From NCBI RefSeq assembly GCF_015689195.1, contig NZ_CP065044.1, forward strand, positions 3,658,001 through 3,722,000: 64,000 bases of DNA. The letters are read 5' to 3'. This document shows, one piece after another, positions 1 through 64,000 of this stretch. Position 1 is the first letter of the stretch; every line of letters starts with the position of its first letter. The DNA comes from Pectobacterium aroidearum. GTDB lineage: Bacteria; Pseudomonadota; Gammaproteobacteria; Enterobacterales; Enterobacteriaceae. The position numbers and the translations under genes were made by a program. Below the pieces are notes generated by a model, which was not told the DNA's origin, made no database searches, and saw only the letters and a program-made list of their open reading frames with translations.

Positions 1-622
1 GTCGCCCCAGCGAGGTGGCTTCCAACATGGCCGCGACAGATGCACCATGATTCTCGCTGCGACGCGTAATCAGCTGTTCACGCTGTTCTGAATCCACATC
101 AGCAAAGACCGCCTGCTGATACCAGTCCTGCAAGACCGCAGGCAGAGGTTCCTGACGAAAGCGCTGCGCCCAGCGTGCATCATGGTGGGTACGCTCCGTA
201 CGCAGCTCGGGCGTCGCCAGACCGGGGTGTCCCCCTTCGACCAATAGCCCCAGCATGCCGTCATGCTGTCCGGTGCAGGCGTGATACATCGCGATACGCC
301 CACCGAGCGAATAGCCCAGCAGCCAATAGCGCGTAATACCCTGCACCAGCAGCGTGGCGCTTAGCTGGCGACTCACATCGGCAAAATCGGCAGTGGCAAT
401 CGTTCGCGACGCACCGTGCCCGGGTAAATCCACCAACAGCACAGGCCAGTCACGACAAAATGGCAGGACGGGTAACCAGTCCTCGCCACTGCCTAATAAA
501 CCATGCAGGCACACCAGCCACGGCTGCCCAGAAGCCACAGCGCCATGCGTCACCTTCCGGCAGCTTAGCTCTTGAAAGCCTAGACTCTGAGGAACCAGCC
601 TCTGAGCATCTAGTGCGCCCAT
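1..622 (-). CDS. menH: MenH, SHCHC synthase (partial, 3' end beyond the window)
   Basis: Alpha/beta-hydrolase of menaquinone synthesis. It removes pyruvate from the MenD product SEPHCHC to give SHCHC. The frame starts at the ATG at 622-620 ([10 protein letters not shown]) and stays open to the window edge, giving about 207 residues; the C-terminus is off the window. Visible family features are the oxyanion-hole [11 protein letters not shown] segment near residue 30 and the nucleophile elbow GYSLGGR with the catalytic serine near residue 100. The start codon lies inside the end of menD (13-nt overlap), so translation is probably coupled in a menF/menD/menH cluster. The catalytic Asp/His region cannot be checked here. 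Confidence 0.93.
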
Positions 623-2292
623 GTCGCCACCTGCGCGACCAGTTCGTTAAGCGTTGCTGCGCCTTCCTTCGGTTCAACCACAACCTCCAGCAGCGTGACG
701 CCACCTTGTGCCCAGCAATCCATCACCGTATTTGCCAGTTGTTCCCAGTTATCAGCACGCACGTAATTGAGGCCAAACATCGCAGCGGCGTGGCCGAACT
801 CCACATTTTGCGGCATGCAGTAAAACGTTTCGCGCTGTGCAACCGGCGTCGGCAGCAGGGAAAATATCTGGCCGCCGTTATTGTTCACCACAATCAACAC
901 CAGCGGTGCGGGAGCCTGACGCAGCAGCGCCAGCGCATTCAAATCGTATAACGCAGAAAGATCGCCGACGATGCCCAGCGTCGGTTTTGCCGTGGCACGC
1001 TGCACGCCTGCCAGCGTGGAGATCAGACCATCAATACCGCTGGCACCACGATTACCGTACACCGGATACCCCTGCGGGAGCTGCGCCAGCGCGTCGATCA
1101 GCCTCACAACAAGGCTGTTGCCGACAAACAGCTGTCCATCCGGCGGCAACAGCGCCGGGATGCGCTGTGCCAGTTGCGCTTCCCCAAAGCGAGAAGCCAG
1201 ATGGGTATCAATCTGCCGCTGCGTTTTATCGGCAATATCCACCAACATATCCGCCCACGGCGTCTGCTTATGCGCCGGGTGCGCAGAAAGCCATTCGCCC
1301 ACGTCGGCGACCAGACGGCGTCCGCGATGGTGGGCCGGATCCAGCCGTCCCGGCAGATCGTCAATTAACCAAAATTCTTGCGGCTGGCACTGTTCCTGCC
1401 ATTGCAGCAGACGTTTACCCGTCAGGCTACCGCCGAACTGCAAGACAATCTCCGCCTGCCGTAAGCGATCCACCGCGTCGGGATGCGCCAGCCAGATATC
1501 CGCGCAGGGTAACGGCTGCCCGCTTTGCGACAGGACATCACCAATCAGCGGCCAGCCTAATTCGTTCGCCCACGCGGCGAGGCGCGCCCCCTGTTCCGGA
1601 CTCACGCGACCGGCGAGAACGACGCCGCGCTTCTGCCGCCACTGCGGCCAGTCCGGCTGTACCGCCAGAGTGCTCTGGCGCATTTCACGCAGCCAAGGCT
1701 CACGGCTGCCCCACCAGTCGCCCAGCGCCATCAGCCAATCCTGATACGCCGTGCCGTCATCGGCACCGTACAGCGGTTCAGCAAAGGGGCAATTAATGTG
1801 CAGCGCGCCGTGCGCCAGCCGCGCCATCGCGCTATCCACAGAGGAAACCAGCCAGCTAGCCGGGATATCAGGCGTGGGACGCGGCAAATCCAGCGCCAGC
1901 GTAGGATGTGAAGCATACAGTGCATGCTGACGAATCGCCTGATTCGCCCCGCAGTCAATCAGCTCCGGCGGGCGGTCGGCCGTCAGCACCACCAGCCGTT
2001 CGCCGGTCAGTCCGGCTTCAATGATGGCCGGATAAAGATTCGCGGCAGCCGTACCTGACGTCACGATAATCGCAACCGGTTCACGCGAGGCTTTTGCCAG
2101 GCCCAGCGCCAGATGTCCGAGCCCTCGCTCGTCAAAATGCGTGTGGCAAATCAGCGCGTGATTGTCCGCCGCAGACAAGGTCAGCGGGGTGGAGCGAGAA
2201 CCAGGCGCGATGCAGACATGCCGGACGCCGTGGCGGGTCAGCGATTCCAGCAGTAATGTAGCCCAGCGGCGATTAAATACACTTGTTGACAT
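610..2292 (-). CDS. menD: MenD, SEPHCHC synthase
   Basis: Thiamine-diphosphate and Mg-dependent enzyme that adds succinic semialdehyde, derived from 2-oxoglutarate, to isochorismate. It is the first committed step of menaquinone synthesis, in the cytoplasm. The 560 aa match the family length. The N-terminal pyrimidine-binding part contains [10 protein letters not shown] (about residues 30-40) and [10 protein letters not shown]. The C-terminal ThDP-binding part contains [10 protein letters not shown] and [14 protein letters not shown] followed by VNNNGG. The gene overlaps menH by 13 nt. It is separated from menF by 220 bp, a wider gap than expected for a tight operon, so menD may have its own promoter. 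Confidence 0.97.
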
Positions 2293-2512
2293 GATGTACT
2301 CAACAACTCAGGTTGCAGGTTATTCCCGCCATCTTCCTGTGTACTGGCTCGATGCTCACAGAAAATGATGGATATAGACAAAATACGAATGATCAAACTG
2401 TTGGCGGCCTGGTTGCCCTTCAGCAAACATCAAGATCGGCACTATTATATTTTTTTTTATCACGCTGACTTTGATATAAACCATTACCTGACACAACAAC
2501 CATAAAACAAAA
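2293..2512 (-). promoter_or_regulatory. menF-menD intergenic gap with a possible menD promoter
   Basis: This is a 220-bp AT-rich gap. On the minus strand a perfect TATAAT lies at 2449-2444, preceded by a run of A residues. No good -35 hexamer sits at the right distance. I see it as a possible menD promoter, not a firm one. No coding sequence fits here. Confidence 0.3.
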
Positions 2513-3841
2513 CTATGACATATCACCGTCTAACAGGGATCTCAGCCCTGCGGCTTTGTTTTCCAACTCCTGCCATTCTTGTTCTGGATCAGAACCGGCC
2601 ACAATTCCGGCACCGGCATAGAGCGTCAAAATATGATCCCGCACTTCAGCCGAACGTAACGCCACGCTAAATTCAGACTGCTGACGAGACAGGTAACCCG
2701 CCGACCCAGCGTACCAGCCGCGTTCAAATGGTTCATGTTCGGCAATAAAACGGCGCGCCTCTTGCCTCGGTAAACCCGCCACCGCCGCCGTGGGCTGTAA
2801 TGCATTCAGGCACGCGCTATCGGACGCAGTTCGCAAAGTGGCGTGAATGGTACGGCGCAGGTGCTGCACTTTACGCAGGCGCACAATTTCCGGCGGCATC
2901 ACATCCAGCGACAGCGCCGACTGCTGTAACCGCTGGCAAATATCATCCACCACCAGCATGTTCTCACACTGATTTTTGGTGTCATTCATCAGCCAGTCGC
3001 CCAGTTCAGCGGCTTTGTGCGCATCGCGATCGCTTGCCACCGTTCCCGCCAGCGCTTCCGTTTCCAGTTCGCTCCCCCGACGGCGATAAAGCCGCTCCGG
3101 GCTGGAACCAAGAAACGCATGACGCGCGTCGTGCGCCAGCATGAAATGGAAGCAGTGGTGATTTGCCGCCCGGCTGGCGGCCATAAAGGTGGTCGCCTGT
3201 AGCGGCTGCGTCAGCGTTAGCGTCGTCGTGCGCGCCAGAACGACCTTTTCCATCAGCCCTGCTTTGATGTCGTGCAACGCCCGCTGGAGCAAATCAATCC
3301 ATCCCTGACGCTCCGGCTGATGCCCGACGGACTGTACCTCCGCATGCAAAAGAGGCGACGGCGCAGGCGGCAGAAGCAGATTAAGAAACGCCGAAGCTTC
3401 GGCGGCATCCTGTTGCAATGAGGTATCGCTGAACAGATTAATGCTCAGACTGAGCGTATCATCCTGACGCCGTAGTTCTGCCCGGGGCAAAAACAGGTAG
3501 CCAGGTGAAGACGTGCCGCTTTCTTTTATCTGGTTAAACGCATTCAGCCCCCAGATACGCACGTTGGGATCGCACTGCTGCTGAGCAAGAAATGCTTCTG
3601 CATCCTGAAGATGACGAAACCCACACACGTTGCCGCAAACGGCGGCTTCTTCACGATCCTGACGATGTTGCCAATAGAACTGCGGGTACACTGGCTGAGT
3701 CGCCAGCCACGGCAATAGCTCAGACGCATCGCTGAGAGTTAATGAACGCGTTATTTGTCTGAAACCTGCGCGTTCAGGCTGTGGCTCGCGCAAATCCTGC
3801 TGCAAATGCCGCAGCAAGTCGGAAAGTTGTTTCACCGTCAC
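2513..3841 (-). CDS. menF: MenF, isochorismate synthase
   Basis: Converts chorismate to isochorismate and feeds MenD. The 442 aa contain the C-terminal chorismate-binding domain (from about residue 180): KVVLARTTTLTL, FLGSSPERLYRR, ETEALAGTVASDRD and the terminal AGAGIVAGSDPEQEW segment that builds the Mg and chorismate site. The last part reads like entC/menF enzymes. Its position directly upstream of menD/menH separates it from entC, which normally sits with enterobactin genes. The start MTVKQLSDLL is the first in-frame ATG with family-like sequence following. Confidence 0.95.
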   Translation of the reverse strand: MTVKQLSDLLRHLQQDLREPQPERAGFRQITRSLTLSDASELLPWLATQPVYPQFYWQHRQDREEAAVCGNVCGFRHLQDAEAFLAQQQCDPNVRIWGLNAFNQIKESGTSSPGYLFLPRAELRRQDDTLSLSINLFSDTSLQQDAAEASAFLNLLLPPAPSPLLHAEVQSVGHQPERQGWIDLLQRALHDIKAGLMEKVVLARTTTLTLTQPLQATTFMAASRAANHHCFHFMLAHDARHAFLGSSPERLYRRRGSELETEALAGTVASDRDAHKAAELGDWLMNDTKNQCENMLVVDDICQRLQQSALSLDVMPPEIVRLRKVQHLRRTIHATLRTASDSACLNALQPTAAVAGLPRQEARRFIAEHEPFERGWYAGSAGYLSRQQSEFSVALRSAEVRDHILTLYAGAGIVAGSDPEQEWQELENKAAGLRSLLDGDMS

Positions 3842-4051
3842 CCCGGAGACCTAACACAAAGTAGGGGATTATACGGGAAAAAAACACGCCGTGGGTGAGA
3901 GGTTACGCAAGAGTAAAAGGCTACCCTCAGCAGGGTACGCTCCATCGCATTTTTATGACGTGCCGTTGCTGATGCAACGTTAAAAATTTCCCCCGGAAAT
4001 TCTACCCCATGAGGGTTATCCGCATAACCATAACGATGCGAGCAGGCTAAA

Positions 4052-4095
4052 ATCGCATCAAACGGCAAAACGGCGCGTATGTATCGCTTTAAAAT
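4052..4095 (+). promoter_or_regulatory. Candidate promoter with mar/sox/rob-like box
   Basis: A TAAAAT -10 hexamer lies at 4090-4095 with no recognisable -35. At 4052-4071 a 20-bp stretch matches most defined positions of the MarA/SoxS/Rob box (ATCGCAT at the left, GGCAAAA at the right). Its end overlaps where the -35 would be, the class II arrangement known for E. coli micF. The match count is my own hand alignment; mismatches fall at three of the fourteen defined positions. Confidence 0.4.
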
Positions 4096-4099
4096 CCCA

Positions 4100-4163
4100 C
4101 TCCATCATCATTATTGCTTCAATTGATCTATTCTTTTGCCGATTATCTAATCGGCATTTTTTT
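4100..4163 (+). ncRNA. micF: Candidate MicF-like small RNA
   Basis: A 64-nt unit begins about 5-7 nt after the -10 hexamer and ends in a strong intrinsic terminator (stem 4138-4145/4148-4155, then seven T). No plus-strand protein gene precedes it. Its 5' end contains ATCATCATTA, the conserved start of enterobacterial MicF. The stretch CATCATTATT is complementary to the ompF start region as I recall it from E. coli. MicF in E. coli lies just upstream of rcsD on the same strand; here rcsD follows after one MFS gene. The candidate is shorter than E. coli MicF (93 nt), so the assignment is tentative. Confidence 0.5.
4138..4163 (+). terminator. Intrinsic terminator of the small RNA
   Basis: Perfect 8-bp stem GCCGATTA/TAATCGGC with a 2-nt loop, followed by A and seven T on the plus strand. 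The minus strand shows no U-tract, so it terminates plus-strand transcription, although no plus-strand CDS lies upstream. Confidence 0.85.
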
Positions 4164-4294
4164 GCGCGCGACACTACCTCAGAAAATGCTGTTCCCCCTT
4201 CCCTCTCAAACCGCGCGCCAGGATTCTTTCCATTCAGACCGCTAATTATGGTAAAAATAGGCCCTTGTTACGTCGACCGGATAGTCTCGTTAGG

Positions 4295-5464
4295 ATGAGT
4301 ACAACACTGAATTCCAACCCGTTATGCGTCAATCAGCCTCTGCCGGGCAAAAAGGCACAGACAGCGACGCGCATCGTTTTCTTTGTTGCGGGTTTCGCCA
4401 TGGCCTCCTGGGCACCGCTGGTGCCATTTGTCAAAACGCGGCTGGCTATCAGTGATGCCTCTCTGGGGATGTTGCTACTTTCTCTTGGTATTGGTTCGCT
4501 GCTGGCTATGCCGCTCACCGGTTTCCTCACCAGCAAGCTAGGGTGTCGCAGCGTGATTTTGCTGGCAAGCGCACTGCTTTGTCTGGTATTGCCCGCATTG
4601 ACGCAGGCAGGCACATTACCCGTGATGGCGATAACGCTGCTCTTTTTCGGCGCATCTATCGGCATGATCGATGTTGCGATGAATATTCAGGCCGTCATCG
4701 TAGAACGTGCCAGCGGCCGGGCGATGATGTCCGGTTTTCATGGTTTCTTTAGCGTCGGGGGGATTGTCGGCGCAGGCGGCGTCAGCGCCCTCCTGTGGCT
4801 TGGTCTCTCCCCGCTAATGGCCATCCTGACGATGGTTGCGCTGGTACTGATATTTATGGCAGTGGCGCACAAACACCTGCTGCGCACCACGAATCAGGAT
4901 GACGGCGGCCCACTGTTTGTCATCCCGCGCGGCTGGGTGATGTTCATTGGTTCACTGTGCTTCATCATGTTCCTGGCCGAAGGTTCCATATTGGACTGGA
5001 GCGCCCTCTTTTTAACGGTTGAACGCAACCTGAGCGGCGCGCAGGCAGGCATGGGCTATGCCGCGTTTTCCGTCGCGATGACGCTGGGCAGACTGAACGG
5101 CGACCGTATCGTTAATGCGCTTGGACGCTACGCGATTCTTACCGGCGGCAGCCTCTGTGCCGCACTCGGTCTGGTGTTAACGATCAGTATTGATAATGCG
5201 ATCACCGCGATTCTTGGCTTTGTGATGGTCGGTATCGGCGCATCCAATGTGGTGCCGATTCTTTTCAGCGCGGCGGGAAATCAAAAGATCATGCCGCCCA
5301 ATCTGGCCATCGCCTCGATTACAACCGTGGGCTACGCTGGTATTCTGATCGGCCCGACCATTCTCGGCTTTATTGCACAGTTCAGCAATTTGGCTACCGC
5401 ATTCGGGTTTGTCGCACTGTTGTTGCTGGGCGTCAGCGCCAGTGCGCGTGCCGTCATCCGCTAA
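4295..5464 (+). CDS. MFS transporter, YbjJ-like
   Basis: Integral membrane major facilitator of about 389 aa with roughly 12 hydrophobic segments. The N-terminal half has the MFS-type loop FLTSKLGCRSV, and the sequence AMASWAPLVPFVK is typical of the YbjJ/FucP-like group. Substrate is unknown. I chose ATG 4295; a TTG at 4265 in the same frame is the alternative, and neither has a convincing ribosome site. A 16-codon ORF at 4248-4298 (MVKIGPCYVD...) ends with its TGA overlapping this ATG (ATGA), so translational coupling is possible. The gene ends 16 nt before rcsD, so the two are probably co-transcribed. It occupies the place where ompC/micF border rcsD in K-12. Confidence 0.85.
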   Translation: MSTTLNSNPLCVNQPLPGKKAQTATRIVFFVAGFAMASWAPLVPFVKTRLAISDASLGMLLLSLGIGSLLAMPLTGFLTSKLGCRSVILLASALLCLVLPALTQAGTLPVMAITLLFFGASIGMIDVAMNIQAVIVERASGRAMMSGFHGFFSVGGIVGAGGVSALLWLGLSPLMAILTMVALVLIFMAVAHKHLLRTTNQDDGGPLFVIPRGWVMFIGSLCFIMFLAEGSILDWSALFLTVERNLSGAQAGMGYAAFSVAMTLGRLNGDRIVNALGRYAILTGGSLCAALGLVLTISIDNAITAILGFVMVGIGASNVVPILFSAAGNQKIMPPNLAIASITTVGYAGILIGPTILGFIAQFSNLATAFGFVALLLLGVSASARAVIR

Positions 5465-5480
5465 TCAGGAGCGTTAATTG

Positions 5481-8168
5481 ATGCCAGCAATGATTCTGCG
5501 TTATTTTTCTCTCCTTACGGTGTTATCGCTCCTGATTACCGGAACGTTCAGCTATAGCTACATCAACGACTTGCTGGCGGACAAAAAACACTCTCTGACA
5601 ACCATTGCTCAGGGCATACAAAAACGTGTCGATACCTACCGTTTCTTCACCTACCAAATATACGGCAGCTTGAACAGCGAACCGTCCGCGAGCGATACCA
5701 ACATTACCGCCATTAATTTAATGCCCAATGTTTTCTACGTAGAAAAAAACGGTCAGAAAACGGACGCGCTGATTTTTGGGCAACACGATAAAGGCACGCT
5801 GACGTCGGTTCGTCGGATATCACGCTATCTGGATATTCTCTGGGGAGCGGAGAACAGCGTCTATTCCATGTATTACCTGAATGGTATCGACAATAGCCTG
5901 ACGATGATTTCCACGCAGACCCTGAAAGATATCTCTTCGCAGTTCCGCGGAAATTATATTACGGTCATCGCCGAAGCCCGCCGGACAGAAATGCTGCAAC
6001 AGGCGAATGTGTTAGACGAGCGCGAAAGTTTTTCCCCGCTGCGTAAATTACGCTTCTATAACGACTACTATTTTACGCTGCGCACCACATTCAATCAGCC
6101 AGGCCATCTGGCGACAATTCTTGCCTTCGACCTGCCGATTAATGATTTAATCCCAGACACGATTCCGCGTGAGCACCTTATGCTGAAGCCGGATACGCCC
6201 GCGGCCAGCAATATGGACAGCAGCAGTAATGGCGAAGGTTCGGCTGACGTGCAGCTTCATGGCTCCAATATTGAAATCTCCGCTACGCTCGTTAATGCAC
6301 CGCTGAAAATCGTTTTTCAGGTTCCCGTAAAAACCCTGATTATTGATTCATTGCGTAATAACGTCTGGCTTCTGCTGCTGAATCTGGTTCTGCTGATTTT
6401 ATCCCTCGCTGGCTTTTATCTTTTCCGTCGGAAGTATGCACATCCCGTAGAGGATTTATCGCATCAGTTGGAAAAGAAGCTGGATATTTACCGTGAAACC
6501 ACGAGCAGAATTCCGATGGGCGTGCTGGTTTATGACTTCAGCAGCAATAAAATCATCATACAAAATGAGCGTGCCGAGCATTTACTTCCGCACCTGAGCC
6601 TGCAAAAAATCACCAATATGGCGGACGAACATCAGGGCGTTATTCAGGTCACGATCAATAATGAAATGTATGAAATCCGCCAAATTCGTAGCCAATATTC
6701 GCCTGATTATTGCCTCTTCCTGCTGCGTGAACAGGATAAAGAGATTCTGGTACAGCGGAAGTTGCTGCTGGCTCAGCGTGAATATGAAAAGAATATTCAT
6801 GCCAGAAAACGCTTATTCCAAAACCTGCTCAGCGAATTCAAACAGCCACTGATTTCACTGCAACAGCATATCCATACGCTGCGCCACAGCGGTACGGAAA
6901 CGGTACAGACACCAACACTAGATCAGCTAACGGCAGATACTCGCTGTGCTATCGAACTGCTGGAAAATATCGCCTTGCACGAAAAGCTCGAAGCGCAGGA
7001 ATGGACCGTGGTTAACAACAGCTTTTCGCTGCTGGCGCTAATGGACAATGTTCTTCTTGAGCTACTACCACGATTGAACCAAAAAGGTCTGGCCCTGTTT
7101 CATCATTACAACCTGGATAGTAATCAAACTTACGTGGGTGATGCCGAGCTGTTGAAAAAGACGCTGGCGCTGCTGCTGAATTATTCAGTGACCAATACGG
7201 ATTACGGCAAGATTACCGTGTCGGTTGACAGAAAAAATAATGAGTCGGATACGTTGATTATTCAGGTCAGCGATACGGGAACGCATGTTTCAGGCAAAGA
7301 GCAGGAAAATATCCGTCATCCTTTCCTACACCCCGCCACTTCCGATCGTTTCGGACAAAATTCAGGATTGACCTTATTTTTGTGTAATCAACTCTGTAAT
7401 AAACTGGGCGGTGCGTTAACCATCAACAGTAAGTCCGGGTTAGGTACACACTATATTCTGACGCTAAAACTGGAGCCGGAAGCGCTTCCCGTTGAGGAAG
7501 AAAAACTGCTGGATGGTATTACCATTCTGCTGGATGTGACATCTGATGAAGTACAGCATATTGTCGGCAATATGCTGACGGGCTGGGGAGCAAATTATCT
7601 GGTTAGCGATGAACGCCAGATTAATCAGGAAGCAGATATCTGCATTACTGACGACCCGGAGAACAAGACAGATTATACGCTGCTGTTGAGTCACGACGAT
7701 GACACATTAACGCCTTTGGGCCCGCGCCGTTTGCGGGTGAATTATAATATCAGCCACCTCCTGCTGGAGGCATTACTGAAGCTGATTGAGCTACAACTGG
7801 AAACATCACCCGATGCGCTACAGGAAGGGGAACAGGATGATGTCGAGTTTTACGCCGCACAATTGGCATCAAGCGACTATTATTCGCTGTTCGTGGAGAC
7901 AGTACCGGATGATTTAAAGAGGCTGTATACTGAAGCGGAAGCAGGCGATTTTCCGTCACTTTCGCAGACGGCACACCGGCTGAAAGGCGTGTTTGCCATG
8001 CTGAATCTGCATCCTGGCAAACTGTTGTGTGAACAGCTTGAACAGCATATTACCGCGCATGATAGTGAAGAGATCGACGCAAACCTTCATAAGATTGAAA
8101 GGTTTGTCAGTGCACTACTATCCCCAGAAGAACCTAAAGGGCAGCAAGGTAGCCAACAAGATGAGTAA
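5481..8168 (+). CDS. rcsD: RcsD, Rcs phosphorelay histidine phosphotransfer protein
   Basis: Inner-membrane phosphotransfer protein of the Rcs envelope-stress relay. It passes phosphate from RcsC to RcsB, controlling capsule, motility and, in soft-rot bacteria, virulence. The 895 aa show an N-terminal membrane segment (about 5-25), a periplasmic domain, a second membrane segment near residues 290-310, a degenerate kinase-like core lacking the phospho-acceptor His, and a C-terminal HPt domain. In the HPt domain QTAHRLKGVF places the phosphotransfer histidine at 832. Start at ATG 5481 is set by AGGAG at 5467-5471; the TTG just before it is less likely. rcsB begins 8 nt after the stop. Confidence 0.95.
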   Translation: MPAMILRYFSLLTVLSLLITGTFSYSYINDLLADKKHSLTTIAQGIQKRVDTYRFFTYQIYGSLNSEPSASDTNITAINLMPNVFYVEKNGQKTDALIFGQHDKGTLTSVRRISRYLDILWGAENSVYSMYYLNGIDNSLTMISTQTLKDISSQFRGNYITVIAEARRTEMLQQANVLDERESFSPLRKLRFYNDYYFTLRTTFNQPGHLATILAFDLPINDLIPDTIPREHLMLKPDTPAASNMDSSSNGEGSADVQLHGSNIEISATLVNAPLKIVFQVPVKTLIIDSLRNNVWLLLLNLVLLILSLAGFYLFRRKYAHPVEDLSHQLEKKLDIYRETTSRIPMGVLVYDFSSNKIIIQNERAEHLLPHLSLQKITNMADEHQGVIQVTINNEMYEIRQIRSQYSPDYCLFLLREQDKEILVQRKLLLAQREYEKNIHARKRLFQNLLSEFKQPLISLQQHIHTLRHSGTETVQTPTLDQLTADTRCAIELLENIALHEKLEAQEWTVVNNSFSLLALMDNVLLELLPRLNQKGLALFHHYNLDSNQTYVGDAELLKKTLALLLNYSVTNTDYGKITVSVDRKNNESDTLIIQVSDTGTHVSGKEQENIRHPFLHPATSDRFGQNSGLTLFLCNQLCNKLGGALTINSKSGLGTHYILTLKLEPEALPVEEEKLLDGITILLDVTSDEVQHIVGNMLTGWGANYLVSDERQINQEADICITDDPENKTDYTLLLSHDDDTLTPLGPRRLRVNYNISHLLLEALLKLIELQLETSPDALQEGEQDDVEFYAAQLASSDYYSLFVETVPDDLKRLYTEAEAGDFPSLSQTAHRLKGVFAMLNLHPGKLLCEQLEQHITAHDSEEIDANLHKIERFVSALLSPEEPKGQQGSQQDE

Positions 8169-8176
8169 CCAAAACG

Positions 8177-8827
8177 ATGAGTAACTTAAACGTAATTATT
8201 GCCGACGACCACCCTATTGTCCTTTTTGGCATCAAAAAATCGCTTGAGCAGATTGAATGGGTCAATGTGGTTGGCGAATTTGAAGACTCAACAGCGCTTA
8301 TCAACAACCTGCCTAAGCTGGACGCTAACGTTTTAATTACCGATTTATCCATGCCTGGCGATAAATACGGCGATGGCATCACCCTCATTAAATACATTAA
8401 GCGCCATTTTCCTCATCTCTCTATTATTGTTCTCACCATGAATAATAATCCGGCGATTCTGAGCGCGGTGCTGGATTTGGATATCGAAGGTATCGTTCTG
8501 AAACAGGGCGCGCCGACCGATTTACCCAAAGCGCTGGCTGCCCTGCAAAAAGGGAAGAAGTTCACGCCGGACAGCGTATCCAAAGTGCTGGAGAAAATCA
8601 GCGCCAGCGGCTACGGTGACAAACGCCTGTCACCGAAAGAAAGTGAAGTGCTGCGCCTGTTTGCCGAAGGTTTTTTGGTCACCGAAATCGCCAAAAAACT
8701 CAACCGCAGTATCAAAACGATCAGTAGCCAGAAGAAGTCAGCGATGACCAAGCTGGGCGTCGACAACGATATCGCCCTGCTGAACTATCTGTCTTCCGTT
8801 AATGGCGGCGCAACGCAGGTCGACTAA
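8177..8827 (+). CDS. rcsB: RcsB, response regulator of the Rcs relay
   Basis: DNA-binding response regulator (216 aa). The receiver domain has acidic Asp10-Asp11 and phospho-acceptor Asp56 in TDLSMPGD. The C-terminal LuxR/FixJ-type helix-turn-helix runs through LSPKESEVLRLFAEGFLVTEIAKKLNRS (about 150-180). It forms homodimers or heterodimers with RcsA-type partners to control capsule and motility genes. It lies directly behind rcsD and faces rcsC convergently, the normal Rcs arrangement. Confidence 0.98.
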   Translation: MSNLNVIIADDHPIVLFGIKKSLEQIEWVNVVGEFEDSTALINNLPKLDANVLITDLSMPGDKYGDGITLIKYIKRHFPHLSIIVLTMNNNPAILSAVLDLDIEGIVLKQGAPTDLPKALAALQKGKKFTPDSVSKVLEKISASGYGDKRLSPKESEVLRLFAEGFLVTEIAKKLNRSIKTISSQKKSAMTKLGVDNDIALLNYLSSVNGGATQVD

Positions 8828-8838
8828 GCCTTTCCTCA

Positions 8839-8864
8839 CCTGCGCCAGCAACCGCTGGTGCAGG
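8839..8864. terminator. Possible bidirectional terminator between rcsB and rcsC
   Basis: Imperfect inverted repeat CCTGC-CCAGC / GCTGG-GCAGG fills the 37-bp gap between the convergent rcsB and rcsC stops. There is no long T-tract on either side, so termination is inferred from position. Confidence 0.45.
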
Positions 8865-11720
8865 TTATTCCCCAGATGTTCTCGCCTGACGCACCACGTT
8901 ACTGTAATACGCCAGCGCCTGCTGCAAGGTATCCAGCGTAACCGGTTTTGACAAACAGTTATCCATCCCCGCGCCGAGGCAACGTTCCCTTTCTTCCGCC
9001 AATGCATTTGCCGTCACGCCGATAACCGGGAAGCGTAATCCCTGCTCGCGCATGCGCTGTGTAAACAGATAACCATCCATATTCGGCATATTGACATCCG
9101 TCAGTACGATATCGATATGATTTTTGCTCAATACACCCAGCGCATCGACGCCATCATTTGCCGTTATGGCCTGATAGCCCAGAGAACCCAGCTGATCCGC
9201 CAGCAGCCGACGGTTGATGGGGTGATCGTCAACCACGAGAATCATAATGTCGCCATTCTCATCCCGCACATAGCTGGCCAGCGGCGGTGAAATCTCGGTG
9301 TGCGTTCTGTCCTCGTTTTCTGAACGATAAATTTTCTCCAGCAAATCGGGCAGATGTTGAGGTGTGGATGTCCCTTGTACCCAGTGTCCTGCACTCACTT
9401 CCTGCGCGGCCCCATTATGGGCGCCGCTCATTACAATATGTGCCCGAACAGTGACGTCCTCTTCTGACACGTAATCGCTAATCATCACATCATCAGACGA
9501 CACGGTTTGATTCTGATAGCGCGCCACCTGCAATCCCTGATCCTGCAACAGCGTCAGCAGATAAGCTTCCAGCCGGGCATTACGTATTCTCAACCAGCAC
9601 ATCTTCCCTTGCAGGCTGGCATTGATCGCCGCAGGCGCATAACGTGCTTTATACAGCGGAATTCTGACGCCAAACAGGCTGCCGAGCCCCGGTTCCGACT
9701 CGATGGTAATGTCTCCATCCATCAGATTGACCAGCTTTTCACAAATTGCCAGCCCTAGCCCCGTCCCCTGAAAATGACGCTGAACGCCGCTCCCCGCCTG
9801 GAAGAACGGATCAAACAGCTTCACCGCCTCGCGGGGTTGAATCCCTACACCGGTATCACGCACCACAAATTCCAGATAGCCATCGCGGCAGCCAACTTCA
9901 AAAATGATGCAGCCCGTGTCCGTAAACTTGATGGCATTACTCAGCAGGTTAGACAACACCTGCTGCAAACGTACGGGATCGCCAAACAGGCTGACCGGTA
10001 CTTTTGGATCGATAAAGCAGTACAGCGTCAGGCGCTTTTTCACCACCAGTGGAAGATAGTTGCTGGTGATGTGGCTGATGACCTCATGCGGCGCAAACTC
10101 ACAGGGTTCTATCTTCAACTGCTCCGACTCGATCTTGGAAAAATCGAGAATATCGCTGATGATCTTCAGCAGCAGCGAGGAGGAATTGTTCATCGCCGCC
10201 ACCAGACGGTTGGCGTCCTGCGGCAGCGATTTGGTTTGCAGTAAATCGAGGTTACCGATAATTCCGTACAACGGCGTACGCAACTCATGGCTGACGGTGG
10301 CCAGGAACATCGATTTAGACTGGCTTGCCTGCTCGGCGGCATTCGCCATTTCCTGTAGCGACTCTTCCATTTTGACGCGCGCACTGACATCCAGCAGCAC
10401 ACAAATCGCCACGTTTTCATTACGATAGCGCGAATGGACAAAACTGATTTGCAGGTGATGATTACGGCTGGTCATGACATCCACAAACTTGGACTGCTGT
10501 TCGCAAATGATGCGGGTAATGCGCAGCCTGTCCTCGTGGGTCAGCAGGTTGAGATAGTTGTGCGCCAGCTCGTTACTGAGGATGTTCGTACCGTCATTGA
10601 TACGCAGGATACAAATCCCTACCGGTGCCGAAGCCACAATTTTGCGGTTGAATTGCTCGTTCTCTTCCAACTGGAACGCATTCACTTCTGCTGGCAACAG
10701 CATTTTCCGCTCAAACACCAGCGCCAGCACAAACAGTAAGATAGCCGATAGCATATTCAGCACCAGCATATTGATCATCAAGGCACTGATATGGGAGAGC
10801 AGCACCTTTAACGGCAGCGAATACACGATACTGAATGACGTCGGCGGCAGCGACTTCTTCAAAATGAGTTCATCATAACCATTCACATAGCCGAAATAGT
10901 TATGATCGGAGGGATAGCCATCTACCGACGAAGCGTAACGCCCTTTATCATCGGAAAACTGCAAAACCACCTGATTATATTGATCTAGCAACCGCGCCCC
11001 GATCGGGAATTTACCTATAGTGACGAAGTCATCCAGACGAATCGTCTGTTCAATCCCCATGATGACTTCCAGCTTGTTATCCACATAAATCGGCGTCAGC
11101 GCATATAAATAGCCGACATCGGGGATAGACGCGGGGGTAATCCAATAGAGCGTTTCATCGCGCCCGGTTTGGGTGCGATTCTTCTTCTGATCCTGAAACC
11201 GATCCTGCACGTTTTTAAGCAAGTTATCGCGGTCGAGCGACTGGTTACGGATGCCAAAATCAACCATACAGCGCCGATCGCCGCCGACAAAAAAGACCCG
11301 GTTAAGATCGTAGACGGCAGAGAAATTATCCTGCCAGCCGTTAAAGAAATGACTTAATGAAAGCAGTGCCGCATTCCCGCCATATTGCGTGGAGCAGGTT
11401 GCACCGGGCGCAAGCGAATAAACGGAGACACCAGGGCCTCCTTCCATTGGCGATTCTGCTTTTTCTCGCGCCAGCACCAGCCGATTTGCCGCCAGATACT
11501 GGAGTTCACGCACAATATCCGATGCGTGTCGAATATAGCCCTGCGACTGATCAAAGCTGAGGTTATACTCCTGCCGCAGTTCGGACTCTTTTCCATTCAA
11601 TACTTTAGTGACATAAAAAACGGATATCAGCGCGCCCAGCACCCACAGCATGATCGCCAGAACCCGAAACAAATAGCGGGAAACTTTTAACGTGGTATGG
11701 AATGAGGCGAGATATTTCAA
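8865..11720 (-). CDS. rcsC: RcsC, hybrid sensor kinase of the Rcs relay
   Basis: Inner-membrane sensor kinase that starts the Rcs phosphorelay and also acts as its phosphatase. The 951 aa contain an N-terminal membrane anchor (about 20-40), a large periplasmic domain, a second membrane segment (about 315-335), a linker, and the kinase core. The H-box VSHELRTPLYG gives His478. ATP-binding boxes are LSNAIKFTDTG, VRDTGVGI and GTGLGLAI. A receiver domain with Asp875 in LTDVNMPNMDG completes it; these positions agree with E. coli. It is convergent with rcsDB. Confidence 0.97.
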   Translation of the reverse strand: MKYLASFHTTLKVSRYLFRVLAIMLWVLGALISVFYVTKVLNGKESELRQEYNLSFDQSQGYIRHASDIVRELQYLAANRLVLAREKAESPMEGGPGVSVYSLAPGATCSTQYGGNAALLSLSHFFNGWQDNFSAVYDLNRVFFVGGDRRCMVDFGIRNQSLDRDNLLKNVQDRFQDQKKNRTQTGRDETLYWITPASIPDVGYLYALTPIYVDNKLEVIMGIEQTIRLDDFVTIGKFPIGARLLDQYNQVVLQFSDDKGRYASSVDGYPSDHNYFGYVNGYDELILKKSLPPTSFSIVYSLPLKVLLSHISALMINMLVLNMLSAILLFVLALVFERKMLLPAEVNAFQLEENEQFNRKIVASAPVGICILRINDGTNILSNELAHNYLNLLTHEDRLRITRIICEQQSKFVDVMTSRNHHLQISFVHSRYRNENVAICVLLDVSARVKMEESLQEMANAAEQASQSKSMFLATVSHELRTPLYGIIGNLDLLQTKSLPQDANRLVAAMNNSSSLLLKIISDILDFSKIESEQLKIEPCEFAPHEVISHITSNYLPLVVKKRLTLYCFIDPKVPVSLFGDPVRLQQVLSNLLSNAIKFTDTGCIIFEVGCRDGYLEFVVRDTGVGIQPREAVKLFDPFFQAGSGVQRHFQGTGLGLAICEKLVNLMDGDITIESEPGLGSLFGVRIPLYKARYAPAAINASLQGKMCWLRIRNARLEAYLLTLLQDQGLQVARYQNQTVSSDDVMISDYVSEEDVTVRAHIVMSGAHNGAAQEVSAGHWVQGTSTPQHLPDLLEKIYRSENEDRTHTEISPPLASYVRDENGDIMILVVDDHPINRRLLADQLGSLGYQAITANDGVDALGVLSKNHIDIVLTDVNMPNMDGYLFTQRMREQGLRFPVIGVTANALAEERERCLGAGMDNCLSKPVTLDTLQQALAYYSNVVRQARTSGE

Positions 11721-11777
11721 GTGGATACCGTTGAATAATGGAAGGACCCGTTTGCTGATACACTACCGAGTGTCGAT

Positions 11778-11804
11778 AAAAAAAGCCAGCGCATCGCGCT
11801 GGCT
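11778..11804 (-). terminator. gyrA intrinsic terminator
   Basis: Nine-base stem AGCCAGCGC/GCGCTGGCT (11784-11792 and 11796-11804) followed on the minus strand by a run of seven T, 30 nt after the gyrA stop. Confidence 0.88.
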
Positions 11805-11835
11805 TACTCGACTCATTCCGGTTTAATGGAAAGGC

Positions 11836-14490
<2,655 letters not shown>

Positions 14491-14521
14491 CTATTTAGGC
14501 ATCTACCCGTGTTCAGAAAAG

Positions 14522-14549
14522 TGAACCGTTCAGTAAGGTGAACTGTTCA
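14522..14549. promoter_or_regulatory. Tandem 11-bp palindromes in the gyrA leader region
   Basis: Two perfect interrupted palindromes, TGAACCGTTCA (14522-14532) and TGAACTGTTCA (14539-14549), are 17 bp apart centre to centre. They lie 47-74 bp upstream of the gyrA ATG. An additional half-site GTTCA lies at 14511-14515. They could be an operator, but I cannot name a binding protein. Confidence 0.35.
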
Positions 14550-14740
14550 AAAGGTGAAAAATTATATCACAAAGCGCCGTTTCGGGGGAAACTCCCTTCC
14601 ACCCTGAACAGACTGTTTTGCCACTGAACCTTTATTTTGCAGAGAAAGGTATCCCGCAGAGAAAAACGACACCGCTGCACGTTGCGACACGAGGGAGTAT
14701 ACTCGCGGCAGTAGAAGATGACGAAAGGCAGCGATAACAG

Positions 14741-15460
14741 ATGAATGTAGAAAATCAAACTCCGAACGTTGACCACCAGGAGATTGCCAAATTTGAGGCT
14801 ATCGCTTCACGCTGGTGGGATTTAGAAGGTGAATTCAAACCGTTACACCGCATTAATCCACTGCGTCTGGGTTATATTTCGCAGCGCGCGGAAGGCCTAT
14901 TCGGCAAGAAAGTGCTGGATGTCGGCTGCGGTGGCGGCATTCTAGCCGAGAGCATGGCGCGCGAAGGCGCGGATGTTACCGGACTCGATATGGGCGCAGA
15001 ACCGCTACAGGTCGCGCGTCTACATGCGCTGGAAAGCGGTGTCGCCGTCAATTACGTGCAGGAAACGGTAGAAGCCCATGCACAGGCGCATCCGGGCCTC
15101 TACGATGTCGTCACCTGTATGGAAATGCTGGAACACGTTCCAGACCCGCAATCCGTGGTGCAGGCCTGCGCTAAATTGGTCAAACCCGGCGGACACGTCT
15201 TTTTCTCCACCATCAACCGCAACGCGAAAGCGTGGATGATGGCCGTGATCGGCGCCGAGTATGTGCTAAAAATGGTGCCGCGCGGCACGCACGACATTAA
15301 GAAATTCATCCGCCCGGCTGAGCTGATGCACTGGGTTGACAGTACGCCGCTGCGCGAAAAGCATATCACCGGGCTGCACTACAACCCGCTGACAGACCAC
15401 TTTAAGCTCGGTCCAAACGTGGACGTGAACTACATGCTGCACACGCGCCACGATAAATAG
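14741..15460 (+). CDS. ubiG: UbiG, ubiquinone O-methyltransferase
   Basis: SAM-dependent methyltransferase performing both O-methylations of ubiquinone synthesis. The 239 aa show motif [14 protein letters not shown] (about 58-70), motif [14 protein letters not shown] (about 120-132) and the downstream [13 protein letters not shown] segment typical of UbiG. It is divergent from gyrA, as in E. coli. Start [27 protein letters not shown]-type N-terminus is family-like and is preceded by AAAGG. Confidence 0.97.
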
Positions 15461-15819
15461 AGCGGATTCGGAGTATTCTTAAAAGCTGCGCGGTTTTTTG
15501 CCGCGCGCCTTCATTCATCTGGTGCCAAAACCAGCAAAGTCATCAGGTTTTCTTTTTCTTATCAGAACCCAGAATAATATTGACATCGCTACAGGCCTTA
15601 TCAGATGAGGTTTTTAACAAAACATCCTTTCTCAAACCTTTAAATTAACGAAAAATCAACTCTTGTTCTTCAAAGAATCCCCACTACAATACTCACCATG
15701 TAGTAGCCGTTTATCAAAAAATATCTATATCTAGTATTTATCCACAGAGTTAGTCACAGGGTTGTTTCTGTGAATAAACGGGGGATATTTTTTATTTTCA
15801 CCAATAGGTAAATCCCAAC
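15461..15819 (+). promoter_or_regulatory. ubiG-nrdA intergenic region, nrd control region
   Basis: This 359-bp gap starts with a GCGCGG/CCGCGC hairpin (about 15488-15507) that may end ubiG transcription. A perfect DnaA box TTATCCACA lies at 15738-15746, followed three bases later by a degenerate copy TTAGTCACA. E. coli nrdA likewise has paired DnaA boxes in its promoter. Nearby inverted repeats (ACTACA/TGTAGT at 15682-15704, CTATATCTAG at 15725-15734) could hold NrdR sites, but I cannot place them with confidence. Confidence 0.6.
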
Positions 15820-18105
15820 ATGAACCAGAGCTTGCTCGTTACCAAACGCGATGGCAGTAAAGAAAAAATCAATTTGGATAAAATCCACCGCGTCATTACC
15901 TGGGCCGCAGAAGGTTTACACAATGTCTCCGTTTCTCAGGTGGAACTGCGTTCACACATTCAGTTTTATGACAGCATCAAAACCTCTGATATCCATGAGA
16001 CCATCATCAAGGCCGCTGCCGATCTGATCTCCCGCGAAAGCCCGGATTACCAATATCTGGCCGCGCGTCTGGCTATCTTCCATCTGCGTAAAAAAGCCTA
16101 CGGTCAGTTTGAGCCGCCTGCCCTGCTGACTCACGTCACCAAGATGGTAGAACTGGGCAAGTACGACAAACACCTGCTGGAAGACTATAGCCCGGAAGAA
16201 TTTGCCCAGATGGACGCTTTCATCGATCACTGGCGCGACATGAATTTCTCCTATGCCGCGGTAAAACAGCTGGAAGGGAAATATCTGGTACAAAACCGCG
16301 TCACCGGTGATATCTACGAAAGTGCCCAGTTCCTGTACATTCTGGTCGCGGCCTGCCTGTTCTCCGGCTACCCGCGTGAGACGCGTCTGGATTACGTCAA
16401 ACGTTTTTATGACGCAATTTCCACGTTCAAAATCTCCCTGCCGACGCCAATCATGGCGGGCGTGCGCACGCCAACGCGTCAGTTCAGCTCCTGCGTGCTG
16501 ATCGAATGCGGCGACAGTCTGGATTCCATCAATGCGACATCCAGCGCAATCGTGAAATACGTTTCCCAGCGTGCCGGTATCGGTATCAATGCGGGCCGTA
16601 TCCGTGCGCTCGGTAGCCCGATTCGCGGCGGTGAAGCATTCCACACCGGCTGTATTCCTTTCTACAAACACTTCCAAACAGCGGTGAAATCCTGCTCTCA
16701 GGGCGGCGTACGCGGCGGGGCTGCTACACTGTTCTATCCTCTGTGGCATCTGGAAGTAGAAAGCCTGTTAGTGTTGAAAAACAACCGTGGTGTAGAAGGC
16801 AACCGCGTTCGTCACCTCGATTACGGCGTACAACTGAACAAACTGATGTATCAGCGTCTGGTAAAAGGTGAAGACATCACACTGTTCAGCCCGTCCGACG
16901 TGCCGGGGCTGTATGACGCGTTCTTCGCCGATCAGGATGAGTTCGAGCGCCTGTACGTGCAATATGAGCAGGATGACAGCATCCGCAAACAGCGCATCAA
17001 AGCCGTTGAGCTGTTCTCTCTGATGATGCAGGAACGTGCTTCCACCGGTCGTATCTATATTCAGAACGTTGACCACTGCAATACGCACAGCCCGTTCGAT
17101 CCGCAGATTGCGCCCGTTCGCCAGTCCAACCTGTGTCTGGAAATCGCGCTGCCGACCAAACCGCTGGACGACGTGAATGATGAAAACGGTGAAATCGCGC
17201 TGTGTACGCTGTCTGCTTTCAACCTCGGCGCCATCAACAGTCTGGACGATCTCGAAGAGCTGGCGACGCTGGCGGTACGCGCGCTGGATGCCCTGCTGGA
17301 CTATCAGGATTACCCGATCACAGCAGCAGAACGTGGTGCGATGGGTCGCCGTACGCTGGGAATTGGCGTGATCAACTTCGCTTACTATCTGGCGAAAAAC
17401 GGCGTGCGTTATTCTGACGGAAGCGCCAATAACCTGACACACAGAACGTTTGAAGCGATCCAATACTACCTGTTGAAAGCTTCTAACGTGCTGGCTCGCG
17501 AGCAAGGCGCCTGCCCGTGGTTCAATGAAACCACCTATTCGCAGGGTATTCTGCCTATCGATACCTATAAGCGCGATCTGGATGCAATCTGTAACGAACC
17601 GCTGCATCTCGACTGGGAAGCGCTGCGTAACGACATCAAAGAATACGGGCTGCGTAACTCCACGCTGTCGGCCCTGATGCCGTCTGAAACCTCGTCTCAG
17701 ATCTCCAACGCAACCAACGGTATTGAACCACCGCGCGGCCACATCAGCGTCAAGGCATCCAAAGACGGTATTCTGCGTCAGGTTGTGCCGGAGTACGAAA
17801 CGCTGAAAGACGCTTACGAACTGCTGTGGGAAATGCCGAGCAATGACGGCTACCTGCAACTGGTTGGTCTGATGCAGAAGTTTGTCGATCAGGCGATTTC
17901 TTCTAACACCAACTACGATCCGTCGCGTTTCCCATCCGGCAAAGTGCCGATGAAGCAACTGCTGAAAGATCTGGTCACGGCTTACAAATTCGGCGTGAAA
18001 ACGCTGTATTACCAAAACACACGTGACGGTGCTGAAGACGTACAAGACGACCTGCTGGCAGAACCGCAGGACGACGGTTGCGAAGGCGGCGCGTGTAAGA
18101 TTTAA
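15820..18105 (+). CDS. nrdA: NrdA, ribonucleoside-diphosphate reductase alpha (class Ia)
   Basis: Catalytic large subunit that reduces ribonucleoside diphosphates to deoxyribonucleotides. The 761 aa equal the E. coli length. An N-terminal ATP-cone (VTKRDGSKEKINLDKIHRVI) provides the overall-activity allosteric site. QFSSCVLIECGDS holds the first active-site cysteine (near 225), SNLCLEIALPT the radical cysteine region (near 439), and EIALCTLSAFNL the third (near 462). The C-terminal ECEGG-like tail reads CEGGACKI, the redox-active pair regenerated by thioredoxin or glutaredoxin. It is first in the nrdA-nrdB-yfaE operon. Confidence 0.98.
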   Translation: MNQSLLVTKRDGSKEKINLDKIHRVITWAAEGLHNVSVSQVELRSHIQFYDSIKTSDIHETIIKAAADLISRESPDYQYLAARLAIFHLRKKAYGQFEPPALLTHVTKMVELGKYDKHLLEDYSPEEFAQMDAFIDHWRDMNFSYAAVKQLEGKYLVQNRVTGDIYESAQFLYILVAACLFSGYPRETRLDYVKRFYDAISTFKISLPTPIMAGVRTPTRQFSSCVLIECGDSLDSINATSSAIVKYVSQRAGIGINAGRIRALGSPIRGGEAFHTGCIPFYKHFQTAVKSCSQGGVRGGAATLFYPLWHLEVESLLVLKNNRGVEGNRVRHLDYGVQLNKLMYQRLVKGEDITLFSPSDVPGLYDAFFADQDEFERLYVQYEQDDSIRKQRIKAVELFSLMMQERASTGRIYIQNVDHCNTHSPFDPQIAPVRQSNLCLEIALPTKPLDDVNDENGEIALCTLSAFNLGAINSLDDLEELATLAVRALDALLDYQDYPITAAERGAMGRRTLGIGVINFAYYLAKNGVRYSDGSANNLTHRTFEAIQYYLLKASNVLAREQGACPWFNETTYSQGILPIDTYKRDLDAICNEPLHLDWEALRNDIKEYGLRNSTLSALMPSETSSQISNATNGIEPPRGHISVKASKDGILRQVVPEYETLKDAYELLWEMPSNDGYLQLVGLMQKFVDQAISSNTNYDPSRFPSGKVPMKQLLKDLVTAYKFGVKTLYYQNTRDGAEDVQDDLLAEPQDDGCEGGACKI

Positions 18106-18117
18106 GCCAATAATAAT

Positions 18118-18140
18118 GAAAGGCTGCAATGCAGCCTTTC
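18118..18140 (+). other. Hairpin between nrdA and nrdB
   Basis: Near-perfect inverted repeat GAAAGGCTGC/GCAGCCTTTC 13 nt after the nrdA stop, followed by ATCCTTTTATAG. A second palindrome (AAAAAATGC/GCATTTTTT, about 18199-18219) directly precedes the nrdB ribosome site. They may attenuate or stabilise the message and set the NrdA to NrdB ratio. Confidence 0.55.
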
Positions 18141-18230
18141 ATCCTTTTATAGCGGGCGTCCCTGCCCATCCCCTACGGGGCTGCCGCAATCGGCATTAAA
18201 AAATGCTCACCGCATTTTTTGGAGAGACTC

Positions 18231-19361
18231 ATGGCCTATACCACTTTTTCACAGAATAAAAATGACCAGTTGCTAGAACCGATGTTCTTCGGTCAGTCCG
18301 TTAACGTTGCCCGTTTCGATCAGCAAAAATATGAAATTTTCGAAAAACTGATCGAAAAACAGCTGTCCTTCTTCTGGCGTCCAGAAGAAGTCGACGTGTC
18401 CCGCGACCGCATCGACTATCAGGCTCTGCCCGATCACGAAAAACACATCTTCATCAGCAACCTGAAATATCAAACGCTGCTGGATTCGATTCAGGGTCGT
18501 AGCCCGAACGTGGCGCTGCTGCCGCTGATTTCTATCCCTGAGCTGGAAACCTGGGTAGAAACCTGGGCTTTCTCGGAAACCATTCACTCACGCTCTTACA
18601 CGCATATCATTCGTAATATCGTGAACGATCCGTCGCTGGTGTTTGACGATATCGTAACGAACGAAGAGATTCTAAAGCGTGCCAAAGATATCTCTGGCTA
18701 CTACGACTCGCTGATCGAGATGACCGGCTACTATCATCTGCTGGGTGAAGGGACACATCAGGTCAACGGCAAAAGCGTGACCGTAGATCTGCACTCGCTG
18801 AAGAAACAACTGTATATTTGCCTGATGAGCGTAAATGCGCTGGAAGCGATTCGCTTCTACGTCAGCTTTGCCTGCTCGTTTGCTTTTGCAGAACGTGAAC
18901 TGATGGAAGGCAACGCCAAAATCATCAAGCTGATAGCCCGTGATGAAGCACTGCATCTGACCGGTACACAGCACATGCTGAACCTGATGCGCTCTGGTCA
19001 TGACGACCCTGAAATGGCGCAGATTGCCGAAGAGTGTCAGCAGGAGTGTTATGACCTGTTTGTGCTTGCCGCTCAGCAAGAAAAAGAGTGGGCTGAATAT
19101 CTGTTCCGCGACGGCTCGATGATTGGTCTGAACAAAGATATTCTGTGCCAGTACGTGGAATACATCACCAACATCCGTATGCAGGCGGTTGGCCTACCGC
19201 TACCGTTCCAGACGCGTACCAACCCCATTCCGTGGATCAACGCTTGGCTGGTATCCGATAACGTGCAGGTCGCGCCACAGGAAGTGGAAGTCAGCTCCTA
19301 TCTGGTTGGTCAGATCGATTCAGAGATCAGCGACGACGACCTGAGCGATTTCCAACTGTAA
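18231..19361 (+). CDS. nrdB: NrdB, ribonucleoside-diphosphate reductase beta
   Basis: Small subunit that carries the diferric-tyrosyl radical needed by NrdA. The 376 aa match E. coli exactly in length when started at ATG 18231 ([12 protein letters not shown]), which is preceded by GGAGAG at 18221-18226. A TTG upstream in frame gives four extra residues and is unlikely. Iron-ligand segments [20 protein letters not shown] and [26 protein letters not shown] are split here only for description and are both intact. yfaE begins 3 nt after the stop. Confidence 0.98.
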
Positions 19362-19364
19362 TCG

Positions 19365-19625
19365 ATGAGCAACCCAACGATCACGCTGCGCACATCCGGT
19401 GCGCAGTTTTCCTGCTCAGACGACGGCCCTTCCCTGCTGGATGTGCTGGAGTCCAACCGTGTCAGCATTGAATACCAGTGCCGATCCGGTTATTGCGGCT
19501 CCTGTCGGTTGCGTCTGGTAAAAGGCAGGGTGGCCTATCGCCAAACTCCACTGGCCTGCATCCAACAGGATGAAATCCTCCCCTGCTGCTGCATGCCGCA
19601 GGGCGACATCGAGCTCGATATTTAG
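19365..19625 (+). CDS. yfaE: YfaE, 2Fe-2S ferredoxin for NrdB cofactor maintenance
   Basis: Small [2Fe-2S] ferredoxin-like protein (86 aa) that in E. coli supplies electrons to maintain or rebuild the NrdB diferric-tyrosyl cofactor. The cluster motif C-x4-C-x2-C is visible in CRSGYCGSC, with the fourth cysteine near LACIQQDE. The gene sits 3 nt after nrdB, which supports the functional link and the same transcript. Confidence 0.95.
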   Translation: MSNPTITLRTSGAQFSCSDDGPSLLDVLESNRVSIEYQCRSGYCGSCRLRLVKGRVAYRQTPLACIQQDEILPCCCMPQGDIELDI

Positions 19626-19741
19626 CCCCGACCTTCCCCACGGGCTAATCTTCCTATCACTCGCGCTGGCAGGCGCATTTCCTGCCCGCTTTCATGCTCA
19701 AGTGGGTTACACTATCCGCTGACATCATCTTTTGACTGATA

Positions 19742-19869
19742 TATACCCTAAATAATTCGAGTTGCAAGAAGGCGGAGACCGAGAGAATCCCCAGGAACTT
19801 ACATCAAGTAAGTGACTGGGGTGAGTAAGGGAATCCAACGCACATGCAGCTTGAAGTATGACGGGGATA
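19742..19869 (+). repeat. ERIC repeat (enterobacterial repetitive intergenic consensus)
   Basis: About 128 bp bounded by TATACCCTAAATAATTCGAG on the left and TGAAGTATGACGGGGATA on the right. The conserved core AAGTAAGTGACTGGGGTGAG is present. It lies between yfaE and qmcA and ends 23 bp before the qmcA start, so it will be in the qmcA leader if the promoter is upstream. Confidence 0.93.
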
Positions 19870-19892
19870 AAACAACCTGGAGGTTTTAAAAC

Positions 19893-20807
19893 ATGCTCAC
19901 CGTCATTCCTATTTTGATCTTTGTTGCGCTCATCATCGTCTGGTCAGGCATCAAAATCGTACCTCAGGGATATCAATGGACTGTAGAACGGTTTGGTCGC
20001 TATACCAAAACGCTGATGCCAGGGCTTAATCTGGTGGTGCCATTTATGGATCGCGTCGGCCGCAAAATTAATATGATGGAACAGGTGCTGGATATTCCCT
20101 CACAGGAAATCATTTCGAAAGATAACGCCAATGTGACTATCGACGCCGTATGTTTTATTCAGGTTATCGATCCGGCGCGCGCCGCCTATGAAGTCAGCAA
20201 TCTGGAACAGGCGATCGTCAACCTGACGATGACCAACATCCGTACCGTACTGGGTTCGATGGAGCTGGACGAAATGCTGTCTCAGCGCGATAGCATTAAT
20301 ACCCGCCTGCTGCACATCGTGGACGAAGCAACCAACCCATGGGGCATCAAAATCACCCGTATTGAGATCCGCGACGTCCGTCCGCCAACAGAGCTGATTG
20401 CCGCGATGAACGCGCAGATGAAAGCAGAACGTAACAAGCGTGCCGATATTCTGGAAGCCGAAGGGGTACGTCAGGCAGCGATCCTGAAAGCCGAAGGGGA
20501 AAAACAGTCGCAGATTCTGAAGGCGGAAGGTCTGCGTCAGTCCGCATTCCTGGAGGCTGAAGCGCGTGAGCGTGCGGCAGAAGCTGAAGCTCAGGCTACC
20601 AAAATGGTGTCCGAAGCTATCGCGGCGGGCGACATTCAGGCAGTGAATTACTTCATCGCGCAGAAATATACCGATGCGCTGCAACAGATTGGTTCTTCCA
20701 ATAACAGCAAAGTCATCATGATGCCGTTGGAAGCCAGCAATTTAATGGGAGCCATCGGCGGGATTGCAGAGCTGGTTAAAGACAGCAAAGAAAGCCGAGG
20801 TAAATAA
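19893..20807 (+). CDS. qmcA: QmcA, SPFH/band-7 membrane protein
   Basis: Stomatin/prohibitin-type membrane protein of 304 aa. An N-terminal hydrophobic anchor (about 2-20) is followed by the SPFH domain ([21 protein letters not shown]) and a long charged coiled coil rich in ILKAEGE and RQAAILEAE-like repeats (about 180-240). It is thought to form ring-like microdomains in the inner membrane; precise function is unclear. Its stop overlaps the start of ybbJ by one base, so the pair forms an operon with the NfeD partner usual for this family. Strong ribosome site GGAGG lies at 19880-19884. Confidence 0.95.
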
Positions 20808-21262
20808 TGGGCATTGAACTGGTGATGGAAAATGCGCACTGGTTCTGGCTGTCGCTCGGCGGCCTGCTTTTAGCCGCCGAAATGCTGGGCGCCAGTGGCT
20901 ATTTACTGTGGAGCGGCTTATCGGCGGTATTGGTTGGGCTGTTAACGTGGGTCATGCCGCTGGGCTGGCCATGGCAGGGAACAATTTTTGCCATCCTGAC
21001 GATCGTCACGGCGCTGCTCTGGTGGTATTGGCTGCGTAAACGGACGCTGTCACGTCCACAGTCAACGCTTAACCAACGCGGGCAACAGCTGCTTGGCCTG
21101 CGCGCCACGCTGACCGAACCGGTGACCAACGGTTTCGGCCGGGTAAACATTGGTGACAGCAGTTGGCGTGTGAAATCAGAGCAGGATCTGCCTGCTGGTA
21201 CGCATGTTGAAGTGATTGCCATTGATGGCATCACGCTGCATGTGCGCCCAACAGAGCGCTAG
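20807..21262 (+). CDS. ybbJ: YbbJ, NfeD-family membrane protein
   Basis: Small NfeD-like protein of 151 aa. Hydrophobic segments cover about residues 10-80, and a C-terminal OB-fold-like soluble domain ([24 protein letters not shown]) follows. NfeD proteins partner with SPFH proteins such as QmcA, and the one-base overlap with qmcA supports co-translation. The biochemical role is not known. Confidence 0.92.
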
Positions 21263-21274
21263 CCGCACACATTC

Positions 21275-21293
21275 AGGGGAGCCCGTCTCCCCT
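21275..21293. terminator. Hairpin between convergent ybbJ and cueR
   Basis: Perfect 7-bp stem AGGGGAG/CTCCCCT with loop CCCGT, 12 nt after the ybbJ stop. It is followed by a short T stretch, so it probably terminates ybbJ. Confidence 0.55.
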
Positions 21294-21347
21294 TTATGAC
21301 GGCTTACTTTTTTGGCGATTTATGCTTCTGACTGTTTATTCTTCTGA

Positions 21348-21752
21348 CTACTTACTTTTCTGACAACAGCCCGCCAGATTATTGATTATCGGACAGTCTG
21401 CTCCGCCGTCACCTGGACACTGTTCGGCCAGCGCCAGCAACTGTTCACGCATCGCTTTCAACTCTTCGATATGCATCTCGATTTCCTGCACTTTCTGCAA
21501 GGTACGCGCTTTGACATCCGCACTTCGCCGCAGCGGATCGTTAAATAGCGTCACCAGTTCCCGGCATTCATCCAGATTAAAGCCAACCTGACGTGCCTGA
21601 CGCAGCAGCGTAAGCTCTTCGACGTGATGGTCGTCGTAGCTACGGTAACCATTTTCAGAACGCAGCGGCGTAGTCAGAAGTTCTTTTTCTTCATAGAAGC
21701 GAATGGTTTTACTGCTAAGACCGGTTTTTTTCGCAACATCACTGATATTCAT
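21348..21752 (-). CDS. cueR: CueR, copper-responsive MerR-family activator
   Basis: Cytoplasmic Cu(I)/Ag(I)/Au(I) sensor that activates copA and cueO-type promoters by untwisting a long-spacer promoter. The 134 aa have an N-terminal winged helix ([22 protein letters not shown]), a dimerisation helix (about 80-110) and the metal-binding loop with Cys112 and Cys120 in [10 protein letters not shown], the same numbering as E. coli CueR. A Cys-Cys pair also lies near the C-terminus (GCCQKSK). It is divergent from copA, whose promoter starts 11 bp from the cueR start. Confidence 0.96.
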
Positions 21753-21762
21753 GATTTCCCCC

Positions 21763-21793
21763 TTGACCCTCCCCTTGCTAGAAGGTTTACCTT
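21763..21793 (+). promoter_or_regulatory. copA promoter with CueR operator
   Basis: A -35 TTGACC (21763-21768) and a -10 TTACCT (21788-21793) are separated by 19 bp, the stretched spacing that MerR-family activators need. The spacer holds the interrupted dyad CCTCCCC/GAAGG that corresponds to the E. coli copA CueR site nearly base for base. Confidence 0.85.
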
Positions 21794-21868
21794 ATCCAAT
21801 AACTAGTAGAAATCAGATAGCCGGTCAACGTCTTTCACCTCCGGCTGTGATCACGGGAGAAAATTATT

Positions 21869-24592
21869 ATGTCACAAACCATCGTGTTGTCATTGCAGGG
21901 ACTGACCTGCGGACACTGTGTTCAACGCGTTAAAAAAGCACTGGACGCGCTGCCTGCGGTCGAACACACCACCGTCACACAACAGTACGCCAGCGTCAGC
22001 GGCGATGTTGATTCGCAGACGTTGATCGACACCATTGAGCAGGCTGGCTACGAAGCACAGCCTGCGACTACACCGGATGTGTCCCTCCAACTTTCCGGCC
22101 TGAGCTGCAATCACTGCGTCGCCGCGACACGTAAAGTGCTGGAAGCCATTCCCGGCGTCGTGGCAACGGATGTCACCACAGAGCAGGCCGCCGTGTATGG
22201 CAACGTTGAGGCCACGGTACTGATTAGCGCGATTGAAGAAGCCGGCTATCACGCCAGCGTACAGGAGAGCGTTCACCCAAAAACTGAGCCGCTGGCACAG
22301 GTAGCGACAACGCCGGAAGCGCTGCCAGCGGCCGAGAACACTCTTCCGGTAACGACAACACTCGCCACCAACGATGACGACAGCGTGCAGCTCCTGCTCC
22401 AAGGCATGAGCTGCGCCAGCTGCGTAAACCGCGTACAAACAGCGTTGCAAAGCGTCAGCGGCGTCACGCAAGCGCGGGTAAATCTGGCCGAACGCAGTGC
22501 GTTGGTCAGCGGTCATGCGGAACCGGAAGCGTTGATTGCCGCCGTAGAGCAAGCAGGCTATGGGGCAGAAATTATTCAGGACGAAGAAGCGCGCCGCGCG
22601 CGCCAGCAGCAAACCTCGCAGCAAGCTATCCGCCGTTTCCAATGGCAGGCCGCACTGGGCTTGCTGCTTGGTGTACCGCTGATGTTGTGGGGCGTATTGG
22701 GCGGCAGTATGAGCCTGACGCCAGAGAACCAAACACCGTGGCTCATCATCGGGATATTGACGCTGGCGGTGATGGTGTTGGCTGGCAGCCATTTTTACCG
22801 TAACGCCTGGCGTAGCCTGAAAAACGGTGCCGCCACCATGGATACGCTGGTCGCACTGGGAACGGGCGCAGCATGGCTTTATTCCATTACCGTTAACCTG
22901 TGGCCAGAGCTTTTCCCAATGGCAGCGCGCCATCTTTACTACGAAGCCAGCGCGATGATCATCGGTTTAATCAATCTGGGCCATGCGCTGGAGCAGCGCG
23001 CCCGCCAGCGATCTTCTCGTGCGCTGGAACGGCTACTCGATTTGACGCCCCCTACCGCACGCGTCGTGACGGCAGAAGGTGAAAAATCCATTCCGTTATC
23101 CGACGTACAGTCCGGCATGACGTTGCGCCTGACAACCGGCGATCGTATTCCTGTCGATGGTGAGATTTTGCAAGGCGAAGTGTGGGTGGATGAAGCCATG
23201 CTGACCGGGGAACCGATCCCACAATCCAAAACGACTGGCGACAACGTGCATGCCGGTACGCTGGTTTCCGACGGCAGCGTCCTCTTCCGGGCGGACGCGA
23301 TCGGCAACCAAACGACCCTGTCGCGAATCATCCGGCTGGTCAGACAGGCGCAAAGCAGCAAACCCGCCATCGGTCAGTTAGCGGATCGTATCTCTGCCGT
23401 GTTTGTTCCCGTTGTCGTGGCTATCGCACTTCTCAGTGGCGCGATCTGGTTCTTCGTGGGGCCACAGCCGCAGATGGTCTATACGCTCATTATCGTCACG
23501 ACTGTCCTAATCATTGCCTGCCCTTGTGCGCTTGGGCTGGCAACGCCGATGTCGATTATTTCCGGCGTCGGACGTGCCGCAGAGTTTGGTGTACTGGTAC
23601 GGGATGCCGATGCCTTACAGCAGGCCAGCAAGCTGGATGTGCTGGTGTTTGACAAAACCGGTACGCTAACCGAAGGGCAGCCGCGCGTCGTGGCGGTTCA
23701 TACCTTCGGTGATGTGACGGAAACACAGGCGCTGGCCTGGGCGGCCTCTCTCGAACTGGGCTCTAATCACCCGCTGGCAAAAGCGATTCTTGAACGCGCA
23801 GAGAATCTGCCGCTCACCCCAGCCGAGCAGTTCCGTACGCTACGCGGTCTCGGGGTCAGCGGCAAGATCGGCGACACCAACTTGCTGCTGGGGAATCCAG
23901 CTCTACTCAAACAGCATCAGGTCGATATCACCGAAGGTGAAACGCTGATCAACGAGCAGGCTCAGCGCGGCATCACACCGGTGTTGCTTGCGGCGAATGG
24001 TCGCATCATCGCGGTGTTATCTATCCACGATCCGCTGCGCGCAGATAGCATCAGCGCCTTACAGCGTCTGCACCGGCAGGGCTATCAGCTCGTTATGCTA
24101 ACGGGAGACAACCCGCTCACAGCGAAGAGCATCGCGACAGAAGCGGGTATCGACCAAGTGATTGCCGGGGTGCTGCCAGACGGCAAAGCGGACGCGATCA
24201 AAAAGCTACAGGCTCAAGGCAAACGCGTGGCAATGATTGGTGACGGCATCAACGATGCGCCAGCACTGGCGCAGGCTGATGTCGGCATTGCGATGGGCGG
24301 TGGCAGCGATATTGCGATTGAAACCGCCGCTATCACGCTGATGCGTCACAGCCTGCATGGCGTCGCCGATGCGCTGGCGCTCTCCAATGCCACGCTGCGC
24401 AACATGAAGCAGAACCTGCTAGGCGCGTTTATCTATAACTCGCTGGGGATCCCGATCGCGGCAGGCGTGCTTTACCCGCTGACCGGCGCGCTACTCAGCC
24501 CGGTGGTCGCCGGTGCCGCTATGGCGCTCTCCTCCATCACGGTAGTCAGTAACGCCAACCGCCTGCTTCGCTTTAAACCTAAAAGTGAGTAA
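21869..24592 (+). CDS. copA: CopA, Cu(I)-exporting P1B-type ATPase with three HMA domains
   Basis: Inner-membrane Cu(I)/Ag(I) efflux ATPase (907 aa, longer than the 834 of E. coli). Three N-terminal heavy-metal-associated domains carry GLTCGHC (Cys14/Cys17), GLSCNHC (near 75) and GMSCASC (near 180); E. coli CopA has two. Downstream are the transmembrane CPC copper site in IIACPCALG, the phosphorylation motif DKTGTLTEG, and the hinge [11 protein letters not shown] -1 frameshift signal at 22276-22332 would yield a 139-residue product with only the first two HMA domains. Expression is controlled by the adjacent CueR promoter. Confidence 0.97.
22276..22332 (+). promoter_or_regulatory. Programmed -1 ribosomal frameshift signal in copA
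   Basis: Slippery heptamer C CCA AAA at 22276-22282 (zero frame CAC CCA AAA, His136-Pro137-Lys138). It is followed after 5 nt by a perfect 10-bp stem GCCGCTGGCA (22288-22297)/TGCCAGCGGC (22323-22332). After a -1 slip the ribosome reads AAC then TGA (22285-22287). E. coli copA is known to frameshift at the homologous His-Pro-Lys site to make the chaperone CopA(Z). Confidence 0.8.
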
Positions 24593-24602
24593 TGCAGACG
24601 CG

Positions 24603-24634
24603 GCACGTCTCAACAACGTGCCGCGTTTGGCTTT
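24603..24634 (+). terminator. copA terminator
   Basis: Stem GCGGCACG/CGTGCCGC with loop TCTCAACAA, followed by GTTTGGCTTTTCC, ten bases after the copA stop. Confidence 0.7.
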
Positions 24635-24765
24635 TCCGAAAATCATCGCGTTTTTATCGCCTGTAGCCAGAGCGATTCCATCAGGTTCACACCAGCATCG
24701 GTATACCTTGTATTGTGCCGCATCTAGCGTTTAGCATAGTTATTCCACATCAGGAGACGGAACCC

Positions 24766-25584
24766 ATGGGGCAATTGCTGCGTAGAATCGCGACTTTTCT
24801 TGGTTTTATTTCACCGCTGGCTTATGCCTACCCGGCGATAGACGTCCAACTTGCCAATGCGCGGCAACTGCATCTGGTCGGCAGTATTCATATGGGTAGT
24901 CAGGATATGGCACCGCTACCCGATGCGCTGCTGCAACAACTCCGTCAGGCGACCGCACTGATCGTCGAAGCCGATATCTCTGATGCACACTCCCCCTTCG
25001 GCCATAATGATGCCGAGTCGCCGCTCGTACAGCGCCTCAGCCCGGAAAACTACCGTCAATTGCAAAAAATCTGCGAATCGCTTTCTTTCGATGAGAGCAA
25101 TATCGATACGCTGCCAGCCTGGCAGGCCGCGCTGATGCTGCAAGCAAGACAGGCACAATTGCTGGGCTTACGCCCCGACTACGGTATCGATTATCAGTTG
25201 ATCAACGCAGCGAAATCTCAGGGTATTCAGGTCATCGAACTGGAAGGGCAGCAGACGCAGGTTGATTTGTTACAGCAACTGCCGCAGGGCGGCCTGCTGC
25301 TACTGGAAGATACGATTAAACACTGGCACACCAACGCACGTCTGCTGCAAACGATGGTAGGTTGGTGGCTAGACAGCAGGCCCGGCCAATATAAGCCGGA
25401 TATCCCTGCGACATTCAGCAATGAAATGACCGACCTGCTGATGGGTCAACGTAACCGTCGTTGGCAACAGCAACTTCAGGCGCTACCGCCCGGAAACTAC
25501 GTTGTGGCCGTCGGCGCACTGCATCTGTATGGCGATGAGAACTTACCTACTCTGCTCAACAACGGTCATTCCGCAACGCAGTAA
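24766..25584 (+). CDS. ybaP: YbaP, TraB/GumN-family protein
   Basis: Protein of about 272 aa in the TraB/GumN (haem-binding-site/erythromycin-esterase-like) family. The N-terminus [21 protein letters not shown] looks like a signal peptide. Family motifs are [10 protein letters not shown] (about 36-45), [23 protein letters not shown] and the C-terminal [11 protein letters not shown], which carry the conserved His/Glu residues thought to bind metal. The function is not established. The start at 24766 is set by AGGAGA at 24752-24757; a longer in-frame start at 24715 lacks a ribosome site and would spoil the signal peptide. Confidence 0.9.
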
Positions 25585-25654
25585 AAGAACACATTATGGC
25601 GCGCAACCGCGTCTGCAAGATAAGACCCGCTCAAGGGTTAAGGATAGTGAAATC

Positions 25655-26134
25655 ATGACACCCGCAGTCAATCTGCTCGAAAAGAATAAGGTCGCTTTTA
25701 CGTTACACAGCTACCACCACGACAGCGACGAAACCAATTTTGGCGAGGAAGCAGCCAGAAAGCTGGGACTGAATAAAGAACAGGTTTATAAAACGCTGCT
25801 CGTTTCCCTGAATGGTGATGCGAAGAACCTCGCCGTGGCCGTCACGCCGGTTTCAGGAATGCTTGATCTCAAGAAAGTTGCTCGCGCGCTGTCGGCCAAA
25901 AAAGCCGATATGGCCGATCCGATTATCGCTCAGCGTGTCACAGGTTATCTGGTAGGAGGAATCAGCCCGCTGGGGCAAAAGAAACTGCTGCCGACCGTGA
26001 TTGATGAACCGGCACGCCAGTTCGAGAGCATTTTCATTTCCGGCGGTAAGCGCGGTCTGGATATTGAGCTATCGGCAGACGATCTGGCGCGACTGCTGCG
26101 CGCAACCTTTGCTGATATCGCCAAGCATGATTAA
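25655..26134 (+). CDS. ybaK: YbaK, Cys-tRNA(Pro)/Cys-tRNA(Cys) deacylase
   Basis: Trans-editing enzyme of the YbaK/ProX family that hydrolyses Cys-tRNA(Pro) formed when prolyl-tRNA synthetase mischarges. The 159 aa match E. coli. Visible family sequence includes [19 protein letters not shown] near the N-terminus, the conserved lysine region QVYKTLLV, and [13 protein letters not shown] with [17 protein letters not shown] near the end. I chose ATG 25655 ([12 protein letters not shown]), preceded by AAGG; the upstream in-frame extension overlaps ybaP and is not family-like. Confidence 0.94.
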
Positions 26135-26155
26135 TGCCCGTCATTAAACGGGCAT
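26134..26155 (+). terminator. Hairpin after ybaK
   Basis: Stem ATGCCCGT/ACGGGCAT immediately after the ybaK stop codon, without a long T-tract. It is a probable terminator or message-end hairpin. Confidence 0.5.
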
Positions 26156-26234
26156 CATCTTCCGGGCGAGGTGCCTCAAAGTGAAGCAGGTAGCAGGGAA
26201 CTCCACGGCCAGTGTGTCCCCCGCTACCGCCTCA

Positions 26235-26361
<127 letters not shown>

Positions 26362-26366
26362 ATCGA

Positions 26367-27749
26367 TTACTGATCGACTTTCGCCCCTTTATCCAACTGC
26401 ATCACCGGACCTTCTTTCACATTCAGCGTCAGGCCTTTGGTTTGCAGTTCCGCATTCCTGACGCGAATCCCTTTATCCGCATCAATGCGCACGTTATCAA
26501 AGTGGAAACCGCTGAGCGGGGCTTCCGGCACGCCGATAATGTAAGCCGCGGCCTTGGTCTTACCGGTCGACTCCAGATTCTCAATGGTCACATTGCTGAA
26601 ATGCGGCGTTTTGTATTGATCAAACGGCTGCGCTGGATCGGTATCCGGTGGGTAAATCTGCTCACCCATCGTGAAGCCGCCTTCGGCCAGCATCTTATCG
26701 ACTTCAACCTGCACTATCGGCGCGGCTTTGTAGTAAGCAGCAAAGACGAGTGGGATTTCGACATCCACCATTTTGGTATTACGGTAGGTGATATTTTTCA
26801 CTTCGCCGCCTTTACCACGCAGGGTTTTAATGCGGATACCGTACATGGAACCTTCAAACTGGTTGTTTTCAACCAGCACGTTATTCACACCACCAGAGGT
26901 TTCGCTGCCGATCGAAATACCGCGCCCCTGTTTCAGGATATTGTTAGCAATATAAATGTTATCCACGACGCCATTCGGGAAGCGGCTATCCGGCTTCTCG
27001 GCTTTTATCGCAATATGGTCGTCATTACAGTCGATATAGTTGTTGGTGATACGGATATTCTGACTGTCGATCGGGTCGATAGCATCGGTATTTGGCGCAT
27101 GCCACGGCGACAGAATGCGCGTGCCGTTCACATCCACATCGTGCGAATAACGCATCACAATGTGAAAGCTTGGAGAATGCGTGAGCGTGACGCCATCTAC
27201 CAGCACGTTGCTGGAACTTTTGATATAAATCAGACGAGGACGATCGGTTCCGCCCTTTTTGCCCGTTGCACGAATATTCTCACGCCAGCGTTCCCACCAG
27301 ACGGCGCCCTGTCCATCAATGGTGCCCTGACCGGTGATAGCCACGTTCTGCGCGTCGGCAATACTGATAAAGGGAAGCCAGCCATTTTCCGCTTCAGCGT
27401 ATTTGGTTTTTTCCGTTGCGCGATACGCCGCGATTTCGGTCGACGCAACGATAGTTGCATCTTTTGCCAAATCCAGTCGGATGTTACTTTTCAGGAACAA
27501 CGGATCGACCAGATAGTTACCGCGAGGTACGTGTACCGTTCCGCCACCAGCCGCAGCGCAATCATCAATCGCTTTCTGGAAAGCTTCGGTATTTAGTGCG
27601 ATCTGTAGGCGGTGACCTTCGGCCCCGTATTGTGTGACGTCACAGATTTTATCGGGGAATTTCACTGAACTGGCCGCTTGTGCCGTGCCAGCTTGAATAC
27701 CCAGAGTGATGCAGGAAGCCATTAATGACAGAGCAAGACCACTACGCAT
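26367..27749 (-). CDS. pehN: Secreted GH28 polygalacturonase, PehN-like
   Basis: Pectin-degrading glycoside hydrolase of family 28 that cleaves polygalacturonate. From ATG 27749 the protein is 460 aa with a Sec signal peptide (hydrophobic core about 5-20, cleavage near GTAQA). GH28 catalytic landmarks are NTDAIDP, CNDDHIAIK (the Asp-Asp pair), GRGISIGSE (Arg replaces the usual His of GHG) and RIKT. The longer in-frame start at 27827 would precede the signal peptide and is rejected; GGTGAGG lies just before 27749. A KdgR-type operator lies 18-36 bp upstream. Whether it acts as an endo- or exo-enzyme cannot be told here, and the pehN symbol is by resemblance. Confidence 0.85.
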   Translation of the reverse strand: MRSGLALSLMASCITLGIQAGTAQAASSVKFPDKICDVTQYGAEGHRLQIALNTEAFQKAIDDCAAAGGGTVHVPRGNYLVDPLFLKSNIRLDLAKDATIVASTEIAAYRATEKTKYAEAENGWLPFISIADAQNVAITGQGTIDGQGAVWWERWRENIRATGKKGGTDRPRLIYIKSSSNVLVDGVTLTHSPSFHIVMRYSHDVDVNGTRILSPWHAPNTDAIDPIDSQNIRITNNYIDCNDDHIAIKAEKPDSRFPNGVVDNIYIANNILKQGRGISIGSETSGGVNNVLVENNQFEGSMYGIRIKTLRGKGGEVKNITYRNTKMVDVEIPLVFAAYYKAAPIVQVEVDKMLAEGGFTMGEQIYPPDTDPAQPFDQYKTPHFSNVTIENLESTGKTKAAAYIIGVPEAPLSGFHFDNVRIDADKGIRVRNAELQTKGLTLNVKEGPVMQLDKGAKVDQ

Positions 27750-27766
27750 ACTTAACCTCACCAAAT

Positions 27767-27785
27767 AATGAAATATCGTTTTAAT
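27767..27785 (-). promoter_or_regulatory. KdgR operator upstream of pehN
   Basis: The 19-bp sequence AATGAAATATCGTTTTAAT fits the KdgR consensus AATRAAAYRNYRTTTYATT at all but one position by my hand alignment. KdgR represses pectinolysis genes in soft-rot enterobacteria until pectin breakdown products appear. The site sits between promoter and start codon, where a bound repressor would block transcription. Confidence 0.8.
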
Positions 27786-27985
27786 AAAATACCACCAACA
27801 TTCCAGTAAAAAGCGAGGGACGATCACGTTTTAGATGTATTCGTAATAATTACAATAAGATATGAATTTTTCTGTGCAATTGCCCTATTCACATTTTGCC
27901 AATCGCCATAGGATGAAGATCGCTCTGTCTGGTCGTGGGCAACGCAGTGTGAAAGGAAGCGAAAAGAAAGCAGGATTAAGAAATG

Positions 27986-28008
27986 GTGCTGGCCTGAGCG
28001 ACCAGCAC
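27986..28008 (-). terminator. Terminator of the btsT-yjiX-yjiA group
   Basis: Stem GTGCTGG/CCAGCAC (27986-27992, 28002-28008), 18 nt downstream of the yjiA stop on the minus strand and followed there by ATTTCTTAAT. Confidence 0.55.
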
Positions 28009-28025
28009 AAATAAGATGAATAGCG

Positions 28026-29012
28026 CTATGCCGTCAGGCGAGCGAAAGCGTCACGGATTTCCTGTTCAGGTAAGTCCACACCAATAAACACCAGCACGCT
28101 CTTCTTTTCTTCATCAGGCTGCCATTCTCTGTCCCAGTCGGCGCTGTACAAGCGCTGAACGCCCTGAAACAGCAGACGCCGGTCATCACCGTTAATGGCC
28201 AGAATGCCCTTATAACGCAGCAAATTATCGGAGAATTGCAGCAGCAGATTTTCCATTACATCAGAGACGGCCTGAAGCTCAACCGCCTTATCGAGATAGA
28301 CGACGATCGACTGCACGTTATTCTGCGCGGGGGCAATAAAGCGAAACACCGGCGTTTTCACATCCAGTTCATCGCTGAGAACAAAACCATCAATGTTGAA
28401 CAGCACGCTCAGATCGATATCGCCGTGTACGACAGGATAGATCGGTGCACGCGCATTAATGCGCTGAAGACGCGGTAGCAGCGTTTCGTCTTCGTTTGCC
28501 ACATCGGTTTTGGTTAACAGTATACGGTCGGCATAGCCAATCTGCGACTGCGCGATAGTAAATTGATCGAGCTGCTGTTGCGCATGCACCGCATCCACCA
28601 GCGTGATAATACCGTCCAGAACAAAACGCTCGCAGATAACCTCATGAGAGAAGAAAGTCTGCGCCACTGGCCCCGGATCGGCCATACCGGTACATTCAAT
28701 AATGACGTGATCAAAATCCAGCGTACCGTTATCTACGCCATCAATCAGATCGAGCAGCGCATCGGCCAGCTCATTGGACTGCGTGCAGCAGATGCAGCCG
28801 TTGCTCAGCGTCGTAATCTGGCTGGCGCGTTCACCGATTAACGTATTATCAATCGGGACTTCACCAAATTCGTTTTCAATCACAGCAATTTTGTAGCCGT
28901 GGTCTGCATTCAGGATATGGCGTAATAAGGTGGTTTTTCCCGCGCCGAGAAAACCGGTCAGGATAGTGACATACACGGGGGTAGCCACATCAGAGGATAA
29001 AGGTTGAGTCAT
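28026..29012 (-). CDS. yjiA: YjiA, COG0523/CobW-family GTPase
   Basis: G3E-family P-loop GTPase of about 328 aa related to metal chaperones. Walker A is GFLGAGKTT (about 19-27). The family metal motif CxCC appears in NGCICCTQSNEL, and a second conserved segment is IIECTGMADPGPV. The C-terminal CobW domain ends near the stop. In E. coli YjiA binds Zn, Co and Ni and has a role in metal stress that is not fully defined. I chose ATG 29012 (MTQPLSSDVA), 17 nt downstream of the yjiX stop; an upstream in-frame start at 29057 would overlap yjiX. Confidence 0.92.
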   Translation of the reverse strand: MTQPLSSDVATPVYVTILTGFLGAGKTTLLRHILNADHGYKIAVIENEFGEVPIDNTLIGERASQITTLSNGCICCTQSNELADALLDLIDGVDNGTLDFDHVIIECTGMADPGPVAQTFFSHEVICERFVLDGIITLVDAVHAQQQLDQFTIAQSQIGYADRILLTKTDVANEDETLLPRLQRINARAPIYPVVHGDIDLSVLFNIDGFVLSDELDVKTPVFRFIAPAQNNVQSIVVYLDKAVELQAVSDVMENLLLQFSDNLLRYKGILAINGDDRRLLFQGVQRLYSADWDREWQPDEEKKSVLVFIGVDLPEQEIRDAFARLTA

Positions 29013-29028
29013 AACAGGTTCCAAGTCG

Positions 29029-29232
29029 TTAACAGCAGCGCATCCCGCCTTTGCCATCTCCGCCGTAACGCGCCTGCTGGCGTTCGCGGAAAAATTCTTC
29101 GTACGTCATCGCAGGTTTATCCGGGTGATTGGTCTGCATATGCTGCACATAGGTATCGTAATCTGGCATACCGACCAGCATACGCGCCGCCTGGCCCAAA
29201 TATTTTCCTGCTTTTCCCAGATTGCCAAACAT
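29029..29232 (-). CDS. yjiX: YjiX, YbdD/YjiX-family small protein
   Basis: Small protein of 67 aa, the usual length of the family, starting [18 protein letters not shown] with GGAGGT six bases before the ATG. It ends in the conserved [12 protein letters not shown] with a terminal Cys-Cys. YbdD/YjiX proteins always accompany CstA/BtsT-type transporters and are needed for transport activity in E. coli. It lies between btsT and yjiA on the same strand. A longer ORF from 29298 is ignored because the extra residues cross a terminator hairpin. Confidence 0.94.
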
Positions 29233-29268
29233 CATTACCTCCAGACTATCACCAGCAATCGCAGCTAG

Positions 29269-29308
29269 ATAAAAAATACCCTGTATAACGTTATACATTA
29301 TACAGGGT
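29269..29308 (-). terminator. Attenuator-like terminator between btsT and yjiX
   Basis: Perfect 11-bp inverted repeat ACCCTGTATAA/TTATACAGGGT (29278-29288 and 29298-29308), followed on the minus strand by TTTTTT (from 29274 downward). It stands inside the btsT-yjiX intergenic gap, so it should reduce but not abolish read-through into yjiX and yjiA. Confidence 0.75.
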
Positions 29309-29375
29309 ATCTGTACCCGTCATCTTTCGCGTTCAACCTTGCTAGCTGTCTCGCAAAATCAGACGGGCATGTGGC

Positions 29376-31529
29376 TTAGTGGCCGGAAGAGACTTTCACG
29401 CCACCTTCAGGAACCGGAACATACGGCGTTTCCTGATCGGTACGTTCAGCCACTTTACGTGCAGCCAGTGCCGCTTTGATACCGTACGCGATAATGCTGT
29501 ACACCACGATCAGGAACAGAATGCTCAGACCGGCGTTGGTATAGTTGTTTGTCACGATATGGTTCATATTCGAAATCTGCTGTGCGCTCAGATCGGCACC
29601 GCCTTCTGCAATTTTGCCCTTGAACATGTTCGCCATGTAGAAGAAGCCTTCCAACTGTGGGTTGTCGCTGAACAATTTCAGCCCCAGCGCCCAAGTCGTA
29701 CAGATCAGCAGCCAAATCGCCGGAAGCAGCGTGACCCAGATGTACTGTGTACGTTTCATCTTAATCAGAATTACTGTACCCAGAATCAGCGCGACGGCAG
29801 CCAGCATCTGGTTAGAGATACCGAACAGCGGCCATAGGCTCTTCACGCCGCCCAGCGGATCGACCACGCCTTGATACAGCAGGTAGCCCCACAGACCGAC
29901 GCAGCCCGCCGTACCGATGATACCAGCAATCAGCGAGTCAGTTTTCTTCAGGAACGGAACAAAGTTACCCAACAGATCCTGCAACATGAAGCGGCCCGCA
30001 CGCGTACCCGCATCCAGTGCGGTCAGAATGAACAGCGCCTCAAACAGAATACCGAAGTGATACCAGAAGCCCATGTCGGCACCAGGAATGATCTGGTGGA
30101 ACACGTGTGCGATACCAACAGCCAGCGTTGGTGCACCGCCTGCACGGTTCAGAACGGAAGGTTCACCGATGTCTTTCGCCGTTTGCAGAATCTGCTCAGG
30201 AGAAATCACGAAGCCCCAGGAGCTAACGGTCGCCGCCGCGTGGGCGGACACATCCTGCAGTTGCGCCAGAATCATCGGCGCATCCGCCGTGCCCAGTCGG
30301 TGCAGGTCTGGCATCGTAATCCCCAGCGCCGCTGGTGGCGTGTTCATCGCGAAGTACAGACCGGGTTCGATAATTGATGCCGCAACCAGCGCCATCACCG
30401 CAACGAAAGATTCCATCAGCATGGCACCGTAACCGATGAAACGCGCATCGTTTTCGTTAGCCAGCAGTTTCGGTGTGGTACCGGATGCAATCAGCGCGTG
30501 GAAGCCGGATACGGCACCACAGGCGATAGTAATAAACAGGAACGGGAACAGCGTACCTTTCCAGACCGGGCCGGTGCCATCCACAAACTGCGTGACCGCT
30601 GGCATTTTCAGATCCGGGTTCAGGATCACGATACCAATCGCCAGACCGACGATGACACCGATTTTCAGGAAGGTTGCCAGATAGTCACGCGGAGCCAGAA
30701 TCAACCATACTGGCAGCAGTGCCGACACGAAAGCATAGCCAATCAGCGTATAGGTAATCGTCGTATCTTTGAAGGTCAGCGCCGGGCCCCAGTACGGATC
30801 GTGGGCAACCACGCCACCGAACCAGATCGCCAATACCAACAGCACGATCCCCATCACCGAGACTTCACCGACTTTACCCGGACGGATAAAGCGCATGTAG
30901 ATGCCCATAAACAGCGCGATCGGCACCGTCGAACAAACGGTAAAGACGCCCCATGGGCTTTCTGCCAGTGCTTTCACCACGATCAGCGCCAGTACGGCAA
31001 GAATAATGATCATGATCAGGAAGCAACCGAACAGCGCAATCGTACCCGGTACAGGCCCCAGCTCTTTCTTGACGATTTCGCCTAGCGACGTGCCATTACG
31101 ACGGGTTGAAATAAACAGAACCATGAAGTCCTGTACTGCCCCCGCCAGCACCACCCCCGCCAGAAGCCATAAGGTGCCCGGCAAGTAGCCGACCTGCGCG
31201 GCCAGTACCGGCCCAACCAGCGGACCCGCACCTGCGATAGCGGCAAAGTGGTGTCCGAACAGGACGTTACGGTTCGTCGGCACATAGTTGAGGCCGTCGT
31301 TATTAACAACGGCAGGGGTTGCTCTGGTCGGATCCAACTGCATGACTTTTTGTGCGATATACAGGCTGTAGTATCGATAGGCCACGAGGTAAACGGCGAC
31401 AGAAGCAACAATAATCCATAATGCACTGACATGCTCACCGCGACGTAGTGCGACTACGCCGAGGCAGGCAGCCCCAATGATTCCAAGAATCATCCAGGGG
31501 ATGTGTTTAAGAATGGAACTGCTCTTCAT
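29376..31529 (-). CDS. btsT: BtsT/YjiY, CstA-family pyruvate:proton symporter
   Basis: Inner-membrane transporter of 717 aa with about 16-18 hydrophobic segments. The family signature GHHFAAIAGAGPLVGPVLAAQ is visible here as HHFAAIAGAGPLVGP near residue 90, with the later VSGFHALIASGTTPKLL and GFWYHFGILFEALFILTALDAGTRAGRFM blocks (given in pieces). BtsT imports pyruvate in E. coli; CstA is the close paralog. The btsT-yjiX-yjiA order is that of the E. coli yjiY locus, which decides the name. Start at ATG 31529 (MKSSSILKH) has AGGATG upstream; the long in-frame upstream extension is not conserved-looking. Confidence 0.92.
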   Translation of the reverse strand: MKSSSILKHIPWMILGIIGAACLGVVALRRGEHVSALWIIVASVAVYLVAYRYYSLYIAQKVMQLDPTRATPAVVNNDGLNYVPTNRNVLFGHHFAAIAGAGPLVGPVLAAQVGYLPGTLWLLAGVVLAGAVQDFMVLFISTRRNGTSLGEIVKKELGPVPGTIALFGCFLIMIIILAVLALIVVKALAESPWGVFTVCSTVPIALFMGIYMRFIRPGKVGEVSVMGIVLLVLAIWFGGVVAHDPYWGPALTFKDTTITYTLIGYAFVSALLPVWLILAPRDYLATFLKIGVIVGLAIGIVILNPDLKMPAVTQFVDGTGPVWKGTLFPFLFITIACGAVSGFHALIASGTTPKLLANENDARFIGYGAMLMESFVAVMALVAASIIEPGLYFAMNTPPAALGITMPDLHRLGTADAPMILAQLQDVSAHAAATVSSWGFVISPEQILQTAKDIGEPSVLNRAGGAPTLAVGIAHVFHQIIPGADMGFWYHFGILFEALFILTALDAGTRAGRFMLQDLLGNFVPFLKKTDSLIAGIIGTAGCVGLWGYLLYQGVVDPLGGVKSLWPLFGISNQMLAAVALILGTVILIKMKRTQYIWVTLLPAIWLLICTTWALGLKLFSDNPQLEGFFYMANMFKGKIAEGGADLSAQQISNMNHIVTNNYTNAGLSILFLIVVYSIIAYGIKAALAARKVAERTDQETPYVPVPEGGVKVSSGH

Positions 31530-31768
31530 AAGACATCCTTCAATTAAAAATGATAATCGTTTGATTTTGTTAGCTGTGGAAAAAGAAACCCTGGTAAAGC
31601 GTCGTGCGATCACGTGAGTCATCGCGTATTTCAGATAAGGAAGATAGTGGCGGCACAGTACGTCATCGCGTACGCGCGTGGGGCGGGTATTTGGGTAGGC
31701 GGCAGAATAGCGTGCTAAGCGGTTAGAATGACGCAGTGAGTGGCTGGGGAAAAATTGGGCTACATCAA

Positions 31769-31795
31769 AAAGAAAAGGCCGCGACATTCGCGGCC
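31769..31795 (-). terminator. Terminator of tail-fibre-like gene 1
   Basis: Stem GGCCGCGA/TCGCGGCC with loop CAT (31777-31795), followed on the minus strand by a T-rich tract (TTTTCTTTTTG), 27 nt after the stop of the gene. Confidence 0.85.
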
Positions 31796-31821
31796 AGTAA
31801 AATGTTGAGTATCGTGAGCGA

Positions 31822-33831
31822 TTACGGAACCTGATACGCCAGCTTGTAATTACCTGCCGTTACGGTGCGGAATGTCACACTGTCCGTGCGCCAGCGGATT
31901 TCTACTTCCGCGGGGGACTGCAGTTTCCAACTGGACGCATCGTTGACGTTCAACACCAGTCGGTCAATGGTCGCGACATCGGCCGCTGGATCGGTGATAT
32001 CAAGCGCGAAGGCAAAGGCAAGCGAATCCGGCACGCCGTTATTGGATGAGAACAGTTGCGTCCACTGTGCCGCCGTAATAGCACCGAGTTCAGTTGGCGT
32101 CATGCCGTCTGCAATCAACGCCGTAGCCCCTGCCGTATTGGCTGACAGCGCGCCAATATCCACCCACGCCCCGTTGCGCAAGACATGCCAGTTCACCAAA
32201 TCCCGCGTCACGGCAACACGCACTTTACCGTTGCCCGTCTGCGTTGCCGTTAACGTTGCGGCATTGATTTTTACCCATGCAGCGGACGTCAGTGATTTTT
32301 GAATGGCAATTTGTGTATAAGGAATATACGACGACAGTAAATCAAGTTGAGCATTACCAACAATCTTGATTGGTAACAAACCAGAGATTGATTCATTTGA
32401 TATCCAACCTGAATTAATGAATCCGCTGTCAAAATCAGCCGAGGAAATCTCAGTCAATTCTCCATTATTTGCAGAATACCATTTATCATTGCTGCTAATT
32501 AAAACCTTTCCAGCCTGGAATAAGTTAAGTTTCTTTAATGTCAGGTAGTTATTGTTGTTGCCACCAGCGGTAACAAACAGTCGAAAGCTCTTATATTCTC
32601 CAGCGGGAGAGAAACTATAATTACGGACAGCACCGAGCGTATTATTGACATCATTATTTACAACATGTAAATCATCCCAACTTGCCCCCCCATCATTAGA
32701 CCCCTGAAAAATCCAGTTTTTCGGGCCATTATTATAAATGACCGTCCTGTTAGCAAAGCTATAACCGGAAATTTTCGTCGGGACTGGTAGGTCAACTCTA
32801 ATCCAATGGGGATTATCTACGGTCGCGGCATTTAACGCCCCCCAACAATCATATTCATTACTAGATAGATTATTGTCATTATCAAATGCAAAGTAGGGTA
32901 AAAATTGAGGTCTGGACATATCACTGGCACTAATAACATAGCCGACTGGATTTGTATTTGATGTCATTTTCGGAACAACAGATTTTTCAACAACGGAAAG
33001 ATTAATCAACTTTCCATCAGCTCGAACTGGTGCAGAATAAATGCCGTCATGATTATCAAGTGTAAATATACCGCCGGTATATTCATGCATTGCGCCGTCC
33101 AAAACAACCGCACTCGTCGCGTTATAATTAGGCTCACTCGACGCATTAAAGTCATCAACGACATAAGTTTGGTTTGCTGCACCTGCTTCTTCTTTCAGCG
33201 CGTACGCCGCGAGATTAAACGTGCTTTGTGGGCTAATGCTGAACGCGTGATTTTGCCCTGCCGTTGCCCCCTGACGATCGGCAACGACATAGCCAGAGCC
33301 ACCGCTACCGGAACCACCACCCGTAGCACTGATTACCGTTTTCTCACTCGCAGGGTTATAGCTCAGCGTGACGCCCGCCCCCGCTTCCAGCGAGGAATGA
33401 ATAAGCTGTTTTGTTTTTTGTGTGTAATCGGTGATTTCCGCTGTGGTATGGGTGTGCCCGACAGCCGCAACACCCATTTGTGCTGGCGTTGGTGAAACAT
33501 CACCGCTGCCCAGTAGCGACTGACCAAAGAGCGTGCGGATAGTGGTGCCAGAAATTAACTCACCCTGCTTTGCATTCCAGACCGCTTTTTCATCCGGCGT
33601 GGCAAATTTTCTGGTGGCCGTTTCAGTAATCTGATCGGCCGTATAGTCGCCAGGCTGTGCAGTGACGACCCCCGTCCGCCCAAATACGGAAGCAACGCCA
33701 GAAATTCCTGGCTCTTGCCCATTACCAGAATGACAGCAAGAGTGAGGATTAACCTGAATAGGAGGATGAGCGATACATGTTGATTTGCCTGTGCTGTCAC
33801 AAACATTGATTTCAATATTGATGTCTTTCAT
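31822..33831 (-). CDS. Tail-fibre-like modular protein, paralog 1 (discoidin-like middle)
   Basis: Unassigned protein of 669 aa, last of three tandem paralogs. Residues 1-40 form a small Cys-containing head (Cys11, Cys19, Cys32-33). Residues 43-175 resemble phage tail-fibre shaft repeats: SVFGRTGVVTAQPGDYTADQ, TPDEKAVWNAK, LLGSGDVSPTPAQMG, GHTHTTAEITDYT. A Gly/Ser linker (171-180) leads to a middle module. About 290-440 read like an F5/8 type C (discoidin) sugar-binding fold (NPHWIRVDLPVP, WIFQGSNDGGASWDDL). A constant C-terminus (522-669) ends in YKLAYQVP. No signal peptide is seen. I chose MKDINIEINV because paralog 3 can start only there. Function unknown; target binding is inferred. Confidence 0.85.
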   Translation of the reverse strand: MKDINIEINVCDSTGKSTCIAHPPIQVNPHSCCHSGNGQEPGISGVASVFGRTGVVTAQPGDYTADQITETATRKFATPDEKAVWNAKQGELISGTTIRTLFGQSLLGSGDVSPTPAQMGVAAVGHTHTTAEITDYTQKTKQLIHSSLEAGAGVTLSYNPASEKTVISATGGGSGSGGSGYVVADRQGATAGQNHAFSISPQSTFNLAAYALKEEAGAANQTYVVDDFNASSEPNYNATSAVVLDGAMHEYTGGIFTLDNHDGIYSAPVRADGKLINLSVVEKSVVPKMTSNTNPVGYVISASDMSRPQFLPYFAFDNDNNLSSNEYDCWGALNAATVDNPHWIRVDLPVPTKISGYSFANRTVIYNNGPKNWIFQGSNDGGASWDDLHVVNNDVNNTLGAVRNYSFSPAGEYKSFRLFVTAGGNNNNYLTLKKLNLFQAGKVLISSNDKWYSANNGELTEISSADFDSGFINSGWISNESISGLLPIKIVGNAQLDLLSSYIPYTQIAIQKSLTSAAWVKINAATLTATQTGNGKVRVAVTRDLVNWHVLRNGAWVDIGALSANTAGATALIADGMTPTELGAITAAQWTQLFSSNNGVPDSLAFAFALDITDPAADVATIDRLVLNVNDASSWKLQSPAEVEIRWRTDSVTFRTVTAGNYKLAYQVP

Positions 33832-33895
33832 GGTGTTGATGACTCCGTTAATAAAAGGCATAAGGAGTATCACTTATTTGACCGGGGTATTATTT

Positions 33896-33907
33896 TAAAG
33901 CGCTTTA
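33896..33907 (-). promoter_or_regulatory. Palindromic operator candidate upstream of paralog 1
   Basis: Perfect 12-bp palindrome TAAAGCGCTTTA 65 bp upstream of the start codon. The same sequence stands at the same distance before paralogs 2 and 3. It overlaps a possible -10 (TAAAAT on the minus strand). Confidence 0.6.
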
Positions 33908-33944
33908 CTAATCTGCTATGTCCTTTTCTATAAAAGTCAGCATA

Positions 33945-33968
33945 AAAAAGGCCGCGATATACGCGGCC
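33945..33968 (-). terminator. Terminator of tail-fibre-like gene 2
   Basis: Stem GGCCGCG/CGCGGCC with loop ATATA (33950-33968), followed on the minus strand by six T, 26 nt after the stop of paralog 2. Confidence 0.85.
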
Positions 33969-33994
33969 AGTGAAATAGGTAATCGGAAGACAAA

Positions 33995-36031
33995 TTACGG
34001 AACCTGATACGCCAGTTTGTAATTGCCTGCCGTTACGGTACGGAATGTCACGCTGTCCGTGCGCCAGCGGATTTCCACTTCCGCGGGGGACTGCACTTTC
34101 CAGTTGGACGCATCGTTGACGTTCAGCACCAGTCGGTCAATGGTCGCGACATCGGCCGCTGGATCGGTGATATCAAGCGCGAAGGCAAAGGCAAGCGAAT
34201 CCGGCACGCCGTTACTGGATGCAAACAGTTGCGTCCACTGTGCCGCCGTAATAGCGCCGAGTTCAGTTGGCGTCATACCATCTGCAATCAACGCCGTAGC
34301 CCCTGCCGTATTGGCTGACAGCGCTCCAATATCAACCCACGCCCCGTTGCGCAAGACATGCCAGTTCACCAAATCCCGCGTCACCGCAACACGGACTTTA
34401 CCGTTGCCCGTCTGCGTTGCCGTTAACGTTGCGGCATTGATCTGGCTATAACTGGCTAATGACGTCAACGCTGACTGGGTCAGAATCTGTGAGTATGGCG
34501 TGTATTTCGTCTCAATATTCATTTCCGAATTGGAGATGACTTTCACAGGGCTAGTGAATAATGATGGCAGGTTATTAACGCCGCCAATTCCCTGTGAACT
34601 AATTTTTTCCGCGGTTAATTCACCGACAATCTCTTCCAATAATCCATTATTGACACCGTAATTTTTACCGCCGTAATTAATTACAAACTTATCCAAGGAT
34701 TCATAAATTTCCAATTCATCAACACCGACGAATGATGATAATACTCCATAGTTCGCTAGCGTGATATGAATACGATAATATTGATAACTGATATCGTTAT
34801 TAATAACATACGTACGTTTCTGCCCAGGAACATTCTGGGTATCATTTGTAATAGAGTGTAATACCGTCCATGTCACCCCATCATGACTCCCCTGAAACGT
34901 CCAGGTACGCGGCGAATTGGAATACCCGGACTGATTACGGGTCACAACGGAATAGCCTTTAGCAAGCACGGACGCAGGGAGCTTTACGCCGACCCATTGT
35001 GGCGATGACACGGAAGGTGCGCCATCGCTAGTCCATGAATCAGTCCCCCCAACCTGAGATCGGTTAAACGCTTTATATATTGCAGATCCGGCCTGCGGGT
35101 CTCTACTGTTTGAGCTTGCGATTGCTTCATAGCCCGATGGCGCGTTATTCGCTGTCATTACAGGAATGATGCTTTCCGCTGTAACTGGTGTTGTCGATGT
35201 TTTCTGAAGAATGCTTATCAACTCTCCATCCGCTTTTATTTCGGCAGAGTAAAATTCTCCATCTGGTGTTAACTGGTAATTTGAACCAGTATAAAGGCTG
35301 GCTATACCGTCAAAAATAACATCATTTGTTGCGTTGTAATTGGGCTCACTTGAGGCATTAAAGTCATCAACAACATAAGTTTGGTTTGCTGCACCAGCGA
35401 CTTCTTTCAGCGCGTACGCCGCGAGATTAAACGTGCTTTGTGGGCTAATGCTGAACGCGTGATTTTGCCCTGCCGTTGCGCCCTGACGATCGGCAACGAT
35501 ATAGCCAGAACCACCGTTACCGGAACCACCGCCTGCAGCGCTGATAATGGTTTTCTCATTCACCGGGTTATAGCTCAGCGTGACACCCGCCCCAGCCTCC
35601 AGCGAGGAATGGATAAGCTGTTTTGTTTTTTGTGTGTAGTCGGAGATGTCCGCTGTGGTATGTGTGTGTCCAATCGCAGCAGCACCCATTTGCGCTGGCG
35701 TGGGTGAAACATCACCGCTGCCCAGCAGCGACTGACCAAAGAGCGTGCGGATAGTGGTGCCAGAAATTAACTCATCCTGCTTCGCATTCCAGACCGCTTT
35801 TTCATCCGGCGTGGCAAATTCTCTGGTGGCGGTTTCGGTGATCTGATCGGCCGTGTAGTCACCGGATTGTGCGGTTACGACACCGGTTCGCCCGAATACG
35901 GAGGCAACACCCGAAACACCGGGCTCTTGACCGCTTCCGTTATCTGAATGACAACAAACAGGGGGATGAACGGTACATGTTGCTTTACCTGTACTGTCAC
36001 AAACATTGATTTCAATATTAATGTCTTTCAT
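33995..36031 (-). CDS. Tail-fibre-like modular protein, paralog 2 (discoidin-like middle)
   Basis: Unassigned 678-aa paralog with the same layout as its neighbours. The Cys-containing head (VCDSTGKATC, then VCCHS) has the shortest spacer of the three. Fibre-type repeats (VFGRTGVVTAQSGDYTADQ, TPDEKAVWNAK, GHTHTTADISDYT) follow. The middle differs strongly from paralog 1: the discoidin-like part reads SPQWVGVKLPASV, WTFQGSHDGVTWTVLHS and YQYYRIHITL, then a linker with KYTPYSQIL. The C-terminal block from INAATLTATQTGNGKV to YKLAYQVP is almost identical to paralog 1. The start MKDINIEINV was picked over an upstream ATG (36061) by comparison with paralog 3. Own terminator and own palindrome suggest separate transcription. 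Confidence 0.85.
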   Translation of the reverse strand: MKDINIEINVCDSTGKATCTVHPPVCCHSDNGSGQEPGVSGVASVFGRTGVVTAQSGDYTADQITETATREFATPDEKAVWNAKQDELISGTTIRTLFGQSLLGSGDVSPTPAQMGAAAIGHTHTTADISDYTQKTKQLIHSSLEAGAGVTLSYNPVNEKTIISAAGGGSGNGGSGYIVADRQGATAGQNHAFSISPQSTFNLAAYALKEVAGAANQTYVVDDFNASSEPNYNATNDVIFDGIASLYTGSNYQLTPDGEFYSAEIKADGELISILQKTSTTPVTAESIIPVMTANNAPSGYEAIASSNSRDPQAGSAIYKAFNRSQVGGTDSWTSDGAPSVSSPQWVGVKLPASVLAKGYSVVTRNQSGYSNSPRTWTFQGSHDGVTWTVLHSITNDTQNVPGQKRTYVINNDISYQYYRIHITLANYGVLSSFVGVDELEIYESLDKFVINYGGKNYGVNNGLLEEIVGELTAEKISSQGIGGVNNLPSLFTSPVKVISNSEMNIETKYTPYSQILTQSALTSLASYSQINAATLTATQTGNGKVRVAVTRDLVNWHVLRNGAWVDIGALSANTAGATALIADGMTPTELGAITAAQWTQLFASSNGVPDSLAFAFALDITDPAADVATIDRLVLNVNDASNWKVQSPAEVEIRWRTDSVTFRTVTAGNYKLAYQVP

Positions 36032-36095
36032 GGTATTGATGACTCCGTTAATAAAGGGCATAGGGAGTATCGCTTATTTGACAGGAGCATTATTT

Positions 36096-36107
36096 TAAAG
36101 CGCTTTA
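36096..36107 (-). promoter_or_regulatory. Palindromic operator candidate upstream of paralog 2
   Basis: TAAAGCGCTTTA, identical to the sites upstream of paralogs 1 and 3, 65 bp before the start codon. The flanks (TATTTTAAAGCGCTTTACTAATCTG) are also kept between paralogs 1 and 2, as seen in the two halves TATTTTAAAGCG and CTTTACTAATCTG. Confidence 0.6.
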
Positions 36108-36144
36108 CTAATCTGCTATATCTTTTTCTATAAACATCAGAATA

Positions 36145-36168
36145 AAAAAGGCCGCGATATATACGGCC
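36145..36168 (-). terminator. Terminator of tail-fibre-like gene 3
   Basis: Shorter stem GGCCG/CGGCC (36150-36168) with a 9-nt loop, followed on the minus strand by six T. It is the same element as after paralogs 1 and 2 but with a weakened stem, so read-through into paralog 2 is possible. Confidence 0.65.
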
Positions 36169-36194
36169 TGTGGAATAGGTAATCGGAAGACAAA

Positions 36195-38222
36195 TTACGG
36201 AACCTGATACGCCAGTTTGTAATTGCCTGCCGTTACGGTGCGGAATGTCACACTGTCCGTACGCCAGCGGATTTCCACTTCCGCAGGGGACTGCAGTTTC
36301 CAACTGGACGCATCGTTGACGTTCAGCACCAGCCGGTCAATGGCCGCGACATCAGTCGCCGGATCGGTGATATCAAGCGCGAACGCAAAGGCAAGTGAGT
36401 CCGGCACACCGTTATTGGATGCAAACAGCTGTGTCCACTGTGCCGCCGTAATAGCGCCGAGTTCAGCTGGCGTCATGCCGTCTGCAATCAGTTTCGTTGC
36501 GCTCGTCGTATCTACTGACAACGCCCCCACATCAACCCACGCCCCGCTCCGCCACACATGCCAGTTCACTAAGTCCCGCGTGACAGCGACACGCACTTTA
36601 CCGTTGCCAGTTTGCGTAGCTGTCAGCACTGCGGAGTTGATTTGTGGCCATAACGCCGCACTCGACAGGGCTTTCTGTATTGCAATTTGAGGAGGCGGTG
36701 TATATAGCACTTTTGCATCAATATTTTTTGATGAAAAAATCGTTACTGGCTGTATTCCTGACAATGATGATTCAGGTATGACGCCAGATGACAAAAAACC
36801 ATTATTATAAAAATCTTCCGCCACAGATGGTGCTGGGACCGATGTTAATACCCCATTATTCGCTGAATACCACTTACCATCACTGCCGTTAATCAACAGT
36901 CGCTCTCTGCGGAATATTTCAAGCTCCCCAATTTGAACGTGTGGACCAGCATTTTGCTCGGTTATTAAAATACGGAATGATGAATACGGCGTGTCATTGG
37001 TGAACGTATATTCTCGAACCGCCCCCTTCCCATCGCGAGTATCATTAGATACCGTATGTAACGTATGCCACGTTGTACCATCATTACTCCCCTGAAACAT
37101 CCACGATTTCGGGCTGAGTGGCCCAGGATTCAGGTTTTCGTTTGTTATTCTGTATGTATCAATCAATGCAGGAGCCGCCATAGTAATACGCAGCCAATGT
37201 GGGTTAGCCACTGTTGGTACGGTTTTGGATGCCCAGTATCGATTTAACGTTCCGTTGAATGCTGTCCACGCCGCGTATTGCACTGAATACTCAGACGATG
37301 CGTCAACCGTGTAGCCAACTGCACTATTATTTGCTGTCATCACAGGAATCAGCGTTTTATTAACAGCATCAATTTCAATGCTTTCACCGTCTGATTTGAT
37401 TGGTGACGAATAAAAATTACCGGATTGCACCAGATTATATAGCTTTCCGACATAGGGGCGTAATGTATTATCAAAAACAGCAGCATGAGTTACGTTGTAG
37501 TTCTCTTCGCTAGACACGCCGAAATCGTCAACAACATAAGTCTGATTCGCTGCGCCAGCGACTTCTTTCAGCGCGTACGCCGCGAGATTAAACGTGCTTT
37601 GTGGGCTAATGCTGAACGCGTGATTTTGCCCCGCCGTTGCGCCCTGACGATCGGCAACGATATAACCAGAACCGCCCGTACCCGAACCCGTACCACCGCC
37701 TGCAGCGCTGATAATGGTTTTCTCATTCACCGGGTTATAGCTCAGCGTGACGCCCGCCCCGGCCTCCAGCGAGGAATGAATGAGCTGCTTCGTTTTTGAT
37801 GTGTAGTCGGTGATGTCCGCTGTGGTGTGAGTATGCCCAACCGCCGCGACACCCATTTGCGCTGGCGTAGGTGAAACATCACCGCTGCCCAGCAGCGACT
37901 GACCAAAGACCGTGCGGATAGTAGTACCGGAAATTAATGCATCCTGCTTTGCATTCCAGACCGCTTTTTCATCCGGCGAGGCAAATTTTCTGGTGTCCGT
38001 TTCCGTAATCTGATCGGCCGTATAGTCGCCTGATTGTGCAGTGACAACGCCAGTCCGTCCGAATACGGAAGCAACACCGGAAACACCAGATTGCGGTTCG
38101 CACTGATTATCCGTATCCACCAGGCAACAGGTGTGAGGATTGATCTGAATTGGGGGATTAACAACACACGTTGATTTTTCTGCGCTGCCACAGACATTGA
38201 TTTCAATATTTACGCTTTTCAT
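36195..38222 (-). CDS. Tail-fibre-like modular protein, paralog 3 (discoidin-like middle)
   Basis: Unassigned 675-aa protein, first of the array in transcription order. The head has Cys11 and Cys19 plus a later Cys-Cys and an extra Cys (DNQCEP). Fibre-type repeats are conserved (SVFGRTGVVTAQSGDY, GHTHTTADITDYT), with a longer Gly/Ser linker (GGTGSGTGGSG). The discoidin-like middle is its own version: NPHWLRITMAAPALIDTY, WMFQGSNDGTTWHTLH, SSFRILITEQNAG. The C-terminal block is slightly more diverged (VWRSGAWVDVGALSVDT). Only the ATG at 38222 is usable, because the equivalent upstream ATG runs into a stop after four codons. That fixes the start for all three. Nearest neighbours are btsT and ushA; no phage structural gene is near. 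Confidence 0.85.
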   Translation of the reverse strand: MKSVNIEINVCGSAEKSTCVVNPPIQINPHTCCLVDTDNQCEPQSGVSGVASVFGRTGVVTAQSGDYTADQITETDTRKFASPDEKAVWNAKQDALISGTTIRTVFGQSLLGSGDVSPTPAQMGVAAVGHTHTTADITDYTSKTKQLIHSSLEAGAGVTLSYNPVNEKTIISAAGGGTGSGTGGSGYIVADRQGATAGQNHAFSISPQSTFNLAAYALKEVAGAANQTYVVDDFGVSSEENYNVTHAAVFDNTLRPYVGKLYNLVQSGNFYSSPIKSDGESIEIDAVNKTLIPVMTANNSAVGYTVDASSEYSVQYAAWTAFNGTLNRYWASKTVPTVANPHWLRITMAAPALIDTYRITNENLNPGPLSPKSWMFQGSNDGTTWHTLHTVSNDTRDGKGAVREYTFTNDTPYSSFRILITEQNAGPHVQIGELEIFRRERLLINGSDGKWYSANNGVLTSVPAPSVAEDFYNNGFLSSGVIPESSLSGIQPVTIFSSKNIDAKVLYTPPPQIAIQKALSSAALWPQINSAVLTATQTGNGKVRVAVTRDLVNWHVWRSGAWVDVGALSVDTTSATKLIADGMTPAELGAITAAQWTQLFASNNGVPDSLAFAFALDITDPATDVAAIDRLVLNVNDASSWKLQSPAEVEIRWRTDSVTFRTVTAGNYKLAYQVP

Positions 38223-38458
38223 AGTACCGACTACTCCGTTAGTGAGGGTGCATCAGGAGTATCGTTTATTTGGCGGGTCTGTTATTTTAAAGCGCTTTAC
38301 TAAACATAAGATTATTTAATCAATTAAATCAGCAAATTAGATTCGCTTCATTTTTGCAATGAAAGGGCTAAATGCCGCACAGCCACTAAGAACTCGTCCC
38401 AGAAAAAATGGCGGCTTAAGTCATCAGCAATAGAGACAAAAACCGCCATCATTATCCG
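38223..38458 (-). promoter_or_regulatory. Upstream region of the tail-fibre-like array
   Basis: A 236-bp AT-rich gap. The palindrome TAAAGCGCTTTA stands at 38288-38299, 66 bp before paralog 3. A long-loop inverted repeat ATGGCGG/CCGCCAT (about 38408-38452) lies just after the ushA stop and may end ushA transcription. Nothing else is recognisable. Confidence 0.5.
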
Positions 38459-40108
38459 TTATTTATAAACGATCTCACCTTTCGGCGCGTAGGCTTCTGC
38501 ATCCAGCGGAGAATGCTTCTCGATGTACTGCTTCAGCACTTCAGCATCGACAAAACCGGTGTTCACATAGCCCGGCAGGTTATCAAGACGCGGGTAGCCA
38601 TCACCGCCCATCGCATTAAAGTTCAGCGTTGCCATGCGGTAGACTTTATCTGCCTGCAACGGCTCACCTTTAATTTTCACGTTCTGTACGCCCTGTCCGT
38701 CCGCCGTCAGGCTGACGTTGAGGAATTGCGCATAGGCACCGGAATCCACCTTTTTATTCGCTGCTACGGCCAGGTATTTCTCGACATCGCTGCCTTTCAT
38801 ATCCACATAAACCAGCGTATTGGCAAACGGCTGAACCTTAAGGACATCTTTATAGGTGATATCGCCTGATTCAATCGAGTCACGTACGCCACCGCCGCTC
38901 ATAATGGCAAAATCCGCCTCTGCACGCTCAAGCTGTGCCGACAACAGCACGTGTGCCAGATTGGTCTGACGGAAACGCACCTGATTACGATCGCCTTCCA
39001 GTTTGCCTTTCACACTACCGATCTTGATGCCCAGCTGCGCCTGTCCTTTCTCCTGGAACGGCGTTAGCATTTTCATGACGTCAGCATCCTGCGTGATTTC
39101 CTGCGTATAGAAAACACGTTCGGTCTTGCCGTCCTTTTCTACCTTTTTCTTCAGGTTGATTGGAATCAGCTGGTAATGCTCAAGCTTCAATTCACCATTG
39201 CGGAATGTGAAATCAGCACGGCCAACATATTTCCCCCACTCATGCGCCTGAACAATCCAGGTGCCGTTCTGACGATCGGGAGCACAAGGCGTGCCCGGCA
39301 CATAATCCACCTGTTTTTTATTCTCCTGCGCCATACAGACCGGATCTTGCGAGTGCCCCCCGACAATCATGTCCAAATAGCCGGCTGGCAGGCTACGCGC
39401 CATTTCTACATCACCCGGTGCATTGGAACCGTGATTACCGTCGTCATAATGCCCCATGTGCGTCGCAGCAATAATCACGTCAGGCTTTTCACTCTTCCGT
39501 AATTGCTCAACAACCTGCTTCGCTTCCGTAGAAGGATTACGGAATTCGATATCGGAAAAATACTCAGGATTGCCTAATTTGGCCGTATCGTCCGTTGTCA
39601 GGCCGATAACCGCGATTTTCACACCTTGCTTGTCGAACAGGGCATAAGGCTTAAATAAGCGCTCATTGGTGCTTTTTTGGTAGATATTGGCCGATAACAG
39701 CGGGAATTTTGCCCATTTCTCCTGCTGGCGCAGGACAGACAGCGGATTATCAAATTCGTGGTTGCCAAGCGCCATCGCATCATAGCCAACCATGTTCATA
39801 CCACGAAAATCGGGCTCCGCATCCTGCAGGTCGGACTCAGGCACGCCAGTATTAATATCACCGCCGGAGAGCAGCAACACGCTGCCGCCTTTACTCGCCA
39901 CTTCCTGACGAATCTGATCGACCAGCGTTTTTTGCGCCGCCAGCCCATATTCACCGTAGTCGTTATGCCAGAAGTGGCCGTGGTGGTCATTCGTATGCAA
40001 AATGGTGATGGCGTATGTTTTATCTTTCTCCCAAGCCATTGACATAACAGGCGTTAGCGCCAGCGATACCGCCATCGCACATCCCAGAGCTTTTATTGAA
40101 AAGCGCAT
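38459..40108 (-). CDS. ushA: UshA, periplasmic UDP-sugar hydrolase / 5'-nucleotidase
   Basis: Secreted metallophosphoesterase that degrades external UDP-sugars and nucleotides to nucleosides for uptake. The 549 aa begin with a signal peptide (hydrophobic core 8-22, cleavage after VMSMA). Metal-binding motifs are ILHTNDHHGHF (about 35-45), GGDINTG, and ALGNHEFDNP (about 110-120), and later IAATHMGHY and GGHSQD. The C-terminal 5'-nucleotidase domain shows MSGGGVRDSIESGDITYKDV in pieces and ends KGEIVYK. In K-12 ushA neighbours ybaK; here a 12-kb insertion separates them. Confidence 0.97.
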   Translation of the reverse strand: MRFSIKALGCAMAVSLALTPVMSMAWEKDKTYAITILHTNDHHGHFWHNDYGEYGLAAQKTLVDQIRQEVASKGGSVLLLSGGDINTGVPESDLQDAEPDFRGMNMVGYDAMALGNHEFDNPLSVLRQQEKWAKFPLLSANIYQKSTNERLFKPYALFDKQGVKIAVIGLTTDDTAKLGNPEYFSDIEFRNPSTEAKQVVEQLRKSEKPDVIIAATHMGHYDDGNHGSNAPGDVEMARSLPAGYLDMIVGGHSQDPVCMAQENKKQVDYVPGTPCAPDRQNGTWIVQAHEWGKYVGRADFTFRNGELKLEHYQLIPINLKKKVEKDGKTERVFYTQEITQDADVMKMLTPFQEKGQAQLGIKIGSVKGKLEGDRNQVRFRQTNLAHVLLSAQLERAEADFAIMSGGGVRDSIESGDITYKDVLKVQPFANTLVYVDMKGSDVEKYLAVAANKKVDSGAYAQFLNVSLTADGQGVQNVKIKGEPLQADKVYRMATLNFNAMGGDGYPRLDNLPGYVNTGFVDAEVLKQYIEKHSPLDAEAYAPKGEIVYK

Positions 40109-40775
40109 GATAAATCTCCGTTTATTTTAAAGACCCAGTGGAACCACTGAGAAATTCACCACACAAATTAGCACAGCAAGATGAACAATGCGCGAAGCAC
40201 ATTCGCGCCGTACATCAGCAATGTGTGATAGCCGACAAAATCAGATGAGGTATAGCCGCTCTAGTCATAGCTCGCTGACCCGACACTGTCGTCGTGCCGT
40301 CACGAACTCTTGCTAATATGAATGCTTCATCGGAATAACCCGGTATCACACCGTTTATCCTCTGTTTTCCGGTGTTTTACGTCAGTGGATAAAAATATTC
40401 CGCTGAATACACAGAAAAGCAGTAAGGCATTAGCACCAATAACATCACACTATCAGAATAATTACACATGTTTATCAATGCTTATCGCGAGAAACCATCA
40501 CGAAATCTGTGTTACACTACCTTTAGCTGGAGAAACTGATATTTTTCATAAAATACCACTTTTACCCAAGCAACATTTCGCTATATGCAATAGAATTTGT
40601 GTATACCCAGAATAATTGGCGTTGCAGCCAGACAGCAAACGAACGGATCCAACACGCTTTTCGGTACATATATAAGAGTGATAAGGGTACGTAGCGCCGC
40701 TAACCACGCTGTAGCTTCAAGGCAAGAAGGGTAAATCCGCTCAATTATGTTTCACCTATGGCACAAGGAGTTGGG
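40109..40775. other. ushA-ybaL intergenic region
   Basis: A 667-bp gap where K-12 carries fsr. I find no gene with coding character; a 97-codon open frame at 40322-40615 has no recognisable protein features. A truncated ERIC end lies at 40602-40651. The rest is AT-rich and shows no repeat, hairpin or RNA signal that I can name. Confidence 0.6.
40602..40651 (+). repeat. Truncated, diverged ERIC left end
   Basis: Begins TATACCCAGAATAATTGGCG, then TTGCAGCCAGACAGCAAACG, matching the first 50 bp of the full ERIC copies with several changes. The conserved core and right end are missing. It is best read as a decayed remnant. Confidence 0.65.
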
Positions 40776-42461
40776 ATGCATGCTGCAACACCGCTAATTT
40801 CTACTATCGCTGGAGGGCTGGTTCTTGCCTTCCTCCTTGGCATTCTGGCAAATCGCCTGCGAATCTCCCCCCTTGTTGGTTACCTTGCCGCAGGTGTCCT
40901 TGTCGGTCCTTTTACCCCTGGTTTTGTCGCTGATACCTCACTGGCATCAGAGCTGGCTGAGCTTGGCGTCATTCTGCTGATGTTTGGCGTTGGCCTGCAC
41001 TTCTCGCTGAAAGACCTCATGGCGGTAAAGTCCATCGCCATTCCCGGAGCGATAGCCCAGATTGCCGTGGCGACGCTGCTTGGAATGGGATTATCCGCCA
41101 TGCTGGGCTGGAGCCTGGCGAGCGGTCTGGTTTTCGGCCTCTGTCTGTCCACCGCCAGTACCGTGGTTCTGCTACGCGCGCTGGAAGAACGACAGCTTAT
41201 TGATAGCCAGCGCGGTCAAATCGCCATCGGCTGGCTGATTGTGGAAGATCTGGCGATGGTGCTTACGCTGGTTCTGCTGCCAGCCTTCGGCGACATGATC
41301 GGCGCTGAGCATGCCGACACCAGCAAGCTGCTGGCCGATTTAGCCTGGACCATCGGCAAGGTGATTGCCTTTATCACCCTGATGATTGTCGTCGGTCGCC
41401 GTCTGGTACCGTGGGTGTTGGCAAAAAGCGCCAGCACCGGCTCACGCGAGCTTTTCACACTGGCAGTGTTAGCCATGGCACTGGGTATCGCCTTCGGCGC
41501 AGTGAAACTGTTTGATGTCTCCTTTGCGCTGGGCGCATTCTTCGCCGGTGTGGTGCTAAACGAATCAGAACTCAGCCAGCGTGCGGCGCACGATACGCTG
41601 CCGCTGCGCGATGCCTTCGCCGTCCTGTTCTTCGTTTCTGTCGGTATGCTGTTTGATCCGATGATCCTGCTGAACGACCCCATTTCCGTGCTGATCACTC
41701 TGGCCATTATCGTGTTCGGTAAGTCAGCCGCCGCTTTCGTGCTGGTTCGACTCTTTGGCCACTCAAAACGAACGGCATTAACGATTTCCGCTAGTCTGGC
41801 GCAGATCGGAGAGTTTGCCTTTATTTTGGCCGGGCTCGGCATTGTGTTGGGGCTACTGTCAGAAGAAGGTCGGAATCTGGTACTGGCCGGCGCCATTCTC
41901 TCTATCATGATAAACCCACTGTTGTTTACGCTGCTTGAACGCTATCTGGCGAAGCATGAAACCATCGAAGAGCAGATCGTGGAAGAAGCGATTGAGGAAG
42001 AGAAACAGATTCCTGTCGATATGTGCAACCATGCGCTGCTGGTCGGCTATGGTCGCGTAGGTAGCCTGATTGGCGCCAAATTGCATCAGGCAGGGATTCC
42101 TATCGTGGTCATTGAGAATTCACGTACCCGCGTTGATGCCTTGCGTGAGCAGGGTATTAAAGCGGTATTGGGTAACGCCACTAAGCCTGAAATCATGGAC
42201 ATTGCGCGGCTGGACTGCGCCCGCTGGCTATTGCTGACGATTCCGAACGGTTATGAAGCCGGAGAAATCGTCGCAGCAGCCCGTGAGAAACGCGCCGATC
42301 TGGAGATTATCGCCCGCGCGCACTATGACGATGAGGTCAGCTACATTACCGAGCACGGTGCCAACGAGGTGGTCATGGGCGAGCGGGAAATCGCCAACAG
42401 CATGATCACACTGCTGAAGCTGGATGAGATCCCTCCTGCACCTCAGGCGTGTCCTATCTAA
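40776..42461 (+). CDS. ybaL: YbaL, KefB/CPA2-family cation:proton antiporter
   Basis: Inner-membrane antiporter-like protein of 561 aa. The N-terminal two-thirds form about 12 membrane segments of the Na/H exchanger type (LVGYLAAGVLVGPF, GVGLHFSLKDL). The C-terminal RCK/TrkA-N domain has the nucleotide motif LLVGYGRVGSLIG (about 420-432). Transported ion and physiological role are not settled. Start at ATG 40776 (MHAATPLISTIAGG) matches the E. coli protein and has AGGAG six bases upstream; an ATG 18 nt earlier is in frame but lacks a site. Confidence 0.93.
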   Translation: MHAATPLISTIAGGLVLAFLLGILANRLRISPLVGYLAAGVLVGPFTPGFVADTSLASELAELGVILLMFGVGLHFSLKDLMAVKSIAIPGAIAQIAVATLLGMGLSAMLGWSLASGLVFGLCLSTASTVVLLRALEERQLIDSQRGQIAIGWLIVEDLAMVLTLVLLPAFGDMIGAEHADTSKLLADLAWTIGKVIAFITLMIVVGRRLVPWVLAKSASTGSRELFTLAVLAMALGIAFGAVKLFDVSFALGAFFAGVVLNESELSQRAAHDTLPLRDAFAVLFFVSVGMLFDPMILLNDPISVLITLAIIVFGKSAAAFVLVRLFGHSKRTALTISASLAQIGEFAFILAGLGIVLGLLSEEGRNLVLAGAILSIMINPLLFTLLERYLAKHETIEEQIVEEAIEEEKQIPVDMCNHALLVGYGRVGSLIGAKLHQAGIPIVVIENSRTRVDALREQGIKAVLGNATKPEIMDIARLDCARWLLLTIPNGYEAGEIVAAAREKRADLEIIARAHYDDEVSYITEHGANEVVMGEREIANSMITLLKLDEIPPAPQACPI

Positions 42462-42481
42462 ACGGCTAGATGCAGAATACG

Positions 42482-42513
42482 AAAATGGCGGGCCCATAAG
42501 CCCGCCATTTTTT
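42482..42513. terminator. Bidirectional terminator between ybaL and hemH
   Basis: Stem AAAATGGCGGGC/GCCCGCCATTTT followed by T residues on the plus strand and by TTTT within the stem on the minus strand. It lies between the convergent ybaL and hemH stops. Confidence 0.88.
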
Positions 42514-42564
42514 TGTGCTGTGCGATATGTTTTTAAACGCCGCCAGACAAAGGCAACCTCGCCT

Positions 42565-43527
42565 CTACTCTACCTTGCTCACTAACTGTTCCAGCAGATC
42601 GATATGCAGCGGATCGTCATTAAGTGCAGGAATATAGTGGAAAGCCTCGCCCCCCGCATGCAGGAAAATTTCACGGTTCTGTTCCTGAATCTCTTCCAAC
42701 GTCTCCAGACAGTCAGCCGCAAAACCTGGGCACATAATCTGAATATGTTTCACGCCCTGCGCGGGCAAACCCTGCATGGTTTCATCCGTGTACGGCGTCA
42801 GCCAGGGTTCACGACCAAAACGCGACTGGAAGGTCATCATTATTTTCCCTTCCGGCAGCCCCAGCGCGGCAATCAGCGCCTCCGTGGTCGCCCGGCAGCG
42901 TTGCGGATAGTCATCGCCTTCATTGGCGTACCGCACGGGGATGCCGTGATAGGAGATGACTAATCTGTCTGGTTCACCATGTTCAGCAAAAGACCGTTCG
43001 ACACGGTGCTTCAGCGCCGCAATATAAGCAGGATGTTCGGCATAATCACGGATAAAGCGAATCGCAGGCAACTGACGATTATCACGTAGCTGCGCCGCGA
43101 GCCCATCCCACACCGCTGCGGTTGTTGAGCAGGAATATTGCGGATACATCGGCAAGACCACTAGTTGCGTTACGCCCTGCGCCAGTAATTTATCCAGCGC
43201 TGAACGCAGGCTGGGCGAACCATAGCTCATGCCTAGCTCGACAGGCGTTTCCGGCATTCGCCCAGCCAGTGCCTGCTGCTGTCGACGGCTAATCACCAAC
43301 AGCGGCGATCCGCCCTCCATCCACACCGATTGATAGAGTTTCGCCACTCGCGGAGAGCGGGTTGGCAGGATAATACCGCGCAGTAACGGCCACCATAGCA
43401 GACGCGGCGTATCCACCACACGGCGGTCGCTTAAAAACTCAGCCAGATAGCGCTTCACCGCCTGCGACGTCGGCGCATCGGGTGTCCCTAAGTTCACCAT
43501 CAGCACACCGTATTTCTCTTGTTTCAT
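42565..43527 (-). CDS. hemH: HemH, ferrochelatase
   Basis: Inserts Fe(II) into protoporphyrin IX in the last step of haem synthesis. From ATG 43527 ([17 protein letters not shown]) the protein is 320 aa, the E. coli length. Family motifs are [10 protein letters not shown] (about 11-20), [10 protein letters not shown] with the catalytic His (about 190-200) and the C-terminal [16 protein letters not shown] with the conserved Glu. The upstream in-frame extension to 43842 covers the ERIC region and is not coding. It is downstream of adk as in K-12, but separated by an ERIC copy and a terminator. Confidence 0.96.
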
Positions 43528-43592
43528 CGCCGTCTTCCTTTTATGGAGAAGCAGGCTTTCTTTCAGCCCGCCCGTGCGTAACATCAAGTGTC

Positions 43593-43719
43593 TATACCCT
43601 AAATAATTCGAGTTGCAGGCAGGCGGCAACCGCACGAATCCCCAGGAGCTTACACAAGTAAGTGACTGGGGTGAGCAAGGGAAGCCAACGAACATGCAGC
43701 TTGAAGTATGACGGGTATA
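43593..43719 (+). repeat. ERIC repeat
   Basis: Full 127-bp copy from TATACCCTAAATAATTCGAG to TTGAAGTATGACGGGTATA, with the core AAGTAAGTGACTGGGGTGAG intact. It lies between adk and hemH, 66 bp upstream of the hemH start. Confidence 0.95.
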
Positions 43720-43815
43720 TTGTAGCGAAAAAAAGCTAAACAAATACGGGTAGATACTAGGGATAACGCCGATGCTACCAATAGAGGAAATCAGGCGAAT
43801 GGGGAATTCAGAACG

Positions 43816-43844
43816 GAAAAATGCCAGACCGTCGTCTGGCATTT
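43816..43844 (-). terminator. adk terminator
   Basis: Perfect 11-bp stem AAATGCCAGAC/GTCTGGCATTT with loop CGTC (43819-43844), followed on the minus strand by T residues, 31 nt after the adk stop. Confidence 0.85.
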
Positions 43845-43874
43845 CTGTGACTACGTGATATTCGCAGAGAAAAA

Positions 43875-44546
<672 letters not shown>

Positions 44547-44744
44547 TTATAAAATAAATTTGAAAAACGCTAAACCATACCATTCCAGACGCTTATGCTC
44601 AAGGAACGGGCTCGCTTCAGCAACGCGCAAGCAGATGAAAAAAAGCCAGATGCCTACAAATACGGTTTGCCGTCTGCCCAATGTTGCCATTCAGTGTAGA
44701 CGAAGAAACGCTCAATAGCGGAAGGAAGCGCAAAAATCGGGGGA

Positions 44745-44768
44745 AGACCCCGGTGGTAACCGGGGTCT
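44745..44768 (-). terminator. htpG terminator
   Basis: Perfect 9-bp stem AGACCCCGG/CCGGGGTCT with loop TGGTAA, followed on the minus strand by TCCCCCGATTTTTG, 14 nt after the htpG stop. Confidence 0.75.
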
Positions 44769-44782
44769 GGAGGGTATGACTA

Positions 44783-46672
44783 TCAGGCACTTAGCAGCTG
44801 ATTCATACGACGAATGAACAAGTTCGGGTCGTCCAATGTCCCACGCTCGGCCAGCAGAGCCTGATCCAGCAGCAGCTCAACCCACTCGCCAAACTCCGCT
44901 TCATCAGAAACGTCGGCAGCACGTTTAATTAACGCGTGTTCCGGGTTCAGTTCAAAAATGTACTTCACTTCCGGTGCCTGTTGGCCCGCTGCGGCGAACA
45001 GCTTCGCCATCTGCGTACTCATCTCGTCTGCATCTGTTACGACAATCGCAGGCGTATCGGTCAAACGGTACGTGAAGCGCACATCTTTGACACGCTCACC
45101 CAGCAGGGTTTTCACACGCTCAACAAACGGCTCCAGCGCTTTCTGTGCTTCTTTCTGTTCCTCGTTTTCTTCGTCGGCCAGTTTATCCAGCGCCTCGTCT
45201 GCTTTGCTGACAGACTGGAAGGATTTACCGTCGAACTCGGTCAGGTAGCTCATCATCCACTCGTCAATGCGCTCGGACAACAGCAATACCTCGATACCTT
45301 TCTTACGGAACAGCTCCAGGTGTGGGCTGCTCTTCGCCGCCGCATAACTATCTGCGGTGATGTAGTAGATCTTGTCCTGACCTTCTACCATCCGGCTAAC
45401 GTAATCTTCCAGTGACACCGTCTGCGCGGAACTGTCAGATTGCGTGGTAGCAAAACGCAGCAGTTTCGCAATGGCTTCACGGTTGCTGCCATCTTCCGCC
45501 GGGCCTTCTTTCAGCACCAGACCAAATTGCTGCCAGAACGTCTGGTATTTTTCCGCGTCGTCTTTCGCCAGCTTATCCAGCATTTGCAGCACACGCTTAG
45601 TCAGCGCATTACGCAGATTTTGCGTCACACGGCTGTCCTGCAGAATCTCACGGGAAACGTTCAGCGGCAGATCGTTGGAATCAATCAGGCCACGAACAAA
45701 GCGCAGGTAGTTAGGCATGAACTGTTCGGCGTCATCCATAATGAAGACGCGCTGAACGTACAATTTCAGGCCGTGTTTATGATCGCGGTTCCACATATCC
45801 CACGGTGCACGAGCAGGGATATAAAGCAAGCTGGTGTATTCCTGCTTGCCTTCCACACGGTTGTGGCTCCAGCTCAGCGGATCGGTAAAGTCATGGGAGA
45901 TGTGTTTATAGAATTCGTTGTACTCATCATCGCTGACTTCAGATTTACTGCGTGTCCACAGGGCTTGAGCCTTGTTAATTTTTTCCCAGCTAACCGTGGA
46001 CTCGCCGCCTTCTTCTTCACTTTCTGTCTGAGATTCGATTTCTACCGGCAGCGCGATATGGTCGGAGTATTTGCTGATGACGGAACGCACACGCCAGTCA
46101 TCGAGAAACTCGTCTTCACCTTCACGCAGATGCAGAGTGATTTCCGTTCCACGATCGTCTTTGGTGATGTCAGCAATGGTGTAATCCCCTTCCCCGGCGG
46201 ATTCCCAATACACGCCTTGATCGGCATTTGCACCCGCTGCGCGGGTACGCACGGTCACTTTATCCGCCACGATGAAAGCGGAATAGAAACCCACACCGAA
46301 CTGGCCAATCAGTTGGCTATCTTTAACCTGATCGGAACCCATGGATTCCAGAAACGCCTTGGTGCCAGATTTCGCAATCGTACCCAGATTATCAATCACT
46401 TCGTCACGGCTCATGCCGATGCCGTTGTCAGAAATCGTCAGCGTACGTTTTTCTTTATCCGTGGACACGCGTACACGCAGGTCGCCATCGCCCGCATACA
46501 ATTCTGGCGTGGACAGCGCACGGAAACGTAGCTTGTCTGCCGCATCAGAGGCGTTGGAGATCAATTCACGCAGAAAAATTTCTTTATTGGAATAGAGCGA
46601 ATGGATCATCAAATGCAGGAGTTGCTTAACTTCGGACTGGAACCCGCGAGTTTCTTGGCCTTTCATACTCAT
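44783..46672 (-). CDS. htpG: HtpG, bacterial Hsp90 chaperone
   Basis: Dimeric ATP-dependent chaperone of 629 aa. The N-terminal GHKL ATPase domain shows [17 protein letters not shown] (about 32-48), [12 protein letters not shown] and [11 protein letters not shown]. The middle domain has [10 protein letters not shown] and [16 protein letters not shown] in order, and the C-terminal dimerisation part ends RRMNQLLSA. The start may be MSMKGQ (46672) or the second ATG two codons later, which is the E. coli start; AGGT lies upstream of both. Flanked by recR and adk as in K-12. I did not find a clear sigma-32 promoter by eye. Confidence 0.97.
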
Positions 46673-46846
46673 TGTTGCTTACCTCAATCCTAATATTATT
46701 CAGGCTGATTAAACTGACGATAAGTAACAGATGGGGATAAACTGCGGTGGTTTCAAGGGGTAAATTTTAGTGAAAAAAGAAAACGATGAGATGGGCACGG
46801 AAAGCAAGACTGCGGCAGCCAGAGAATGGCGCTGGCCGCCGACAGG

Positions 46847-47451
46847 TTAAAACCGGAAAGGCTGGCGTCCTGCGAGTGAATGGGACAGCGTGGTGCCATC
46901 GACCATTTCCAGCTCACCGCCAACGGGAACACCGTGAGCAATGCGGCTGGCCATCACGCCGTGTTGCGCGCACAGCTCAGCAATATAGTTCGCTGTAGCA
47001 TCGCCTTCTACCGTCGGGTTAGTTGCCAGAATCACTTCGCTTATCGATTCCACTTGCAGGCGCTCTTCCAGGCGCCCCAAACCGATATCATCCGGGCCAA
47101 TGCCATCCAGCGGCGACAAATGCCCCATCAACACAAAGTAACGACCGGCAAACTGCCCCGTCTGTTCAATAGCATGAATATCAGCCGGGCTTTCCACCAC
47201 GCAAATCTGCCCATTTTGCTGGCGGCGCGGATTCGAACAAATCGCACAAACGTCCTGTTCAGTGAATGTCCGGCAATCGCTACAGTGGCCGATTTCGGAC
47301 ATCGCCCGCGTCAACGCCTGTGCCAAACGCATACCGCCGCTGCGGTTACGTTGCAGCAGTTGAAACGCCATGCGCTGTGCCGATTTGGGCCCAACGCCCG
47401 GCAGGCAGCGCAGCGCTTCCATCAATGATTCAAGAAGCGGACTGGTCTGCA

Positions 47452-47452
<1 letters not shown>
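46847..47452 (-). CDS. recR: RecR, recombination mediator
   Basis: Loads RecA at gaps with RecF and RecO. The 201 aa have an N-terminal helix-hairpin-helix ([17 protein letters not shown]), a four-cysteine zinc finger ([16 protein letters not shown]) and a TOPRIM domain beginning [14 protein letters not shown]. Its ATG shares one base with the ybaB stop (TGATG), so dnaX, ybaB and recR form one translationally coupled operon. Confidence 0.97.
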
Positions 47453-49882
<2,430 letters not shown>

Positions 49883-49953
49883 TACCGCAACAGTCGAGTT
49901 ATTGAGGCGATCATGCTAACACAGCCACGCCGCTATCGGCGAGACTGTTATGA

Positions 49954-50508
49954 TTAATGTCCGGGGAAGTCAACCAGACTATAGCAGGTGACACCCATCC
50001 CAGTCAGGCGTTGCTCGCCGCCCAGATCGAACAAGTTAATGATAAAAGCGGCATCGTTGACCATACCGCCCAGACGACGAATCAGTTTCACCGTCGCTTC
50101 GAGCGTGCCGCCCGTTGCCAGCAGATCGTCGATCACCAGCACATTATCGCCAGCAGAGATCGCATCTGAATGGATTTCCAGCGTATCTGAACCATACTCG
50201 AGTTCATAGCTTTCGCTGATCGTCGGACGTGGCAGCTTGCCCGGTTTACGCACGGGAACAAAACCCACGCCCAGCGCTAAAGCAACCGGTGCGCCAAACA
50301 GAAAACCACGCGCTTCCGTACCGACAACCTTCGTCACGCCGCTGTTGCGGTAACGGTTCGCCAGCATCTCAATACTGGCCGCATAGGCCACAGGATCTTC
50401 CAGCAGGCTGGTGACATCACGGAACAGTATGCCCGGCTTCGGATAATCGGGGATGCTTTTGATACTGTTTTTAATTAATTCTGCCTGCTGCTGCGCTGTT
50501 ACGGTCAT
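49954..50508 (-). CDS. apt: Apt, adenine phosphoribosyltransferase
   Basis: Purine salvage enzyme making AMP from adenine and PRPP. From ATG 50508 ([17 protein letters not shown]) it is 184 aa, one more than E. coli. [19 protein letters not shown] near residues 20-38 and the PRPP-binding [13 protein letters not shown] (about 120-132) are diagnostic. An ATG one codon upstream is an equal alternative. It is upstream of dnaX on the same strand, as in K-12. Confidence 0.96.
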
Positions 50509-50724
50509 CATAGTTGTGCCTGATAAAACGTTCTGAACATACAAATGCCGGTCACCACAAGGCTTTCATCATCTCATAGCGTGATGAAGAGGCATTATGA
50601 CAAAGAGGAAAATGGCGACCCGCGCACGAAAACGGTCAAATCTAGTCAAAGTGACGGACAAATGCAACTATCCGCACTCTGGGTGCGTATTTTTTGTATT
50701 TCCGTCACAGGACCGCCGCTTACG

Positions 50725-51126
50725 CTATCTTTTCGGATTCGCGCCCTGCGTTTGTTGTTCTGGATCAAGCACGGGTAAACGAAGCATAAAGGTCAACAAA
50801 ATAGCCAAAATGACCAATAGCAAGATCCTGACCCAAACCAGCTTAACCAGCCAGAGCGAAAGCGCAAACGTTAACAGAATCATGGTGACTGCCTTCCATT
50901 TTGCCCCCGGCGGCAGAGCCCGATGTTGCTGCCAATGGCGCAGGTAGCTGCCAAACCACGAACGGTACAGTAGCCAGTCATGGAAACGCGGGGATGAGCG
51001 GGCAAAACACCAGGCGGCCAGTAACAAGAAAGGCGTGGTTGGCAATAAAGGTAACACGACGCCCAACGTTGCCAGCACAACGGAAACCCACCCCAATATA
51101 ATCAACAACACGCGATACATATTCAC
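50725..51126 (-). CDS. ybaN: YbaN, DUF454 inner-membrane protein
   Basis: Small membrane protein of 133 aa in the DUF454 family, with hydrophobic segments at about 5-40 (LGVVLPLLPTTPFLLLAAWCFAR, the family hallmark) and 80-115. A charged stretch SSPRFHDWLLYRSWFGSYLRHW connects them. Function unknown. It is divergent from priC, as in K-12. Confidence 0.92.
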   Translation of the reverse strand: MNMYRVLLIILGWVSVVLATLGVVLPLLPTTPFLLLAAWCFARSSPRFHDWLLYRSWFGSYLRHWQQHRALPPGAKWKAVTMILLTFALSLWLVKLVWVRILLLVILAILLTFMLRLPVLDPEQQTQGANPKR

Positions 51127-51319
51127 CTTTACGCTTTGTTCACTACCAATATGCTTTGTCTACTCAGTATTTCTTGCCTACGACAATATCCATCACACTT
51201 TATCACCACCTTGCTCAATGGATTAGTTAAGATATCCTCATGCAAGGCAGCTCAAACTCACCATGCTGGTATACCACGCGCAGACGCTCTGAATCATCAA
51301 CTTTACGGTAAGGAAAAAA

Positions 51320-51856
51320 GTGAACACGCATCGATTGCTGCAAGCGCTTGAACAACAAATTACCACGCTGGCAAAAGAGCTTGAACCGCTGGCGGATAAA
51401 GCCGTGCCGCAATCGCGCTTTGACCGCCAGCTCTTTAGCAGTTACGGCACCCGACTGCGGGATTATCGCGCTGAAGTTGAGCAAAATCTGCATGCAATAA
51501 AACAGCTGGTCGCCGAGCAACGCACCGAACGCGTAGCATTTCTGGCAGAAAAGCTGATCAGCCAAATAGCCGCACTGCAGCGCGAACTGGCGACGCAATC
51601 ATTACGCAGGCAAGAGCAACGTGCTGCCCCGCAGCCGGAAGATGTGTACCACAAACTGGCAGAACATCAGGATTATGAACGCCGTTTGCTCTCCATGATT
51701 CAAGATAGAGAAAGCCTGCTCATCACACAGACACTTTTCAGCGAGCAACAGCGGTTACAAAAAGAGCTGGCGGCGCTGGAAGGACGACTATCACGCTGCC
51801 GTCAGGCGCTATCGCGACTGGAGCGTCAAATCGAACGCCGGGAGCAAGGGCTATAG
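51320..51856 (+). CDS. priC: PriC, primosomal replication protein N''
   Basis: Replication-restart protein that helps reload DnaB at stalled forks. The 178 aa are mostly helical and basic. RFDRQLFSSYGTRLRDYRAEVEQNL and the C-terminal RRLLSMIQDRE plus ALEGRLSRCRQALSRLE blocks (given in part) follow the PriC pattern. It starts with GTG at 51320 preceded by AAGGAA; no ATG is in a suitable place. rsmS follows 36 bp downstream on the same strand. Confidence 0.9.
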   Translation: MNTHRLLQALEQQITTLAKELEPLADKAVPQSRFDRQLFSSYGTRLRDYRAEVEQNLHAIKQLVAEQRTERVAFLAEKLISQIAALQRELATQSLRRQEQRAAPQPEDVYHKLAEHQDYERRLLSMIQDRESLLITQTLFSEQQRLQKELAALEGRLSRCRQALSRLERQIERREQGL

Positions 51857-51892
51857 CGCAGCGGTTCGTCGAGGAAAAAGAGGAATGACGTT

Positions 51893-52081
51893 ATGTCACT
51901 TGAAAATGCCCCACCCGAAATCAAGCTAGCGGTCGATTTGATTATGTTGCTGGAAGAAAACCAGATCGAGCCACATATCGCACTGGCTGCTCTGGAGATT
52001 GTACGTACCGATTTTGAGAAAAAGCTCTCGCCAAAAGACGGCGACGCAGACCTCATCATCAAAGGGAAATCTCCCAGGTAA
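51893..52081 (+). CDS. rsmS: RsmS/YbaM, small pleiotropic regulator (DUF2496)
   Basis: Small protein of 62 aa ([21 protein letters not shown] start) in the DUF2496/YbaM family. In soft-rot and related enterobacteria the homolog RsmS modulates exoenzyme and secondary-metabolite production through the Rsm system; in E. coli it is YbaM. It shares orientation with priC and a short gap, so co-transcription is likely. The biochemical mechanism is not clear from sequence. Confidence 0.88.
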
Positions 52082-52118
52082 TTAGAGGTGAGAGACGTTA
52101 GCGCCGTCGAGCGACGGC

Positions 52119-52760
52119 TTACTCAGCGGGTTTACGTAACGCCGGGCTAAAATGCAGCATATCGATAAAGGCATCCACAAGCGCCGGAGCTTCCTGATCG
52201 AGATCGAAACTTTCCGGCATAAATAGCCAGTTTTCCATCACACCGGAAAAATAGGCACGCAGCGCAATCGCAGCACGGCGGGAATGAATGTCCGTCGGCA
52301 ACATGCCCAGACGAATACACTCAATCAGGTTTTCTTCAATATCGACATAGCAAGAAAGATAAAGCTCTTTGCGCGCATTATACGATTGCAACATTTCACC
52401 GACAAACTCACATTTGTGAAAAGCGATCTCCATAATGGATCGCCAGTGAGTATCACTAACTGTTAAACGCAGCATATAAATCAATAATTCACGCATCACG
52501 CAGAGTGGATTATCAGGGAATTTTGTCTGATACTCTATTTCAAACTCACTGATTTTCGACTCTGCCAACGCCCAGATCTCATCGAAAATTTCGGCCTTGT
52601 TCTTAAAGTGCCAATAAATAGCACCGCGGGTCACACCAGCAGCAGTCGCAATGTCGGACAATGAAGTCGCAGACACACCATGCTCAGAGAACACTCTTAA
52701 CGCGGTATCCAGTATCTGTTGTCGGGTTTCCTGAGCCTGTTTTTTGGTTTTTCGTGCCAT
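52119..52760 (-). CDS. acrR: AcrR, TetR-family repressor of acrAB
   Basis: Drug-responsive repressor of 213 aa. The N-terminal TetR helix-turn-helix is typical (ARKTKKQAQETRQQILDTALRVF-type start, then TSLSDIATAAGVTRGAIYWHFKNK, given in part). The C-terminal ligand domain ends LRKPAE. The start at ATG 52760 fits E. coli AcrR. An 18-bp direct repeat (52743-52760 and 52766-52783) duplicates the start-codon region 23 bp upstream, creating a second ATG in another frame. No good ribosome site precedes either ATG. The acrAB operator lies 52 bp upstream. Confidence 0.93.
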   Translation of the reverse strand: MARKTKKQAQETRQQILDTALRVFSEHGVSATSLSDIATAAGVTRGAIYWHFKNKAEIFDEIWALAESKISEFEIEYQTKFPDNPLCVMRELLIYMLRLTVSDTHWRSIMEIAFHKCEFVGEMLQSYNARKELYLSCYVDIEENLIECIRLGMLPTDIHSRRAAIALRAYFSGVMENWLFMPESFDLDQEAPALVDAFIDMLHFSPALRKPAE

Positions 52761-52811
52761 GATAATTTGGTTTTTCGTGCCATAACGCTGTATTTGAAGG
52801 AAAGTGAGATT

Positions 52812-52835
52812 TACATACATTCAAGTATGTATGTA
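52812..52835. promoter_or_regulatory. AcrR operator
   Basis: A 24-bp inverted repeat, TACATACATTCA then AGTATGTATGTA, matches the known E. coli AcrR operator in sequence and in its place between divergent acrR and acrA. Binding here would repress both genes. Confidence 0.9.
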
Positions 52836-52925
52836 ACATAGCACGAACATAAGACTATAGCAGCAATGGGTTTTTGGGCTTGTGATCCATTGGTCAATTT
52901 CAAATCGGACACTTGAGGTTTATCT

Positions 52926-54119
52926 ATGAACAAAAACAGAAGGCTAACGCCTCTGGCGGCAGTTCTGATGCTTTCTGGCGGCTTAATGCTCGCAGGATGT
53001 GATGGCGGCAATAATCAGCAAGGCGACACACAGCAGCAGATGCCTGAAGTGGGTATTGTCACGTTAAAAACGGAAGCACTGAATGTCATGACCGAGCTGC
53101 CGGGCCGTACAAGTGCTTACCGCATTGCTGAAGTTCGCCCACAGGTTGGTGGGATTATTCTCAAACGCAACTTCGTTGAAGGGTCGGACGTTAAAGCAGG
53201 TGCATCGCTGTATCAAATCGATCCGGCGACCTATCAGGCAAGCTACAACAGCGCCAAAGGTTCACTCGCTCAGGCTCAGGCTCAGGCAGAAATTGCCCGT
53301 CTGACCGTTAACCGTTATAAGCCACTGCTAGGCACCAACTACGTCAGCAAGCAGGATTATGACCAGGCCGTCGCCACGTCGCGTCAAGCTGATGCTGCCG
53401 TTCAGGCTGCCAAAGCGGCAGTGGACACCACACAAATCAATCTGGCTTACACCAAAGTCAGTTCACCTATCGAAGGCCGTGTGGGTAAATCCACGGTAAC
53501 GGAAGGCGCCTTGGTGGCAACCGGGCAAGCAACTGCATTAACGACCGTGCAACAGCTTGATCCGATTTATGTTGACGTCACACAGTCCAGCAACGATTTC
53601 CTGCAACTGAAAAGAGAGTTGGAAAACGGTACGCTGAAACAAAGCGCAGGCAAAGCTAATGTCCGCCTGCTACTGGAAAACGGTACTGAATATGCCGAGG
53701 CAGGTACATTAGAATTCTCTGATGTCACGGTAGATGAAACCACCGGCTCCATCACACTGCGTGCCATCTTCCCTAACCCGCAGCACAACCTTCTTCCCGG
53801 TATGTTTGTACGCGCACGTCTCGATTCCGGCGTTAACCCGACGGCATTATTAGTGCCGCAGCAGGGTGTTACTCGCGACCCACGTGGCCAGGCTACCGCT
53901 ATGGTGGTTGGGGAAGGCGATAAAGTGGAACCCCGTACGCTTACAACCAGTAAAGCAGTTGGTGACAAATGGTTGGTTACCGAAGGCTTGAAAGCGGGCG
54001 ATCGCGTTATTGTTACGGGTCTGCAAAAAATCAGCCCCGGTGCGCAGGTGAAAACTCAAGAAGTCGCTCAAGAAAATCAGCAGGCACAGCAAGCGCCAGC
54101 AGAACCCGCGAAGTCTTAA
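52926..54119 (+). CDS. acrA: AcrA, periplasmic adaptor of the AcrAB-TolC efflux pump
   Basis: Membrane-fusion lipoprotein (397 aa) bridging AcrB and TolC. The signal peptide ends in the lipobox LMLAGC (Cys25). Adaptor landmarks are PGRTSAYRIAEVRPQVGGII (lipoyl half, about 58-78), the alpha-hairpin with AQAQAQAEIARL repeats (about 115-150), and KVSSPIEGRVGKSTVTEGALV. The C-terminus is Gln/Ala-rich. acrB begins 28 nt after the stop. Confidence 0.97.
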   Translation: MNKNRRLTPLAAVLMLSGGLMLAGCDGGNNQQGDTQQQMPEVGIVTLKTEALNVMTELPGRTSAYRIAEVRPQVGGIILKRNFVEGSDVKAGASLYQIDPATYQASYNSAKGSLAQAQAQAEIARLTVNRYKPLLGTNYVSKQDYDQAVATSRQADAAVQAAKAAVDTTQINLAYTKVSSPIEGRVGKSTVTEGALVATGQATALTTVQQLDPIYVDVTQSSNDFLQLKRELENGTLKQSAGKANVRLLLENGTEYAEAGTLEFSDVTVDETTGSITLRAIFPNPQHNLLPGMFVRARLDSGVNPTALLVPQQGVTRDPRGQATAMVVGEGDKVEPRTLTTSKAVGDKWLVTEGLKAGDRVIVTGLQKISPGAQVKTQEVAQENQQAQQAPAEPAKS

Positions 54120-54147
54120 GACGTTCTAACAGGAGCCGGTACAATTC

Positions 54148-57100
54148 ATGGCTAAGTTTTTTATAGATCGACCCATTTTTGCATGGGTACTCGCCATCAT
54201 GGTGATGCTGACGGGGTTGCTGGCAATTGTTAAATTACCGATTGCCCAGTATCCGACGATCGCACCACCTGCGATTGACGTAACAGCAACTTATCCAGGG
54301 GCCGATGCATCAACGCTGCAAGATTCCGTTACGCAGGTTATCGAACAGAATATGAACGGCATCGATAACCTGATGTATATGTCATCAAGCAGTGACTCTT
54401 CCGGTACAGTTCAGATTACGCTGACGTTTGAGGCAGGTACGGATCCGGACATCGCACAGGTTCAGGTGCAGAATAAACTGCAACTGGCCATGCCGCTGCT
54501 GCCACAGGAAGTACAACAGCAAGGGGTTAACGTCCAGAAATCCAGTAGCAGCTTCCTCATGGTTGCCGCCTTCATCAGTGAAGACGGTAAAATGTCACAG
54601 GAAGATATCGCTGACTATGTGGCCGCTAACGTTAAAGACCCTATCAGCCGTACATCCGGCGTGGGTGACGCTCAGCTGTTTGGTTCACAGTACGCGATGC
54701 GTATCTGGCTGGATCCAAACAAACTGAACAACTATCAGTTAACCGCAGGTGACGTCACCGCGGCAATTCGTGTTCAAAACAACCAGATCGCCGCAGGACA
54801 GTTAGGGGGCGCACCACCAGTTCCCGGCCAGCAATTAAATGCCTCGATCATTGCGCAGACCCGTCTGAATTCAGCAGAGGAATTTTCTAAAATACTGCTG
54901 AAAGTCAATGCTGATGGGTCTCAGGTTCGCCTTAAAGATGTCGCACGCGTTGAGCTGGGCGCAGAAGGCTACGACGTCATAGCACGTTTCAATGGTAAAC
55001 CTGCTGCCGGTATCGGTATCAAATTGGCAACAGGCGCAAACGCGCTGGATACGGCAACTGCGGTAAAAGAGGCACTGACGAAAGCGGAAGAGTTCTTCCC
55101 TGCCGGCCTGAAAGTTGTTTACCCGTACGATACAACACCCTTCGTTAAGATCTCGATCAACGAAGTAGTGAAAACGCTGGTGGAAGCCATCGTGCTGGTA
55201 TTCCTTGTGATGTATCTGTTCTTGCAGAACTTCCGTGCCACGCTGATCCCAACCATCGCGGTACCTGTCGTCTTGCTGGGGACATTTGCCATCCTCTCCG
55301 CGTTTGGCTATTCCATTAACACCTTGACGATGTTCGCAATGGTTCTCGCCATCGGGCTTCTGGTGGATGATGCCATCGTCGTCGTGGAAAACGTGGAACG
55401 TGTCATGGCGGAAGAAGGCCTGCCGCCTAAAGAAGCGACAAAACGTTCCATGGAGCAGATCCAGGGCGCGTTGGTTGGTATTGCGTTGGTACTGTCCGCG
55501 GTATTCGTCCCAATGGCGTTTACCGGTGGTTCCACAGGGGCAATCTACCGCCAGTTCTCCATCACTATCGTTTCTGCGATGGTGCTGTCGGTGATGGTCG
55601 CGTTGATCCTGACTCCTGCTCTTTGTGCAACGCTGTTAAAACCGATTGCCAAAGGCGATCACAGTGAGAAAACAGGCTTCTTCGGCTGGTTCAACAGGCT
55701 GTTTGAGAAAAGCACGCACCATTACACCGATAGCGTGGCAAATATCCTGCGTAGCACAGGCCGTTATCTGGTCATCTATCTGCTGATTGTTGTGGGTCTG
55801 GCGCTGTTGTTCTTACGTCTACCGACTTCCTTCCTGCCAGACGAAGATCAGGGGGTTCTCCTGAACATCGTTCAGTTGCCTTCAGGGGCAACGCAGGAAA
55901 ATACCCAGAAAATCATGGACAGAATGACGCAATACTATCTCGAAAATGAGAAAGGCAACGTCAAGTCTGTGTTTACCGTAACGGGCTTTGGGTTCTCTGG
56001 TCGTGGGCAAAACGCCGGTCTGGCTTTCGCCAGCCTGAATGACTGGAGTGAACGAAGCGGCGCCGAAAATAAAGTTATGGCGATTGCAGGACGAGCAAAC
56101 GCAGCCTTTAGCCAGTATAAAGAAGCTATGGTTTTCGCAGTCAACCTTCCTGCGATTATCGAACTGGGTACCGCAACAGGTTTCGACTTCCAGCTGATTG
56201 ACCAGGCTAACCTTGGGCACGCAAAACTGACGGAAGCACGTAACCAACTACTAGGCATGGCGGCACAACGCCCTGATACCCTGGAACAAGTTCGTCCTAA
56301 CGGGATGGAAGATACACCGCAGTTCCGTCTCGATATCGATCAGGAAAAAGCACAGGCGCTTGGCGTGTCGCTGTCGGATATCAGTTCAACATTGGCAACC
56401 ACGCTGGGTGGTTCTTATGTAAATGACTTTATCGATCGCGGTCGCGTGAAGAAAGTGTACGTTCAGGCTGATGCGCCTTTCCGTATGCTGCCGGATGACA
56501 TCAAAAACTGGTACATCCGCGGTAGCAACGGACAAATGGTGCCATTCTCTGCCTTTACGCAGAGCCACTGGGAATACGGTTCACCGCGTCTGGAACGTTA
56601 TAACGGCCAACCATCCATGCAGATCCAAGGTCAAGCCGCGCCAGGTAAGAGTACTGGTGAAGCCATGGCATTGATGGAAAGTTTCGTGGCCCAGTTACCG
56701 CAAGGTATCGGCTACGAATGGACGGGTATGTCCTATCAGGAGCGGTTATCAGGCAACCAGGCACCGGCAATCTATGCGATTTCACTGATTGTTGTGTTCC
56801 TGTGTCTGGCAGCACTTTATGAAAGCTGGTCAATACCGTTCTCCGTCATGCTGGTTGTTCCACTGGGGATCATCGGCGCATTGATTGCGGCAAATATGAC
56901 AGGTCTTGAAAACGACGTTTACTTTAAGGTGGGCCTGCTGACAACCATAGGGCTATCCGCGAAGAACGCCATATTGATCGTCGAATTTGCTAAAGATCTG
57001 ATGGAAAAAGAAGGGAAAGGACTGATAGAAGCAACGCTGGATGCCGTTCGTATGCGTTTGCGCCCAATCCTGATGACATCACTGGCCTTTATCCTCGGCG

Positions 57101-57276
57101 TAATGCCACTGGTAATCAGTAGTGGAGCAGGTTCCGGTGCACAGAACGCCGTTGGTACTGGCGTAATGGGCGGGATGATTACCGCAACCGTGCTGGCTAT
57201 CTTCTTCGTTCCCGTGTTCTTTGTGGTTGTCCGCCGTCGCTTCGGCAAAAAAGTAGACGACACAACAGCGCACTAA
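54148..57276 (+). CDS. acrB: AcrB, RND multidrug efflux transporter
   Basis: Proton-driven inner-membrane pump (1042 aa) that exports dyes, detergents, bile-like compounds and many antibiotics through TolC; in soft-rot bacteria it also handles plant antimicrobials. Twelve membrane segments and two large periplasmic loops are present. The proton relay Asp407-Asp408 sits in [14 protein letters not shown], and the fourth-to-tenth segment lysine in [15 protein letters not shown] phenylalanine-rich pocket region is intact ([11 protein letters not shown]). tolC is not in the window. Confidence 0.97.
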
Positions 57277-57303
57277 GACTGAACAAACACCGTTCTCAAC
57301 TCT

Positions 57304-57328
57304 AAAAGGCCGCCTAGCGGCCTTTTTT
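57304..57328 (+). terminator. acrAB terminator
   Basis: Perfect stem AAAAGGCCGC/GCGGCCTTTT with loop CTA, followed by further T, 28 nt after the acrB stop. Confidence 0.92.
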
Positions 57329-57476
57329 ATTTCCCTATGCCTTTCCCCTTTTCGATTGATTAACCCACCTCAGACAGCGCTGTTTACAGCTTTATCCGTA
57401 TCTATAGTGACTTAGGGGATTCCGCGCTCTCAAAACAACATAATGGTTGATCCCGATGCCAAAAAAGCGCAACATA

Positions 57477-57500
57477 ATGCATATGTTATAACATAACAAA
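57477..57500 (+). promoter_or_regulatory. Zur box upstream of rpmE2
   Basis: Near-palindrome TATGTTATAACATAACA (57482-57498) fits the enterobacterial Zur operator core TGTTATAATATAACA. It sits just upstream of the ribosome site of rpmE2, as expected for genes that are expressed when zinc is scarce. Confidence 0.8.
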
Positions 57501-57510
57501 AGAGGTAAGT

Positions 57511-57759
57511 ATGAAAGCAGGTATTCATCCTGACTACCGCACGGTGGTATTTCACGATACCAGCGCAGATGTCTATTACAGGACGGGCTCAACAATTAAA
57601 ACCGATCGAACCATTGAACTGGAGGGTACCAGCTACCCTTACGTCACCATTGACGTTTCTTCGGCATCGCATCCCTATTACACCGGGAAGCAAAAAGAAT
57701 ATTCCAAAGAAGGCAGCACAGCGCGCTTCCAGCAGCGCTTTGGGAACTTCTTCAAGTAA
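57511..57759 (+). CDS. rpmE2: RpmE2/YkgM, zinc-free 50S ribosomal protein L31 type B
   Basis: Alternative L31 of 82 aa that lacks the four zinc-binding cysteines (no Cys in the sequence). It replaces the zinc form under zinc limitation and frees zinc. Family sequence: [20 protein letters not shown] at the start and [17 protein letters not shown]-type middle. Ribosome site AGAGG precedes the ATG and a Zur box is just upstream. rpmJ2 follows 17 bp later. Confidence 0.96.
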
Positions 57760-57776
57760 TCAGAGAGGGTTATTAA

Positions 57777-57920
57777 ATGCAGGTGCTTAGTTCGCTGCGT
57801 TCAGCAAAAAATCGTCACAAAGATTGTATTGTGGTTCGCCGTCGCGGGCGAGTTTACGTTATATGCAAATCCAATCCGCGCTTTAAGGCCGTGCAAGGCG
57901 GAAAAAAGAAAAAAGGTTAA
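57777..57920 (+). CDS. rpmJ2: RpmJ2/YkgO, 50S ribosomal protein L36 type B
   Basis: Very short protein of 47 aa: [20 protein letters not shown], then [20 protein letters not shown] and a Lys-rich tail. It is the alternative L36 without the full zinc ribbon, paired with rpmE2 under Zur as in E. coli ykgM-ykgO. AGAGGG lies upstream of the ATG. It ends with TAA at 57918-57920. Confidence 0.95.
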
Positions 57921-58516
57921 TCTTTCTCGACCCCATCCCGATACAGTCTGTGTTATGGCGTTAACAAGGCTGTACGGGATGCGCGCATGAAAAAACTTCT
58001 GAAACAATAAGATAACCCGCACCAATCTCGCTTATCTACTGCACAATTCCTTCGCATTCCTTCTGCCATTTCTCATATTTTCAGATAGAAATAATTAAAT
58101 AATCAGCAGCCGAGTTTATTCTATGCTCATTGTTACAACAAAAAATATGAGGATTAATCAAAATAAATAGCGGTAAAAACCTTACCTATTATCAGCGAAC
58201 TTTACGAACGCTTTTGCTATAGTCATATATAGAATGACGTAACCGTAACCAAGATGGTACAGCTATACTTAAGGTTAAGTCATGATAGATTGGTATTTAC
58301 GCCAACCCTATTTCGCGACATAGTAGATAGTAGGAGGTATAAACATCTCTGTTGTCTCATTCATTGCGGAACAAATCACAATCGCTCAACGCTCTGTCTG
58401 TAACAACATGAATACGAAACAGCGTTAACGTTTTATCTTGCAAGTTTCATCAGTCTACCTGTTTACCAGGTGTTAACCGAAGTAACACTGAATAACGGCT
58501 TAACGGAGGGATTGAT
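57921..58516 (+). other. rpmJ2-tomB intergenic region
   Basis: A 596-bp gap of high AT content. An imperfect inverted repeat ATCCCG-TACAG/CTGTACGGGAT (57935-57980) follows rpmJ2 and may be its terminator. Further on, TATATAGAATGACG (about 58225-58240) and AGGTTAAGTCATGA are promoter-like, and TAGGAGGTATAAAC (58331-58344) resembles a ribosome site with no ATG, GTG or TTG at the proper distance. The region probably holds the tomB-hha promoter and a long leader. I see no full gene. Confidence 0.5.
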
Positions 58517-58885
58517 ATGGATGAGTACACACCAAAACATTATGATATTGCCCAACTCAGATTCTTATGTGAGAATCTGTGTGACGAAAGCATAGCAACG
58601 TTAGGCGATAGCAGCCACGGCTGGGTCAATGATCCAACATCTGCGATCAATCTCCAATTAAATGAACTTATTGAGCATATCGCTACGTTTATTCTCACAT
58701 TTAAAATAAAATACCCTAACGAAAGTGAGCTTTCAGAGCAGGTTGAAAAGTATTTGGATGATACTTACGTCTTGTTTAGCAACTATGGGATTAATGATGC
58801 TGAACTGCGGCGCTGGCAGAAGTCCAAAGCAAAATTATTCGGAATGTTCTCAGGGGAGAACGTCTGTACGCCTGCTAAAACTTAA
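58517..58885 (+). CDS. tomB: TomB/YbaJ, Hha toxicity modulator (antitoxin-like)
   Basis: Acidic protein of 122 aa paired with Hha; in E. coli TomB counteracts Hha and affects biofilm formation and conjugation. The conserved block HGWVNDPTSAINLQLNELIE at about 34-54 and YLDDTYVLFSNYGIN (about 85-99) are diagnostic. GGAGG lies before the ATG. hha follows 53 bp downstream on the same strand, the standard antitoxin-toxin order. Confidence 0.95.
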   Translation: MDEYTPKHYDIAQLRFLCENLCDESIATLGDSSHGWVNDPTSAINLQLNELIEHIATFILTFKIKYPNESELSEQVEKYLDDTYVLFSNYGINDAELRRWQKSKAKLFGMFSGENVCTPAKT

Positions 58886-58938
58886 GCAATAATTTATTTA
58901 TATTTTTTAACCACCAGGTACTGTTTGCATAGGCCATT

Positions 58939-59142
58939 ATGAAAAAAATCGACTATTTGATGCGTTTGCGTAAATGCACAACCATTGACACTCTCGAACG
59001 CGTTATTGAAAAAAACAAGTATGAACTCTCTAATGATGAACTGGAGATGTTCTTTTCCGCAGCCGATCATCGTCTGGCAGAACTGACGATGAACAAACTT
59101 TACGACAAAGTTCCTACCGCAGTATGGCGATACGTCCGTTAA
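58939..59142 (+). CDS. hha: Hha/YmoA, H-NS-associated gene-silencing modulator
   Basis: Small helical protein of 67 aa that binds H-NS and sharpens silencing of horizontally acquired AT-rich [23 protein letters not shown] and [19 protein letters not shown] are the family signature. The N-terminus is short (MKKIDY), closer to YmoA than to the longer E. coli Hha start. It is downstream of tomB and ends in a strong terminator. Confidence 0.96.
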
Positions 59143-59184
59143 TTCCAAACGAAACGTATACAAAAACTGACATTAATACACTGC

Positions 59185-59213
59185 GCCGATAATATTATCG
59201 GCCTTTGTTTTTA
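59185..59213 (+). terminator. hha terminator
   Basis: Perfect 18-bp palindrome GCCGATAATATTATCGGC (59185-59202) followed by CTTTGTTTTT, 42 nt after the hha stop. Confidence 0.88.
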
Positions 59214-59597
59214 TTATCTTTTTAACGTATTAATTGAGTAATACTTGTAACAAATTGTATTTAGAATATTAAGCAAAAATGAATTACCCTTCAGACCTCC
59301 ACGTTTATTTACTCCCCATTTATCATTTATAACAGCCGCATCTATAACATTACGAATAGTATATCCAGTGATAAAAACAGACGATGCAATAATTGGCACA
59401 ATTATTACTCACCGAGCAAAGAAGCTCAGTATCCTTCCGGAGAAGCAAAGAACAATAAAACTGAAATGATGGTTCGGAGCTTATGTGTGCCAGAGAGCAG
59501 GCTCACGGTCAAAAATGGGTATGTGGCAGAAAGCAGCGTTTACGAGCAGTGGATGAAGATCGATCTGACGACGAAGCGGCGATAGAAGAACAGAAAT
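59214..59597. other. hha-ffs intergenic region
   Basis: About 385 bp without a convincing gene. A 61-codon minus-strand frame (59399-59214) reads ITGYTIRNVIDAAVINDKWG and could be a remnant of a lost gene, but I do not recognise it. A plus-strand frame from 59483 runs into ffs and is not credible. The region just left of ffs should carry the end of the 4.5S precursor. Confidence 0.4.
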
Positions 59598-59711
59598 GGT
59601 GGAGGCCCTGCCAGCTACATCCCGGCACACACGTCTCCTGCTGCGGCTGCTTCCTTCCGGACCTGACCGAATCCACAGGTTAGTGTTGCGGGAGAACCGA
59701 CAGGGCCTCCA
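59598..59711 (-). ncRNA. ffs: 4.5S RNA, signal recognition particle RNA
   Basis: SRP RNA, which with Ffh targets membrane proteins to the Sec translocon. Read on the minus strand the ends pair (GGAGGCCCUG at 59710 and CAGGGCCUCC at 59601). The hallmark tetraloop and symmetric-loop region GGUCAGGUCCGGAAGGAAGC is at about 59667-59648. Its place next to atl (ybaZ) and ybaY is that of K-12. Exact processed ends are estimates; a leader removed by RNase P is expected. Confidence 0.95.
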
Positions 59712-59888
59712 TTGACGACTTTAATAACAGTTTGCACATGATAACCGCAGCGTGTCACAAAGCGGTGGGCATTATCGGCGATGGGATAGGCAATTGCAAG
59801 CTAACACAGACTAACCGTTGTTTTCTTACCCACTCCACTGTGCCACTATGATAGTAAATCGATTTAGGAACAGCAGGAACATCCGCTG

Positions 59889-60209
59889 ATGTCAGAAGAA
59901 AACGATAATTTCCGCCAGCGTGTTTTTCAAATCGTCGCGGCGATTCCTTACGGAAAAATAGCGACTTACGGTGACATCGCTCAGCTTGCCGACTCCCCCA
60001 GAGCATCAAGACAAGTAGGAGGGGTATTAAAGCGCCTGCCGAAAGACAGCAAACTCCCCTGGCATCGAGTAATCAATCGTAAAGGTGAAATATCGCTGGT
60101 AGGTGGAGACTATGTGCGCCAAAAGTCAGCGCTGCAAGCGGAAGGGATTATTTTTAATCGTCAGGGAAAGATTGATCTAGCGAAATATCGCTGGCAATAC
60201 GCGCCATAG
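59889..60209 (+). CDS. atl: Atl/YbaZ, alkyltransferase-like DNA lesion-binding protein
   Basis: Resembles the C-terminal domain of O6-methylguanine methyltransferase but lacks the acceptor cysteine: PWHR at residues 57-60 replaces PCHR, so it binds alkylated guanine and flags it for nucleotide-excision repair rather than repairing it. The 106 aa include the helix-turn-helix GGVLKRLPKDSKLPWHRVIN region (given in part) and IATYGDIAQLADSP. It lies divergent from ffs. Confidence 0.94.
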   Translation: MSEENDNFRQRVFQIVAAIPYGKIATYGDIAQLADSPRASRQVGGVLKRLPKDSKLPWHRVINRKGEISLVGGDYVRQKSALQAEGIIFNRQGKIDLAKYRWQYAP

Positions 60210-60228
60210 CGGCGCGTATCCAGATGAA

Positions 60229-60810
60229 TTACCAAGTTGTCTGTGGTGACATTGATGAGGATGCAGGTTGCCCCTGAAGCATATGAGGGGTCTCATTCGC
60301 CGGGTTGGATATCATCGATCCCTGATTTTTAGCCGGTAGAGGAACAGAGGCGACAGGAACCAGCACCAAATCGGCATTATTGACCCCGTTGCTAATGACC
60401 GGCAAGACGTTCTCCGTCACCATCACGACGCGATTATCAATTGCAACGGCTGCACTAAGTAAGATACGCGCGTTGGGCTGAATATCAGCCGGATTATACG
60501 GTAACTCGAATTGGAAAGGTGCCTGCTTTCCTTCTGTTCGCGTCACGCGCTGAGTAATGACTTTTGAAGGCGCATCTGCCAGCGATGCATCAGACACCGT
60601 AACGGTTAAGACTGCGTTGTGAGGGAGTGCAATGCGCTGACGAATATTCACCGTACCGGTTACCGCTGGCATCGCAACAGCCGGGCGCTGTGAAGAAGCA
60701 CTGGTGACAGGTGCACCAGTTTGAGGAGAAACGCCATAATCACTCCTCTGTGCACATGCAGCCAGAGTCATCGATAACGTGATACCGCCTAAGATATGCC
60801 ATAATTTCAT
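60229..60810 (-). CDS. ybaY: YbaY, YbaY/META-like lipoprotein
   Basis: Outer-membrane-type lipoprotein of 193 aa. The signal peptide MKLWHILGGITLSMTLAAC ends in the lipobox LAAC (Cys19). The middle contains the YbaY domain (VTGTVNIRQRIALPHNAVLTV, in part), with FELPYNPADIQPNARILLSA following. Function not established. I chose ATG 60810, with GGAGACTGACCGA upstream; the longer frame to 60861 would bury the signal peptide. Convergent with atl. Confidence 0.92.
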   Translation of the reverse strand: MKLWHILGGITLSMTLAACAQRSDYGVSPQTGAPVTSASSQRPAVAMPAVTGTVNIRQRIALPHNAVLTVTVSDASLADAPSKVITQRVTRTEGKQAPFQFELPYNPADIQPNARILLSAAVAIDNRVVMVTENVLPVISNGVNNADLVLVPVASVPLPAKNQGSMISNPANETPHMLQGQPASSSMSPQTTW

Positions 60811-61021
60811 TCGGTCAGTCTCCTTTATTATTGTCAGACTACCGGTATCGAAAACCGGCACTCATAAATAGTATGATTCACCCAACACAATAATGATGGT
60901 GCAAAATTCTGATATTTTCCTGAAATCCGCATATTTATTGCAGTAAGAAGTAATAAGAAGATATTTTACACCTTACAAAACAAATAGATAACTGCCATTC
61001 TCATCCATTGGGGCCGATACC

Positions 61022-61885
61022 ATGAGTCAACCACTACAACACCTTCTCGACCTCCTGCATTTGGAGAAGCTCGAAGAAGGGCTATTTCGCGGACAAAGCG
61101 ATGATTTGGGGCTGCGCCAGGTCTTTGGCGGGCAAGTCGTAGGTCAGGCCATGTCAGCCGCCAAACAGACCGTTCCCGTCGAGCGCAACATTCACTCTTT
61201 TCACAGCTACTTTTTGCTGCCCGGCGACAGCCAGAAACCGATTATTTATGACGTTGAAAACCTGCGCGATGGCAACAGTTTCAGCGCCAGACGCGTCAGC
61301 GCCATCCAGAATGGCCGCCCTATTTTTTATATGACGGCCTCTTTTCAAAGCCATGAAGAAGGATTTGAACACCAGAATGTAATGCCGGAGGTTGCGCCGC
61401 CAGAAGCGCTAAAATCCGAGCAGGAAATCGCGCAAGATATGCAGCATCTTCTACCGCCCCGCTTTCGCGACAAATTTATTCAGGCCAGCCCGATTGAGAT
61501 GCGTCCGGTTAAATTCCATAACCCTTTAAAAGGCGAAGTGGACGAGCCGGTGCGACACGTCTGGTGCAAGGCCTGCGGCCCTCTGCCGGACGATAAGCGT
61601 ATTCACCAATACCTGCTTGGCTATACGTCTGACTGCAACTTCCTACTCACAGCCTTACAGCCTCATGGCGTTGGCTTTTTGGAACCGGGTATGCAGGTCG
61701 CCACGATTGATCACTCGATGTGGTTCCACCGTGATTTCCGGTTAGACGACTGGCTGTTATACACCGTGGAAAGTACCTCTGCATCCGGCGCTCGTGGCTT
61801 CGTACGTGGGCAATTCTACACCCGTGAAGGTGTGCTGGTTGCGTCCAGCGTGCAGGAAGGCGTCATGCGTCGCCGCCAGCAGTAA
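61022..61885 (+). CDS. tesB: TesB, acyl-CoA thioesterase II
   Basis: Cytoplasmic double-hotdog thioesterase of 287 aa hydrolysing medium and long acyl-CoAs. [14 protein letters not shown] (about 31-44) in the first hotdog and [20 protein letters not shown] (about 238-257) with [22 protein letters not shown] at the end are the family signature. It stands between ybaY and amtB as in K-12. Confidence 0.97.
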
Positions 61886-61905
61886 ACATTGCGGCAACGC
61901 CATAA

Positions 61906-61933
61906 AGTAAAAAACCACCTCCGGAGGAGGTGG
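61906..61933 (-). terminator. glnK-amtB terminator
   Basis: Perfect 8-bp stem CCACCTCC/GGAGGTGG with loop GGA (61915-61933). On the minus strand it is followed by six T, so it terminates amtB, about 105 nt after the amtB stop. On the plus strand it follows tesB but lacks a T-tract. Confidence 0.8.
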
Positions 61934-62037
61934 CTTAAGAATCACAAGAGTTTAAGACTGATAAGAAAACAGGCATGAAGTTTCCCCCACGCCTGCTTGC
62001 TGTATTTGAGCACTCTTACTGATTGATGTAGTCGCTC

Positions 62038-63324
62038 TTATTGGTTGTAAGCACTCTCGCCATGGCTGTTGACATCCAGACCTTCGCGCTCTTGATCTTC
62101 AGGTACACGCAGGCCGACAATCATATCCGCTACTTTGAAGGCAACGAATGCCACCACGCCGGACCACACCAGACAAACAATGACGCTGAACAGTTGAACC
62201 CAAACCTGATGCGCCATCGTCACGCCTTCAGCATAGCCAGTACCGCCCAGAGAAGCCGATGTGAATACGCCTGTCAGGATACAACCAACGATACCGCACA
62301 CGCCGTGAACACCGAACACATCACAAGGGTCATCCACACGCAGCCATCTTTTCAGTACCGTTACGCCCCACAAGCCTGCAACGCCACCAGCAAGACCGAT
62401 GATCAGTGCACCACCCACGCCCACCGTACCTGCCGCTGGTGTGATAGCCACCAGACCCGCGATACAGCCTGAACATGCGCCCAGCAGAGAAGGTTTACCG
62501 CGTACCATCCACTCACCGCCAACCCATGCCAGAATCGCAGCAGCCGTCGCGACAACCGTGTTCAGGAAAGCCAGAGCAGCAATACCGTTCGCAGCACCGG
62601 CGGAACCAGCGTTGAAGCCAAACCAGCCGATATACAGAATCGCCGTACCGATAAATACCATTGGCAGGTTATGCGGTTTGAAGGCTTCTTTGCCAAAACC
62701 AGCACGTTTGCCCAGCAGGTAAGCACCAACCAACCCAGCCACTGCGGCGTTGATGTGAACCACCGTACCACCAGCGAAGTCCAGCGCGCCATCCGCAGCC
62801 AGATAACCGCCGCCCCACACCATGTGCGTCATCGGCAGGTAGGAGAACGTCAGCCACAGCGCAACGAAAATCAGCACAGCAGAGAAGCGGATACGCTCAG
62901 CAATCGCACCAACAATCAGCGCAACGGTGATACAAGCAAAGGAAGCCTGATACGCCACGTGCACGAACTGATAGAAGGTTCCGCTAATGGATTCAATTCC
63001 GATGCCTTTCAGCATAAACGTGCTGAAACCACCGAAGAAGGCGTTACCTTCGCTGAAGGCCAGGCTATACCCGTAAACCACCCACAGGATACAGACCATC
63101 GCGAACGTTACGCTCACCTGCGTCATCATGGACAGAACGTTCTTAGAACGGATCAGACCGCCATAAAACAGTGCAATGCCCGGTATAGTCATAAAGAGTA
63201 CCAGTGCGGTACAAATCATAATAAAAGCGTTATCCGCTTTATCAATCGTCGGTGTTGCAGCCATTGCCCAGGACGGGAGTAATGCCGCCACACCGAGACC
63301 TAATGAAGAGAGTAATTTTTTCAT
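62038..63324 (-). CDS. amtB: AmtB, ammonia channel
   Basis: Trimeric inner-membrane ammonium/ammonia channel of 428 aa. A signal peptide (MKKLLSSLGLGVAALLPSWA) precedes 11 membrane segments. Family motifs include ALFYGGLIRSKN (about 50-62), DFAGGTVVHINAAVAGL with the first pore histidine (about 180-196), and the later DVFGVHGVCGIVG with the second pore histidine. It is co-transcribed with glnK, whose product plugs the channel when nitrogen is plentiful. Confidence 0.98.
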   Translation of the reverse strand: MKKLLSSLGLGVAALLPSWAMAATPTIDKADNAFIMICTALVLFMTIPGIALFYGGLIRSKNVLSMMTQVSVTFAMVCILWVVYGYSLAFSEGNAFFGGFSTFMLKGIGIESISGTFYQFVHVAYQASFACITVALIVGAIAERIRFSAVLIFVALWLTFSYLPMTHMVWGGGYLAADGALDFAGGTVVHINAAVAGLVGAYLLGKRAGFGKEAFKPHNLPMVFIGTAILYIGWFGFNAGSAGAANGIAALAFLNTVVATAAAILAWVGGEWMVRGKPSLLGACSGCIAGLVAITPAAGTVGVGGALIIGLAGGVAGLWGVTVLKRWLRVDDPCDVFGVHGVCGIVGCILTGVFTSASLGGTGYAEGVTMAHQVWVQLFSVIVCLVWSGVVAFVAFKVADMIVGLRVPEDQEREGLDVNSHGESAYNQ

Positions 63325-63361
63325 TTTTCCATCCCTATTTACGTATCTACGTTAGGTGTTG

Positions 63362-63700
63362 TTAAAGTGCAGCTTCGTCAGTTTCACCCGTACGAATACG
63401 GATAACTCTTTGCAGCTCGGCGACAAAAATTTTGCCGTCACCAATTTTTCCGGTGTACGCGGCTTTACTGATAACATCGATCACTTCGTCCAGTTGGTCA
63501 TCTGCAATCGCGATATCAATTTTTACCTTGGGTAAAAAGTTAACGCTGTATTCTGCGCCGCGGTAGAGTTCCGCGTGCCCTTTCTGACGACCAAATCCTT
63601 TCACCTCAGTGACGGTGAGCCCCTGGATGCCGACAGAAGATAACGCTTCACGTACATCTTCCAGCTTGAATGGTTTTATCACCACAGTAACCAGTTTCAT
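63362..63700 (-). CDS. glnK: GlnK, PII nitrogen-regulatory protein
   Basis: Trimeric PII signal protein of 112 aa that binds ATP/ADP and 2-oxoglutarate and blocks AmtB. The uridylylation site Tyr51 is in RGAEYSVNF, and the B- and C-loops show KIGDGKIFV and RIRTGETDEAAL. Linkage to amtB and the sigma-54 promoter identify it as GlnK rather than GlnB. The stop lies 37 bp before amtB. Confidence 0.97.
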   Translation of the reverse strand: MKLVTVVIKPFKLEDVREALSSVGIQGLTVTEVKGFGRQKGHAELYRGAEYSVNFLPKVKIDIAIADDQLDEVIDVISKAAYTGKIGDGKIFVAELQRVIRIRTGETDEAAL

Positions 63701-63788
63701 TTGTCTTCCCCCTAGCCATTACGTTCAGGCTTTCGCCCGTCACTTGTTCGATTATGTGCTCTATGAAGTAGGTCTACGCCATAACTAA

Positions 63789-63804
63789 AGCAAAGGGTGT
63801 GCCA
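63789..63804 (-). promoter_or_regulatory. Sigma-54 promoter of glnK-amtB
   Basis: Minus-strand TGGCACACCCTTTGCT has the -24 GG and -12 GC elements with the correct spacing for RpoN holoenzyme, about 90 bp upstream of the glnK start. Confidence 0.92.
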
Positions 63805-63912
63805 TAAATGATTTATCTGGCATAAATCAGGAAAGAGAACGTGTTTAAAGATGAGAAAGGACAAAAAGCAAACACAGCAGGAAAGAAAGACAAGAAGATT
63901 TGGGCAAGAATT

Positions 63913-63927
63913 GCACTATTTTAGTGC
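63913..63927. promoter_or_regulatory. NtrC binding site upstream of glnK
   Basis: Perfect inverted repeat GCACTATTTTAGTGC fits the NtrC consensus (GCAC...GTGC with a 7-nt centre). It lies about 110 bp upstream of the sigma-54 element, the usual enhancer distance. A second weak half-site cluster (AGTGCAGTGC, about 63943-63952) is just beyond it. Confidence 0.85.
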
Positions 63928-64000
63928 GCAAGGAGTGTTTTCAGTGCAGTGCGGGTAAAAACCAGAATCATAATGCTTGCTGATGGTGCGAAGACATAAG

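Follow-up and report, generated by a model that had tools for sequence, protein, structure and literature searches.

What is a row of three large, phage-fibre-like genes doing at a chromosomal locus among other main ORFs that match no phage family? The locus lies in a 64,000-nucleotide stretch of Pectobacterium aroidearum DNA, hereafter the window, in which three intact paralogous ORFs occupy positions 31822-38222 of the minus strand between ushA and cstA. Read from a conserved MK(D/S) start they encode proteins of 669, 678 and 675 aa. The ushA-proximal copy 1 (675 aa; 36195..38222) is supported by its ORF, Pfam, PHROGs and relatives, and copy 2 (678 aa from its MKD start; 33995..36031) and the cstA-proximal copy 3 (669 aa from its MKD start; 31822..33831) by ORF, Pfam and PHROGs; an in-frame upstream ATG gives a 688 aa reading of copy 2, and an upstream GTG a 683 aa reading of copy 3. 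Overall identity among the paralogs is 66–68%. Lengths and intact frames were confirmed as given in a preliminary description of this DNA, and the alignment bears out the near-constant ends and divergent middle reported there. Each gene is followed by a terminator-like site, a GC-rich stem with a T run, on the minus strand (36149..36169 after copy 1, 33950..33968 after copy 2 and 31777..31795 after copy 3), and the region holds 15 such sites, where shuffled sequence averages 7.8. The earlier claim that each gene has its own promoter region and terminator stands for the terminator-like sites and for a conserved upstream block at each gene, but a sigma-70 consensus scan listed no promoter at these blocks. 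As had also been stated, no other phage, integrase or lysis gene was found: none of the 37 other main window ORFs of at least 122 aa (cstA and ushA included) matched such a family at E ≤ 1e-5, and one of the 37 matched no family. In the literature searched, no account of the array genes as orphan fibres came up, and the word "orphan" occurs zero times in PMC13195805 and PMC6385640.

The F5/8 type C-like middle proposed earlier passed the Pfam cut-off in all three proteins, and fold comparison assigns it to the CBM32/discoidin lectin fold. In copy 1 the module covers residues 286-440 (36903..37367, minus strand; Pfam and fold evidence); the Pfam matches, converted to positions on the same strand, cover residues 315-435 of the 688-aa reading of copy 2 (34757..35119) and residues 301-430 of a 670-aa reading of copy 3 (32545..32934). 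This predicted lectin module supports the option, already raised, of sugar-binding proteins. The phage-fibre-type repeats fared less well in Pfam, where PTR repeats reached E values of 0.02–0.03, below the cut-off, in two of the three proteins, but the phage link itself is strong by PHROGs through the phrog_16348 matches given below; the middle also matches phrog_17517, labelled "tail protein". The C-terminal part of copy 1 (residues 441-675; 36195..36902, minus strand), whose last 150 residues are near-constant, matched nothing in the fold comparison. At the other end stands a Cys-rich leader of about 46 residues (residues 1-46 in copy 1; 38085..38222, minus strand), seen in Pectobacterium only.

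All three proteins match phrog_16348, a family with no assigned function, at E values of about 1e-230, with the profile match starting at position 185-187 of 818. The closest phage relative discussed here, gp65 of Pectobacterium phage ZF40, a putative tail protein annotated as "hypothetical", is 61% identical over residues 47-675, and gp193 of Erwinia phage RisingSun is 40% identical over about the same residues. Residues 1-208 of gp65 align to the array protein at chance scores only; the leader replaces them. Phage and array forms thus share a shaft, a lectin module and a C-terminal part. In the phages the protein begins with a long N-terminal part, its gene is found close to tail or virion genes, and gp66 or gp194 comes next; the array copies carry the Cys-rich leader and their own upstream boxes. 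The array does not lie in a phage tail module with a downstream gp66 gene, and 24 of 25 Pectobacterium genomes, that of the present strain included, lack gp66. Judged by this homology, the array proteins descend from a phage tail protein, in keeping with the phage ancestry suggested earlier, and the missing N-terminal part of gp65 would be its particle anchor. The preliminary description had set against its own reading the case in which the same genes sit in prophage tail modules of close relatives, with this locus as a plain remnant. Related genes do occur in phage tail modules (ZF40 and a contig of genome G014), yet these are of the long type; G014 has such a gp65-type gene in addition to its array copy.

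A copy-number comparison across the genus, one of the checks suggested earlier, covered 23 other Pectobacterium genomes, of which 20 have the protein (as a scrap in one, with all copies broken in another), mostly as 1–4 tandem copies; it was absent from all 54 genomes outside the genus. Since it is missing from three of the 23 relatives and reduced to a scrap in one more, the protein is dispensable. Among 40 intact copies the leader, shaft and C-terminus are kept by purifying selection, with dN/dS of about 0.1 in each; these means exclude saturated pairs and use 265 to 739 of 780 pairs per region. The same 40 copies carry 16 types of middle module, some of them recently exchanged between species. 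Both counts take in three copies at a second locus and leave out one broken copy (G020), the four copies of G021, all broken, and the G013 scrap; 54 pairs are not independent.

A 21-base box stands 80–81 nt upstream in 45 of 45 copies examined (41 upstream blocks found by strict pattern, four by best match). In the window it reads TTAGTAAAGCGCTTTAAAATA and lies on the minus strand at 38283..38303 (copy 1, a predicted PhoP operator), 36091..36111 (copy 2) and 33891..33911 (copy 3), with all 21 bases identical, and the boxes contain, letter for letter, the PhoP operator predicted in PMC7843439. According to that paper, two P. versatile genes with predicted operators, OA04_12400 and OA04_32560, are PhoP-activated CBM32 genes whose expression changes 2.02 and 2.04, about twofold, in a phoP mutant. 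Their operators are identical to the boxes before the array copies and before a second-locus copy in G017, and their products, as described there, are likewise large CBM32 proteins without a signal peptide. Because the operator letters match and the locus tags lie close to pehN (OA04_12450), these genes are very probably orthologs of the array genes, the P. versatile strain being compared by operator letters and locus tags rather than by sequence. Through the predicted operator, the array resembles a member of the PhoP regulon. The accessible part of the account makes no mention of phage origin, an array, the leader, module exchange or pectocins; the words "pectocin" and "bacteriocin" occur zero times in its main text.

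The box extends to one further group of genes. Across 25 genomes, the sole boxes outside the array with at most two mismatches precede ferredoxin or pectocin genes. A profile built from array sites only gives the pectocin site an E value of 0.0022, with 22 of its 50 positions aligned, so that the commonality is mainly the 21-base box. The box precedes pectocins M1 and M2 with their stand-alone ferredoxin (PMC3302902), and pectocin P. Pectocin-type genes encode a ferredoxin joined to a colicin M or pesticin toxin domain, whereas Pfam found none of these three domains in the array proteins. According to PMC6813493, DNA-damaging agents induce the secretion of pectocins, an argument against PhoP as the pectocin switch. 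In the literature searched, PhoP and pectocin are named together in one paper, once each. The match of the box to a published predicted PhoP operator and its recurrence at the pectocin locus were unforeseen in the preliminary description.

The explanation that we prefer, tentatively and a little short of an even call, is that these are domesticated, particle-free, tail-derived lectins under PhoP that bind surface glycans of related bacteria. The Pectobacterium-specific family would consist of domesticated phage tail proteins, very likely receptor-binding ones. Its ancestor would have taken a gp65-type shaft, lectin module and C-terminal part without the N-terminal part, this unit would have been fused to the short Cys-rich leader, and the gene between ushA and cstA would have multiplied in tandem. 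Each copy would form a transcription unit of its own, its promoter carrying a predicted PhoP operator, so that production would be expected at low divalent cations. As we infer its assembly, export, ligand and function, the product would most likely be a free fibre, probably trimeric, exported without a Sec signal, whose CBM32 module attaches to surface glycans of related bacteria, in a setting where the cell also makes ferredoxin-type bacteriocins. Several points weigh against this explanation: gp65 and its PHROG have no assigned function, PhoP activation in P. versatile is about twofold, the main text of that account names neither pectocin nor bacteriocin, DNA damage is described as the trigger of pectocin secretion, the pectocin site has mainly the 21-base box in common with the array, and the protein is dispensable. 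Domesticated phage tail parts are known in the form of whole machines, such as tailocins and injection systems. It would be another kind of outcome for a single tail protein to persist under selection as a diversified tandem array controlled by a virulence regulator. LlpA lectin-like bacteriocins have a lectin fold that differs from the array module, and the functional parallel would be a toxin-domain-free lectin acting on competitors.

A wider version of this explanation is possible though doubtful: the genus-wide, PhoP-controlled receptor-binding lectins would be co-made with ferredoxin bacteriocins, species-exchanged cassettes would set which neighbours or phage receptors are bound, the proteins would serve as soluble weapon, coat or anti-phage decoy, and the leader would act in export or trimer locking. 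If such lectins do act on neighbours or phage receptors, phage host-range modules have been turned into bacterial tools, and the common box offers a direct test of whether, in this crop pathogen, PhoP ties bacteriocins and lectins to plant infection.

PhoP-activated CBM32 proteins might instead bind pectin or other glycans of the plant wall and so keep the cell or enzymes attached to it, a plant-polysaccharide role that we regard as unlikely but worth weighing. PMC7843439 groups the operator-bearing genes under polygalacturonic acid utilisation and discusses them beside a CBM32 polygalacturonate binder, yet reports very weak identity to that binder and no signal peptide, and considers a different function probable. 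The descent from a phage tail protein also speaks against such a role, and the 16 middle types, some exchanged, would suit diverse bacterial glycans better. A GH28 polygalacturonase gene lies at 26367-27827, about 4 kb from the array; its nearness and the predicted PhoP control fit a plant-glycan role equally well, which counts against the domesticated-lectin explanation.

The closeness to gp65 from residue 47 to the end, the loss of the N-terminal part and the strong purifying selection on shaft and C-terminus would also suit an anti-phage device, in which free fibres mask the cell's own phage receptor or mix into incoming gp65 trimers that thereby lose their anchor. We consider this improbable: a diversified lectin would be superfluous for poisoning trimers, G014 has an array copy as well as a gp65-type gene, and no PADLOC model, from a library of described systems only, matched at E ≤ 0.01.

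The preliminary description had also suggested that the proteins may serve as fibres of a tail-like particle whose genes lie in another part of the genome, and proposed looking for its locus. A search limited to the PF04984 sheath found one locus in the genome, a carotovoricin-type cluster (judged by eye) about 1.7 Mb from the array. Carotovoricin tail fibre loci are exchanged across the genus (PMC13195805), and in both systems a variable binding part is exchanged genus-wide, but no ORF of at least 90 aa in the cluster matches copy 1 (phmmer, E ≤ 10) and its 40 kb contain no box with at most five mismatches. With neither such a match nor such a box, a single PF04984 locus, and the gp65 N-terminal part missing from the array, it is very unlikely that the proteins are alternative fibres of carotovoricin or another such particle, and this suggestion is not supported.

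That the array is neutrally drifting prophage debris, or a store of sequence on which phage fibres draw, is hardly credible: the 3' end of ushA is indeed a prophage landing site adjoining the array (G007 and an IMG/VR contig), all copies are broken in G021, and G013 has a scrap, but the low dN/dS of the intact copies, the genus-specific leader, the box conserved at each gene and the terminator-like sites in the window all speak against it, in line with the view of the preliminary description that this does not look like a prophage remnant.

The array of three minus-strand ORFs (31822-38222) lies between ushA (38459-40108) and cstA (29376-31787) and encodes proteins of 669, 678 and 675 aa, counted from a conserved MK start, that share 66–68% pairwise identity and have near-constant ends, in agreement with the row of paralogs given in the preliminary description. 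The proposed F5/8 type C-like middle was likewise recovered by HMM search, above the Pfam cut-off in all three proteins. In PHROGs the middle matches phrog_17517 'tail protein', and the whole stretch from near residue 40 to the C-terminal end matches phrog_16348 (E about 1e-230), a phage family to which no function is assigned. Beyond the array, 37 main ORFs in the window were searched at E ≤ 1e-5 and none matched a family of phage, integrase or lysis proteins, in line with the earlier statement that the window holds no further gene of this kind. The genome is a single contig of 4,995,896 bases, with the window at 3658001-3722000.

At E ≤ 1e-10 the array protein was detected in this genome, in 20 of 23 other Pectobacterium genomes and in none of 54 from other genera (n = 78, own genome included). 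The copy-number comparison across Pectobacterium proposed at the outset gave one to four tandem copies at ushA-cstA. A C-terminal scrap remains in G013, ushA adjoins cstA without an array in G019 and G009, and a different gene lies 3' of ushA in G006. All four copies of G021 (L055) are broken by frameshifts or stops; because its ferredoxin gene is broken too, assembly or sequencing errors are a possible explanation beside decay. Three genomes carry one additional copy at a second locus (L058, L059 and L060; 681–683 aa). These copies have the same box, are about 55% identical to copy 1 and, by part, 89–97% alike between the three species; upstream of the one at L058, whose neighborhood was listed, is a gene with a signal-like start.

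Of phage proteins, gp65 from the temperate Pectobacterium phage ZF40 is the nearest, with 61% identity between array residues 47-675 and gp65 209-829; RisingSun gp193, a 'putative carbohydrate binding protein', shows 40% identity across the same part. Annotated as hypothetical, gp65 is probably a tail fiber, judging from its lectin module and the place of its gene, 3' of putative baseplate genes and 5' of two putative tail fiber genes. Both forms occur in G014, the short one as an array copy at ushA-cstA and a long one (841 aa) on a contig where the surroundings look like a phage tail module. The array proteins have no counterpart of the N-terminal 208 residues of gp65 and instead begin with a leader of about 46 residues, in which Cys11 and a CC pair are present in 40/40 intact copies and Cys19 in 38/40. 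A profile of the leader and first shaft residues, searched against 247 genomes of the order (E ≤ 0.001), matched in three Pectobacterium genomes and at one weak site in G265.

Between ushA and the array of G007 lies a remnant carrying a duplicated ushA 3' end (G007:C1:392661-397651); its ORFs look phage-derived by eye and include a fiber-like and a DinI-like ORF. An IMG/VR contig (L127) carries a DinI-like phage gene, other genes, the ushA 3' end and then three array copies. The ushA 3' end is therefore a prophage landing site. No att sequence matching it was found within the ZF40 parts compared.

An upstream block fitting 16–21 positions of TTAGTAAAGCGCTTTAAAATA occurs 80 or 81 bases 5' of the start codon in 45/45 array-type genes, broken and second-locus ones included, and is exact at all three window copies. 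A study of PhoP in P. versatile (PMC7843439) gives OA04_12400 and OA04_32560 the predicted operators TTATTTTAAAGCGCTTTAC and GTATTTTAAAGCGGTTTAC, which are the reverse complements of boxes upstream of array copies and of the second-locus copy of G017. These genes encode CBM32 proteins, with ratios of 2.02 and 2.04; according to its authors, they are larger, lack a signal peptide and probably differ in function. In the same text OA04_12450 is pehN; the window has a GH28 gene at 26367-27827.

Allowing up to three mismatches, this genome holds four boxes, those of the three array genes and a fourth, with one mismatch, that precedes a ferredoxin gene; about 3 kb away lies a pectocin M-type gene (ferredoxin-colicin M). 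A profile built from array sites alone ranked this pectocin site at E 0.0022 (runner-up 0.3). Across 25 Pectobacterium genomes, own included, the same threshold gave 60 matches vs. 4 for a reversed control. Array or second-locus sites account for 43, four of them, in G078, assigned by spacing alone; ten have three mismatches each, and the six examined resemble chance. The other seven precede ferredoxin or ferredoxin-toxin genes: ferredoxin in G000 (this genome), G078, G005 and G010, broken ferredoxin in G021, ferredoxin-pesticin in G007 and ferredoxin-colicin M in G018 (Pfam calls for G000, G007 and G018). Six carry one or two mismatches and that of G018 three. Two points count against a pectocin link: the main text of PMC7843439 names neither pectocin nor bacteriocin, and pectocins are described in PMC6813493 as secreted upon induction by DNA-damaging agents. 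Directly after the box and before the ferredoxin gene (L067:7862-8400, G000:C1) lies a short ORF for a charged product of about 50 residues with a Cys-rich end (RRPGCNRAKCFCAR); it is present too in G007, G010, G005 and G078.

Over 40 intact copies, of which three come from second loci, and with saturated pairs excluded, the ratio of mean dN to mean dS was 0.12 in the leader, 0.085 in residues 47-180, 0.32–0.40 in residues 241-520 and 0.105 in the C-terminus. At 75% identity 16 types of the middle are distinguished, and eight of these have a single member. In 15 of 54 same-type pairs across genomes the dS of the middle is below half that of ushA, a sign that species have recently exchanged the module. 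From the mean dS over all 54 pairs (middle 0.445, shaft 0.646, C-terminus 0.635, ushA 0.426), the age of most pairs seems to match that of the species.

The array proteins are most likely free lectins produced under PhoP for bacterial surface glycans, because they derive from a phage tail protein that carries a lectin module, the module is diverse and at times exchanged, and bacteriocin genes share the box. Lectins aimed at plant glycans are a fair rival. For trimer, export, ligand and effect we rely on inference; by a crude test, no stretch in the first 60 residues matches the hydrophobicity of the UshA signal (best window 1.33 vs. 2.20). Fibers for a tail-like particle encoded elsewhere, as initially suggested, found no tie to a particle: the tailocin search then proposed returned one PF04984 sheath locus, by eye a carotovoricin-type cluster, in which neither an array-related fiber nor the box was found. 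An ordinary remnant is rejected, as the preliminary description had held of a prophage remnant.

The carotovoricin cluster contains a ferredoxin-like ORF (L170; G000:C1:1960144-1960476), and its fiber gene is followed directly by a transposase-like ORF, by eye of the IS200 type (L171; G000:C1:1970768-1971256). Elsewhere in the genome, a 520-aa protein (L062:6196-7758) combines PKD, polysaccharide lyase and, below the cut-off, F5/8 type C.
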